This document shows, one piece after another, positions 1-64,000 of a stretch of 64,000 nt of DNA. The DNA lies in contig NC_057925.1 in assembly GCF_018873765.1 (NCBI RefSeq), forward strand, positions 43,059,010 through 43,123,009. Direction: 5' to 3'. The notes beneath the pieces are model-generated. The model saw only the letters and a list, made by a program, of their open reading frames with translations, was not told where the DNA came from and did not search any database. Every line of letters begins with the position of its first letter. Within the stretch, counting starts at the first letter, position 1. Made by a program: the position numbers and the translations under genes. The stretch is from Telopea speciosissima (Eukaryota > Streptophyta > Magnoliopsida > Proteales > Proteaceae).

Positions 1-2519
1 TATGACCTTCTGGAATGGAAGTTCCTTTGGCTCGTTCTCTCCAGATTTGGTTTTAGTGAGGCCTGGATCGCCTTAATTAGAAAGACCGTGGAGAATTGTT
101 GGTTTTCGATAGTGCTGGGAGGCAGTCGGTCGGGCTTCTTCAAGTCTTCCAGGGGGGTCAGGCAGGGGATCCCTTATCTCCAGCTTTGTTCATTTTGGCT
201 GAGGAGGTGATGAGCAGGGGCATCAAAAGCCTATTTGAGGAGGGGCATGCATCTTATTACAAGCTCCCGAGAGGGTGTCCTGGGATCTCACATTGCCTGT
301 TTGCTGATGACACCATTATTTTCACCAGGGGTGTGAAAAGCTCGCTCAAACAAGTCATGGGGTTTATTAGCAGATATGAAGGCTTTTTGGGGCAGCTGGT
401 CAACAGGCAAAAAAGCTGCTTCGTCTTGGGTGACAAGGTATCTATGGCTAGGGCCCACATGGTTGGGGTGGTGACCGGGTTCTCCAGGAAGTCACTACCA
501 ATCACCTACTTGGGGGCCCCTCTCCACTCTGGGAACAGAGTGGCAGGTTGGATGGGGAGACTCTTATCCTCCGGGGGACGCGTTACGCTCTTAAAACATG
601 TCCTCTCTTCTATCCCCATCCATGTTCTCGCTACGCTGGACCCGCATAAGGCAGTTATTCGGAGGTTATATGGCATTTTTGCAAATTTTCTCTGGGAAAG
701 CTCGGAATGGGGAAAACGCAGGCATTGGGTGTGTTGGAGGAAGGTCTGTAGGCCGCTTGATGAAGGGGGGCTTGGGATCAGGCTTCTAGAGGATGTTGGT
801 ATTTCGCTCAGGCTCAAGGGTCTTTGGAGGGTCCTTGCTAATTGCTCTCTGTGGATTGGTTTCTTCAGGGCAAAGTTCTTTAGAAACCTTCATGTTGCTC
901 TGGCTGGAGTGCAGGGGGTTGGCTCAAGGTCTTGACGTAGGGCGTTGGCCTTTAAGGGGCTCCTGATGGATAGAGCTCGGTGGCTGCTTGGCTCTGGCAG
1001 GGTTTCTTTCTGGCTCAATAAATAGACGGGAGCTTGTCCCCTGATTGACTTTGTTGACAATGGCCTTCTGGTGGATACAGATTTGATGCCTTGGGGGTGG
1101 ATGGCACTAGGAGACAGGACATCCTGGATCACATTGACTCTTCTACCATAAGAAATAGCATTACTTCTGGAGGCTTTGCTCTTTCTAATAGAGATGATGT
1201 CTTAGTGTGGTCTCCTTCGAGTGATGGATGTTTCACAACCAAGTCGGCTGGGAATGAGGTGCGGAGTGTTTCGCCTGTGGTACCTTATGTGAAGTGGTTA
1301 TGGAATCTTTCTGTTCCAGTGAAAGTTGCTTTCTTCTTTTGGTAGCTTCTAAACGGAAAGGTCCCCACGGACGAGGCTTTAATGGTGGTTGGCATACCCC
1401 TGGCCTCAAAGTGTAATTGTTGTGGGAGCCCACAAAGCGAGATGACTGACCATTGTCTATTGTATGGGGGTACGGCTTCCAAGGTGTGGAGATGTTTCGA
1501 GCGTATTTTTGACATCCCTTCTCTTCCCTCACAGGATGTTAGAGGTCGAATTGTCCTGTGGCAGAATTCGGCAAGCGGTAGTAGCCTTAGTGCTTACATC
1601 ACGGGACTCCTGCCATCCTTGGTTGTTTGGGAGCTGTGGAAGGAGAGAAATATTAGAAGGCATGGAGAAGGTAGGCGCACTACTAGTTCAATAGTTGATA
1701 GCATTAAAGCCTAGGTGAAAGAAATCCGGCTTCCCCCCAAGGTTGGCCGGTTAGGGTCCCTGAGGGATGGTCTAATTCTGCAGTGTTTTGGCCTCGTTTC
1801 TCCAACGCCCAAGCTAAACCCCCCCTGCCAGTTTATTGGTGCCGTGCTTTTGCCTCTATAAAACTCAATGTGGATGGTGCTTGTAGGGGTAATCCGGGCC
1901 TTGGAGGAGGTGGAGGGGTCATAAGGGACCCGAATGGTATGGTTCTGGCGGCCTTCTCTAATTTCTATGGTGCATGCACCAACTCGATTGCCGAGCTTTG
2001 AGCCTTGAGAGATGGGTTGCTTCTATGTCAAGATCTTGGGCTCCTTGACTTGGTGGTAAAGTGTATTCAGCATCCACTGCTAGAATGGTTAGTCAGAAGA
2101 GGTGTAACTTATGGAAAGGCTGGTATTGGTTCCAGGAGATTTTGGCCTTGGTCTTGTCTACCCGAGCTTATGTCTCCTTTGCCTTTCGTGAAAGTAACAA
2201 GGCGGCTGATTGGTTAGCCAACCTTGCCTGCGACTTTGGGTCTTCTGTCACGTTCCATCAGGGCTGCTTGCCTACAAGCGGTTTTCAGGTTATCCTTCGG
2301 GAGGACAAGGCGGGTCTGCCAGTTCTCAGGAAATAGATATTGTTTTTCTCTCTGTTCAGGCTAGGTATTCTGTTTGAGAGGCCTTGGGTGGTTAGCTCCT
2401 TGGGTTGGGGTAAGGTGGAATGTAACCCCCGTGTACGGTCCTATTCTTTTGTTGGTTTTAATAAAATGCTAGGGGCCGGCCTGGGTCCCAGATAATATTT
2501 GGGTTAAAAAAAAAAAAAA
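1..2519 (+). mobile_element. L1-type LINE, 3' part (RT, zinc-binding region, RNase H), degraded
   Basis: The stretch reads as the C-terminal half of a plant L1-type non-LTR retrotransposon. The open frame at 96-935 holds reverse transcriptase palm motifs: GGQAGDPLSPALF, then CLFADDTIIF near 298-327 with the catalytic FADD box. A different frame at about 1091-1700 gives the zf-RVT-like region, and 1783-2001 gives an RNase H start (LNVDGACRGNPG with its catalytic Asp), continued in other frames to 2336. The reading frame changes several times and the RT frame ends at 935, so the copy is dead. An AATAAA-like signal (about 2459) precedes a terminal A-run (2507-2519), which marks the 3' end. The 5' end lies outside the window, so no target-site duplication can be checked. 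It sits in the same orientation as COG6, in one of its introns. Confidence 0.88.
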
Positions 2520-2522
2520 CTA

Positions 2523-2870
2523 CTTTTGACTCTTAAAAAGCCTACATAATAGTAATCTAGATCCAATTGGACCTGCTTTGTAGAAATTAAACCCTAAACA
2601 GAGTAAAACCAAAGGTTTAGTAGGTAATCATATATCTGGCAAGTGGTCGCTTCATGGTTGGATAACCCCTTTAACTGCCTTTTGTGATTAGCTTAGGTGG
2701 TTTAGAAGAAGAAAAATCCACTTTCCTGGTGAAGTTTTGACGGGCCTCATTGCTGGAAATAAATCCAGGTGGACCTGCATTCAGAAACCCCCAGGGCACA
2801 TATGCACTTCATGTGCTTCCCTTGATTTTTGTTCTGGAAGATGAATTTCAGTCATTGTTTATTATTTTCT
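2523..2870 (+). repeat. Diverged intronic duplication, copy 1 of 2
   Basis: This segment aligns by eye, with many substitutions and small indels, to 3996-4343. Shared landmarks in the same order are TTGACTCT, a block around GTAGAAATT-AACC, CAAAGT/CAGAGTAAAA, TTTCCTGG, GGGCCTCA, and AGATGRRTTYCAG at the end. It begins directly after the LINE tail. Confidence 0.7.
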
Positions 2871-3995
2871 AGTTAGTGGAGCCTGGGTTTGTTATTGCAA
2901 TGCTCTATCCATGTATTGCTTTGATCTTGGCTTTTTGTGTTCAGTTTTGGGGCCACAGATTTCTCCTGGTTTTATGGTTGTGTGGACTAAATGACCTTTT
3001 TTTGTATTTCTACGAAGGAAAAGGAAAAAAAGATGTCAGAGTCCCATTAACTCAATATTTTATGCTTTGAGGAAGATAGGTAACATGTTCAATTTTTTAA
3101 GTTAACTAATGGGGTTTGTTTGGATCTTTGATTAGGTGAAGATAAAACTAAGATGGCTAATCTTCTATGTACCTTGGAATTTTGGTTGCTAAAGATCGTT
3201 GGTACATATTGAAACTTGAAATGGTGAATGTTTCCTTAACACTGGTTGAGATAAGGTTATCTAGAGGGTACAACCTTTCTCAGCCACTTGGAGGGCTTAG
3301 CTTGGAAAATCAACCATAGGGTAGGTTGTATAACCCATGGATTAGTCTTTTGTCAAATTAGATTTCCGTCTTGACCATACGATCCGCCATTTTCAACTGT
3401 AAACCTTGTATTTTCAGTGGGTGAAAATCCTCTTGGCCATGGTTGAGTTTTCAAGCTCTTTTTAACATTTTTATATCTCTGTGTTGAAAGTTCTGCTTCA
3501 CCTGAAATTTACCAGCTAGGTAGATGGTGACATGGGCAAAACATGTCCATAAAATGTGAGCAGTAACTAAGCTGAAACTGCAGATATTTAGGGCCATTAA
3601 ACAAAACTTCTTTAACTGGACCATGTAAAGGACATTTTCCCTTTTATAGGATCTATAGAAATCAAGAAATCAAATGAAGATTGGAAGTTGGTAAACTAAG
3701 GTTTAATAGGCTGAGGGTCTATACTTGCCCAAAATGAGCTGATGACCAACATTTATGGGATTGACATATTCAGGAAACAAAGGCTGTGAAGAGGATTTAA
3801 ATGAGGATTGTTAGGGCTGGAATGATTCTATCACATCAGCAGCATTTCTTTTTAAAACAAATTTCATCATTAAATAGAAGCAGGATTGACAGCCTCCTTT
3901 TCTTTCTTTTCGTTAAATGGAAAATCACTCAAATTATTGTTTCTAGGCTCTTTTTTTTTTTTTTTGTTAAGATGGGTCTTTCAGAAGGAATCTGC

Positions 3996-4343
3996 TATTT
4001 GACTCTAAAAAACTTAATTTATAGTATTCTAGATTTAATTGGACATGCTTAGTAGAAATTGAACCTCGAACAAAGTAAAATTAAAGTTTTAGCAGTTATA
4101 CATGGATCCCTTTATGGATTGTAGTGCCCCATGTGGTTGAACTATGTGGGCTGGAAAAACGAACTCCATTTTCCTGGAGAAACTATGATGGGCCTCAATG
4201 CTGCAAATGAATCCAGATGGACCTGTATTAGCACTGACTTCTAGTGCGAGTGGAACGTATTTGTTGCATGTGCTGCTATTCCATAAGTATAATGCCCTTA
4301 TGTTATGTTCTGGGAGATGAGTTCCAGAGACTTCCATTTTTCC
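3996..4343 (+). repeat. Diverged intronic duplication, copy 2 of 2
   Basis: Second copy of the segment at 2523-2870, same orientation, about 1.47 kb apart and ending about 135 bp before the COG6 exon. Divergence is heavy, so the duplication is old. Confidence 0.7.
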
Positions 4344-4479
4344 TCTTTCTGAGTTTTAATGGAAAATCTTTGCTAGGGGCTTAAATCCAACATTAGCAAG
4401 TTTTCCTGTGTCATATCTTTTTCTTTTTCTCCTCCCCTTCCCCTCTGATATGGTGTTTTGTCTCCATGGATCTGCACAG

Positions 4480-4989
4480 AATCGAGAAACACTCTCCAAA
4501 ATCTTCCTGATCAACTGCTTATCTGCCATTCAGCAACCATTGCTTGGACATGATGTTGCCGCAGAGTATGTCAGGAATCTTCAAGCAATGATTGATAACC
4601 ATGTCAATGTTCTTGTGGAAAAAGAAGTTGATGCTATTTTAAGAAGATGTGGGTTGTTGAACAAGATATCTCACTTCCAGAATCAGTTCAATGAGGACAC
4701 TGATGGTCCACCACTAGCAGAAGTGGAAGATATATCACCAGCTTCACTTTCAGAGTCGCTGAAAGCTTTCTTTGGACTTGTGTTAGGAAGTGAAGGTTCT
4801 CTTCCAGAATTTGAGCAGATGCAGGTTCCTCGGCTGCGTTCAGAGGCTTGCATTCGGGTTGCTAGGTCATTAGCTGATCTTTACGAACTCATTTATAAGG
4901 TGATCATGGATCCCAAGAACCATTACCCAGATCCCAAATCCTTGGCAAGGCATCCGCCGGATCAGATAAGAACCATCTTAGGGATTTGA
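4480..4989 (+). CDS. COG6: COG6, conserved oligomeric Golgi complex subunit 6, last exon
   Basis: The 169 codons plus stop encode the C-terminal end of COG6, a subunit of lobe B of the COG tethering complex that supports retrograde vesicle traffic within the Golgi. The conserved plant C-terminus is easy to read: NRETLSKIFLINCL at the start, VEKEVDAILRRCGL, then PEFEQMQVPRLRSEAC and the terminal RHPPDQIRTILGI. I start the exon after CAG at 4477-4479, which is preceded by a pyrimidine tract and leaves phase 0; the open frame upstream to 4408 is intron. All earlier exons lie left of the window. The frame is intact, so this is probably a working gene. It is the host of the LINE at 1-2519. Confidence 0.92.
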   Translation, partial: NRETLSKIFLINCLSAIQQPLLGHDVAAEYVRNLQAMIDNHVNVLVEKEVDAILRRCGLLNKISHFQNQFNEDTDGPPLAEVEDISPASLSESLKAFFGLVLGSEGSLPEFEQMQVPRLRSEACIRVARSLADLYELIYKVIMDPKNHYPDPKSLARHPPDQIRTILGI

Positions 4990-5318
4990 CACTGCTAAAA
5001 TACTCATAAGGAAGAATGCTTGTAGGAAGAGTGTTTGTTTGGCTTCAAGAAACTGAGTTATTTTGTTCATTTAACCAACTTTGCTTATTTACTATTTTAT
5101 ATTTCATTCATTCATAAATTGGAAGGGTTTCACGTGTTCTTTAGATTAATGATGTCATAATTTCCTTGCCCCGGTTCACAGCATTATTCTCATTCGCCTA
5201 CTAGTATCTTCTCAACTCACTGTTCTGTGATTTTCCATATGTTTCATGAACAGCACTGGAACCTTTATATAATGGTTGGTGCTGTTGTTGTAATTCCTTC
5301 AATTCATATATTAGAGAA
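4990..5318 (+). other. COG6 3' flank / probable 3' UTR
   Basis: AT-rich, non-coding sequence after the COG6 stop. It presumably contains the 3' UTR; I cannot fix the polyadenylation site. Confidence 0.5.
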
Positions 5319-5457
5319 GGGCTGATGTTCTCTGTGCCGCAGCGCAGCCTGTGCCCAGACACATGGGCCTGCCATTCAGGGGAACAGGATGGTTATTTTG
5401 CCCACCCCATGTGTCTGAGCGCAGCCTGCGCCCTCGGCACAGAGAGAACATTTGGCC
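5319..5457. mobile_element. Mutator-type MITE, family M1, copy 1
   Basis: A 139-bp hairpin-like element. Its ends are near inverted repeats (GGGCTGATGTTCTCTGTG at the left; the right end reads back as GGCCAAATGTTCTCTCTGTG), and it is flanked by a perfect 9-bp direct repeat ATTAGAGAA at 5310-5318 and 5458-5466. A 9-bp target duplication is the mark of Mutator-like elements. The same family recurs at 43912-44049 with its own 9-bp duplication. Confidence 0.85.
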
Positions 5458-5466
5458 ATTAGAGAA

Positions 5467-5940
5467 ATATTGAATACATGAAACTGTAGAACTCTTCTTA
5501 ACCTTCTAATTTGAATCCAATTTGTTTGTTTTTTTTTCATACCCTTTCTATTTGCGTGAGCCTAATGTAGCCGGCCAGCAATTGAAGGTTCTCTGTCACT
5601 GATAAAAGGCACAAGGAAAGTATTTGTTTGATTTTATTCTGAAACTCTGTTGGATTCTGGCTTCTTACAACCCATCTTTCCGTGTTACTAAACTTTGGTT
5701 TGGCAGATCTTTGGGTTACTTGTGAAGAAAGCACAAGAAGCTTTGAGATATCTGTTTCTAATTGTTCATATTTATTCTACAGGTGAGGGAGGCCAAAAAG
5801 CCATCCGATTAAAAGAATCTCTCTTTCAGACATGGTGATGAAAAAATATACCCAAAAAAAGGGACAATTTTCTAGATTCAAGTCAAACCTACTTGTTTTG
5901 TAATTCTTTTTCTAATTTAAGTAGATGTAGGCAATTTTTT

Positions 5941-5978
<38 letters not shown>

Positions 5979-6613
5979 GTGGGCAAGTAAAGGTGATCTG
6001 AACAATTTCTCTTGGGTATACGCTGTGTAGCCCCTTGAAACCGCTGGATATGCAGTAAGAAAGATGGGTGGTAAAATAGATTCATATCCAAGGGCTTAAT
6101 GTGGGCCAATGGAAACCTTGTTCAATTGTGAAAAGAGGAAGACAAAATTTAAAAACTCATAATGAAAGTTGTTTTCCAAATATCTTTGAAATTTTTTTGG
6201 GAAAGGTTTTTGTGTACAACTGCTTGTGCACCGCGGACGATGATGCATTTAATAGGGGGCGTTTGGTCACTTCGATCAACTAATTGTCCCCATCTGACGA
6301 CCTTGTGTGCGATCGGGCATAAAAACTTTTGTCAATTCTTTGTAACAAATATCGTTTCTTTTGCATCAGACAATTCCAATAAATCGAAACAAATTAAACT
6401 TCTAAAGATTGAAGAGAGAGAAAACATCATAAGTGAATTATTGAATAGAATAGAATAGAATTAGTGTTTGTTAGGCAGTTGCTTAATTAGAAGCATACTA
6501 ATCCACTACTCAATTTCAACTTCAAGGACCTAATACACCAAACCTGGACCACTTGGTAATTATCATGGCACTACTCTTGCTCTAAATCCTTAAATTTACA
6601 ACACCTTGATAGA
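5467..6613. other. Intergenic stretch with long A-run
   Basis: I see no gene here. There is an uninterrupted A-run at about 5942-5974. Small open frames at 6101-6458 have no recognisable content. Confidence 0.5.
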
Positions 6614-6623
6614 GTGACTACCC

Positions 6624-7184
6624 GGATCCACATCCTCTAATTCCAAAGCTCTACTTCCATCCTACTTCCGTGAGCTCCCAGCATGCCACCTAGCCTGAAA
6701 TCCATCCAACGGTTGTTAATTAAAAAATTCAAATTATTTTGAAATCCAGATGAGATCTATTTGAACCACCTTAAACCCCAAACCAACCCCACCCGACCGT
6801 TTCAAAACAAACCAAACCGAACTTATTTCCCTCAAACTAAACACATTTCACTCATCTGCCTAGGGTTTCAAATTGAACAAAAATTCCCAGCAGAACCTCT
6901 CTCGAATCCCTCCCTCTCACAACTCCTCAGTAGCGACGGCGACATGTTCTCTCTCACCCTGCTGTTGCTGCTTTCCGATGTACTCGCCCTAACCTAAATC
7001 TCGATCTCCTCTCTCACTCACCCTGGAAATACTCTCTCGCGCCTCCCTCATTCTCTCTGTGTTCTAAACGACCCTTCTGCTCTTTACAAACCCTAAGCGA
7101 GAAAACTAGTTGTAGCAGATTTCTCATCTTCTTGTTTGATCGGATTCTCTTTCCTTATTTCCCTCCCATTTCACAAACCCTAAG
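6624..7184. repeat. Left terminal inverted repeat of the Pack-MULE
   Basis: About 560 bp matching the reverse complement of 9796-10384 with scattered substitutions and small indels. It contains CCCTAA-rich, TC-rich leader-like sequence (about 6900-7184). The TIR ends where the two arms stop matching, near the second CACAAACCCTAAG. Confidence 0.85.
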
Positions 7185-9053
7185 CAAGAAAACCAATTGT
7201 AGTAGAGAGGGAGGAGAAGGAGAACGTCTGAGTCTATTTTGAGTTTTGAGTTTTCTCGTTTTCCCTTGGCAGAGAAGGAGAAGGAAATTGTGTACGTATG
7301 TCTTCTTGAGTTCATTCACAGAGATCGATTATTGAGTAGGGTGTTTTTGCTTTTGCTAGTTCTTTTCCATTTTCACATTTTCCTAGACCATCAGGTTTGA
7401 CAAGAAAAATGAGATCAATTATTGAGCTATAATGTGCAATGGCTAGACTTGAGTGTCGATTACATCTACACTTCATGCATCAAAACATTTTGGGGTTATG
7501 CAAATACGCCAACAGAATCTACCTCACAAGCTGATCAATTTTTTGTTTAGGTTTCATTTGTTTCCAGCTAAAACCATGTAAGATATATATCTAAAAACAA
7601 GTGGAGAATTGTTTTTAGTTGAGAAACAAATTGCTCCTCAGATTTTGATTTTTTTTTTAAAAATCTGCACCTCAGATGTGTCCTGTATATCATTTTTCGA
7701 ATAACAAAATGACATTAGATTATTAGTATTCTCCTTCGTTATTTGGGTAAAACATTGAATTAGTAGAATTGGATTTGTTTCTTGCTTATGATGGAACCTA
7801 TGATTCAGTTGCACTGTTGGAATTGGATTTGTTTTTCATTTTTTTGTTCTTTGAATCCATCCATTATTTGTGATCCATTAAATTTTTATTATATACCTTT
7901 GTTAACACGGTTTATTTAGGTAGGTGAGTCTTTAGCTCAAACGGAAGAGCACGTGGGGTTACACCGAGGACTCAAGAACAATTTTTCCTTTCATTTTTGT
8001 TGTCTGTAGCTTTTCCCCCCTTTCTCCATTATTTAGAAGTAATCTGTTTGATCAATCTTATTGCATGTAATGGATCCACTATCAAGTGTTTAATGCCCAA
8101 GAATAGTTAACTTGATCCACTGTGTTCAATGGTTTTCTTTGATCTATCTCAAGTACCTTGCAGCCAGCTTGGATACCTTGTATTCTCCATGTATCATTGT
8201 ACAAAATACTCTGTAAAATATGATTCAGCAGACCCTACTCTGTCCTTGAGTTACTACATCAGTAATATTGAATCCTTAGCTGGTTGATCCCTTATTACCC
8301 ACCCTTATCCATGTTGTCTGTTGCATTATTTGCAAAGTTTAGGGCTCCCTGGAACAAGATGTTCAATTTTGGGTTTAAACACTGGTACAACATATTATGT
8401 AATTGTGTGGATCTACTGCATTTAATGGTTTTCTCTAATCTAATGCGTTCAATGGTTTTCTCTGATCTATCTTAAGCATTACTTCTTCGAACATTATCCT
8501 GAAAAGATTCAGCACACAAACCAATCTATTAATCGGGTTCAGCAATGTGAGGATGATCATTACATGTAAGAAGCTTTTTCACTTGAGCAATTTGTAATCT
8601 TTGTAATTTTTTGCAATGAATCGACTAAGCTAGCTGCCATAGGCATGAGGTAAAACAAATACAGACTTAAGAAGAAGAATCTGGATTAATTGCAGAAGCC
8701 TCTCAGCAAGGGGGGAAGGGGGAGAAGGGGGAAGGGGAAGGAGAGACCTGAATTGGATTTCATTTTTTTAGCATAGAAACACCTTCTCCAGCCACTGCTT
8801 TGTTCTCAAATCTCAAGAATGTTTGCTTTTCTTCAGTACTATTTGCTTGAATGAATTGGGTCTTATCTTAGTGGGAGTAATGGGTAATCTTTTCTGTTCA
8901 GTTCCTTCAAATTAAAACAAAATTTAAGTTGGTTTTCTCTCAAAGGCAGGAAAGTATGCTTTTTCTTAGCTTACCCTGAGGGGTTTCGGTTTTCATATTA
9001 GAAAGATGAGAACAAGGACGACTCTCTAGTCCTTCCCATCTACTCATCCTTAG
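7185..9053. other. Pack-MULE interior upstream of captured gene
   Basis: Non-coding sequence, probably the 5' flank of the captured gene plus filler. Two blocks with TGATCTATCT and TTCAATGGTTTTCT recur near 8100-8160 and 8400-8475, so part of it is internally duplicated. A G-rich/A-rich stretch lies at 8708-8745. A tRNA-like box-A relic sits at 7926-7975. Confidence 0.5.
7926..7975 (+). other. tRNA-like relic (box A only)
   Basis: GTCTTTAGCTCAAACGG followed by AAGAGCAC resembles the D-arm region of a tRNA or tRNA-derived SINE, and closely matches the better preserved copy at 62846-62916. No T-arm (GGTTCGAAT) follows, so it is a fragment. Confidence 0.4.
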
Positions 9054-9800
9054 ATGTCTTGGTTTCAGTCTCAAATCAAGGAAAAAGATGATACTTGTAA
9101 CTTTCCACCTGGTATTTCTCCTCTTTCTTCTTATTCCTCATTCAGATCTCCTCATAGTAGTAATGATCAGAATGGATCAACCCCATCGTCATCTGGTAGA
9201 AAAATCAGTCCAATTGTTCTTTTAATCATAGTTATTCTAGCTGTTATATTCTTCATATCTGGTCTGCTCCACCTGCTCGTTATATTCCTCATAAAGAAAC
9301 CATCTTCCTCATCAACTTCTCAGTCTAATAGGTACCTAGATTTGTCCGGCTCTGATGCTCTACAAAGACAGTTACAACAGTTATTCCATCTCCATGACTC
9401 GGGTCTAGATCAAGCTTTCATATATGCTCTCCTTGTTTTCCCCTACAAAGAGAAAATGGGTCTAAAAGAACCCTTCGATTGTGCTGTTTGCCTCTCTGAA
9501 TTTTCAGAACAAGACAAACTTAGATTGCTTCCCATACGTCGCCATGCTTTTCACATCAACTGTATAGACACTTGGCTCCTGCCAAACTCAACATGCCCTC
9601 TTTGCAGAGGAACCCTCTTCACCTCTGGCCTTTCTATTGAAAACCCAATTTTTGAATTTGATGATCCAATGGAGGAGGATGGGATTCCCACCGACAGAGA
9701 GGATAGGTTCCTTCTCTGCGCTTCGCTTAGGATTTCTCAAATGGGAGGGAAAGAGGGTAAGAGAAAAGATAGAAAATGGGAAACACGATTTTCGCCTTAG
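9054..9800 (+). pseudogene. Captured ATL46/47-like RING-H2 gene fragment
   Basis: The 248-codon frame starts MSWFQSQIKEKD, like plant ATL46/ATL47-type ubiquitin ligases. In order: Ser-rich N-terminus, one membrane segment (about residues 51-80), the ATL 'GLD' signature at 117-119, and a RING-H2 domain at about 142-185 (C143, C146, H164, H167, C170, C181, C184). The third zinc ligand, normally Cys in LLPxCxH, is Arg162 here, and the conserved Pro of the GLD motif region (LPxF) is Leu. The family continues for more than 100 residues after the RING; here homology fades near codon 220 and the frame runs into TIR-derived sequence (QMGGKEGKRKD...) and stops at the TIR edge. The ligase is therefore very probably inactive. 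The frame is otherwise open, so a transcript and protein are possible. Confidence 0.85.
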
Positions 9801-10384
9801 GGTTTGTGAAATGGGAGAAAAATAGGGAAAGAGAATCCAATCAAACAAGAAGATGGGAAATCTACTACAACTATTTTTCTTGCTTAGGGTTTGTAAAGAG
9901 CAGAAGGGTCGTCTGGAACACAGAAAATGAGGTAGGCACAAGAGAGTATTTCCAGGGTGATTGAGAGAGGAGATCAAGATTTAGGTTAGGGCGAGTACAT
10001 CGGAAAGCAACAGCAGTGGCAGGGTGAGAGAGAGGATGTCGCCGTTGCTATCGCCGTCGCCACTGAGGAGTTGTAAGAAGGATGAGTGAGAGAGGGAGGG
10101 ATTCGGGAGAGGTTCTGATGGGAATTTTCGTTCGATTTGAAACCTTAGGCAAATGAGTGAAATGGGTTTAGTTTGAGGGAAATAAGTTCGATTTGGTTTG
10201 TTTTGAACCGGTCCGGTGGGGTTGGTTTGGGGTTTAAGGTGATTCAAATAGATCTCATCTGGATTTCAAAATAATTTGAATTTTTTAATTAACAACCATT
10301 GGATGGTTTTCAGGCCAGGTGGCATGCTGAGAGCTCATGGAAGTAGGATGGAAGTAGAGCTTTGGAAGTAGAGGATGTGAATCC
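9796..10384. repeat. Right terminal inverted repeat of the Pack-MULE
   Basis: Reverse-complement partner of 6624-7184. Just inside it (about 9720-9795) a motif CTTAGGATTTCTCAAATGGG repeats the TIR's own CTTAGGGTTTGTGAAATGGG, so the arm seems to have grown inward by a tandem step over the end of the captured gene. Confidence 0.85.
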
Positions 10385-10444
10385 GTGAGTACCCACAAGT
10401 TGAAGCCTCAATTTTCAAGATGTTTTTAAGAGCATGTTTTAAAA

Positions 10445-10612
10445 TGATCTTGGTGCACCGGTAAGGTTGCTCCATTGTGACCAAGTGGTTATAGATTTGA
10501 GTCTTTGGAAACAGTTTTTCCGTGAAGTAGGGGTAAGGCTGCGTCATACATTATGATGCTCCTTAGACCCCATAGTGACAAGAGCCTTGTGCATTGGGAA
10601 CGCCCTTTTTGA
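10445..10612 (+). mobile_element. Au-type SINE
   Basis: The sequence follows the widespread plant Au SINE: TTGGTGCACCGGTAAGG at the head (box A part), CCAAGTGGTTATAGATTTGAG as a decayed box B, then AAACAG, GTAAGGCTGCGT and the terminal GGGAACGCCCTTT. It lies 50 bp right of the Pack-MULE. I cannot define a target duplication. Confidence 0.85.
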
Positions 10613-11032
10613 TAGGAAGGGGGGTTTGTTGGTGATTGTTTTTCCTCAAATTGATTGATTTGGTTTGAACACTCAAATTTTTCTTGGTTTCTAAAATTAA
10701 AAAAAAAATAAAACAAGTGCTTTAATAAATTGATTAAGAATGTGAGCACCGACAAGTTGATAAATATTTGGTTAAACATTGGAGATGCTTCCCTTGTTCT
10801 GGATAAGCCATCTTCTTGCTCCAACTCAATTATACATGCATGCTCTAGATCGAGGTGCTTCATTTGTCTCTCTATCGTGATGCATAGACTTTGCATTTTG
10901 GTTTAGGTGATCTTAAGTCTTAACCAGGTTATTATGGTGGTTGGTTGATCAATAAAGGAAGCAAACGAGGTTGAGAAACATGTCCTAATTTCGATGTGAA
11001 CCACGAAGACAGGAATCAGAAGAAATTGGCCA
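10613..11032. other. Spacer before the tandem duplication
   Basis: Non-coding AT-rich sequence; nothing recognised. Confidence 0.5.
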
Positions 11033-11053
11033 AGAATGTGAACCGTTAAAACT

Positions 11054-12190
11054 TAAAAGTAAGGTTTGAGGTCTCTGTTTCGGGCATGGATTCAGTCAGG
11101 CCTGAAATCGAATTGTCTAAGTCCAAACCTGAGATCTCAGCTGAAAACATTTTTTTTTTTTTTTTTCAAATTTCAGCCCTTGATTTAAGGGGGCATATGA
11201 CCTAATTAGATCATGAAACTTGTAGTACAGTCTATTTTAGGCCATATAAGCATGGTGGAACCTAGTTTTTTAAAAATCACACTCAAAATGGTAGTTCGAC
11301 TTCGGACCCTAGATTGGTAGTCATAGTTTGAGGTTTCGCCGAGATTCCAAAATCACCCCTTATTTATGTCAAATATCATTTAAGTAATTTTTTTTATTTT
11401 ATTTACTTAAGATATTATTCATAAATAAACAAATACTCTTATTTGAATTTAATAAAAATAGTTATAAAAATCAAATTCCAAAAGGATAAAAAATCAACCA
11501 TCAGATCAATAACAACAACAATTGAATTTTCGATTGAAGGGGCGATTTTCAACTTTCAAATGCTAGGTTTTTTCTTAAATCTAAAAATTCCATTGATCTT
11601 ATTATTATAGAACATCGCTAAAAACCAGAAGAGCTACAAAATAATCTTTTGTTTTGGTGTCTAAAAATTTATTTCCATTCAGAACGATTTTATACAGTAT
11701 TCACACACACATACCAAATAAAGTTTGACCAAAACATAACTCAAGTAAATACAAATCTCTACTCAAACAAATCCAAGATTGATTAAATCTAATTTATATT
11801 GAAAGAGTTATATTCCGTCAAACCTTATTTGGTGCATGTGAATGCTGTTTAAAATCGTTCTAGATGAATATAAATTTTTTGATATCAAAACAAATGTTTG
11901 TTTTTTTGTCATTCTTTTAGTTTTTAGTAATGTTTTATCATATTAAGATTTACAAATGTTTTAGATGAGAAAAAAAAAACCTTAACATTTGAAAGTTGAA
12001 AATTTGGGTAAATAAGGGAATGATTCTAAAATTATTTTGAACTAAGGGCGATACAGGATGAAATTTTGACCCAATCTCATTGAGATTGGACCAAAATTTT
12101 GGCCAAAACCTAGTATATTTTCTATTTTAGTAGTGGTTTTGACTCGATAGCTATCGAAACCAAGATCTCGGCGAGACCTCGAATCTTAAT
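11054..12190. repeat. Foldback element in unit A
   Basis: Large imperfect inverted repeat centred near 11780. The left arm has TTTCAACTTTCAAATGC at about 11548; the right arm has the complement near 11980. The ends read AAGGTTTGAGGTCTC and GAGACCTCGAATCTT. No coding content. The corresponding copy in unit B lies at about 16226-17233 with a shorter loop. No clean target duplication was found, so the class is unknown. Confidence 0.6.
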
Positions 12191-13419
12191 TAGAAGAAAG
12201 AGTTCATACCATGACTCAAAGGAAGGAAGGAAGAGAGAGAGGGAGAGAGGAGTTAGGGTCAAGGGGTGAGTGTCAAGGGTATTCACGGGTTCATCTTTGT
12301 TCCTTTGATTTGTTCCTGAGATAGAAACAAAATTTAAAAAAGTTTTGTTCCAAATGTCCAGTTCATTCTAGAAAAACGAACAGGCATTACCAAACATGTT
12401 TCTACTCTATTATTGTTCTTAAGGAACAAAAGAACAGTAGAAACGCTCCAAAAAGAACATTACTATTTGATCAAATTAGAACCGCCTAGGGGTGGAGTAC
12501 CATGTTCCAGAAATAGCATTGTTAATTACAGCGGATCTTAGATAGTGAGTAGTTTTTATAATAATAAGTCAAGTCAATAATAATAATAAAACTGGATGAG
12601 CTTGCCATGATGGCTTGGTAAGCACACAGTTATGTAGGTGCCAACTAGATCTCTATTTAGAAATTAGGGCTATGAATGGCAAACACAAGCCCTGCTTTAA
12701 GGAGATTTTTTTGTTGAATCAAGGGCTTAAAAGCTTGCTAGTTTTGGTATTCCAGCAGCCCGCCATGGGGAAAGAAAGAGAAGACATTGAAAGGCTGTTT
12801 TAGGACTGTGAACAGTACCTATGAACAGTAACATGAAAAAAGAGGGGTAGGGTAGAGGAACTCATAACTCACACACTTTCACAAATAAAATTCTATTCAA
12901 CTGTGTAAATTGATTGGGGGTTACATCCTTATATAAGTAGTGTTTGAGTGAACTTCAAACAAATTATAGCAAAATTAAATTAACCACAAAATAATTAATG
13001 GACTTGAGCACTAACATTAACTCATAAAAGGACTCCTAATCACTCTCTTATATTAATTTAATTAAGTAGACTCAAAATAGGGTTCTATCTAGCTAATGAA
13101 GTATCCTAATCTAACTTAAACAATTAGAACATTAATCTCTTTAACCCCCTATGGATCTAAAATTTGGACCTTCTAATTAGATACATTATCAATAGAACAC
13201 TTAAAACAAAAGCCCACAACCAAAATAAGACAAAATTTTGGACACAGGTTGCATTAGGTTGGAATAGCACTAAATGGAAATATCAGAATGATGCAATATA
13301 AGGCAAATCTCAAAATGACAAAGACCACATAAAAGCCTACAACATAGCCAAAAAATTAAGAAAACCCATAAGCTTATCACCTTGCTATAAAATGGTTTAT
13401 CAAAAGATCAATAGATCAA

Positions 13420-13454
13420 CAACTTAGCCTTATCCCAACTAAATGGGGTCGGCT
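13420..13454 (-). mobile_element. 35-bp RTE LINE 3'-tail insertion
   Basis: A tiny insertion (core CTTATCCCAACTAAATGGGG) that matches the 3' end of the RTE-type LINEs at 39871-40538 and 58157-58293. It is flanked by a perfect 21-bp direct repeat at 13399-13419 and 13455-13475. It looks like a reverse-transcription event that stopped after about 35 bases. Confidence 0.8.
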
Positions 13455-14363
13455 ATCAAAAGATCAATAGATCAATTGCTATAATTGAAATGTGATACAT
13501 CGGTTTCAAAAAAATTTCCTTTTTCCATATGAATTATGTTGGCAATGGACTGACTTGGGTTAGAAAGTCCTCAGAGTACACGTTGTCAGGTGTTGATTGT
13601 TTGGAAGTATCTCACTCAGACAATCGGACCAACCAATCAGGCTTCATAAAAAAACAATTACAGGAAAGAATAGTTTGAAACAGGTGGAGACTACATTGCA
13701 GTCACAAAAAATCCCTGGTTCAAACAATCATGTCATCATAATCCATATTCAAGAATTTAATTGGATAGTCAATACAGTATTACAGTGCTATAAAAACCGA
13801 GCTTCTATGTAAGTCAAGAAAAGATTAAACATATCAGGGGATTACCTAAATGGTATGACATGACTGAGGTGGTTGATGAGATGAATCTCCTTAATTCATA
13901 GGAGAGAGGACATAGTGTCAATTCTAACAGAATGTATAAGACCACAACCAATTAATATCAATTTATCAAGTGACAAAAACCAACAAATGAACTCCAATGG
14001 AAATCAATGGAACAGAAATTGATAGGGAGAACCTTCCAATGTGCAAATCATCTTTACTCATGGCCTTATCCACTAAATCATCAAGGCCTCTGTCAATTGA
14101 AGGATCCTATGGTTCTTACACTCACACAAACATGTACATGTCTTTATTTAATTAAGCAGTCATTTGTTTGAGGACTCAGAAGGTATGAGTATTAGCTACA
14201 TCCTCTTACTGTCTCTTCTGTTATTTGTTCTGCCTTAATTTTAATCATTCTAAGCGGCATCAGTTGGTATAGAAATGCACACTCAATAAGAAATACTCTA
14301 TTTATTGAAATAAACCAATATGAAAAGAGAAGTTTGATCACCTGAACAGACAAACTGGAATTC

Positions 14364-15877
14364 TTATGTAACTGAACCAACTTTTCTTCCCAGAACCAAG
14401 AAAAGAGACTCCATCTGCTTATCCAACTTGAATCCTGCCATCTCTATATCCTTGTAGAGCTCCTTACACTTGGCTAACCTCCCTGAAACTGCATATATCT
14501 TGATCAAATTCCGGTATATATCATATGCTGGACTGAAACCTGCATCCTTGAGTCTTGAGAAATATCTTACAGCCCTTGAGAGGTCATTCAAACTGACACA
14601 GTTTTATGACAACACGATAAGCTGGAAGATCAGAGAGACAATTTGATCCCTCCATTTCCCAAACCAGGGCGAGTGCCTCCCTGTATTTCTTCTCAGTGTA
14701 CCGGCTATGGATCATAGTAGTGTACTTGACCACACTCAGGTCACATCCAGATTCCCTGTACCAGTTAAAGAGACTCTCAACAATATCAAATTTCTTGAGC
14801 CTAATACAGACTTTCATGACTGCTGTACAATCCTGCTGCTCCAGTTGCAGATCATCTCCATCTGCAAGCTCATCTAGTAAAGCCAAAACAAGATTGTATG
14901 TGTCTGGGTTCTTACCAAGCTCTAGTATCAGCTTTGCATGGATGCTTGCATCCAGTGTTATTTTATTATCCTTGGCAACCAAGAGCAGCTTCCTAGCTAG
15001 ATTCAAACTCCCTCCTCGTACAAAGCCCCTTGCCATTGCCTCAATAACAGTCCGACTGGCTGAACTCATAAACTTCTCCAAGTCGAAAGGCATTTTCAGT
15101 CCATGGGCCCTTGCTAAGATCTCAATGGTTGAAGCAAGAATGCAGTCATCCGGGAAGAGTTGAGATTGTTTCTTAGCCCAGCAGAAGGTCTGCAGAGCTC
15201 TCTGTGGAAGACCCACATGACCCAATTCCCGTATTGTTAAGGACAGAAATCCCTTTCGGAGGAACTGAACCCACTTATCGCGAATTTCAGATGTATCTTT
15301 ATCTGATGGAAGCCCCCTAATTTCTCTAGCTAGAGCCAGTAGGAAATCAGGGTTCTTGTGTGCTTGCTTAGACAAGGACAACCTAGATGAGAGTGGAGTA
15401 ATCATTCTCACATGTTTCTTCGATGTAGGAAGTCCCAATGGTCTGAGTTTGCATGGATGTGGGAGTGGGAGAGGCCTCCCTGTACAAACTCCAGGGTTTT
15501 TGAGCTATTCTTCCTTGGAAAAGAGATGAAATTGCTTAAATCTCGCCTGAGCTCCACACAGGATCATCATCAACAGTGGCAGCAGTATCATACTCTTCAG
15601 CGGCATTATCATTATCAGATGATGGGTCTGCTCCAGAAGTTCTCTTCTTTATGGATTTATTGACCATGGGGTCTGGTGGAAGCTTTGGGCGCCGTGGAAA
15701 TCTGAGATTTTTGGGTGGCTTCCTATGGTAATGGCGCTGACCTGATCGAGTCGAGGCTCCAATTTTAAAGAGACTCAAAGAATTCCTCGAAATTTCAGGT
15801 CTGTCTAATGGTTTGAATCGGAAAAATTGCAGTTGGGCTATTGGAGATTCATGGTAGGATGCAAGTAGCGAATCCAT
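14364..15877 (-). pseudogene. EMB975-like PPR pseudogene (unit A copy)
   Basis: This is the unit A counterpart of the open gene at 18816-20333. It starts at the same ATG (15877) and is nearly identical over most of its length. Three disabling differences from unit B are visible: a Glu codon turned into a stop near 15536-15538 (GAA to TAA on the coding strand), a 2-bp loss near 15470, and a 2-bp loss near 14597, so only three separate open pieces remain (15877-15536, 15438-14584, 14591-14364). Several missense changes also differ from B. The promoter-side flank is duplicated, so a non-coding or truncated transcript is possible; 113 N-terminal residues could still be made. Few differences imply a recent duplication and recent decay. 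Confidence 0.9.
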
Positions 15878-16203
15878 GTCTTTTTTGAATCAACTTATAT
15901 CGGATTTCCTACAGTAGTGTTGCCGAGCTTGTGCAAGAAAACCCCGAAAATGATAATAGTCACTGCCAACGAAAGGAAATTCAAGGTCGTATTGGCATTT
16001 CATCAAACAAGTATAATGCAGAGCTCTTCCCTGTGATTGGTTTTGATTTAGAGTTCAGTATTTGTTTCCTGAACCCACTCCATGCCCATAACAGTGCTCT
16101 AGTGCAGTTAAAATCGAGCATTTGGGTCTGAATTTGACTTGGAAGGCTCTACTGACTGACTTAACACGAGGATGGATTGCAGTCTTGTAGACGATAGAGG
16201 CCT

Positions 16204-19200
16204 AGAATGTAAACCGTTAAAACTTAAAAGTAAGGTTTGAGGTCTCTGTTTCGGGCATGGATTCAGTCAAGCCTGAAATCGAATTGTCTGAGTCGAAACC
16301 CGAGATCTCAGCTGAAAGCATTTTTTTTTCCCTTCAAATTTTGGCCCTAGATTTAAGGGGTCATATGACCTAATTAGGTCATGAAACTTGTAGTACAGTC
16401 TATTTTAGGCCATATAAGCATGGTGGAACCTAGTTTTTTAAAAATCACACTCAAAATGGTAGTCTGACTTCAGACCCTAAATTGATAGTCATAATTTGAG
16501 GTTTCGTCGAGATTCCAAAATCATCCCTTATTTATGTCAAATATCATTTAAGTAAATTTTTTTTTTATTTCATTTACTAAAGATATTATTCATAAATAAA
16601 CAAATACTCTTATTTGAATCCAATAAAAATAGTTAAAAAAATCAAATTCCAATAGGATAAAAAGTCAACCACAAGATGAACAACAACAGCAATTGAATTT
16701 TCGTTTGAAGGGGTGATTTTCAACTTTCAAATGCTATGTTTTTTCTCAAATCTATAAATTCCATTGATCTTATTATGATAGAACATCACTAAAAAACAAA
16801 AGAGCTGCAAAATAATCTTTTGTTTTGGTGTCTAAAAATTTATTTCCATTTAGAACGATTTTAAACAGTATTCACACACCCACACACCAAATAAAGTTTG
16901 ACCGGAACATAACTCAAGTAAATACAAATCAAATTTGAACAATGATTATTTCTTCACTCTTTTAGTTTTTAGCAATGTTTTATCATGTTAAGATTTACAG
17001 AATTTTTAGATTAGAAAAAAAAAACCTTAGCAATTGAAAGTTGAAAATTTGGGTAAATAAGGGAATGATTCTAAAATTATTTTGAAGTCAAGGCGATACA
17101 GGACGAAATTTTGACCTTGTCTCATTGAGATTGGATCAAAATTTCGGCCGAAACCTAGTATATTTGCTATTTTAGTAGTGGTTTTGACTCGGTAGCTATT
17201 GAAACCAAGATCTCGGCGAGACCTCGAACCTTGATTAGAAGAAAGAGTTCATAACAGAACTCAAAGGAAGGAAGAGAGAGGAGTTAGGGTCAAGGGGTGA
17301 GTGTCAAGGGTATTCACGGGTTCGTCTTTGTTCCTCTGATTTGTTCCTGAGATAGAAACAAAATTTAATTTTGTTTTGTGTTTCTCAAAAGTTTTGTTCC
17401 AAATGTCCAGTTCATTCTAGAAAACCGAACCGGCATTACCAAACATGTTTCTACTCTATTAAAGTTCTTAAGGAACAAAAGAACAGTAGAAACGCTCCAA
17501 AAAGAACATTACTATTTGATCGAATTAGAACTGCCTAGGGATGGAGTACCGTGTTCCAGAAATAGCATTGTTAGTTACAGCGGATCTTGGATAGTGAGTA
17601 GTTTCTATAATAATAATTCAAGTCAATAATAATAATAAAACTGGATGAGCTTGCCATGATGGCTTGGTAAGCACACAGTTATGTAGGTGCCAACTAGATC
17701 TCTATTTAGAAATTAGGGCTATGAATGGCAAATAAGCCCTGTTGTAAGGAGATTTTTTTGTTGAATCAAGGGCTTAAAAGCTTGCTAGTTTTGGTATTCC
17801 AGCAGCCTGTGATGGGGAAAGAAGAGAAGACAATGAAAGGCTGTTTTGGGACTGTGAACAGTACCCATAAACAGTAACATGAAAAAAGAGGTGTAGGGGA
17901 GAGGAACTCAACTCACACTTTCACAAATAAAATTCTATTAAACTGTGTAAATTGATTGGGGGTTACATCCTTATATAAGTAGTGTTTGAGTGAACTTCTA
18001 CACGTTGTTAGGTGTTGATTGTTTGGAAGTCAAGGTCAAGCCTACTCTGGAACTAATTGCTAAGTATCTCACTCAGACAATCGGACCAACCAATCAGGCT
18101 TCATAAAAAGAATTACAGGAAAGAATAGTTTGAAACAGGTGGAGACTTTATTCCAGCAGCAAAAAATCCCTGGTTCAAACAATCATGTCACCATAATCCA
18201 CCATATTCAAGAATTTAATTGGATAGTCAATACGGCATTATAGAAACCGAGCTTATATGTAAGTCAAGAAAACATAAAACATATCAGGAGATTAGACAAA
18301 TAGTATGACATGATTGAGGTGATTGATGAAATGAATCTCCTTAATTCATACGATAGAGGACCTAGTATCAATTCTAACAGAATGTATAACACCACAACCC
18401 AATAAATATAAATTTATCAAGTGACAAAAACCAATAAATGAACTCCAATGGAAATCAATGGAACAGAAACTGATAGGGAGAACCTTTCAATGTGCAAATC
18501 ATTTTTACTCATGGCCTTATCCACTAAATCAGCAAGGCCTCTGTCAATTGAAGGATCCTATGGTTCTTACACTCACACAAACATGTACATGTCTTTATTT
18601 AATTAAGCAGTCATTTGTTTCAGGACTCGGAATGTATGAGTATTAGCTCCATCCCTATTACTGTGCCTTTTGTTATTTGTTCTGCCTTAATTTTGATAAT
18701 TCTAAGCGGCATCAGTTGGTATAGAAATCCATACTCAATAAGAAATACTCTATTTATAGAAATAAACCAATATGAAAAGAGAAGTTTGATCACCTGAACA
18801 GACAAACTGGAATTCTTATGTAACTGAACCAACTTTTCTTTCCAAACCCAAGAAAAGAGACTCCATCTGCTTATCCAACTTGAATCCTGCCAACCCTATA
18901 TCCTGGCAGAGCTCCTTACACTTGGCTAACCTCCCTGAAACGGCATATATTTTGATCAAATTCCGGTATATATCATATGTTGGACTGAAACCTGCATCCT
19001 TGAGTCTTGAGAAATATCTTACAGCCCTTGAGAGGTCATTCAAACAGACACACAGTTTTATGACAACATGATAAGCTGGAAGATCAAAGAGACAATTTGA
19101 TCCCTCCATTTCCCAAACCAGGGCGAGTGCCTCCCTGTATTTCTTCTCAGAGTACCGGCTATGGATCATAGTAGTGTACATGACCACACTCAGGTCACGT

Positions 19201-20658
19201 CCAGATTCCCTGTACCAGTTAAAGAGACTCTCAACAATATCAAATTTCTTGAGCCTAATACAGACTTTCATGACTGCTGTACAATCCTGCTGCTCCAGTT
19301 GCAGATCATCTCTATCTGCAAGCTCATCTAGTAGAGCCAAAACAAGATTGTATTTGTCTGGGTTCTTACCAAGCTCTAGTATCAGCTTTGCATGGATGCT
19401 TGCATCCAGTGTTCTTTTATTATCCTTGGCAACTAAGAGCAGCTTCCTAGCTAGATTCAAACTCCCTCCTCGTATAAAGCCCCTTGCCATTGCCTCAATA
19501 ACAGTCCGACTGGCTGAACTCATAAACTTCTCCAAGTCGAAAGGCATTTTCAGTCCATGGGCCCTTGCTAAGATCTCAATGGTTGAAGCAAGAATGCGGT
19601 CATCCGGGAAGAGTTGAGATTGTTTCTGAGCCCAGCAGAAGGTCTGCAGAGCTCTCTGTGGAAGACCCATATGACCCAATTCCCGTATTGTTAAGGACAG
19701 GGATCCCTTTCGGAGGAACTGAACCCACTTATCGAGGATTTCAGATGCATCTTTATCTGATGGAAGCCCCCTAATTTCTCTAGCTAGAGCCAGTAGGAAA
19801 TCAGGGTTCTTGTATGCTTGCTTAGACAAGGACAATCTAGATGAGAGTGGAGTAATCATTCTCACATGTTTCTTAGATGTAGGAAGTCCCAATGGTCTGA
19901 GTTTGTATGGAAGTGAGAGTGGGAGCGGCCTCTCCCTGTTCAAACTCCCGGGTTTTTGAGCTATTCTTCCTTGGAAAAGAGATGAAATTGCTTCAATCTC
20001 GTCTGAGCTCCACACAGGATCATCATCAACAGTGGCAGCAGTATCATACTCTTCAGCGGCATTATCATTATCAGATGATGGGTCTGCTCCAGAAGTTCTC
20101 TTCTTTATGGATTTATTGACCATGGGGTCTGGTGGAAGCTTTGGGCGCCGTGGAAATCTGAGATTTTTGGGTGGCTTCCTATGGTAATGGCGCTGACCAG
20201 ATCGAGTCGTGGTTCCAATTTTAAAGATACTCAAAGAATTTCTCGAAATTTCAGGTCTGTCTAATGGTTTGAATCGGAAAAATTGTAGTTGGGCTATTGG
20301 AGATTCATGGTAGGATGCAAGTAGCGAATCCATGTCTTTTTGAATCAACTTATATCGGATTTCCTACAGTGGTGTTGCCGAGCTTGTGCAAGAAAACCCC
20401 GAAAATGATAATAGTCACTGCCAACAAAAGGAAATTCAAGGTCGTATAGGCATTTCATCAAACAAGTATAATGCAGAGGTCTTCCCTGTGATTGATTTTC
20501 ATTTAGAGTTCAGTATTTGTTTCCTGAACCCACTCCATGCCCATAACAGCGTTCTAGGGCAGTTAAATCGAGCATTTGGGTCTGAATTCGAATTGGAAGG
20601 CTCTAGTGACTGACTTAACACGAGGATGGATTGCAGTCCTGTAGACGATAGAGGCCTA
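16204..20658. repeat. Tandem segmental duplication, unit B
   Basis: Second unit of the direct duplication (4455 bp). It lacks the ~620 bp present in A at 12957-13576 (the join in B is at about 17997) but keeps about 35 bp (near 18029-18063) that A has lost between AAGT repeats. It carries the open PPR gene. Confidence 0.92.
18816..20333 (-). CDS. EMB975: EMB975-like pentatricopeptide repeat protein
   Basis: An intronless frame of 505 codons. I chose the ATG at 20333 (MDSLLASYHES) because unit A shares it, and because the extension upstream begins only with TTG. The protein matches my recollection of Arabidopsis At2g01860 (EMB975), a P-class PPR protein: a basic N-terminus with RHYHRKPPKNLRFPRRPKLP (about residues 47-66), a central part with LPxKDASxILDKWVQFLRKG and TIRELGHMGLPQRALQTFCWA, and a C-terminal run of PPR helices (VVMYTTMIHSRYSEKKYREAL, AYHVVIKLCVCLNDLSRAVRYF, FSPTYDIYRNLIKIYAVSGRL). 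PPR proteins bind organelle RNA; a plastid or mitochondrial role is an inference. The embryo-defective name implies that the gene is essential, which fits retention of one intact copy. No breaks are seen. Confidence 0.85.
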   Translation of the reverse strand: MDSLLASYHESPIAQLQFFRFKPLDRPEISRNSLSIFKIGTTTRSGQRHYHRKPPKNLRFPRRPKLPPDPMVNKSIKKRTSGADPSSDNDNAAEEYDTAATVDDDPVWSSDEIEAISSLFQGRIAQKPGSLNRERPLPLSLPYKLRPLGLPTSKKHVRMITPLSSRLSLSKQAYKNPDFLLALAREIRGLPSDKDASEILDKWVQFLRKGSLSLTIRELGHMGLPQRALQTFCWAQKQSQLFPDDRILASTIEILARAHGLKMPFDLEKFMSSASRTVIEAMARGFIRGGSLNLARKLLLVAKDNKRTLDASIHAKLILELGKNPDKYNLVLALLDELADRDDLQLEQQDCTAVMKVCIRLKKFDIVESLFNWYRESGRDLSVVMYTTMIHSRYSEKKYREALALVWEMEGSNCLFDLPAYHVVIKLCVCLNDLSRAVRYFSRLKDAGFSPTYDIYRNLIKIYAVSGRLAKCKELCQDIGLAGFKLDKQMESLFLGLERKVGSVT

Positions 20659-20948
20659 AAAGAACCTTGGCGTACTCTAAGAGGCCCTAAAGTAGAGTCT
20701 CGTTTGGGACTGGATTGATGGAGCACACTGGAAGAATAGGTCAAGCGCAACTCGAGGACTATTCCAAGCCGAACTGAGAATCTTTGGTTCCCTCTAGACG
20801 ATAGAGGCCTAAAAGAAACTTGGCGTGCTCTAAGAGGCCCTAAAGTAGAGTCTCATTTGGGACTGGATTGATGGAGCACACTGGAAGAATAGGTCAAGCG
20901 CAATTGGAGGACTATTCCAAGCCGAACTAAGAATCTTTGGTTCCCTCC
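20643..20948. repeat. 153-bp tandem repeat, two copies
   Basis: Two near-identical copies begin with AGACGATAGAGGCCTAAAAG at 20643 and 20796 and end with AGAATCTTTGGTTCCCTC. The first 15 bp are shared with the end of the unit A/B duplication. Confidence 0.9.
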
Positions 20949-21015
20949 CCTCCCCTCCTTTTGGGAAGCATTGATGGTCCGCTAGTCCTACCAAACAAAA
21001 AAAACAGATGGTCCG

Positions 21016-21291
21016 TAGGGGTGTAAATGAATAGTCGAAATCCGTTTCTATATCCATGTCCGTATCTGTTTAGCACTATCCGAATCTCTTCGAAAGCTAA
21101 ACGGATGCGGATACAAATAGGGTATAGCTATCTGAAAAGCTATATTTACATGTAAACGGATAAAATATCCAATCCGGATCCGTGTGTGTATCCGTTTAGC
21201 ACTATCCGAATCCGTCCGATAGCTAATCGGATGCGAATGCGGATGCGGATATAGCACTATCCGAGCCAAATCCGATCCGTTTACAGCCCCA
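21016..21291. mobile_element. hAT-like foldback MITE, family H1
   Basis: A 276-bp element starting TAGGGGTGTAAATG and ending CGTTTACAGCCCCA, with repeated ATCCGAAT/CGGATGCGGAT motifs along both arms. It is flanked by a perfect 8-bp repeat ATGGTCCG at 21008-21015 and 21292-21299, the size typical of hAT elements. Confidence 0.85.
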
Positions 21292-21312
21292 ATGGTCCGC
21301 TATTGCTCAACC

Positions 21313-21561
21313 CATGGTTTTATAGTGCACGGTATCGGATTGTGTATAGATCACCTGTAAAACAAATGCAGGTATCGGCCTGAATCGATTGTATCGGTCA
21401 AATTTAACCTTAATTTCTCTTTAAAAAAACAAGATTTTGAATTGTTTTACTCCTTGTCCATATTGTGTTATCAATATGGTATCGGCACAATATCGAGATC
21501 GGTGACTAGCAAAACTGTTATGTATCACTCGATACGGACGATACTGATACCTCAAACCATA
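21313..21561. mobile_element. hAT-like foldback MITE, family H2
   Basis: A 249-bp element with ends CATGGTTTTATAG and CTCAAACCATA and GGTATCGG/CGATAC repeats in its arms. The flanks are a perfect 8-bp repeat GCTCAACC at 21305-21312 and 21562-21569. It lies only 21 bp from the H1 element. Confidence 0.82.
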
Positions 21562-21681
21562 GCTCAACCTTAGCAAAACTTTGGTGGCTGCTTTGGTTAA
21601 AGTTTTTATAGTCTAAAGTATTGATTTTGATAGTTTATCTCCGGCCTCCCGTTTGATTTGGATCATAAGAACCTCCATTTG

Positions 21682-23913
21682 TTTTTTTTTTTTTTGTCTG
21701 AATTAGCAATTTTATTACGGAGCACTGTCACAGGGTAAATCCGAACTAAAGGATTTCAAGAAGTAACAAAGTGGGGGGGAGAAAGCCACCAGAAACGGGA
21801 CAAAAAAAAAGGGGAAGCGTCTTTAGCTAAAAGGTGAGCCTCATGTATGACAAAGCGAGAAACTAAAGTAAAGAAAACATACGTAGAAGAAAGAGATAAA
21901 ACTAAAACATCATCCACAACGACCATAGTGGCCCAATCTAAAGAAGACGATAAACGCCTTAAGGGCCAGCACTATAGGACGACAGTCTGAGAGAACCATC
22001 AAGTGGGTAATTTGCAAGCTACATCTAAGAAGCAAAACGTCACTAATAGCCTCAACTTCAAACAAAGAAACCGATGAACCCAAACTAGCTTACACCTGGT
22101 GCCAAAGAAACGACCATCAGAGTCACGAATTAAAGAACCACGACCAGCCTTGCATAAGGAGGGAAGCCAAGAACCATCAGTAAAAGAAATGTAACAAGAT
22201 GGGGGAGGGCGGTCGGATGAGATGATTGAAGGGCTACGAGGAATGCTATTAGAGATAATGGTAGTCCTCAAATTATTTTCTTCTACAAAAAGATGAAAAT
22301 TAATCATAGTAGATAGTAAATCAGGGGGTGAATTTAAAAACAACATTGTTTCTTGACTTCCAAATCACCCAAATTAAGGATGTCCATAACATATTAAAAT
22401 CCCTCTGATTTGGGTAATCACGAAAGAGATTGCATAAGATAGATATCCAATCTCTTAAATGATTTTCTTGAAACTGGCTTGTTGAAACACGCAAGGGGGA
22501 CGCCCGCCAATACTCAATAGTAAAGGGGCAATGGAAAAGGGCATGAGAGATGGTTTCGTCTTGGTCTTTAAATGGGGCAAAGAGGGGAGGTCGCCAAATT
22601 CCTAACTACCAAAAGTTGCTTAATTGTTAAACACTCAGAGCTACATCTCCAAGGAAAAAGCTAATTTTTTGGAGTATATGGAGTTTCCACAACCAAGTCC
22701 AAAACGGGTCTATGGTAGACTTGGTGGCTTGGTTAGAGGATTGTACCAATATATGATAGGCAGACTTTACGGAGAAGCATCCATTCTTGAAGGGAATCCA
22801 AATCCAACTATCGGGGGTATCCATAATTGAAATTAGAATTTGGACAATGATAAAAGACTCGAGGGTTGAGAAGAGATTATTTAAAATGTTAAAGTTTCAT
22901 TCTCTAGATGGATTGTAGATTAGATCAGATACTAAAGAATAGGAAGGGAGGGGAGGACAGCTACGGATGCACCCTCCAAGGAGAGATGGAAGCCAAGCAT
23001 CAATAAGGTATGCGTTGAAACCCCATTCCCAATCCTTCGTCTAAGGCCCTGATTTAGAACATCTCGCCCTTGTATAAACTACATCATCCCTAAGAACAAT
23101 GTTGCCTAGGTTGGACCTCGAGAAATGAAGTATGAGGAAAGTACTTTCCTTTTAATACTTTAACCCAAATGGCATCAGGGTTGTGAAGAATTGTCCAACC
23201 TTGCCAAGCAAGGAGAGTATAGTTGAAATTACCCAACTCTCTAAAACCAAGGCCCCCATTTCGTTTACTAGTGCAAACACAGTCCCATTTACACCAATAA
23301 ACTCCTTTACCTTTATCATCACTCCACCAAAACCATCGAATTATGCCTATTGGCAAAAGGAACATGGACATTGCATAAGTAGGCAAAGCCTGAATAACTA
23401 ACTTAATTAGAATTTCCTTCCCTGCAACTGAGAGAAGGGATTCCTTCCAACCTGAAAGTTTAGCTTCAACACATTCAACTATGTATGCAAAAAGATGACG
23501 TTTTGAGCGGCCAAATTCAGATGGGAGGCCAAAGTAAGTTTTATGGTTTGTGACAACATGAAACCCAGATAGGTTAGCAATTTCGGTTTGGAGGGTAGTG
23601 GGAGTGGAAGGGCTAAAGAGGATGCTTGACTTACTAATGTTGATCTCCTGCCCAGAAACATAGCAATAATCATCAAGCAAATATTTTATTACTTCCATCT
23701 CATGAGATCCTGCTTTAGGAGGTGGGAGACAACAATGCCTAAACTACTAGTCTTAACTTCACGAATAATATGGTTATGCTCAGCCTGAATAAAGTAGGAT
23801 GAAAGGGCATCCTGGCAAAGTATAAAGAGGTATGGGTTCAAAGGGCAGCCCTGATGGATGCCCCGTTGAGGAATGAACTTACTTATGATTGAGCCATTAA
23901 TCATGAGCCCTAA
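21682..23913 (-). mobile_element. 5'-truncated L1-type LINE with target duplication
   Basis: A minus-strand LINE. From its 5' side: reverse transcriptase fingers/palm (IPQRGIHQGCPLNPYLFILC near 23830), the post-RT region (NISKSSILFSPSTP; YFGLPSEFGRSKRHLF; SKRNGGLGFRELGNFN near 23250-23690), a zf-RVT stretch (WIPFKNGCFSVKSAY near 22770), and an RNase H-like part (SFTDGSWLPSLCKAGRGSLI near 22130). The tail is an A-run on the minus strand (T-run 21682-21695). The flanks repeat CTCCATTTG at 21673-21681 and 23914-23922. Several frame breaks make it inactive. Confidence 0.88.
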
Positions 23914-23930
23914 CTCCATTTGTTGTTGGG

Positions 23931-24829
23931 CAGAGTCATAATGTACACAACCTTCCTCTGCTTTGTAGAGAGGCTATCTTCAAACTCTAACCCGTGACCA
24001 CTAAGTCGCAATAGATAAGGGTGTCAACCGGTATGGTTTCGGTACAGTACCAAAAACAGGTACCCAATACCGATACCGTACCGTACCATTTAAAAATCAT
24101 ATTTTCAATACCGATACCGTACCATTTTGGTACGATATAAAAATGGTATAAAAACGATAAAGAAACGGTTTAGAAAATCACATTTGGCATTTCATGCATG
24201 ATGTATGAGGCTCCCACCATGATCCCGGCCCATGCATGACTTGACATGCCATTTGGGACAACTTTCTAGTTAGTAGGAAAGTGTGTCAGATGTCATGGTT
24301 TCTGATATGGAAAAGTCAAAAGTTGTCTTGTTTTACTCGTTGTTTAGCATGTCACACACTCACCCCTAGTAATTTTCTCCTATTTCTTTTATTTATTTAC
24401 TAGAAATGCTACACTTGTCACGGTTTTCGATATAAAAAAATTAAAAGAAGTCAAAAGATGTCTTGTTTTACTCGTTGTTTACAACGTTAGACACTCACAC
24501 CTCTTAATTTTCTCCTATTTTTTATACTTATTTACCAAAAATGCCACTGAAGTGAAGAAGCTTTTTATTACTTTAGTACATGTTCTTACGCTCCTCAACA
24601 CGGTATGATTTTGGTATAGTTTCAGTATAACGGTACAGTTTCGGTACATACAGTCGGTATTGTATCCAATATCGATATCATACCGTACCATGGTCAATAC
24701 CATTTGACCATACCGTATCATACCATTTTTGCAACGATACGATTTGGTACGATTTTACGCAGGCGGTTTCGATTTCGGTTCCAAATTGACACCCTTAACA
24801 ATAGAGCAACCTTACCATTGCACTAATAC
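23931..24829 (-). mobile_element. Au-type SINE split by a foldback element
   Basis: On the minus strand the right piece (24829-24799) reads as an Au SINE head (GTGCAATGGTAAGGTTGCTC) and the left piece (24016-23931) continues with GACTTAGTGGTCACGGGTT, GCCTCTCTACAAAGCAGAGG and GTGTACATTATGACTCTGCC. The two parts join cleanly when 24017-24798 is set aside. The 3' end of the SINE is missing; the LINE at 21682-23913 lies just beyond. Confidence 0.82.
24017..24798. mobile_element. hAT-like foldback element, family H3
   Basis: A 782-bp element with ends AAGGGTGTCAACCGG and (read back) TTAAGGGTGTCAATTTGG, and GGTATGGT/GGTACAGT-rich arms. The flanks are CAATAGAT (24009-24016) and CAATAGAG (24799-24806), an 8-bp duplication with one change, inside an Au SINE. 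The loop holds a ~125-bp tandem duplication (about 24294-24417 and 24418-24545; shared GTCTTGTTTTACTCGTTGTT). No transposase. Confidence 0.8.
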
Positions 24830-25412
24830 ATTCACTTATTCTTTGTTTCAGCAATTACATGGATATGCTATCTCCAAGTTAATTCTCAAGATAATACACC
24901 ACACTATAAATTGATGGAATCATCTTTGATATGTCTCATTTGTTGGGATGTTGTATTCTTCCTGACGAGAGGTTTTGTGAGTTCAAGTCTTTAAGGACAA
25001 GTACTTCCCTCAGGGTTGTATTCTTGGAGGCTCTATGTAGGTCCAATGCATAGTTGGGAAGATATGTTTTTTTAAGTTAAGTGTTAAAAAAATGGGCAAA
25101 ATAAAAAGAGGGGGAAGAATAAAGTAAATAAAAATAACAAAATACATATATGGTTTAATCCGGGCAACCTAGGTTAGAGCAGACCAACCTAAGACCTAAA
25201 CCAATCGAGTTCGACCCTATCCTAACCAACCTAAACCTACCTAAGACCTAAGCTAAGGCCCTAAGCCATGCCTAGGCCAATAGCTTGGCCAAGCCCGCAC
25301 AACCCAGTAACATGGCCAACCCCATAACCCCTTCTTCTCTCCATAACACCTCATTTTATTCCTTCCATTCCACATCACCCCTCCTTTGTCTTGATCCCCA
25401 AGACAAACCAAC
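24830..25412. other. Non-coding spacer, CCTAAG-rich
   Basis: No gene seen. 25160-25290 has short degenerate repeats of CCTAAGACCTAA type. Confidence 0.5.
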
Positions 25413-25704
25413 CACCTAGCCCCTAGTCTACCCCACTTTCTTACCATCTTATCCTTTCCCATCATGCCTTGAGACATAATATTCTTCCTCCTCATCTTCG
25501 TACAAGATTCACATTTTTTTCCTATAATGACCCTTCCCTTGCCTCCTTATTCCCTAAATACCCTTCCACCTAGCCCCTAGTCTACCCCACTTGCTTGCCA
25601 TCTCACCCTTTCCCATCATGCCTTGAGACATAATATTCTCCCTCCTCATCTTCGTACAAGATTCCCTTTTTTTCCTATAATGACCCTCTCTTGCCTCCTT
25701 ATTA
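25413..25704. repeat. 154-bp tandem repeat, two copies
   Basis: Two copies starting CACCTAGCCCCTAGTCTACC at 25413 and 25567, both with CATCATGCCTTGAGACATAA and CCTATAATGACCCT. Confidence 0.88.
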
Positions 25705-26440
25705 ACCGTGGTTGGAGGCTAGACTGACTCTTTACTCTCTCTCTCTCTCTCTGTTACACCCCATACTCGAGAAACCCCTACCTCCTTCCCATTTTCCTAC
25801 AACCGAGAACACTTCCAACCCCCCCCCCCCTTTACTGCTACCTGAGACACTCCCCAACCCCTTTTACTGCTACCCGAGACATTCCCCATGCCTTTGGTAG
25901 TTGTTATCGGAGAACCTTTCCCTCCCTCTCTTTCTCCTTCTTCTCCATTACCCCCATAGCTAAAAGCACACTCATCTTCTCTCTCCTTTCCTTCTCCCTC
26001 CGGCACCTAGAAAAGTGAATGAAGAAGGTACTTACACCCCCTTCACACCCTCACATCCGCTTGTCCATACCACACTCAAATCACTTTTCCCTCTCCTTCT
26101 ACCATAGCCCTCACACAGACCCTCCCTCACCCTCTTCTTTGCTCCCTAAAACTTACACCTACACACCTCACCACCCCCACCGGAATTACCCTCTACTTAA
26201 ACCTCTCTCACTGCCACCAACACAAACATACCCTCCCTTTCCCCATCCCTTGTTACTTACATACTCTCATTCTCACACAACTCACGTTTACTACCCACAC
26301 ACATCCCTCACATACACATTGCGAGAACATGGTACAAGGTGAGGGCACACTTGTCCTCCACCTCACCTCTCTAGGAAGGAGAGAGATCAATCGAATAAGG
26401 GTTGCCGCCTAGATTATTAGGGTTTAGGACCTACAAAAGA
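25705..26440. other. C-rich low-complexity region
   Basis: Pyrimidine-rich stretch with a (CT)n run at 25736-25752 and many CCCTCAC/ACACCC motifs to 26340. Proline- and serine-rich open frames on both strands follow from the composition alone. The TGTTACACCCC at 25752 could be the start of the LTR fossil listed next. Confidence 0.45.
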
Positions 26441-29100
26441 AAGTTAACCCCATGGTAGCCCATTGGGGATTGGTTAAATCTTTGTTTGAATACAAATTTT
26501 GTTATGATCTGGAGAATGTATTGGGCACTCCAGTCCGCCCGGTCATGTTGGTCTTCCTATTGCTAAGCCAAACTAAGTATAACATGCAAAATAGAATAAG
26601 CTACAACATGAAGGAAATTTTTTATTTTTTTTGGTAGAAACAACATGAAGGAAATACAACAAATAAAAGTGAGGATTTTAGGCACTTACTTGGAGCACTC
26701 AGCTGCGAAACAAGAGTTAGTATACATAATGTAAAGAAAAAAAAATACGACATATGACATGATAGATGAGAAGTAGGCATTGAATAATCTCAATGCAAAG
26801 ATAAACTCTCAGAGACTAAAGAAAATTTGAGAAACTCCAAGAAAATAAACGGTAAAAGCTCAAAGAAAAACCATGGATGCAACGGAAAAACTTTCAGGTA
26901 TTGAACATCCAATTCTCGCCGTGTGAAATCCATTCGTTGGTGAAATCCGTATTTCACCATAAAAAAAGGTTGGGTTTTGCTGGCGAAAATCCTTTTCTTC
27001 CTCAGCTATAAATAGCTAGCCAAAAAAGAAAAAGGGGGGGGGGGAGAAAACAAAGAAAAAAGAGAGAAGAGGGAGGATATTCTAGGGAAATTCTTTAGAA
27101 TCCCCAAAATATCCTTGAGAGTCAGGATTCTATCGGAATTGTAGCGTGAGTACCACAACTCCACCCGACGACTCGATAAGTCCCTTTTGTGGCCTAACAA
27201 GTAAGTTTCCTTATTATTTATTTAATTAGTATGTATGTATAGATACTTTTTTAGATTTTTACAAAAATACCCTATTCATGTCATTATAATGCTAAAATTG
27301 CCATATGTAGGACTTTTCCAAAATCTCTTATATATGTCGTTAAATTATAACGCCAAATTTGGGTTTTCAAAATAGTAAAGTATTGTTTTACATTAAAAGG
27401 CTGCCCAAATAATTTTCAAAACTCTTAAATAACTACCTTATTCGTCGTTATATTGCCCAAATGAATTTTCGGCCCCTTATCACTAATCCCGGCCCCAAAA
27501 GAATATATTTTCTAGGGAACCTTGTTTGACACATGGTAATTGTTAGCAGATCCCCCAATCACCAAAGTCAAGTGAGAAAACTCATGATATTTCTGAAGTC
27601 ATGCCCAACATCCAGCATACTTCGTTTTACCGATAATGAAGGCTATAAACATAATCTTTTGTCATAGATCTCTGATCAAGGTATTCCCTACATTTTTGGA
27701 TTACTAACAAGGTTGTAGATCTATTTTATTTATTATTAGTACCTTGCCATGCATAGTTTAATCAAACTGATTTTTTAAATCTTCTTGAACTATGTTCGAC
27801 CTGATCCGTAATAAGGGTACGTAGGCAACTTGGGCAATTATATGCCCAAGTTCAGTTCCCCATCCCCCTTCTGCTTTACCCCTTTTATATGTTCATATAT
27901 ATACTTTCAGTGTAGCAACCTAGATTAAGATTAAATTTACTGTTTTATTATAACATGTTATTTAGTAGAAATAGTAAGATTAAGAATAGTCCAAATAAAA
28001 AGAGAGCGACCTCCAGCCAAGCGGAGGTTAGGTGTATAAAAGCTTATCAGCACGTAACTTTGAACCAACCTGGAGATCTGGGATGACCTCTGCATTATCC
28101 ATTGTGAGTCAATTCTCTCCCCCAAAAGGAGAAGATATTTATGGGTCTTAGAAACTTATCTAGGTGGTGACAACTTAAAGTAAAATCCTTATAGCCTCAC
28201 ACTCACGACACTGCCAGGGGCATAGGGCAAGTGCCGACATCTGGTCCCAATAGCCTACAGTGGCGACTCCACTGGGGATTCAGGACTCTTGTTTTGGACC
28301 ATTCATGTATACTTGATTGCATAATAATTATTACATATTTATAACTTAGTTGCATCATATCATCATGTTCGAAGTGAGATCCTATGGCGAGGATGCTCCA
28401 TGTTGTACCCAAAACCCCGACAAGGTAGGGCACATTATAGCATTATGAGACAAACGAATCGATGAACACTTCCACCATGATGTGTTTGAATTGGGACCTC
28501 AACGAGGATGCTTCATATTGTACCTAAAACCTCCAAGGAGCTAGGGAACAACATGGCATTTCTAAGATCAATAGAAGGCCACTTCCACCACGTACATTGC
28601 ACACCTATTGACCTATAGATGTAGTTAAATTGCAACCTTTGATCACATATTTCTTAGGTTTGGAAGGCCGACCAATCGACGAGGGTGTTCCCTTGCATAT
28701 CAAATTTATGTTATAACACTCTAAGATTGGTGAATTGGTCATTCCCCTATGGGTATATTACACAGATAAAATTTTGTACCATTGATGAGGTCCCATGGTT
28801 TTTCCCATTCGCCTTATAAGGGTTTTCCACGTTAAAAATTGATGTATACTTTTGTAGTTTGGGTTGATTTGTTTCAGTGTGTCATTACTTTGCACATATT
28901 TGGATATCATTGTGGATCTCCATTAACTTGCATACATGTGGAAAATAGTTATTCGTATCAACAAAAAAAGTTATTCAATTGAGGCAACCGATAGGATCCC
29001 TCTTTCCTCATCTGCTTACCAAATTACCCGGCAAAAGTTCCCCATTGATTTCAAGTAAATCGAACAATATTCAATCAATGCTCTCAAGCGTGGTCACCCT
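26441..29100 (+). mobile_element. Ty3/Gypsy (Tat/Ogre-like) LTR element fossil: LTR plus leader
   Basis: A fossil remnant. An LTR-like stretch ends in CCTACA at 28259 and is followed directly by TGGCGACTCCACTGGGGA (28261-28278), the tRNA-Arg-type primer-binding site used by Tat/Ogre elements. A TATA-like CTATAAATAG lies at 27006-27015. The left limit of the LTR is uncertain (possibly as far left as 25752). The internal side keeps leader sequence with two diverged ~130-bp repeats (about 28370-28590) and no recognisable gag or pol. It is broken and incomplete; there is no second LTR in the window. Moderately old by its decay. Confidence 0.6.
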
Positions 29101-30342
29101 CTTTTAAGGTTCCGTCGGCTGATCCTATTCATCCCTTAGAATGCTCACCTTTAGCACGGATATAACAACTTTAATAGGCACGTCAACTTCTCTCCTATTC
29201 GTCAACATGATCTCTCCAATCTCTAATGGAGAGAGAGGGAAACCCACCTGCCCCTATGTAGCTCTCCACCATGTCAAACAAATCATGTGCCTCCAAGCCC
29301 AGGGTTCGGCGAAGAAGAAAGGCGGTCATTCATTAATTTCTGGTGTTCATGGTTAAAAAAGCAAAATATTGTATTATCTCCGACGTCCTGATCGGAGAAG
29401 TTGAAGTGGTCAGAGGAGAGATAGAGGATGATAGGGGCAGTTAGGTTGTATTGTGAAATTACATCTTTAGGCTTTTCATCTTTCTTCCACACATCATCTT
29501 ATGATGAGTAAAAAAGTCTGATTACAAATTCTGTATGTACTTCTTGGTTACAAACAGACGCACTCATTTGTAAAAGATAATTACACATGGAGGAATGATA
29601 TACTTGTCGCTTCAAATAATTATGGGATGTTATTATTGGTTAGAATCCATGTTGGAAAAATAAATTTTAGATGGATTTGGATAGTTTAAAATTTAATCGG
29701 ATACCTGGATATCCTAATTTCAAATCGGATTATCCAATGTATTGGAAAAATTCATCCATACCAGATGTAATTTCATATAATGAGTTGATGACTAAGTCAT
29801 ATGTAATTTCATATATGAAATAAGAACTATAAAAAACCCTTCTCCTCCCACACTTTCTCAATTCTTCTTCTGTTCAGTCCAGATCATAGCTAGTTAATTA
29901 ATGTTTTAAACATTTTTTTCTCATCCAATATTTTGGCGTTTTAAACATTGAATCCTGTATCACTCTTAATGATACATAAAAAACACCATATTATTTACAT
30001 TTTGTAGGAGAGCATTCCTCATGATGTCAGTGTGGGAGAATCTACACTCCACACTAATGGTTATCCTAAAAAGGAACATCATTCACATATGGCTCACATA
30101 TTCAAAGCACAAGGGACAAAATACTAAAAAATCCATACGAAAGGGCAACTACACTTAGGCATTCCCATTATTTGCTAATTGTTATAAATGCATATAATAC
30201 GTACAACCCCTTCCCCTTTTTTTCTTCTAGTTATCTATGTAACAATGGACAGTGATGATTTTGAAAATTACAAGATAAATCCAAGCCATTATTTTTTTAT
30301 GAATTTTAAAAGTAAACCATTTGCTCCTACTCAGAGTTCAGA
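29101..30342. other. Non-coding stretch
   Basis: AT-rich, no convincing gene or repeat; the small open frames have no recognisable content. Confidence 0.45.
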
Positions 30343-30588
30343 GGGAAAAAAATCCTCTACAGTGCTCTAATCTGGCGGTGCACTGCAGTTCGGGTCTAAG
30401 AGTTCGACAAGTGGAAGATGCGACATCCAACAGTGCCGAACTCGAGAAGAAAGAAAAGAAGAACAAAAAAAAAAAAACTACCTTACATCGAGCTCTCACC
30501 GTTGGATGAAGCTTCTTCCATGTATCGAGCTCTCAGGGCCGCACTGTAGTACATCGCCAGATGCTCGCACTGCAGAGGATTTTTATCC
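30343..30588. mobile_element. Foldback MITE, family M3, copy 1
   Basis: Ends read GGGAAAAAAATCCTCTACAG and, read back, GGATAAAAATCCTCTGCAG. The arms are complementary around a central A-rich loop (30455-30480) and contain GACATCCAACAGTG and its partner CACCGTTGGATGAAG. It matches 53359-53584, which has a 9-bp target duplication; here I find none. Confidence 0.72.
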
Positions 30589-31399
30589 AATTGAGAGTAC
30601 AATAATGTCTAGAGTATTTGTACATATGCATGGATATATACGAGATACGTGCCAATACAAAATGGGATATTTAATTGAATTAAAATTAAAATTTGACATG
30701 TGGCCAATCCAAAGTGTGTCCTTTCTATCCAACTATGAGAATATGCTTATTGTTTGTTCACATGGTAGAATATATGCTTTGTAACATTTTGAAAAAATAA
30801 CAAACCTTTGTGATATATTCTTTTATTACAAAAGCAACCCGTTTTTACCAATATTAACCCCGAACCTCACCCCCCATTGCCTTTCAAAATTTATGGTCAT
30901 AATCTTAGGCATAGTGAGTAAATATGTATAGAATATACATATTATCTGCATAAATATAATTGAAAAAACATTTTATAAATAATACTATAAATATAGTAAA
31001 ACTATCGTATTTTATTGAGGTGCATATTAGATGCGAATTATGCGTAAATTCTTAAAAACCATGACTTTATTAAAAACAAAAGGGGAGAAAGAATGTCACA
31101 CAGTCACGCATCGCATGCCACACTTGCACAAAAATATACATAATGACCACCATACCCCTTGAAAAGATGAAAAAGATCAAGCGTGTGACAATCATTTCAC
31201 GTGCCCTTTTGTCAGTCTAAAGTGGACTGCGCAACCGGGTGGCGTTCTCTTTCTCCTTAAATAAAAAGAAGCTTGAAAGTCATGATGACCTTGCGCCAGA
31301 GGCGCCAGACAAAACCCCCTTCCCTCTCCTACCCCCACCCCAAAAAAACATGACTACCCCTGTTCTGGCGCAGGATTCCTCTAAAAAATGGAAAAAACA
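30589..31399. other. Non-coding stretch upstream of leader
   Basis: AT-rich, with no gene recognised. Confidence 0.45.
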
Positions 31400-31567
31400 G
31401 AAAAACACCCCACAAACCCTGATATATTCGCCCCTTCTTCGTCTTATGTTCGAAACCCTAACCTCTGAATCTCAGATTCTCAATCTGCCGGCTACCCCTC
31501 ACTCTTCTCCGTCTCCTATGCCCACTGCAGTTGCCCAGAGCTCCGCAAGTCCTATACACTTCTCCGG
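31400..31567 (+). promoter_or_regulatory. Probable promoter/5' leader of the next gene(s)
   Basis: TC-rich leader-like sequence with a telo-box-like AAACCCTAAC at 31453-31462, a motif common in promoters and leaders of plant translation and organelle-biogenesis genes. A plausible donor (CTCCG/GTACAG, about 31566) and an acceptor (TTTTCTGACAG, ending 32493) would splice it to the exon carrying the 63-codon ORF. The ORF running through it (31239-31625) begins only with GTG and I do not call it coding. Confidence 0.4.
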
Positions 31568-32671
31568 TACAGCTGACGCTATCTCTCTCGCTCCCACCTC
31601 TTTACTTCTGTTTTCCTTGTTATAAATTTTGGCCATTCAATCTTATTCTGTTGCTTTTGTGCATAGATTGCTATATCATTTAAGTGTGTCTGTGAAAACT
31701 TGATGCCTTTTGTTTTCCGATATATGAAAACTGTAGGAGTTTAAAGAATGAAAGTTTTTCCGTTTGGATGGAGGTGTTTCGATTAATTTCTTGATGCACA
31801 ATGTCGATCCTTATTAATATTAGGAAAATCTGGAATTGATTTCATGTTGAACTGTGAGTTCCGCTGGGACCTAATCTCATAACATGGGTATTTACACTTA
31901 ATTGCTTGAGTTCCGGGGATATACGTTCATTAGGGGCAATGGAAGATCTGCCTCGGCAGTTTATGGTCAACACAACACTTTTGAGTCCAACCTGATAGGC
32001 AGTAGTCCACTGGAAACAGAGCTATAGAGTTATATTGATTTCACTGTTGGGGACCTTTAATATCTGTCTTATAGGTCTCTCTTGGCAATCGTGGGCTTCC
32101 TTTGCTGCTCCTTTCTTCCTTATGTGTGTATACGGAGTGTCAGTTCTGGAATGCTAGCTATGTGTAAGGTGCTCTTGCTTCCCCGTTATTTTGTACTACT
32201 GGCTGAAATGGTTGACTTTGCACAATGCTCATGAATAAGTTTACTTGGGGTGGGGGTCCAATTGTTAGGTTTTGGACTCTGTATTTTGTTGTTTTGGTCC
32301 TTTATATTTATGGTTGTTTGGTATTATGAAATTTTCATGTTCTTATACATTTGTTTATTTATTACTTTTTATGTTTTATGAGATGAAGGTAAGTTCTCCA
32401 ATTCCCACTCTCTTTTTGATTATGGGTTTTGTTGCTCCTTTTTTCATCTCTCTATCTCCAACAGTTTCTGTTTAACAATTTATTTTCTGACAGAAATCTA
32501 TCTTCAAGTGAGGGATTGAGGAGTGGAGGAAGGATTTGGAGAGAAAGTCAGATATCCAAGAGAATGAACCTAGGGAGAGAAGAAGATAAAGAGATGTGCA
32601 TGACATGGATGAGCAGAGGAAAGTAGCAGCCTAATCTCAGTGTCTCACAAAGGCTTTCGTCAAAACAAATA

Positions 32672-32863
32672 ATGGGTGGTAGAGGAGTTATTGGGGATAA
32701 ATGGTCAATGAGGATTCTGTGGGGTTGTGTGATTGGAAGTGCTGTAGGCCTGTGGATGGTTGGTGTTGAAAGGCAGGCCCAGAACAGGGAACGTGCTTTG
32801 GCTGAAAGCTTGAAGGCCATGGATTCAGGTGCAGATGGTCAATCCAGTGGTGAAGTAGTTTGA
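32672..32863 (+). CDS. Small single-membrane-pass protein, 63 aa
   Basis: An ATG-started 63-codon frame, MGGRGVIGDKWSMRILWG..., with one hydrophobic segment (about residues 15-31, ILWGCVIGSAVGLWMVGV) followed by a charged helix-like tail (ERQAQNRERALAESLKAM). It looks like a genuine protein: balanced composition, membrane span, polar tail and a good ATG context (AATAATGG). I recall similar unnamed small plant proteins starting MGGxGVxGDKWS but cannot name a function. It lies 270 bp upstream of the CRM coding start on the same strand, with hardly any room for a separate promoter, so it could be a short gene, the first cistron of a shared transcript, or a conserved upstream ORF. Confidence 0.6.
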   Translation: MGGRGVIGDKWSMRILWGCVIGSAVGLWMVGVERQAQNRERALAESLKAMDSGADGQSSGEVV

Positions 32864-33133
32864 ATAATTAACTAAGATAGTTGATCCCCAAGCCTTTATT
32901 CGTGAGACATAGCAAACCGTCTCTTTTGTTTCTTGCGTAGAACTTTGCTTTCTCCTTTTCTTGGCCTTACTTCTTTGAAGTATCATCCCTTTAGGTAATA
33001 TTTCATTATCATTGACCCTTTTCACTACCCGATTCATTTTTTTTTTTGCCATTAAATTCATACCCATTTTCTTTCTTCTCCTTTTGACCCCAAACCTTAT
33101 ACTCTTTGCAGCTCAGTTTTCCATGTGTACCAG

Positions 33134-34611
33134 ATGATTGTTTCTCCAGCTGAAGCTTTCATTCTATTCAATTCATGGAGAACTTCTTGGGTCTTCAGGA
33201 ATTTGAGCTATGGTTCAGTAAACCTAGTCATCTCACAAGGGGAGCCCAAGTTTGAAATGCATGAAATTGAGCCCCCAAAGAAGGAGAAGTGGAAGACCAA
33301 GAAGCGATTAAAGTTGCAGTGTAAGAGAGAGAAGCGAAAGAGGAAAGCAGTTAATAAGAGGGATCCACGATGTCTTGGGGTCAAGGGGAAGAAGCAGAAA
33401 TTCTCAAATGTGGAGGCTAGAATCAAATACAAAATTGAAAAGGTGAGGGAAAATTGAGTCCTTGAGTTTTTTTTTTTAAGCCTTTTCTGATATCATCAGT
33501 ACCAGAGTTTACTAGTTGATCTGTTATTTTTTTTTTTGAACAACTTCAGTTAACCTTATCTTTATTCGATGTGGATCGACATGATTTAAGGCTTCCTCCT
33601 TTAAAAGATTCAATGGGGTCCATTGGGACCATGGCTTCATCTGTGGGATCTCAAATTCCTGGTCTATCTATAGTTGAACTCCATTTGTATTTTACATTTT
33701 TATATTATATCTCCATTCTTCTTGGACTTTCATTTCTGACCTTAAAAATTTGTTGTACTTTAGTTTCAACTTATAAAAAAGAGGAAAAAGGGGGGGTGAA
33801 TTCATTGAGTTATTGAACTGAAACCACATGTTCATATGAAGATCATTATGTTTTCTGCATTTATTCAAATAGTTATCATTCCTACCAGTTTTTAATCTGG
33901 AAATCCAATTCTAACTTCTATTTATATTACCTCAATAAGCGCAGATATTAATCTAACTTTTTCCTGTGTAAATAAACTGCACTGTTCTTAGGACTAAAGC
34001 TCTCTTTGGTATAGTTTAAATTTATTTTTATCTGACATATAAATATGATGATTTATGACTCCTATTTCTCATTAAAATAAATCAATATTATGATTTATCA
34101 CCATAAACTTGCGTCCTATGCTGGAAAGGCCTTAAAGACATTGGCCACCTGTTTTTTTCCTGACCTTCTCGACCTCCATTTTGCAAAAGGTTTTAGGCTT
34201 TGGGTCGACATGACCTTCTCAGGTCATTCAATTTGTGACATTATAGGGAAGCTTGCTTTTGGCACAGTTATTTCCCACACCTGGATGGAGCTCAATCTTC
34301 GCAGATGGACCTCCAACTTTCGTTCCTTTGGCAAGATTTGGAAAAGCTATATACTTTGACGTTAGCTCCAAGCTTTCAATTTTACCTCATTCTAATGTTC
34401 TTGATACCCCAAGGAACAGGCTCATTGTTGTATCCTGAGGTTTACCTGAGCCCTTGATTCAGCCTCCTCCCCCTTCTAGGGGAGGCACTTTCTTGGCTCT
34501 TTCTCTTCTCCCTCTCTGTATATTCTCCCCCTCCCCCCCTACTTCGGGGCTTTTGGTAATGAATTATTTATTCACAAAAAAAAGGTATACTTATCTAAAA
34601 TTAGAACAAAG

Positions 34612-34652
<41 letters not shown>

Positions 34653-37600
34653 CCACCCCCACCCCCACCCCCTCTCTAACATATATCTTATTTTATTATA
34701 TAAAATATATATAATATTAGGGAAAAGGAACGCTAATCGGTGCTGTGCCTTGGCGTGTACCTGCACCTAGGCACAGCCGTGTGCGAAATGACCGGTGCAC
34801 TCCTTGGAAAGGCAGAAAGGACCATTTCGTGTGCGGTTGTGCCTGGGTGCAGGTACACACGGAGGCACAACACTGGTTGGCGTTCTTTCTTCCATAATAT
34901 TATATGATATAATATATATACAACTACTATATTAGAGAGGCTTTGTTATATATATATATATATATATATATTATGAATAATATATTACATAATATATTCT
35001 TCATTTAAACATACCAAACTTATTTTTCATTATATAATCTATTATGTCTGGTAGTAACCAAATGATTATTGTTTATAGCCCATAACCTATTATCATAATT
35101 GATTATTCATAAATTGGTCATAAATATAAATATAAACTAGGCCAAAGAGAGCCTAAGAAAACAGTCAGTTTGACTAGTCTGTAATAAGATTGCCCTTTAT
35201 ATTATAATTGTTAAGGTGCGCCTAGGTGACAAGGTGCACAGACATGTCCAAGACGACCAGGTGCCCTGTCTGTCTGGGTGTTGTGACCTGTTTTAATCCA
35301 AAATGGGGAAAATGAAGGGTGGGGGGAGGGAGAAGAAAGAAGAAAGGGAAAGAAGGGGAAAAAAAGAAGAAAAAGAAGAATACTTATCTTCGAACAACAA
35401 TCAGCACACAGAATGGGGCACATTTTCTCAAATAAGGTGCTCGCCTTGGGCACCTAGCAAACTCCATTGCTTGCTTTGGCACCATGACAACTATGCTTTA
35501 TGTGACTCTGCATAGGTGGTGGATGGTCCAAATGGAGAACAAGGATTCTTAGCATTCTATCCAGCAGAGAAAAGTGAAGATTTATCAGTTCAAGCATTGT
35601 ATACAAGTTTTTTTGTTGTTGTTATTATTACTTTTTAGAGTATTATGAGCATGGAATTTTCAAATTGGTGTTATTTAATTGTAAATGAACTTTCTTATAT
35701 GGGCCCATGGGGGGGGGGGTTAGTTGCTAAGAGAGACAATTCACAGCATGGTTTGGAGTCTAAAATAGGAGTTTCTATTTTGGTTTCAACTGTTTAAGTT
35801 AGGTTAGGAATTGGGTTTTTTGAATTGGATATAATTGAGATTGAGCTTGGTTCTCTTCTCTCAGATGTAATGTAGGACTAGGCTAATGATGTCCTAACAT
35901 ACAGTAGGATCATCGGGACTGAAAACAGTAGGCTTTTTAAACTCCCAGAAAATAACTGATTCCAGATTTAGCAAGTAGGCATCTCAGAAGAGACTGATCT
36001 CCTATTCGAGGTTAGGGATCTCAGGATTGATCAACACTCCTAAAACTCAGCTCTTGATCTTGGCTGGATCAGAAGATATGATATGAACTCAGAATTAGTA
36101 AGTGTTCCAGATTTAGTAACTACACACCATGGATGGGGATGTTGGTACAGTTGAAGACCCAAAGATAGGTTGATAGGGGTTAGGACAGCCAAAACTGATG
36201 GCTAGTTTTGGCTGGATATTGAGTTATAACAGGGTCTGAAAATTAGAAAATTAGAAGGTTGTTACCTCAGGAACTTACAGCCATTGGATGACTATGAACT
36301 TACAGTTGAAGGAGACCATTGAAGGGATAATTAATATACTACAAGGAAGACTGGATTTGATGGCTGGATGTGGAGTTATACACCCTTGAGTGTCCCAGCC
36401 AGAAGACAGATTCACAGTGCCACAGGGGTATTCTGCCTCAAAGTTTTCACGCACACTATAGGGAACTGATGGAACATGCTACAACAAATAAAACTCTCCA
36501 GCGGGTCTCGGTATCACTCTATAACTCTCAGTTGCTGTGGGAATAAAAATAGAAACAAAAGAGAAGATGGTAGAGAAGAAGGAATAAGAAGGATATGTAG
36601 GTATCTCACCTACTGATGCATAACCATTTCCTCAATTGTGATAAGGTGAATAATAGGAGAGAAAATAAGGAATTAAAACAAGATATGGGTGGCGGGATGA
36701 GGTTGAGAACAAATAGCCTTGTAGAATTTGTGGATGGTGATAAAAGAAGGGACAAAATGTAGGGAAACTATTGGTAAAGCAACTGGGGAAGATAGGTGCG
36801 GGCCTAGAATTGACCCCCCTAGGAAGAACCATAGGTTCAGAATTACACACCCCTGTGACAGGATAGGTCAATGATAGGGCCAAAGTCAACCTTTTCTGAT
36901 GAAGGTCAGATTTTGATCAAGGCTCACAAACTGTTAGAATAGATAAATCCCTAGAATACAATAATGTTCTAATGGTTGGATTGAGCACAACAATCAAATA
37001 AACTAGTCTGAAACTTCAAAACCCAGAATTAGGAGATTTTTTATTGCAGAAAATCAGAGGTTCTGATCAGCCTCAAAGTCTGGTTGAAGGTCAGTCTTTT
37101 GTTGGGGGGGGGGGGGGGCTCTTCAATGCCCCAAAGTATGGTCAAAACAACGGTCAGATTGTAAACTGTGGACAGATTTCAGAAATAGCAATTCAGAGTC
37201 CCTAAATTCTGGGAACTTCAAGACCAGCAGATCAGTAGCTTAGATGGAGATCAAACTAAGGTCAAATCACCCTGCTTAAATGGTGATTAACACCTCTGAA
37301 TATTAGGCCAATCTAAGGGTTAGGAAAGAGGAATCAACTTTCAGTCAAAAGCACCGCTGTACACTGCCACAAATTTTTTTTTTTTGATAGATAGGCCCCA
37401 AGGAGATTTGAACTCATGACCTCTTAATTATGAGGTGTTGATCTTTACCAACTGAGCTATCCCCTTGGAGTCTGTACACAGCCACAATTGGTTTATAATA
37501 AATTCCAGATTGTAACAGATCAGACATATTTTCAACAGATAATATTGATTGTAACCCCACTGGAAACTTAAGAAATAATTGAAGAATAATGAATGTACTT

Positions 37601-39070
37601 ACCTGGTTTGGCAGGGATGAGGAAGAGGAATAAGAGAAGGATGTAAAATCAGATCTCCCACCTGATTCCCCTCAGAATCCCACTGAGGTTGCTGCTGTAT
37701 CCCACAGTTGCTCTGTTTCTCACATCACCATCGAAGCAAAGCTTTTTTTCACTCATCATAAAATCATTATGGTGCAGTCAAGAATTGGCTGCTGCCAGGG
37801 TCGAGATCTGGTTTAAAGGAAAATAAAGAAAAGGCCAATGTTGTGGGTATGGTAGGGATGATGATTGAAGTTGAAGAGAACATAAACAGAAATTAAAAGA
37901 TAGTTTTGGCTGCTAGAGATCTACTAGAGTCCACCTAGGTCCACCAAAAGAGATCCACAGCCCACCTGAGTTCCACAGGATGTAATCTTCAAGAGAAGTT
38001 CCTAGAAACTAAAACCAAGAAATAGAAAAATGTTCCCAAGACATAGGAACTACAAACAAGAATAATTAAAGAAAACATTAAAACTGCCTAGGAACATGAA
38101 AAGACACCTATCTAAAACACTTAGTGTTGCCTAGGAATTTAAAAAGACAAGGACTAGATAAAGTTGGGCCCACATTGGCCCTTGCAAAAAATATCCCATG
38201 CAGGCTAGACCTGGCCAAACCATACAAGGTCTGGGCTTAGTCTGGTTCTCCTGGGCTGCAGGCTTATTCAGAGGGGCCAAGGAGGCTTGGGCCTGGGCCT
38301 AAGCTGGTACCTCGTGGGGTGCTTGACTGGCCCTGGGCTGGGCTTGGCAGGGGCTGCCGATGGCCCTGCATCACATTAAGGGCTAGAATTGACTACAAGC
38401 TTTGATATAGAAAGAGAAAGTATCCCTAGCCAACAAGGAAACTAACTAACTACAATTACATAGCCAATAGGAAACATAACACAAGAAGGAAACCCACTAG
38501 GCTAGGTAAGAAGTCTTTAAGTTAACAAAACAACTAAACAAATAAAAGAAAAGCAACTAAAATTAACCCATGACTTGGGGGCTAGAAAACAGGCCCACTA
38601 ATGGGCCATAAAGGCCCATGTCGGGCTGGACTTAAAGAAGCCTAGTTTCCTTTTAAGTTATTGCCTTATTGGCCATAAGGCCTGTTTGGTTTCTTCTTTC
38701 TTTTGGGAGTAAGTTAAAAACTCCCCTGCATCACACCCCTATCCTTGGGGGAGGGGGGAGGGGGGTGGTTGGTGGCGGGGAAATGTTCCTTCGTATTTAG
38801 TAAAATATCCTTTTTAAGAAGAGGTTTACTTTTTTGCTGCCTTAAAGATTTTGTAGGAATATCTTTTTCTTTGTGGTAATGACAATATCAATTGATAGTT
38901 CTGATTAATTTTTGTATTGTGTTGTTTTCCTTGAACATAAAGGTGGCATTTTTTTCACACTTATAGAATGTAGTATTTTGAGTTATCCCCTAGAGAGATT
39001 CGCTTTCATTGTTTGAAAAACAGAATGGTCTTCTAAACCGTCAGGAATGCTATTCAATGTCCAAATGTTG

Positions 39071-39104
<34 letters not shown>

Positions 39105-41303
39105 TGTGCTCAGTTTCTGTACTCAGTTTCTGAACATATGAACATTTCTAGTTTAGGCTAAAATTTGGTTAGAGATGGCAATAGAATGGTAAGATGCATA
39201 CAAACAGAATATATTGAGTTATGTTAATGCTATCAATTGCAGGCCAAAATCAAGGAAGCTTTATTAATTGAGAGGTTGAAGAGGTATGAAGTTCCTAAAG
39301 TTCAAGGCCCAGTGGTTCAACCGGACAACCTCACTGGTGAGGAGCGGTTCTACATGAAAAAGATGGCCCAGAAAAGGTCTAATTATGTGCCAGTTGGCAG
39401 AAGAGGGGTTTTTGGAGGTGTTATTCTGAATATGCATCTGCACTGGAAGAAGTATGAAACTGTTAAGGTCATCTGCAAGCCTTGTAAACCTGGTCAAGTA
39501 CATGAGTATGCAAGGGAGATTGCTAGATTAAGTGGTGGGATCCCAATTCAGATAATTGGAGATGACACTATAATATTCTATCGCGGAATTAATTATATTC
39601 AGCTAGAAATTATGTCTCCTATTGATACGTTGTCCAAGAAAAGGGTATGTGGTCAAACTTTAAAGATGCTTCCACTGGAATTTTTTTTTCTTCATAATTT
39701 TCCTCCCCTACGTTACATTTGTTATTCCTACTGTTTTATTTTAAGCTGCAGGGTTAATCAAACTCAAAATTGGCTTGTGAAAAGAGGACCAATAAAAGAT
39801 CCCCCCAACCTTTTTTTCTCCGGCTGCCTATTTGCATTTATTTATTATTAAATTTTGTAGCAGACTTTTACAACAACAACAAACTCAGCCTTATCCCAAC
39901 TTAATGGGGTCGGCTACATGGATCCAACCACAACAAAGGAAAACTAAGTTCTAACAAGGGATGCAATATGAAAGAAGAAATGGAAACTGAGGAAAGATGC
40001 AATGACACTAGATACAAAATGGAAAGTGAAAAATGACAAGTGAAAGATGCAATATGAAAGATGAAAGATAGCAAGAGAAAAGAAGCCCAACCCAGCATGA
40101 CAGGAGAATCTCAGCTAAATGGGGTCTGCTATCTGGATCCTTGCCCTCCAATAGGCCATATTCGAAGTCATACTAGGTACAAGACCTAGGCTATGCAACT
40201 CCTTCCTCGCCACTTCTCCTATGGTCTTTTTAGGCCTATCCCTAGCTCTTTTAGCTCCTTCAATCAGGATCATACAGGTAGTCATTCCCCCCGTTCCTTT
40301 AGTCTTTTTAACGGTACTTGAATCTTAAGTCGCGGTCATGTCTCCCTCCCCCCAGTATAGTGACCGGTTCCATCTTTCCTCCGCATATCCATCCAAATAT
40401 TAAATATAATATAAATAGAAAATAAAGTATAGATTGCTATACTATTGATTAAGCCAATGACTATTCATGATTCTGTATTGAATCAATTCCATGCCAATTC
40501 CAAATTAGATATCACTCCTCCTTACTGGAGCTTGTCAGTTTGTAGCAGACTTTTATTTCTTACTATTTGAAGTATGTTAGAAATTGTGGTTTGTTGTCTA
40601 AAAAAATCTATTGTGATTTCAACTATGGGGTCTAAGAATACATACTTGTAATCACTAGTATGTAAGAATGTCTCAAGGTTAATCATCTCAAAAAACTTAT
40701 CCATGCCAAAAATATCCATGTGATTTCAATACGAGGGGTCTAATACATAGTAAGACATTTGAAATAACTGCATATAAAGGGGATGGGGGTATTTATATTG
40801 TGTCTCCCATTTACCTTATCCTGCTCTTCCTTGTTCCCCTTTGTTTTATGTAAAACCTTCTATTCCACATCCTGTGCATGCTTCCTGTAACATTATGTTT
40901 TACTTCATAGTAGGTAGCCAATGTTGTTTTGTTTTCTCTTTCCTATTTCTTTCAGGCACTTGAAAAATCAAAGTATGAGCAGTCACTTGAGTCCGTGAGG
41001 CACTTCATAGCTGTAGCTGAGAGGGAATTGAAACTCTATTATAGGCATGTTGCACTTTATGGTGACCCGAGTACTCAGGACTCCACTTCAACCTTTCCCA
41101 GTCCTAGAAAAGGCTCTTGTGAACATGGAATCCCCAAAGAATTTGATTTAGGAAGCCTTGATTCAACTAGTCATGGCACGTTCGCTAATCTTTCAAAAGT
41201 CGAGAATTTTACAGGTCTACAATTATCAGTAGCCGATGTTGACTCTGAAGACGAATTCTTGATGGGAATTGAAGCTGTTTTTGAGGATGAATTCCGATGT
41301 TGA
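33134..41303 (+). CDS. CRM-domain (CRS1/YhbY) RNA-binding protein, three exons
   Basis: Exons 33134-33442, 39243-39644 and 40956-41303 join in phase (donors AAG/GTGAGG and AGG/GTATGT; acceptors TTGCAG and TTTCAG) to give 352 aa. Residues 1-25 look like an organelle presequence; then a very basic block (KKEKWKTKKRLKLQ...KREKRKRK) and a CRM domain in exon 2 from about GEERFYMKKMAQKRSNYVP, with the G-R-R-G loop, ILNMHLHWKK and GDDTIIFYRG. This is the single-CRM family of Arabidopsis At4g13070/At3g25440 type; CRM proteins help splice group II introns in plastids or mitochondria, the compartment here being inferred. The start could lie further upstream if another 5' exon exists. In the last exon a 61-bp tandem duplication shifts the frame so that the acidic C-terminus (about 50 residues, ending GRGIFDD in the other frame at 41463) is replaced by a stop at 41303. 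The CRM domain is untouched, so it may still work. Confidence 0.85.
34095..34585 (+). mobile_element. L1-type LINE 3' fragment in CRM intron 1
   Basis: The frames here end a plant L1 ORF2: GKLAFGTVISHTWMELNLRR and LSILPHSNVLDTPRNRL, then a stop (34436), a C/T-rich 3' UTR and a short A-run (34577-34584). It is a 5'-truncated dead copy in the same orientation as the host gene. Confidence 0.7.
34614..34672. repeat. (CT)n and (CCCCAC)n microsatellites
   Basis: (CT)n at 34614-34647 followed by CCCCAC-type repeats at 34650-34672. A (TA)n run also lies at 34947-34970. Confidence 0.95.
34720..34893. mobile_element. Mutator-type MITE, family M2
   Basis: A 174-bp hairpin element with ends GGGAAAAGGAACGC and, read back, GGAAGAAAGAACGCC. 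Its arms share GTGTACCTGCACC and GTGCGAAATG with their complements. Flanks are a perfect 9-bp repeat ATAATATTA at 34711-34719 and 34894-34902. Confidence 0.85.
35000..38800. other. CRM intron 1, repeat-like sequence of unknown class
   Basis: No coding motif found. A G-run occurs at 35710-35720 and another at 37104-37118. TGATGCAGGG-type motifs, as at the start of some plant LTRs, occur on the minus strand at about 38371 and 38735, so part of this may be a decayed non-autonomous LTR element, but I cannot find paired LTRs. A tRNA-derived SINE sits inside at 37373-37471. Confidence 0.35.
37373..37471 (-). mobile_element. tRNA-derived SINE with target duplication
   Basis: Read on the minus strand: GGGATAGCTCAGTTGGTAAAG (first 20 bases shown suffice as box A, at about 37450-37464), then GGTCATGAGTTCAAATCTCC as box B, a short unrelated tail and an A-run (T-run 37373-37385). 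Flanking repeats are CTGTACACTGCCACAA (37357-37372) and CTGTACACAGCCACAA (37472-37487), one mismatch in 16. Confidence 0.85.
39070..39103. repeat. (GA)n microsatellite
   Basis: GA dinucleotide run about 140 bp upstream of CRM exon 2. Confidence 0.95.
39871..40538 (-). mobile_element. RTE-type LINE, 5'-truncated, in CRM intron 2
   Basis: On the minus strand the right half keeps decayed RTE C-terminal coding features (a K-K-T-I-G-E-V-A-R-K run near 40230, followed by a G-L-V-P-S-M-T stretch) and the 3' end GACCCCATTAAGTTGGGATA then a (TTG)n tail, seen as CAACAACAACAAA at 39871. The flanks are a 17-bp duplication TTTGTAGCAGACTTTTA at 39854-39870 and 40539-40555. Confidence 0.82.
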
Positions 41304-41354
41304 CTCTGAAGATGAATTCTTGATGGGAATTGAAGCTGATTTTGAGGACTCTGA
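41233..41354 (+). repeat. 61-bp tandem duplication in last CRM exon
   Basis: CCGATGTTGACTCTGAAG begins at 41233 and again at 41294; the copies differ at a few bases. 61 is not a multiple of three, so the second copy shifts the frame. Confidence 0.93.
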
Positions 41355-41463
41355 TGTACCAAGTACTGAATTTGATTACAATGATGAAGAATGTTCTTCT
41401 GCCCAGCAAGAGATCTTTTCCTGTTCAGCTTCAACAGTTGGACGGGGGATTTTTGATGATTAA

Positions 41464-41779
41464 GGTTTTGACTGATAGTTTTGCAAATTAATAAGTTTCT
41501 TAAGTTATTCTATTTCAGAGGCTAAGGGACCTACGAAGTTGTCAATTTGATCTGAAGATTTTCTTGAACTTATGGTAAGCTTTATGGACAAAAAGGTTGT
41601 GTAAGTAATTATTTATGTTCATTATATTCTTTTCAAACAGGGCTTAAATTTCCACATTGGAAGTTTGAAATATAAAAGAATCTTGACTTTAGAAATGTAC
41701 GAGTAGTTTATTTCTTTTGCGTGCATTTATGTTTGCAACCAACACAGGAAGCTCCATAGTGGAAGATCCCACATTACAA
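41464..41779 (+). other. CRM gene 3' flank
   Basis: Probable 3' UTR of the CRM gene; nothing else recognised. Confidence 0.5.
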
Positions 41780-42200
41780 GGACTGCCCAAGCACCTCAGC
41801 TACTGCGAGTTCATCTGCCGAACATTCGTAGGGGCCAAACTTGAGTTCTTCACTAGTCATATAGTGCTCCCTGGTTCAGTTTTGATCAACCCATAGAATA
41901 TGGCGAACCTCTCACTGATTTGCCAAAGCCTATTCTTCTTGTCTATCTCCTCTAGAACCTCCTCAGTTGCAGCTGAATAACCTTCTGACTTCAAAATTTT
42001 ATTTAGTTTGTCTTTCTATAGATCGTGCAGAAGGAACTCATGGATCTCTTTCTGTACTCACATTCAACTGCAACCTGGTTCTTTCGGAATTCCACACTGC
42101 CTCATTTTTGCTCTTACCATAACTGCTTCCTCCAATTTCCCTGATGAAGCATAGAAATTTGATAAGAGAACGGATGCTCCCAAGTCGGCACCGTCAGTGC
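41780..42200 (-). pseudogene. DYW-class PPR C-terminal fragment
   Basis: On the minus strand 42193-42060 reads GADLGASVLLSNFYASSGKL and IPKEPGCS, the E-motif region of plant PLS-class PPR proteins. A second frame gives EIHEFLLHD, LKSEGYSAATEEVLEEID and then SERFAIFYGLIKTEPGSTI, the start of the DYW domain (RNA-editing cytidine deaminase). Stops interrupt it (for example Trp of PGCSW is TGA, and LHDL is followed by TAG), the frame shifts once between the two parts, and homology is lost soon after the DYW start, before the zinc-binding HxE...CxxC. No upstream PPR repeats are nearby, so it is an isolated dead fragment. Confidence 0.78.
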
Positions 42201-43902
42201 ATCACCATCAATGAACATTTGGGCAACTTGGTTTCTCTATTTAATATTTCTGCAGATTTTGCAGGTACTTGTATGACTTCTTGAATACAGGCTTGTCAAA
42301 GTGTAGACATTGAATTTTGTCACCTTGGAGGACCACCCTCGAGATGATGATGAATTGAGTCCGATATGGCTCTCAATGATTGTGTGATGAAAAATGATTG
42401 GTTTGCCCTTAGTGTAATACGGATAACCTAACCTTTTAGAAATTGACCAAAACTTCTAGTGTATATATGGGCGTTTTGTCATTTTAAGTCTGTGTCATAG
42501 ACTTTAGTGTGAAGATGAAACCAAATGGCCACTATTTTATATGAATTACTCTAGCAGGTCCCCCTGTTGTGGCCACAATTTTGATTGTGTTTTTGGATAA
42601 GTGTACATGTGATCTCTGCATCATAGGATAATACTTGGAGGGACCTTTCCAACGATATATAGATCATCAAAATCGTACCATTAGACTGGGAGAAAAACGT
42701 TTGAAGTTTGCCGGAAAAAAAGATTTCATTTTGGGGTTTTTTGTTGGCCCAATTTTTTTGGGCCAAAATTTGCACATTTCGATCCGAATTGTGTGAAAAC
42801 TAGGGGCCGAATTTGTGGGTTTTCGTCCAACATCGCTCAGGTCGGAAAAATGTGATTTTTTTAGGTTTTTAGAAAACCTATAAATTGTCACCCTCTTAAT
42901 TAAAAAAATAAAACCGAAAAAAAAAAACCTGAAAAATATTGGGATATATCGAGAAATAAGTTACGTTGAAAAACAAAAAAAGGAAAACTGAAAATACCCT
43001 CGGGGCCAGAATCTCGTCTTGTTTTTTTGGTAAACCGGGGCCAGAATCTCGTCATAAGATGCAAGAACAGCGTCAGAATTTTGTAGGTTTAAATTAATGA
43101 ACTGAATTACGGTTAGGTTAATTAAGATTTAATTTAATTTCGTTTTTATATGAAAAGATTTAGCTTAACATAACATGTGTGGTTTAGATTTACTTCACTT
43201 TTAGAATTGCCATGATAACCCATACATGCCTATGACCTGTAAAAAGGTCTCTTCTCGATAATGGAAAGCTATTGATTCCAAACTCATGGTTTAGTCAGAA
43301 ATTCGGAGAAGGGTCAAGTTATGGAGATGAAAAGGTGTTAGGTATCCACTCTACCTAGCAGAAGGCGATCTTTCTATTAGACGCTAAAGTTTGAACATTC
43401 ATCCTAAATGTACATCATAAGTCATAACCCATACGCATCTCAATGTTCACTCTGATAATATACGCTAGCACAATAAGAAAGTTATTACATGTTTAACTAT
43501 ATACATGCTTGCTTTAACTACTTTAAATAATTACTCTAAATCATGCACATTTAATTAATCACATGTTAATGTTGATCTAATTAACCCTAAACCTACTCAT
43601 ATAATTAACTAATTAACTAATATTAAAAAAAGATAATTAACCTTAAACATGTGTATTTAGTTAATTAATATTAAGCCATATGACTATTAAATAACCCAAA
43701 ACATGCTTATCTAATTAAATTGATTAATTAACTACATCATATTACATTATATTATACTATACTACACTAAACTACGCTACACTATAGTACATTACGACAC
43801 TACGGGATAACTCAAAATACTAAATTCTACAAGTATAAAAAAATATGCCACCTTTATATTCAAGGAAAACAGCACAATACAAAAATTATTGGGAACAATG
43901 AA
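42201..43902. other. Intergenic AT-rich stretch
   Basis: No gene recognised. 43006-43057 has a short direct repeat GGGGCCAGAATCTCGTC; 43735-43800 is a degenerate ATTAC/ACTAT pentanucleotide tract; 43550-43740 is dominated by TTAATTAA-type words. Confidence 0.5.
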
Positions 43903-43911
43903 TTGATATTA

Positions 43912-44049
43912 GGGCTCATGTTCTCTGTGTCGCAGCGCAGGCTGCGCCTAGACACATGGGCCTGCCACTCAGGGGGGCAAGGTAGTCATTGCGCCCACCC
44001 CCATGTGTCTGGGAGCAGCCTGCGCCCCCGGCACAGAGAACATTCTCCC
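43912..44049. mobile_element. Mutator-type MITE, family M1, copy 2
   Basis: A 138-bp copy of the element at 5319-5457, same orientation, with ends GGGCTCATGTTCTCTGTG and, read back, GGGAGAATGTTCTCTGTG. The 9-bp target duplication TTGATATTA is perfect (43903-43911 and 44050-44058). Confidence 0.88.
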
Positions 44050-44058
44050 TTGATATTA

Positions 44059-46369
44059 TCATACCACAAAAAAACAGAGATTCTCACAAATTTCTTCAAG
44101 GCAGCCAAAAGGAAGGTTAAGACAGAAAAAAAGTAAGCCTCTTCTTGCAAGGGATTTTTTTAACTCAATATCAAGGAACATATCCCTGCCATCAACCAAC
44201 CCCCTGCCCGATATGTTCACAAAACGTGCCTACAACGATTATTCATGAATCATCTAAAGTAATGAGTTAAAGGCTTGTGATATATATAGGTCATGTGAAG
44301 AGATAAATTTCTAACTTAGGTTCAAAGATTAAAAACGAAATAACTGTATGACCTGCTTAGTACACCTAAAATTTACTCATTCTTCTTAGATGAGAAAGTA
44401 GTAGTCTACCACAATGAAAGGACGATGAGTTATAGACTCTTAATCAAGTCGAATCCCATGAAATATGGATGTGTGTTAATTATGGTGCACACTATATGAG
44501 TTGACTTTGGTGGATCTAGGAGGTGAAGCCACCTACGGATGAGAGTTTTGAAGGAGAATTCTGTTAGTATATCCCGCACAGATTAAAATAGGATCCATTA
44601 GATATGGAACTTCAAAGGGTGAGATAAAATCATTATCATTGTGTTTGGTTAAGTAATCAAATCGTTCATTTTTGGAATGGGGATAAATGCAAATCAGCAA
44701 TCCAATGATTGATATTGTCTAAAGGAGAGGTATCTATCCTCTCTCATGTCCGGACTGGGTCCAGGGTGTTTTTCACACATCGTGCGGCAATCTGAGCAAC
44801 CCGTTCCCATGACCGTAGCCGAGGTTGAGGTCAGGTGTGGGTCAACCTATATGTTTTTTTCATATGTTGTGAGTTAGTAAAACCCATGTTTTATGGCTCC
44901 AAATTGAAATATTTAAATTCAAATTACAACCTATATAGGGATATGTTCCCATCATAGAGACACACCCGTATGTGTACAAACACTTTCGTATGTATATAGG
45001 TACACATGTACACATACAAACACATGTATATGTCGTGTAAAGGTACGACATCTATATACAATATTAGATATTATTTTTTAATTTTGACCAAGTAAATAGG
45101 AAGACCGATAAAAATTGAGTGGATCTAGGTGCCTAATACCTTCCACGGACCACAACCAAACTCAAACCCAATCACATGGTTAAACCAGTTCAATGGAGTC
45201 ATGCAAATTTGTTTTTTGGATTATAGACCCTAATTGAGGTGCGACTCCTTATTCCCTCTCTCCTAAGGAAGATTTCCTATTGAGAACAAATCATTGTTCT
45301 CACATTGTGCCATAGGACTCAATCACCTTGAAAACCTAGAACCAGTGGCTATCTAGAATAGCTCATATGCAAGTTTCGTTAATCAACTTGCTTTTCTTAT
45401 AAATAAATCACGAAGTGCTTACGTGAATAGGAAAAAATTAAAAAAAGAAAGAACGATAATATGAACCTCTAGATTGCACAAAGGGGAAAAAGTGTAAAAC
45501 AAACTAAGCGAGTAACAACCCATAAGGAAGATAAAAAGCTTAAAAAATTGGGCAAAGTTTTCCTCCAACCATAGAGGAGGGTTCATCCACCATCCTAGGG
45601 TTCACAAACCCTCCTAGGGTTTTAGTATGTTCTCCTGATACCCATTCCCATCCTCTCCCGCTCCTTGGTGAATGGGATCCCATTCACCATGGGTGGAGGG
45701 AAACTCGGTCCTAAAAAAATTCAACAAAAAGACTAATCTAACTTTCACATAATTCTTGAAGCAAATACTTCAAAGAAACAATGGCATGCAAGGAATTGCC
45801 AAGCGAATTTCCAAAATAGGTAGTAGTATTAAGGAGCGCAAGTGATTTGTTGGGACTTGAGAGTATCTTCCGATCCAGCTATAAAGTAGTTTATCCTGTA
45901 ACATCTACATGAAATTAACATAATAAAGAGGTTTATCACTAGAGAAATCCACAAGGTCATTTTTTGCGGCCTTTTTCATCAAAACAAAATGAAAGGACAT
46001 ACAAAACTATCAATGTGTTTCAAAATCTTGGGCCTTATGCTTTGATACAAGATGTTAAATTAGAAACCCTAATATAATTACAGGATTCGAAAACACGATT
46101 TTGAGACATGAAATACATTGTTGCATACTTGAAGCCATAAGAATAACTTACGATGAACCAAACCCTAAGAACAAACCTAGTGTTTCTTCCCTATTCAACC
46201 GAAGCGCAAGAGTGATGGAGTCTCTTTGTGCAAGATTTTGACTAGGGAAGTGACTAGCTTCTTATTTATAACTTTAGACCCTTTGACCCATCAAGAAAGG
46301 CAATCGATTGTAATTTTGAAAGAATGTTCACATGTCCTTATTATCAAATTTGGAGACTTAGTTTTTATA
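44059..46369. other. Non-coding stretch
   Basis: I find no gene or classifiable element. A ~100-bp TACACATGTA/GTATATA-rich patch lies at 44950-45055. Confidence 0.45.
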
Positions 46370-47905
46370 TGGATTTTCTATAAGGAAAAAAGATCTCTAC
46401 TTGATGGTAGGAACATGTAAAATATTAGAGAGACGAAAAGAAAGGTCAGGCTGGGGGGAGGGAAGGGAAGCATCACCAATATGAACAATGGGTAAACCCT
46501 TACCGTTGCCGACATGAAGTTGATCATTTTCAGAGTAATCACTGTATGTAGAGAGAGAGCCAATGTCAAGGGTAACATGGTGTGTGGCACCAGCATCTGG
46601 ATACCAGGTTAAAGCCGTGGATGGGGCCGGGGTGTGGGAAGAAGGGGTGGCTGGGTAGCATAGGTTGCGGGTGGGGTAGGGACGAGTGATGGCGATGGGT
46701 GAAGGGAAAGGGGAAGAGGACGATGGACGGTGATGGTGAAATAGGTGGGGTTGATCTTAGTGGCAGTTTTGAGCGGAATGATATAGACGATGACAAATGT
46801 TGCACCATTGTGTGTTGGTTTGAGAATGGCCACCACGGCCACAACCACGACCGCCACGACCGTAGGGATATCCTTTATGAGAATTAGAGGGGTTGTGATC
46901 AGAGGCAGGTCCATGGTTAACAGAGTGTGTAGACAGAGCTGTTGTTGTAGTAGGTACTTCAGAGACAGCAAGTTTGGTGAATGAAGTGAGGACTTCATGA
47001 CTTTGGAGGAGTGCCAGCCGATCATTGAAGGATGGGGCTGGCTTTTGGGTAAGCAGAGATGGGACTATGGCCTTCAAATCAGGGAGAAGACCATGGTATA
47101 TATGGATATTAAAATCCTCTGGTGTGATGGTTTTGCCAATAGCTTGAAGTTCATCAGCGATGGAGCGTGCTCGTTGGAGAAAGAGAACCATGGATTCATC
47201 GGGGTTTTGAGTAAGATCATAGAGAGCTAAATTAAGAGACATAATATGAGTGCTTGAGGTGGAGCCATAGGCAATGTGAAGCGCATCCCAGAGAGCCTTG
47301 CTGGTGTCTTTGCCAATAATCAGGGGCAACACTTTAGTGGATAATGAAGATATGAGTAAACTAAGGATGAGAGCATCTTGTTGTTTCCAAGCCAGTGCAT
47401 AATCAAGATTTGCAGGTTCGGGAACCAGGATCTGCAGGTTGGGGAACTGTTCCATCGAGATAGCCAAATAAATTTTGGCCGGTAAGGAATGGAATGGGTT
47501 GTGCTTTCCAAAGGAGAAAGTTTGTGGAGGTTAACTTGAGGTTGAGATAGTGATGAGCTGCGGGGAGAGGTGCAACAGTTGTAGATGGAGTCATGACTGT
47601 GGTTAAAAGGAGCATGATGATAGAAAATCTCACGTTGGTAAGTGAAGAAGGAAGAGGATCGAGAGAAGAAGGGCGGAGGCCAGGGACTCAGGATACCATA
47701 TTAGACTTGAATAACTTGATTGCATTAGATAGGAAATTAGGTTACAATATATAGGACCCAGTTTGGATCGCTCAACAGTAGGCGTTATCACATGGGACTC
47801 AAAGTCCTCACATATGATAACAACCAATGTACATAAAATAAGGAGTTTGAATACTAAAAGGAAGAAGATCCAGAATGGGATTCTAATTCTGTTGATACCT
47901 ACGCT
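46370..47905 (-). mobile_element. Ty1/Copia LTR element fossil: LTR, primer site, gag, start of pol
   Basis: A minus-strand fossil. From its 5' side: an LTR remnant (about 47905-47698), a TGGTATC primer-binding-type motif (about 47697), a gag region of the UBN2/Copia type (about 47635-46757) with a CCHC zinc knuckle at its end, and a short stretch with the aspartic-protease-side features of Copia pol down to about 46370. Integrase, reverse transcriptase and the second LTR are absent. It is broken, with a few breaks within the part left. Moderate age. Confidence 0.82.
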
Positions 47906-47929
47906 CTCCAATGGGTGAGCATGCCTGGG

Positions 47930-48140
47930 TATCTACCCAGGGGGCAGAGGCGTTATCTCACGGTGCCTTATGAGAGGGCATAGGAACACCACCAATTAGA
48001 GATCTCTTTCCCTTTTATCTCATGATGCCCTATGAGAGGGCATAGGAACACCACCAATTAGAGATCTCTTTCCCTTTTATCTCATGATGCCCTATGAGAG
48101 GGCATAAGAAACACCACTCTGTAGAGATCTCTTGCCCAAA
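47930..48140. repeat. ~62-bp tandem repeat array, three units, from family R
   Basis: CTATGAGAGGGCATAGGAAC-type units repeat with AGAGATCTCTTTCCCTTTTA at 62-bp steps (about 47958, 48020, 48082). The left flank CCTGGGTATCTACCCAGG and right end AGAGATCTCTTGCCC match the inverted-repeat element at 51906-52053. Confidence 0.8.
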
Positions 48141-48629
48141 AAATATATATATATATACTTCCTCACTCTAGCAGCATAACGCTAGAACCCAAAACATAAA
48201 TGGTTGGTTTTTGATCCACCTAGCATTCAATGAGACCTAATTTTCACCAAAAAAAAAAAAAAAAAAAAAGGCTTAATTAACAGTGGATTCCTACGCTCCA
48301 ATCTTCAAAGTGTAGGGTAGGTTAGGAATATGTATGCCATATCGTCCATACATGCATATTAATTGATGATTTGATGTATTATTTATGAGGCTGCCTAATT
48401 ACATTTCTATAGATGTGTTTAGAACTTGACACCTTTTAATTGCTTCTTGTCTTATTCCTAAAATATTTTTATTTTAAGGATATAAAAGAGTTTTCCAAAA
48501 TAATTTGAAAGTGACTTACCTTTATATCATTATCAAAAGTTGTCATTGTTATGCACATTTTCTTGTACACATGTGAAATGATAGTATTTATTCTCATTGG
48601 AAAAATTTAGTGTGATACTAAAAAAGTAA
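48141..48629. other. Non-coding spacer with A-run
   Basis: A-run at about 48250-48270; no gene. Confidence 0.5.
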
Positions 48630-48697
48630 AATGTAATGTTACAAATTATTTGGCACCTTGAGAGATGTCAATAAGAAGATCCCATTATTTATTTATT
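48630..48697. repeat. Old tandem duplication, copy 1, left piece
   Basis: Matches 51838-51905 (GTTACAAAT, ACCTTGAGAG, GTCAATAAGAA, CATTATTTATTT). Its continuation lies at 51747-51830, across the two inserted Mutator-like elements. Confidence 0.75.
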
Positions 48698-50125
48698 GAG
48701 TAAACATCTAGTAGACCCCCCCTGAGGTTTGTCCACCTATCTTGTAGCCCCCATTTATTAAAACCTTACTTACAGACCCATTAACCTCATGATGTTAGTT
48801 AGGTGTTGGTTTAACAAAGTAAAAGACTAAAATAGCCTTTGTACATCTTGAATAAAATACAAAGGCTATTTTAAAAGACAATTCTACCCTTCTCTTTACC
48901 CGACTATTCCATCAGATTTTCAACTTCAAAAGGTGCCCTTGCCGAAGGAATGGCTGAAACCAGACAGAAAAGCAGGTCAAGAACGGGCTGAGGAAGAACA
49001 ACAGAAAGAGGCAAAAGCAAAAGGGTCAAAGCCTCAACAACAACAACCCAATGGAGGAGATCCATCTTCTGTAGCAGTAAAAGAAGAGACTACCCATCTT
49101 GATCTTCATCATCCTCAAACACAAATTTATTCAAATCCATCCCTTCCATTGCCGCCTAGCCTCGAAGTAAATCAGCATCGTCCCTCTTGGTCCTTTATTC
49201 CATTATTTTCTTTTTCCTGCACTGCCTCTCCCTCTAAGACGACCTTTATTTCCTTTTCCTCGGTTTAATCGGTTCTAAGTTCTAATGGATCGGTGCAGGG
49301 TTTGCAAGGAGAAGAAAAGACAAGGGTTTTACCAAAAGGAAAAAAAAAGGAAAGAAAAAAGGGAAGATTGCGTGTGCTCTTTTGTGTGAGAAGAATCCGG
49401 TGCAGGGTTTGCAAGGAGAAGAAAAGACAAAAGGGAAGAGATGGTGCGTGCTCTTTTGAGAGAGAGGAATCCCTAAAGTTTTTTATTTTGGAGTTAAAGG
49501 CTCAGAACCTATTGAGCCACTTCATCTTCTCCACTCTCCACCACACTTAGTCACACCTGCAACTCCACTGATTTGACCGATTTCAATCGATCCCAGTCGA
49601 AATTTTTTGTTTGGATTCTACTCCATTTATGATCGATTTCAATCTAATATCCCAAGTTCAGAAGCCACCTTCTCTATCAAAGCTGAAAGCCTATCTTTTG
49701 CATCTGGTAGAAAGAATTACATTGAGAAACTGAAGGTAGCCATTGCCGCCAAGTGATTTAGGGAAAACGGAATAGGATTTAGGGAAAAATTAAGGAGTGA
49801 TTTAGTTAGGGGAAAGGGTACCTTCGATTATGAGTGAGATTTCTTGGTTCTTCCTCACGGGCGGCATCTCCAAATCTTAATTCTAAGGTTGGAGATGAAA
49901 TAAGGATACAATTGTAATTTCCACTTTGGCTATTTTCATTAAAGATGTACAAGGGTATTTTTGGCATTTACATAACCTTTAATCTACTGACATCATCACT
50001 TAACCTGTTGATTATAATGGAACGAGTATTCCGTCCATCATATGGGTCCGTAAGTAAGGTTTTAATAAATGGGGGAGTTACAAGATAGGTGAACAAACTT
50101 CAAGGGGTCTACTAGATGTTTACTC
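48698..50125. mobile_element. Mutator-like element (MULE B), non-autonomous
   Basis: A 1428-bp element with ends GAGTAAACATCTAGTAGACC and the reverse complement at the right. The TIRs are at least 80 bp long (CACCTATCTTGTA and TTATTAAAACCTTACTTAC in both). Flanks are a perfect 9-bp repeat TTATTTATT at 48689-48697 and 50126-50134. No transposase. The interior contains a coding-like open frame (48933-49268) that may be captured host sequence. Confidence 0.85.
48933..49268 (+). pseudogene. Open frame in MULE B, possible captured gene fragment
   Basis: A 111-codon frame without an early ATG (it opens with GTG). Composition is protein-like: PLPKEWLKPDRKAGQERAEE, then a Gln-rich stretch and a Ser/Pro-rich end. 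A following stretch (about 49293-49470) holds two copies of a block starting GTGCAGGGTTTGCAAGGAGA. I do not recognise the source gene; it could also be plain element filler. Confidence 0.4.
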
Positions 50126-50138
50126 TTATTTATTTTTA

Positions 50139-51737
50139 GGGTTATTTCCAAATGTCCCCCTGAAAATGGCTAAGCTTACAGTTGTCCCCCCTGAACTTTC
50201 ACTAATTTCATGTGAACCCCTGCTTTCCAAACTAAGTACCATTATACTCCCTGTTGTTAGACAGAGACGTTATAATATAATGGATCCTAGTTTTTGAACA
50301 TCGATGGACCATTCTACCTCTTGATAGGGTAAAATGACCAAAATGACCTTACCTGGAAAAAAAAAAAACCCTGCAACTCATCTTCCCCAAATCGTTTAGG
50401 GTTTGGGGAAGATGAGTTCTTGAATCAGAAATTAGAAATTATCCATTTCCAACTCACTCTCCTTCCCCAACATTGAGCAGATAAGGTGAGAACGACCCAT
50501 ATAATGCACACGCCACTCTATTATCATCCTTAACTCAGATTCTAATCTTACAAAAACGAAATCCCTCTCGTTTTCTCTCTCTCTCTCTCTCTCTTCAAAC
50601 ACTAATGCATATCGATTGAAGACTCTTCAAGTAATCTCGGTTGCTTCTACATTCAGATTTCTAGGTGAGCAAACTTTTTCCTATATTTATTATCTAGTTA
50701 TCTTTTTTTTTTTCGTTTACCTATTTGATTGAATTACTAATTTGTGTTGTTGATGCAAAAGTAGCATATTTGTTCTTCCGAGAACACGAATCGATTGATG
50801 GGTTTCCTAGAATCTGTTTATCTATGAGGCTTTTTAGCATATAATCGGTGTTAGATTGCTTGTTTCCAATTAAACTCTGGTTGTTGTGGTAATTTTGATG
50901 CGCTGGTTTGTGTTTTTGCCCTTAGTTCTCCCATATAATGGTTTTTTTTTTTCATTTTCTATTTTTGCTAGTTGACTTGAAGATCTTAGTGTGCTCGGTT
51001 TTGTTGGATTCATCTAGTACTAATGGGGAAAAAGGCTAAAAAGAGGACACGAAGCACTCAGAAGGAGAAGCCGGTTTCCTCTGCTTCCCCTAAAACCATT
51101 CCCCCGAACTTGAATCCAACGGATGGGATTGAAGGTGCTGGAGTAGTAATTAATAAGAGAAAGGCATGTACCGATCTTAGTAAGGGTGTTGATTTGGGTA
51201 AAATTTCTTCAAAAATGGGTTCATTGGAATCTGTTAGGTGCGAAGATTGTAGGGAAGATGCGGTTGATCAGAGAGGTCAGGTAAGGGAAGGAGTAAAGCT
51301 GGGAAGAAGAAAGGAACAGGTCAAATGAATGCAAAGTCAGATTCAAAATCCATTTGGGTCTGCTTGGATTGTGGGCATTTTGCTTGTAGAGGGGTTGGTT
51401 TGCCAACAACTCTCCAGAGACTTCCATTCTTGATTTCTGATTCAAGAACTCATCTTTCCCAAACCCTAAACGATTTGGGGAAGATGAGTTGCAGGTGTTT
51501 TTTTTTTTTTTTTTTTCTTTCCAGGTAAGGTCATTTTGGTCATTTTACCCTATGAAGGGATAGAATGATCCATCGATGTTCAGAAACTGGGATCCGTTAT
51601 GTTATAACGTCTTTGTCTAACGGCAGGGACTATAATGGTATTTAGTTTGAAAAGCAAGGGTGCACATGCAATTAGTGAAAGTTTAGGGGGACAATTATAA
51701 ATTTAGCTATTTTTAGAGGGGCATTTGAAAATAACCC
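50139..51737. mobile_element. Pack-MULE (MULE C) with captured UBP1/2-type gene 5' end
   Basis: A 1599-bp element. TIRs of about 300 bp (50139-50436 and 51428-51737) begin GGGTTATTTCCAAATG at the left and, read back, GGGTTATTTTCAAATG at the right. A perfect 9-bp repeat TTATTTTTA flanks it (50130-50138 and 51738-51746). The interior holds the 5' end of a deubiquitinase gene: a leader with a (CT)n run (50575-50594), a likely intron at 50665-51017 (AG/GTGAGC ... CATCTAG) and the coding start. The intron shows capture from genomic DNA rather than from mRNA. Confidence 0.86.
51023..51418 (+). pseudogene. Captured UBP1/UBP2-like deubiquitinase N-terminus (ZnF-UBP)
   Basis: The ATG frame starts MGKKAKKRTRSTQKEKP, then KRKACTDLSKGVDLGKISSK and SVRCEDCRED, and after a one-base frame slip near 51280 continues KSIWVCLDCGHFACRGVGLP. 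This is the N-terminal zinc-finger (ZnF-UBP) region of plant UBP1/UBP2-type ubiquitin-specific proteases, which binds the free C-terminus of ubiquitin. Homology stops at GVGLPTT, where the TIR begins. The catalytic domain is not present, and the frame slip ends the first product at 51328, so no protease can be made. Confidence 0.8.
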
Positions 51738-51746
51738 TTATTTTTA

Positions 51747-51905
51747 TTCATGAGATCCGTATTGGGAATCTTCTTTTTAAAAGAAAGTAAATTAAGTAGC
51801 TGAGATTCATGGGCATACTAAGATCTAATAAGAAAATGTAAGGTTACAAATCATTCAGTACCTTGAGAGACGTCAATAAGAAAATTTCATTATTTATTTG
51901 TTTAT
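51747..51905. repeat. Old tandem duplication: end of copy 1, start of copy 2
   Basis: 51747-51830 (ATTCATGAGATCCGT, ATCTTCTTTTTAAAAG, AAATTAAGTA) matches 52064-52145. 51838-51905 matches 48630-48697. Confidence 0.72.
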
Positions 51906-52053
51906 AGGCAAGAGATCTCTATTTGGTCGCATGGTTTCTATACAAACGTCTGAGCCAATGGAACAGCACGCCTGGGTATCTACCTAGGAGGCAGAGGCGT
52001 CACTTCCTATGATAGGGGCATAAGAAACACCACCAAAAAGAGATCTTTTTCCC
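51906..52053. mobile_element. Small inverted-repeat element, family R
   Basis: Ends GGCAAGAGATCTCT and, read back, GGGAAAAAGATCTCT; interior GCCTGGGTATCTACCTAGG and GGCAGAGGCGTCA. Related to the array at 47930-48140. It occupies in copy 2 of the old duplication the same point that the two Mutator-like elements occupy in copy 1. A 9-bp flank is possible (TTTGTTTAT / TTTATGTAT, two mismatches). Confidence 0.65.
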
Positions 52054-52145
52054 TTTATGTATTTTCGTTCATGAGATCCGTTTTGAGTATCTTCTTTTTA
52101 AAAGGAATTAAATTAAGTACATGAGATTCATTGGCAATATTGAAA

Positions 52146-52830
52146 CCTATTTTTATTCCTAATTGGACAAAAACTCAACAATATTAATACATAGAAGGTG
52201 GGAAAAGATGCTAATTGCACGTAAATAAATGAGTCTCATGAGCGTTACAGGTCAATCAGGTGTTAGAAAACAATTTTTATATTCTAATCCTTTTATCTTA
52301 TAGAAAAGTCCTGCTAGGCTACACTTAGCCTGACGAACTGATCAGGGATAACCTAAGTATCTATTACATAAGTGTTTTTTTATTAGGAAGAGTGAGGGAT
52401 GTACACGCTGCTCGCATATATTGACATCTCCCACAGCAACCCAATGAATGTAAAGAGGGAGTGCCTCACGGTTCATATATAGGGGTCCATATGGTTAGTG
52501 AGGAGAGAATGTATCAGGGTGGAGAAAGAGTGTCGCGATGGAGAGAATATAAGAGGGCTGAGGGCATGTATGATCGACAATACAAATCTCATTTCCCTTT
52601 TTATTAGTAGAAAGTTTGTTGAAATTATTGTATTTTCTGATGCGACATTTTAATAGAGATGAAGAAAATATTTTTGATGAAAGGTATCATAAATGGTCGT
52701 ATGAAACACATTCAACACTACAACCATTGGATAAGAATACTTGATTCTTCTATGTCTATCCAGCAACCAAAATATTGACAATGTTTCATACAAAATCATA
52801 TATGAAATCTGACTCCTGATATTATTAACA
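52146..52830. other. Non-coding stretch
   Basis: No gene or classifiable repeat. 52830-52960 is rich in CAATAC/TATCAATATT motifs like the hAT-type foldbacks of family H2. Confidence 0.45.
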
Positions 52831-53084
52831 ATATATTACATCAGAGTCATAAATTTAGGTATCAATATCGTATTGGCTATATCGTTCAATACGTATCAAT
52901 ATTGCCGAAGACTAATATTGATACAATACTGATACATATTGATGGTATAAGTATCACCAGAGGGTAAAAATGGTCCAAGAATTAGTGGTATACCACATAT
53001 CAAAAGATTCAAAACAGATATTTGAAAATTCAGAGCTATGGAAGAGTTTATTATAAGACAAGCCAATAGAACCTACAACCACCA

Positions 53085-53205
53085 AGGGGGGGAGGAATTG
53101 GTACCTTTTCAATTGCACACATGTGACCAGGAGATCGAGTCGAACTCTTGACCTCCGTGGGGAATGCACTTGGAAAGCCTGCAACCAACCGAGCTAGCGG
53201 TTGTT
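53085..53205 (-). mobile_element. tRNA-derived SINE relic
   Basis: On the minus strand CGCTAGCTCGGTTGGTTGCA resembles a tRNA box A and GGTCAAGAGTTCGACTCGA a box B, about 35 bp apart. The 3' part (GGTCACATGTGTGCAATTG) is unrelated to tRNA. No clear target duplication. Confidence 0.6.
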
Positions 53206-53358
53206 CACCATAGACCAAGCTCATATGTGGAGAGTATTTTCTCCCATTGAATTAGACTCTAAATTTTGATATGTGACTAATCTAGACTATGATCTCTCTA
53301 TTCAATGATCAAAATAGCCACATCAGTTGTAAATACTTAACATTGAGGTGTAGGAAGA

Positions 53359-53584
53359 TGGGAAAAAAATCCTTAACAGTGCCTTAATCTTGTGGTATCT
53401 TACAATTCAGGCATGAGAGCTCGACACGTAGAAGATGCAACATCCAACAGTGTTGAACTCGACAAGATAGAAAAAAAATCAATTGAGCCCGCACCGTTGG
53501 ATGAAACATCTTCCTAATATTAAACTCTCAAGCCCAAATCCGTAAAACCCTGCAAGATGCCCGAACTTTAGAGGGTTTTAATTC
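53359..53584. mobile_element. Foldback MITE, family M3, copy 2 (Mutator-type)
   Basis: A 226-bp element related to 30343-30588 (GGGAAAAAAATCC end, GCAACATCCAACAGTG and CACCGTTGGATGAAAC). The flanks are a perfect 9-bp repeat GTAGGAAGA at 53350-53358 and 53585-53593. Confidence 0.8.
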
Positions 53585-53984
53585 GTAGGAAGACTGGGAT
53601 TTTAATGAGACGGCACCACATCCGTCATCCTCACCGTCAAAATAAATCATCCCCTTCTTTTACAATAGAGATTGCAAGAAACGATCACATCGTTTAATCC
53701 GCCTAATTAATGTTTACCGACCAAAAATCCGCCTAATTAATGCCCATCTAGATGACTGAGAAATGTAAGGCTTCGGCACTTTCAAATTTCAATGAGACTG
53801 GATTGTATTAGTGGGTCCTCATAATTAATCGGTATCGGATCGGGTGATTCGTACTATCGGTAGATCGGTATGGATCAAGGTTGTAAAAATATAAAAAAAA
53901 AGCTGAAATTTGAAAAAAATAGGGGTAAATCTGTCTGATCAAAGTTCTAGGCCATGGTTTCAATAATGGTAAATCTGTCTAATG

Positions 53985-54395
53985 AGGGATGTAAACGGAT
54001 CGGATGTGATCGGAGCCGAATATTCCCTGACCGAATACGGATACCTCTAAACGGATTCAGATGCGGATCAGATTCGGATTTTCGACCATCCGTTTATATC
54101 TCTACCTTGTGTAACTCGGATCTTTCTCCCCTTAGCAGATACAATTCACTCTCAATCCATATCTCTTAGATCATGATTCTCTTTTCATCATATTCTAGAA
54201 CTTGTTTAACCTTCAAAAACCCTCAAAATCATTATTTACTTAATTTTTTATTATTAAATATTCGGATTTTTTTTCGAACGGATTTTAATTGGAGTATTCG
54301 GATTATTTTTCGGATATCTCTAAACGAATAAGGATGCCCCTAAACGAATATGGATGTGGATTCGGATTCGGATTTCGGTTATCCATTTACATCCT
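53985..54395. mobile_element. hAT-like foldback MITE, family H4, copy 1
   Basis: A 411-bp element beginning AGGGATGTAAACGGATCGG and ending CCATTTACATCCT, with GGATGCGGAT/ATTCGGATT repeats in the arms. Flanks GTCTAATG (53977-53984) and TTCTAATC (54396-54403) match at 6 of 8. The same element occurs at 61106-61531. It may itself lie inside a decayed H2-like foldback (about 53953-54560). Confidence 0.78.
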
Positions 54396-54595
54396 TTCTA
54401 ATCTAGATCATTCATCAGACAAGTTTATCCCTACTTTAAAAAAAATAGAATTTTTTACATTTTTATCTTTATCCGTACCAATTCACCAATACGAGATCGA
54501 CTAAGAATCAATATCGATCTCCACCAGTACAGATATGACCGATCCGATAGCGATTCTTCAAACCATGATCTAGACCGATACGGGCTGATCCTTTA

Positions 54596-55198
54596 TGAAA
54601 AGTGATCTGAAGCGCATGGATGGTTTGTGACCTTTATACCTTATTTTTTATATTAAATATTAAAGAAGGGAAAGCCTGTGCGATTCGATCCTAGGTCCAA
54701 GGATTTGATTGGTTACCGTTTTCTCGTTTGATTTCCATTGGTATCCTTTCCGTCCGTCCCAAAAGGCAAAAGGTATAACGATATTTTAATGAACGGTCAA
54801 GATGAAGCCGACTATCTTTGTTAAGATAGGGCCCACTCCCGACAGTTGGACACCGATCTCAATTTACACACGGTCTGACCTGGTTGAGGACTCGGAACAA
54901 ACGTGTACGAACCGACGAAGTCTTTTCCTTTTTTAAGATTTCTGAGAAAATAAAAGCAGAGAATTTGAAGCTGAAGCAGAGCAACAAGAAATTGAAATTT
55001 GAATCCTTTTTAATACTTTTAACTTATATTCCATCTTCGATTTCCTATTCCATTCTTTGTTTCTTCCTCTACCCATTCCCATTCCCAATCCGCTGCTTCG
55101 TAAGTATCGAACTTCGCGTTCTCCTTCGAAAGTTTTTGGATCTCTGTAACTTTGTTCTTTCTCCCTCGGCTTTGGCAGTGGTAGACCAATTGAAGAAG
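54596..55198 (+). promoter_or_regulatory. Upstream region and 5' leader of BAP31-like gene
   Basis: Sequence between the MITE nest and the BAP31 start. TC-rich leader-like sequence lies at 55010-55180. An open frame runs in from 54884 in phase with the gene, but the BAP31 family starts with MIQLLF-type sequence, so this is leader. No TATA box can be assigned with certainty. Confidence 0.45.
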
Positions 55199-58100
55199 AT
55201 GATTCAGCTCTTTTTTACGGTTATATTCTCAGAGATGGCTTTGATTATGATCCTTTTGTTTAAAACCCCTATAAGGAAGCTTGTGATCATGGGTTTAGAT
55301 CGGGTGAAAAGAGGGCGTGGGCCTGTGATGGTGAAAACTGTTGGAGGAACAGTTTTTGTGGTCTTATTGTCGAGTGTTTACAGCATGATGAAGATCCAAA
55401 AGCGTTCCATCGATGCCGGTGCTTCTAATCCGACTGATCAAGTTCTCATGGCTAAGCATCTTCTCGAAGCATCGCTTATGGGTAATAATTCTCTATTTTA
55501 AAATTTATAATTTCGTTTTTGGTTACAATTAACATCTCCCACATCTCAGTTTTCTCGAGTGTACTGTGTTCTGTCGGTAGAAGGTCCTTTTCAATTGATC
55601 CATCTCCCCCCTATTTGTTTTTTCTGCTTTATTCTTTTCTTGTTCTCAATAGCTGTTCGTTTCAGATTTGGGTTATATTCGGAATTTCTGATAGAGGGTT
55701 AATTAACCGGTTTCGATTATGAGCATCTTTGTTTCTGTTTTCTGGACGATTCTATGGGAATATTCGCCCATATTGTGACTATGAACAATGTAGATCTAAC
55801 CTAACTTGGTTTGTCCCTGGACAGATAGTCTTATGTTAGATTTTTCTTTGGCCAGGGGAGAGGGTGGGCGGGGGAGTTGTCATCTCACTGCTAAGAATTA
55901 TTTTCAGTTCGTTCAGAATGATCTTTCCTCAATCAAAGACAAATAAAACCATATTGATTTTTATAATTGAACAATGTATATCAATGAATAAAAACTTTGT
56001 CAATATATTCTTCCTACATGTTCGAGAAAATAAGGGGATGAAACGGGCATTACATGTGCAAATTAATCAAAATGGTGATGATTTAAGGAAAATATGACGT
56101 TATGATATGTAATCACCCACAAGAAGGAGATTATTAGAAAAAAAGAAAGAGGAAGACATGACATGTAATTTCAAGGTAGGTTATGCATATGCTACAAATT
56201 ATACGTGAGCATGAGGCATTGAGTTGTGACTGCTATTCGCTTGTTTTTTTAGCATAGTAGACAAAGTAGCTCAGTTGCTATATAAAAAGTTGATTCATGT
56301 TCAAGCCAAATACAGAGCCTCAAAGAAAAGGACAGGGAATAAGTTTCTATTTTGAAACTTTTGGTCCCCCTCCCCCTTCTCTTCCCAGAGGGGGGAATTT
56401 TTCCCATCGATAGTAAGGACATCTAGAAACATGAATGGGTTTGAGAGGGACTTCAAATTGGATTCTTGATGACTAGGGAATTCCAAGATAGACAGTGAAA
56501 GATTAGGTTAATATCTATCCAGAAAAGGGGACAAGATTCCTTGATTGATGAGTATTAGAAAATATGAAAGCTATTTCTTTTGGTATTCCTCTCCAGTCTT
56601 CACGCCCCTCCCCCCCCCCCTTCTCCTGGACGGCAACAAAAAGAGGAAAAAAGAAAAAGAGAAGCTAAGTAATATTATCGAGGAAAAGGGCGGCAAGCTA
56701 ATTTATGGACTCTGACCATAAAAACTTGAAAGTAGTTATGCTTCGACATTTATATCTTCATACTGATTATGATTTTCCCGTGCAATAGGCCCCAAATTTC
56801 TACTGAGATTGTTAGAAATAACCCTGTGCAGTATTGCTAGATTCAATGTTGACCGGATGGTGGTCAGTTGTTTCCGAATGGTGTTCAGTTGTTTCGTGTT
56901 AATCCTTACTTTTCAGTTGATTTTGCAATTTACCAAAATCCCAAATATATTTTGTTCTGGGTAGAAATACTCATTTTACGTCTTTGATAATTTTATTTGT
57001 CTTCCTGTAAATTTTGACCTTGATTCCTGTCATTTATTTTGTGTTCGAGTCAAAGACGGTGCATTTTTTGATCAAGTCAAAGACAGTACATTTTGTTTGA
57101 CCGACTCCTTTTGGATGTCTTTTAGTCTTTTAGCTTGATTTGTTGATACTTGTTTTGAATTGATTGATTTTCACCAAATGGAGTGTTCTGTCACTTTGCT
57201 AATCCCGTTGTGCTCAAATTCATGTAATGGGCCGAATCACTGTATCTAGCTTAAAATAACAGTTGGGTTGCTGTAAATTGTTCTAAGCCTTTACATCAGC
57301 AACTCTGGGAAATTTGAAGACTTCTTGTCACCGCCTATTTCTGGATAGTTCATTGTTATGAAGCTGAAACAGGGATTCCATTCCTAATTGCCAGACTCTT
57401 CCCATGTAGCACTATTGCCAGTAACTTGAGATTTTGCCAAGAAACTTGTAACTACGTCTAACGACATACGCTTATATTTATGGAAGTAAATCTCGGTCAA
57501 AACTAACCGAAATCTCCGAGTTGTCTTGCTTTCAGGCCTGGTCAAAACGAAACCCAGGTCGAAACCCGGTGTCGAAACCTCGAAAAGAGATTCAGCACAT
57601 CTCGGTCTTGGGCCTGACCAAAACCGGCCTCAAAACCGAGATCTAGAACCTGGCTTATATTTGTCTCACTGAGATATTTGGCTGGACTCTTCAGGACCAA
57701 AATATCTATATTTTGAGTGGCAATTAGGCTTGAACTTATTTTTTTCTTCTGCACCCCTTTTCTATGAGGTTTTTCTGCTGTTAATCTGATCACAATTTCA
57801 GTAAGAGCAATATGGGATGATTATGTTTCTTTTCTATCCTCCATCTTGAGACTATATTGCATATGAATCGACTAAGGATCTTGTTATTTACCACTGAAAT
57901 CCTTGATTTTCTTCTCAACTTGTATGTTATTAAAATATTTTATAGTTTTTTAAGTGTCAGTAACTGTAGCCACCGTCAATGTGGTAAGAGGCTAGAATAC
58001 ATCCTCATGTTGGTGAAGCCTTTTTGTTGCCTTGCGAGTTCTATCATTCCCTCTCTTTCTCTTTTCTCTTTGGAGCCGGGGGGGGGGGGGGGGGATTAAT

Positions 58101-59937
58101 CATCCATGCATTCAAGTTCTAGTAGTCTTTAACCTTGTAAACTTATCAGGGGTGATGATACAATAAAACAACTCATCCTTATCCCAACTAAATGGGACCG
58201 GCTACATGGATCCTTAACCCTCCAGTCAGCTCTGTTCGAGGTCATACTTGATTCAAGGCCTAAGCTATGCATGTCTTCCGTCACCACTTCACCCAGGGGT
58301 GATACTGCATATAAATAGCTAAATCATTTGGTCAATCTATAAGCTAAAGGGCTTACTGTAGCTGCTGCAATGCTCTACCACATGTTAATGCATTCATCAT
58401 TTGATATAAGGAGTGGTGATACGATTGCCTTGAATTATGTAATACCTTCTATGTTTGGTAGCGTTGCATGTATGTGATACCTCACAAGTCCAACAAAACA
58501 ATCCAGACTCTACTTCTGACAAGGCTGGGTTTCCTTTCAACCCTCGTCCACAATATGCTGTGCGAAGTCTGGCCTGCCATGGTGAATTGCCAGTCCTGTG
58601 GATACCGAACCTGGAATTTATTAAAATTACTTATGTTAATATTGTTTTCCAACTTTGCATTTGAAAACATTTCCTGGAACCTAAGCATATAGATCTGTAT
58701 ACAGAGTAAGCTGGTCTCCCCCACCTCTTTTTCCATGAGGAGCAGTGTAATTGTTTGAGGCCTTGGGTCTGGTTCAACACCTGTATTTATGGGTGGTGAG
58801 CCTGGTTTCAAAGTTATTCCTTTGAAAGATCAATTTAGGATCCTTTCCAAAGTTTATGCATGTGAATGGGCTGTCTGTATTGGACTTTTGCTCCATAATC
58901 ATATGTTTTGCTGGGAAAGTTGTTCTTCGGCTACCACTCTTACCTCCTTTACACATTATGCAGGAGAAGTTATTCTTGTATATGAATTTTTGCTTAGCAT
59001 TTAGTTATCTAGTGACAATAGAATGTCTGTTTATTCTTTTTGAGGAAATAGATTATGAAGTGGTAACTTCTATTCTTGTGATAATGATCTCATTTGTTGC
59101 CACTTTTTCTTCCGTAACTGTTTTGTCATTTTTTTTTTTCTCATTTTTATGGAAACTGTTTTGAAATTGTTATTTATTCTTCCTTCCACTTCTGTTAATG
59201 TTTCCTTTTCTCAAATTCCATACTCCATTTCCCGTTGCTAGTCTGCATTCTTATGAACGAGTAGCTGCACAAAGCTCCCAGAGTAATAGTGTTGAAATCA
59301 ATAGTTAACCGCACAATAATAAAAGAAAATTTCCTTACATATTTTTTTTATGTACTTCTTGTTTGGACACTTGGAGAATCTTGTTCAGGTTCATGCCTCG
59401 ATGAACTTGGCAGCTGGAAGTCAACTGTTGGATTTTCAATTGTATCTGCAGCATTTCTTATTCTACTAATTCAAGTTCAATTTTCTTTATGTTTCCTATT
59501 GGTTCCAGAACGGAACCCAATTTGTTAATCGCTTTTGCTTGAAATGTGTGCATCTGATCTTGGTGGGTTAATTACATGCAGGATTCTCCTTGTTCCTGGC
59601 TTTGATGATAGACAGACTACACCATTATATTAGGGAATTGCGCTTGAGAAGGAAGGCTATGGAGGCCGTGAAGAAACAAAGCCGAGGTTTTGAGGATGAT
59701 GGGAAGAATGGGTCTTCGGAGGAAATGAAAGCCTTGGAGGTAGAGGTAACCAAGTTGAGAGCAAAGGTTAAACACCTCCAATCTGAATGTGAGACAAAGA
59801 CGGAAGAGGCCAAGGCTGCAGAAGCAAATGCAATGGCTTTGAGGAAGCAGTCAGAAGGGTTCCTTCTTGAATATGATCGCTTGTTGGAGGACAACCAAAG
59901 CCTTAAGAGCCAGTTGGAATCAATTGACCCAAGGTAG
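55199..59937 (+). CDS. BAP31-like ER membrane protein, two exons
   Basis: Exons 55199-55481 and 59582-59937 join within a Gly codon (G/GTAATA donor, TACATGCAG acceptor) to give 212 aa. The protein starts MIQLFFTVIFSEMALIMILL (membrane segment 1), followed by KRGRGPVMVKTVGGTVFVVL (segment 2, about 45-65), DQVLMAKHLLEASLMG and FSLFLALMIDRLHHYIREL (segment 3, about 96-112), and a charged coiled-coil tail (about 130-205) ending with EGFLLEYDRLLEDNQSLKSQ. This is the B-cell receptor-associated protein 31 family, an ER three-pass protein thought to handle quality control and export of membrane proteins. Length and motifs are normal, and the frame is intact. Start chosen by the family N-terminus. 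The intron is 4.1 kb. Confidence 0.92.
55482..59581 (+). other. BAP31 intron
   Basis: Intron content: an RTE tail at 58157-58293, a G-run at 58078-58094, a C-run at 56608-56618, and a TCGGTCAAAAC/CGAAACC-rich patch at 57490-57660 that resembles the foldback ends in the PPR duplication. No further exon is needed for an in-phase BAP31 product. Confidence 0.6.
58157..58293 (-). mobile_element. RTE LINE 3' tail, 137 bp
   Basis: Starts CAACTCATCCTTATCCCAAC near its left edge and shares GGCTACATGGATCC and CGAGGTCATACT with the element at 39871-40538. A CAGGGGTGAT repeat flanks it (58147-58156 and 58294-58303). Confidence 0.78.
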
Positions 59938-61097
59938 TCACATTCTGATGGCAAGAAGAATACATAAGATGACCTTGGACATGATGGTGAACGGTTTAGG
60001 TTTATCAGGCTCATTATTTATAGGGGCGAAACGATGCAAATGATTGAGGTTTTGTTTCCTTTTCTTTTATACTTGGTTTATATGATTAAGTTTAAGTAAA
60101 TTGCAGCATGTTTTGAGTAGTCAAATTTTTGTATCAGTTAAATTTGGATATATAATTTTAGATGGGTAAACAGATGTGAAGTGCACAGATGTGTACTCCG
60201 TATATCTATTATTCCATTGCTGCCTGTTTTTACCTTTTTGGAGTTGTAGAAGAATGGACACATATGGGGTTTTGCATTTTTAATGAGGAGAGAGAGTGTC
60301 AGTCTTTCTAAGAAGACGTGTGATATAGGTAATGTGTCTTTTCCTTTTCTATATAAAGGTAAATCAGGACGTGAAACAGAAAAAGTAAATGACAGATTCT
60401 AGACCCTAACACAGGTTGGCATTTGTGTCGTTGATTCCCCGTGCAAGAGATGTGTAGACAATTGTTTAGTCTTGCTCAAGTCTTGATGGCTGATATTTCT
60501 GTAATTGTGTACAAAGTCCAATCGGTTGCTTGCAGAGAGGCTTTTTCCCTTGTATTGACTGATAGCTTAGCTTGTGGAGGAGCTCGATGAGCGCATTCGG
60601 CCTTTGGAGAATATGACTGTTTTCAAGACATCGGCTGAAGCAGCAGTCAGAGGAGCTAAGCTTCCAGCTGCAGTTAAAAGAGAAGGCAAAAAGAATGATA
60701 CCTGCAAGTTGCATTTGTAAAGCCTCAACAGTAAGGGGAATGGAACTTTGTTCCCAAACCATTTAAGGGAGGAATGAACCTTCATTGCAGATTTTCATTG
60801 CCTAATTCCTAATACAATGGGGTTACTCCAAAGATAATAACTGAAGATTCCATAGTGAAGCTAAAGGGTTGGGGTATCATTGCGGAGGATATTCCATGTT
60901 TTGAAGAGAACATTTTGAATTCCATTCCCTTCGATTCATGGTCTTCATTCTTATGAGGCTTGCTAAAACTAAGGGGCACTGCAACTGTTTGGATCAGCCC
61001 AGGTCTGCTACTCTTTGATAATTATTGGCCCATTTGCCATGGGAAGTGGGCCAAGTGGCAACTACTTAAACAACCCCACCTGAATAGGGTAAGGCCT
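59938..61097. other. BAP31 3' flank and intergenic
   Basis: Contains the BAP31 3' UTR and a spacer. A short coding-like piece near 60570-60718 (LDERIRPLENMTVFKTSAEA) has no partner I recognise. Confidence 0.45.
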
Positions 61098-61105
61098 ATT
61101 TTACC

Positions 61106-61531
61106 TAGAGATGTAAACGGATCGGATTCGGATCGGATACGGATCGGATGTGATCGGGCGGATATTCCTCTGGCGAATACGGATACCTCTAAACGGATTC
61201 GGATGCGGATCGGATTCGGATTTTCGACCATCCGTTTACATATCTCGCCTTGTGTAACCCGGACCTTCCTCCCCTAGCGGATACAATTCTCTCTCAATCC
61301 ATATCTCTTAGATCATGATTCTCTTTTCATCATATTCTAGAACTTGTTTAATCTTCAAAAACCCTAAAAATCATTATTTACTTAATTTTTATTATTAAGT
61401 ATTCGGATTTTTTGGACGGATTTTAATCGGAGTATTGGATTATTTTCGGATATCTCTAAACGAATACGGATGCCCCTAAGCGAATACGGATGCGAATTTG
61501 GATTCGATTTGGTTATCCATTTACATCCCTA
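61106..61531. mobile_element. hAT-like foldback MITE, family H4, copy 2
   Basis: A 426-bp copy of 53985-54395, sharing the whole loop (CAATCCATATCTCTTAGATC, TTTCATCATATTCTAGAACT). Ends TAGAGATGTAAACGG and CCATTTACATCCCTA. A perfect 8-bp duplication ATTTTACC flanks it (61098-61105 and 61532-61539). Confidence 0.87.
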
Positions 61532-61539
61532 ATTTTACC

Positions 61540-62845
61540 AGGTGAAAAAGAAGGGCAATCTAGGTATTTAAAAACATAAGGGGAGAAAGAGATGTAAAAG
61601 TTTAAAATCAGGGGAGTATCGGAAAATAAGTTTAAGATAGAGAAGTTTTAGTAAATATAGATTAAGTGTAGGGGAGTGCTAGTAATTACCCTTTTTTTTT
61701 TAGGGGGGGGGGGGGTGTTTGGGGGGTTGTTGTGAGACTGTGAGGGGAGGGGTTAGTTTGAAGGAGCCTATTGGAAGTGCCAACCCAAGAGGCCCTTTTT
61801 GTGCTTGGTCCTCTCGTGTCCTATTCAGAATATTGGTAATTCCTACTCATGAGTTACCAGGCTGTCTGGTCTAGTGCGCACTAAGTGCTTATAAACTTTC
61901 ACATTTGATGTGGAACTGATATTTTTGTGCGGAAGTCCAACAATCTCCCACTCTATATGAGAATAGAGATTTTTCTCAAAAGATTTTTTTTATCCCTGGC
62001 GATACTTCTTAATTACCACACCTCATCTTTGATACCACATGTTTGATATTTGGGTAGAACTAACTGTCAAAAGATAACCATTAAGAAGCGGGTACTCAAG
62101 TTTTTTTTTTTTTTTTTGTGTTAGAAGATATTCAAGTTCTTATAAACCTTTGGCCAAAGATTTCATACACGGCCGTACAAGCATGCACGGTCGTGTCCCC
62201 TCTCACAAAGAGTAAGAAAAATCATAAATCCCCCACCCATAGTTAATGCCTCAAAACTCCCACTCTCTCACATGCACGACTTACACAGCATTTTCTAGAG
62301 TTGCAAATGGGTGGGAAGGAGATGTAATTTCATGGTGGCCGGGTTTCTTTCTAGTCATGAATGATACAACAACAAAGATCCATTGGCCTTACAGAAGACA
62401 ATAGCTGTTTCTTACAGTAATGTGTATTATAGCTTTCTTTTTATGGTGGAAGCATATTCTTTATCATATCAAAGAAGCATTCATTCTGTCATGGTTTTTT
62501 TGTTTGGGAGATTATCAGCGACACCCCCTCCGATAGCCGGTTCAATTAATGTTAAATTTATTAATTTTCATTATCTCTATCTAATGTATGTTATGTTGTT
62601 GGAGCTAATTTATAGACCTTTCGTTTGTTGGATTGGTTTTAATAGAGTAATGCTAATGCAGATTTAAATGTTATTTGATTGAATTGATTAGGTTGTGATT
62701 CAGGGACAACAGTGTGTATATATGAAAGCTTGATGAATCTTGTATTATTGATTCTCCTTGCATCTATGTTATATGAAATGTTATATAGGTTTCTGTTGTT
62801 CTTTACTTTCTTAATCTGGTTGCAAATTCAATTTTAACTTCATAT
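61540..62845. other. Non-coding stretch
   Basis: G-run at 61704-61715 and T-runs at 61690 and 62102-62117; no gene recognised. Confidence 0.45.
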
Positions 62846-62916
62846 GTCTTTAGCTCAAACTAGTAGAGCACTTGAGGACTTCCCAAGAGATGATGGTTCG
62901 AATCCATCAAGATTCA
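62846..62916 (+). other. tRNA-like sequence (pseudo-tRNA or SINE head)
   Basis: GTCTTTAGCTC and GAGC form a good D stem, and GATGGTTCGAATCCATC a perfect T stem with box B. The anticodon arm does not give a standard 7-base loop and the acceptor stem pairs only over its inner part, so a working tRNA is unlikely. The related fragment at 7926-7975 suggests a repeat family. Confidence 0.5.
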
Positions 62917-63272
62917 TTAAATTTTCTTATGTCTAATTTATTAAATTCTTATGGTACGAGTAGAAATGAAAGTCATGCATACAACATTATAGAATTGAAA
63001 CGATGAACATAAATCAACTTGATTCATATGGAGGCACAAATCTATTTGATTCAATTTGAAAATTGTTTAAGATACTTTTTTTTTGGGGGTAAAAACATAC
63101 ATTTATTTTTGTTTCTCCACCATTGAGGACTGCTAATATTAATTAGAGAAATGAGAATACGAATGCATTCTAATGGAAGAGTTATTCGAAACCATCTACA
63201 GAAACAACACTCAATATTAGGTTGAAAATAGAATTGTAATTAAAATATGAGAAAAATAACTCTGTTCAGGAG
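62917..63272. other. Non-coding stretch
   Basis: AT-rich, with no gene or repeat recognised. Confidence 0.45.
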
Positions 63273-63466
63273 TAATTGGTTTAAGGGATGCAGTTTTCTG
63301 TCCGAGAGTATGGCCTATGCCAGTACTCCCATGAGTCTATCTCTTTCCTCCCCTATATGAAAAGACACCTCTACCCCCTTGTTTTGAGGAGGAGAGAGAT
63401 GGACCCATGGGAGTGGTGGCGTAGGCCACACTCCTGGACAGAAAACTGCATCCCTTAAGCCAATTA
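63273..63466. mobile_element. Near-perfect palindromic MITE, family P
   Basis: A 194-bp element whose two ~90-bp arms are inverted copies: both ends read TAATTGG(T/C)TTAAGGGATG and continue CAGTTTTCTGTCC. Both edges show TA, consistent with a TA target (Tc1/mariner-Stowaway class), though TTAA next to GGGATG is another reading. Class left open. Confidence 0.72.
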
Positions 63467-64000
63467 GCTTTCAAAAGTTTTTATTTTGTAATTGACCCTT
63501 TACATTATAAAGCCATTTTGAAAGATCTATAAGGAATCAAGGATTGATCATCTAATGTGTTGATGGAGTGAATGGATTAAATTTTATTTTACATTTTCAC
63601 CCCCAATGTAACTAATGGGCTTGTTCCTTTGTATCATAATTGTGCTGGTCATGAGGTATCGAGATCTTTGGAAAAATGAGTGGCAAATCCAAGAAAGGAT
63701 ACCCTCAACATGAGGATGATCCAACTTGTTTTTATTGTACAACAATATGTATAGAGGTTCTTTATGTAAGTGACAGTAATTTTATAAATGGGGTGTGCTA
63801 GTATGACCGAATAAGAGACATTTGAAATGCTTGCTTTATGAAAATTCAAAGAGAATCTCCAATGACACTTTTTTTCTCTCTCACACACATACCATATCTA
63901 TCACAGAAAGATGCATATTTTTGCCACACGTGCATTTGTACGTGCACTTTTACTAGTATATATATATATATTTAGCGCACTGCTTGCTTGAAGCCGGTTC
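63467..64000. other. Non-coding window end
   Basis: AT-rich, (TA)n at about 63957-63970; no gene recognised. Confidence 0.45.

Follow-up and report, generated by a model that had tools for sequence, protein, structure and literature searches.

The mechanisms by which host-gene pieces are captured and traded by plant transposons are still debated. In the window analysed here (the whole stretch C10:43059010-43123009 of Telopea speciosissima, 64,000 nt), a RING-H2 frame lies between long inverted arms at positions 6624-10384. The locus raises the question of whether this frame is a working gene or a passenger, and how the cargo and the ends came together. The genome searched comprises 823 Mb in 1287 contigs. 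According to the comparisons, the element is very probably a non-autonomous Pack-MULE descended from a type A element that captured part of an ATL gene; one lineage then lost Cys162 of the RING finger, and another exchanged its ends and later traded its cargo.

Structure of the element

The left arm (6624-7184, plus strand, 561 bp) and the right arm (9796-10384, minus strand, 589 bp) were identified by inverted-repeat comparison. The inverted pairs are 6623-6921/10087-10385 (94%), 6962-7060/9918-10016 (91%) and 7056-7184/9796-9924 (92%), and two bridging pairs (82 and 85%) complete the coverage of the arms from end to end. The two arms show 88% identity counting gaps, and they differ by 7.7% when substitutions alone are counted. 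The ends of the element are GGATCCACATCC and GGATTCACATCC, designated type A, and both arms terminate with GGAT(C/T)CACATCC. The first 290-320 bases or so of the left arm are common to many other elements of the genome, and the remainder is the inner part. Two AAACCCTAA boxes are present in the left arm, and two are present in the reverse direction in the right arm. The initial annotation suggested that leader-like CCCTAA/TC-rich sequence in the arms might act as a promoter. The direct repeats within the arms are only 37-40 bp, short of the external/internal similarity of at least 100 bp that characterizes tandem TIRs.

The arms are flanked by the 10-mers GTGACTACCC (6614-6623) and GTGAGTACCC (10385-10394), which are identical at nine of the ten bases. 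As a control for chance, nine or more matching bases were found in 17 of 200,000 random 10-mer pairs drawn from the window. Pack-MULE target-site duplications are about 9-11 bp in length. The initial annotation had described inverted arms of about 0.57 kb and a 10-bp duplication with one mismatch, and both were confirmed, the arms being paired along their full length. The inverted-arm element at 6624-10384 is thus real. The upstream neighbour, about 1.6 kb away, is a frame matching COG6_C.

Copies and mobility

In the arm search, the best 40 of 593 candidates were scored, and the copy counts are therefore lower bounds. At least six full copies are present: the window copy on C10, C7:22539352-22543120, C9:46065575-46069381, C8:3641030-3644780, C1:29482680-29486532 (C1a) and C1:64077139-64080925 (C1b). 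With respect to the window copy, the arms of the other full copies are 88-94% identical and the interiors 94-96%. Over the whole element, the full copies differ by 1.7-4.0%. Exact and site-specific duplications of 8-10 bp flank the copies on C9 (CATTAAGAA) and C8 (CTATTTTAA) and the copies C1a (AACCATGACC) and C1b (TAAAGTAC). The duplication of the C7 copy, GTTGAAGA (8 bp), adjoins an altered right end, and the C8 copy has altered bases near its left end. Two pieces on C4 (C4:30125843-30126449 and C4:30134497-30134832), separated by about 8 kb, are probably a single truncated copy that has been split. A solitary arm at C1:80996158 is nearer to the right arm than to the left arm.

The joined flanks of C1b were compared with the genome, and the best 40 of 989 candidates were scored. 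Two of these are the flanks themselves, and the other 38 matches cross the joint and extend 4-24 bases beyond the duplication. C1b is inserted in one member of a dispersed repeat that has unoccupied counterparts, and the pattern is as expected for such an insertion. For the window copy, no empty or paralogous site was found among the genome matches to its flanks.

In substitutions alone, the left and right arms of one copy differ by 5.8-8.4%; between copies, the left arms differ by 2.0-8.2% and the right arms by 2.9-6.8%. The inequality of the two arms thus probably predates the spread of the copies, and dating from the left-right divergence was dropped for this reason.

Besides the RING frame, the longest frames inside the window element are 78 aa (plus strand) and 129 aa (minus strand). 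An element on C1 of about 8.05 kb including two end pieces (L042) bears ends of type A, with identities of 79 and 78% across arm bases 1-320, and is flanked by a 10-bp duplication with one mismatch (AGGATGGGTC/AGGATGGATC). It contains two separate frames, one matching FAR1 and MULE and the other matching SWIM. Judging from these matches, L042 is a possible candidate helper for the window family. Five other type A elements were checked for duplications; L035, L036 and L037 have exact 9-bp duplications, and L034 and L038 have none at the end positions used. The suggestion to look for elements with the same ends was thus answered by the six full copies and these further type A elements.

The captured RING-H2 fragment

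Outside the element family, C3:8570244-8570915 ranks first among the relatives of the cargo, with 88% protein identity over codons 1-222 and 91% DNA identity, and is the likely parent. It was found by the genome search for a full-length parent that the initial annotation had called for, and it is located on another chromosome. The parent frame has 397 codons, or about 380 counted from the same Met, and a paralogue is present at C8:10607750. The homology to C3 covers 8765-9713 (plus strand) with one interruption and ends at codon 220-222. The capture therefore took in the first 220 codons of the frame and the 289 bp of 5' non-coding sequence before them, and the coding part is about 58% of the parent gene. 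The cargo had been taken as a nearly full host gene, which is too generous: about 220 of some 380 codons are present. The 248-codon frame (9054-9800, plus strand) is open as described, and it consists of the 220 captured codons and a 28-codon tail, which derives from the sequence adjoining the right arm.

The features that identify the element as a Pack-MULE are the long inverted arms, the varied 8-10-bp duplications, the six full copies in one genome, the same-ended relative of about 8 kb with MULE, FAR1 and SWIM matches, and the likely unlinked parent gene. The Pack-MULE reading made at the outset is well supported by them.

The frame matches Pfam zf-RING_2, with the RING-H2 finger at residues 142-185. 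A hydrophobic run is seen by eye at residues 52-80 or so, and the GLD motif (GLDQ at residue 117) is located between this segment and the RING. The assignment as an ATL46/47-like RING-H2 gene therefore holds for the RING-H2 finger and the ATL features, and the numbers 46/47 for the subgroup are presumed. Codon 162 (9537-9539, plus strand) is CGT (Arg) in place of TGT (Cys), the third zinc ligand. According to the codon comparison, Arg162 is present in all six full copies, and TGT is present in the C2 relative described below, the C3 parent and the C8 paralogue. In the C1b frame, one more zinc ligand is also gone. In ATL RING-H2 proteins, an R-x-LP pattern is found near the zinc ligands, according to an excerpt of PMC3161093; here, the third ligand sits one residue past this pattern. 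As far as that excerpt describes the ATL RING-H2 ubiquitin ligases, the cargo resembles them in the N-terminal hydrophobic segment (by eye), GLD, R-x-LP and ID-x-WL. It differs in that the third of the eight zinc ligands is Arg162 and the C-terminal 40% or so is absent.

The non-coding interior (7185-8764, plus strand) is of mixed origin. Four short stretches are 80-89% similar to other loci (C11:48833709, C7:8233032, C10:44884085 and C7:3238136), and no gene was seen among the frames listed at these four loci. A remnant of a 75-nt tRNA-like sequence is located at 7926-7974 (plus strand; coordinates by eye). Between 24 and 31 bp of this sequence are missing from the window copy (the figure varies with the copy taken as reference), and the five other full copies and the C2 relative retain the whole stretch. 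With Rfam at gathering thresholds, run on the window and L026, the locus of the C2 relative, the tRNA-like stretch in L026 was the only match in either element.

Evolution of the open frame

The changes since capture were polarised with the C8 paralogue as the outgroup; gapped codons were omitted, and 13 changed codons were unpolarisable. On the captured branch, 16 codons changed (13 nonsynonymous and 3 synonymous), whereas on the parent branch 12 codons changed (3 nonsynonymous and 9 synonymous), with a Fisher P of 0.006 between the branches. The neutral ratio is compatible with the counts on the captured branch (P 1.0) and not with those on the parent branch (P 0.0002). With modest confidence, we regard the evolution of the cargo since capture as neutral or nearly so. 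The hint of a working gene given in the initial annotation is not borne out, with a zinc ligand gone in six of six copies and neutral-looking substitutions. Cys162Arg in all six copies and the 13:3 pattern led us to reject a working RING gene as the principal interpretation. To judge from its sequence, the frame is most probably carried along as a passenger and has no ligase activity, which cautions against equating the open frames of Pack-MULE-type elements with genes.

We also considered that the frame is a functional chimeric gene, for example one whose product, a RING protein anchored in the membrane and lacking ligase activity, would interfere with the ATL protein of the parent gene. Four of the six full copies have an unbroken frame, and a rough neutral simulation gives 0.28 intact frames per copy. 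The indels are rarer in the frame than in the rest of the interior: two distinct indels were found in the 744 bp of the open frame, compared with 18 in 1580 bp of the other interior. Outside simple runs, one indel was observed in the frame and 4.8 were expected (P 0.049). However, the captured 5' non-coding stretch has no indels at all, and the depletion therefore need not be coding constraint. Of the 15 pairs that the six copies form, 12 have a dN/dS below 1 (range of all pairs 0.51-1.19), and the values for each copy against C2 are 0.61-0.85, both by a simple method that leans low. The hydrophobic segment and the GLD motif are retained, and Cys162Arg, being present in all six copies, predates their spread. 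On the other hand, the 13:3 ratio is that of neutral change, the GLD region (IDALPVF to IYALLVF) and the RING are altered, and C1b has lost a further zinc ligand. A functional gene is thus quite unlikely in our estimation, and the passenger reading is retained; a weak constraint on the frame is possible. The indel depletion and the mostly low pairwise dN/dS are weak counter-signals to the rejection of a working gene.

Probable exchange of the ends

A relative at C2:1440554-1444679 (positions 2055-6180 of L026) has the same RING-cargo interior, which differs by 6-9% from the six copies. At its outer arms, 59-60% of the aligned sites differ from those of the six copies. These outer arms start with another end, GGATTTTAATCC, designated type B, and eight of the nine bases of the flanking duplication match. 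The type B end has many other members, according to the best 40 of 216 candidates, which were scored. The first 15 bases of type A and type B match at 11 positions (counted by eye).

A second element with chimeric arms at both ends, L041 (C3:25590561-25594218), is flanked by a 9-bp duplication. The joint between type B and type A sequence was read by eye in L041, where ATTCCATCTCC is directly followed by CTCTCTCACTCATCC. In L043 and L044, which have type B sequence only, GGCGTGTGAAGCG comes next, and the type A elements arrive via ATCCCTCC; these readings were also made by eye. By eye too, CTCC at the joint is common to both end types, which gives a microhomology of about 4 bp. The joint site is crossed without interruption by type B sequence in L043 and L044 and by type A sequence in L033, L034 and L045. 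The counterpart in the left arm of the window copy is located at about position 6912 (plus strand, arm base 289 or so), and type A sequence runs through it. A pattern spanning the joint, with up to three mismatches, has four matches in the genome, namely both C2 arms and both L041 arms, and the reversed control has none. In the simplest reading, the joint arose once and was then copied to both ends. For the type B elements L043 and L044, no clear target duplication was found.

The inner module is partly present in seven of the eight non-RING type A loci examined (all except L036), and in neither of the two pure type B loci examined. At sites 368, 427 and 428 and at an indel near 430, C2 and L041 have inner arms of one kind, and the six copies of the window family share another with the type A relic L033.

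L041 carries a fragment of a serine carboxypeptidase (Peptidase_S10 matches), and the matching stretch is 97% identical to C2:57336552-57337406. A short remnant of the interior of the RING elements, with the 22-mer TTCAATGGTTTTCTYTGATCTA, adjoins the right arm of L041; the corresponding stretch of the window copy is 8412-8456 (plus strand). With up to one mismatch, this 22-mer has 19 matches in the 823 Mb, of which 18 are in the six copies and C2 and one is in L041, and the control has none. In view of this remnant, the most likely ancestor of L041 is an element that had chimeric arms and the RING cargo. The inner-arm sites and indels agree with this descent. C2 has the same cargo with other ends and L041 has the same joint with another cargo, which suggests that ends and cargo were exchanged separately.

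Proposed course of events

We infer the order of events, transposition in trans and the route of end exchange from these structures. A type A Mutator-like element with the ends GGATCCACATCC would have captured the 5' part of the ATL-type RING-H2 gene now on C3, together with other sequence. In one lineage, the type A ends would have been retained, Cys162 of the RING lost and the element spread to six or more sites, with a MULE transposase presumably acting in trans. In the other lineage, the outer arm would have been swapped for that of the second TIR family (type B, GGATTTTAATCC) at the microhomology joint, by a template switch at the shared sequence of about 4 bp or by gap repair. The second arm would then have been converted, giving a chimeric arm at both ends, and this lineage would also have transposed. 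One chimeric-armed member may later have traded nearly all of the RING interior for the serine-carboxypeptidase fragment, giving L041.

The direction from A to B rests on parsimony, and the type A sequence that continues without a break in the window family speaks for it. In the reverse direction, the ancestor would be a chimeric, B-ended element, and the window lineage would have gained type A ends around the same cargo, possibly when the interior of a type A element was converted by way of the inner arm common to both. In their inner arms, C2 and L041 cluster apart from the six copies and L033, and recombination inside the arm could yield this pattern. However, type A sequence crosses the joint site in the window family just as in L033, L034 and L045, the joint pattern matched only C2 and L041, and the distribution of the inner module, which is found at type A loci and at neither pure type B locus, also argues against this direction. 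We thus regard the reverse direction as unlikely. C2 and L041 are each a single locus in one assembly, and the chimeric arms might be thought an assembly error, or nested insertions might give the appearance of replaced ends. This is extremely improbable, since the identical joint is present in both arms of two loci on different chromosomes, each with its own duplication. The C2 and L041 arms differ at 4-9% of sites over arm bases 326-486, and a single artefact was therefore not copied to both loci. If the insertions were nested, outer arms of type A should persist, but L026 and L041 yielded none. We somewhat favour the view that MULE arms are modular: a microhomology-guided switch may give a cargo-bearing element the ends of another family on both sides, and the element may stay mobile and able to change its cargo. 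If this is true, captured host genes could pass between transposon families mobilised by different transposases.

Comparison with known elements

Pack-MULEs and tandem TIRs are already known, and so are shared ends with different interiors. In the maize Mu element family, unrelated interiors lie between shared ends; the present elements are similar in this respect, and here the converse, a shared interior with different ends, is also found. Pack-MULEs of rice and other plants were reportedly described by Jiang and co-workers in 2004. Like them, the present element has long inverted ends, target duplications and a host-gene fragment with an unlinked parent, and is probably non-autonomous with several copies. 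Unlike them, the same cargo is found between two end families, and one relative has a replaced cargo.

In a limited search of open-licence literature, including excerpts of PMC3310237, PMC13317346 and PMC8277862, nothing was found that describes a single cargo between the ends of two MULE families. According to the excerpt of PMC3310237, PM-ZIBP of tomato is a Pack-MULE with multiple tandem TIRs. It resembles the present case as a Pack-MULE family with altered arms, in which one arm form was amplified and the other stayed single, and its mobility is likewise shown by duplications. PM-ZIBP gained an additional TIR, similar over 100 bp or more, whereas here the outer arm was replaced by that of another end family at a joint resolved to the base. 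In the same excerpt, recombination between related TIRs is left open as an origin of the tandem TIRs. The FoSTeST and gap-filling models for Pack-TIRs, in the part of PMC8277862 consulted, explain capture by microhomology template switching, which is also a candidate for the end exchange, but they concern the capture of host sequence and not an exchange of ends between families. In the RING-element family, one genome offers a joint resolved to the base, a probable parent gene, unswapped and swapped lineages and a member with replaced cargo, on which end-exchange models (slippage, recombination and gap repair) are testable.

Captured leader and tRNA-like sequence

About 77 bp of the 5' sequence of the element (window 8908-8984) are missing from the parent RING-H2 gene on chromosome 3 (locus L027, near 4487), whereas the same stretch can be aligned in the paralogue on C8. 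Because of this distribution, the element seems, from the sequence comparison, to retain an older version of the RING-H2 leader than the chromosome 3 parent.

Of six full Pack-MULE copies, all but the window copy contain a tRNA-like sequence of 75 nt with an odd two-base anticodon, detected by ARAGORN; it is also present in the C2 relative, which carries the same RING cargo between different ends (loci L021-L026). The sequence of the C2 relative is matched by Rfam at 44 bits. In the window copy, a tRNA-like remnant is located at 7926-7974, and 24-31 bp of the 75-nt sequence are missing. An inverted pair similar to the tRNA-like region together with the sequence flanking it on the 3' side is present in L039 (C9:11023000-11030500) at 2085-2264 and 5054-5311, as if it were a portion of the arms of another element.

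Surroundings of the family and other window features

According to the flanks compared by eye, the C1b copy and the related element with a serine-carboxypeptidase fragment (L041) may have inserted into one kind of dispersed repeat. A glutathione S-transferase frame (Pfam) lies near the C7 copy, and frames near the C2 element look by eye like chalcone synthase.

In the window, the reverse-transcriptase and copia-type gag frames at 81-932 and 46757-47530 are ordinary retroelement remains. Two PPR-repeat frames (Pfam) are located on the minus strand at 14584-15504, the shorter one, and 18816-20363; they are highly similar to each other by eye and are separated by a few kilobases. ARAGORN reported no tRNA at 62844-62916, where Rfam has a plus-strand tRNA match of 39 bits.
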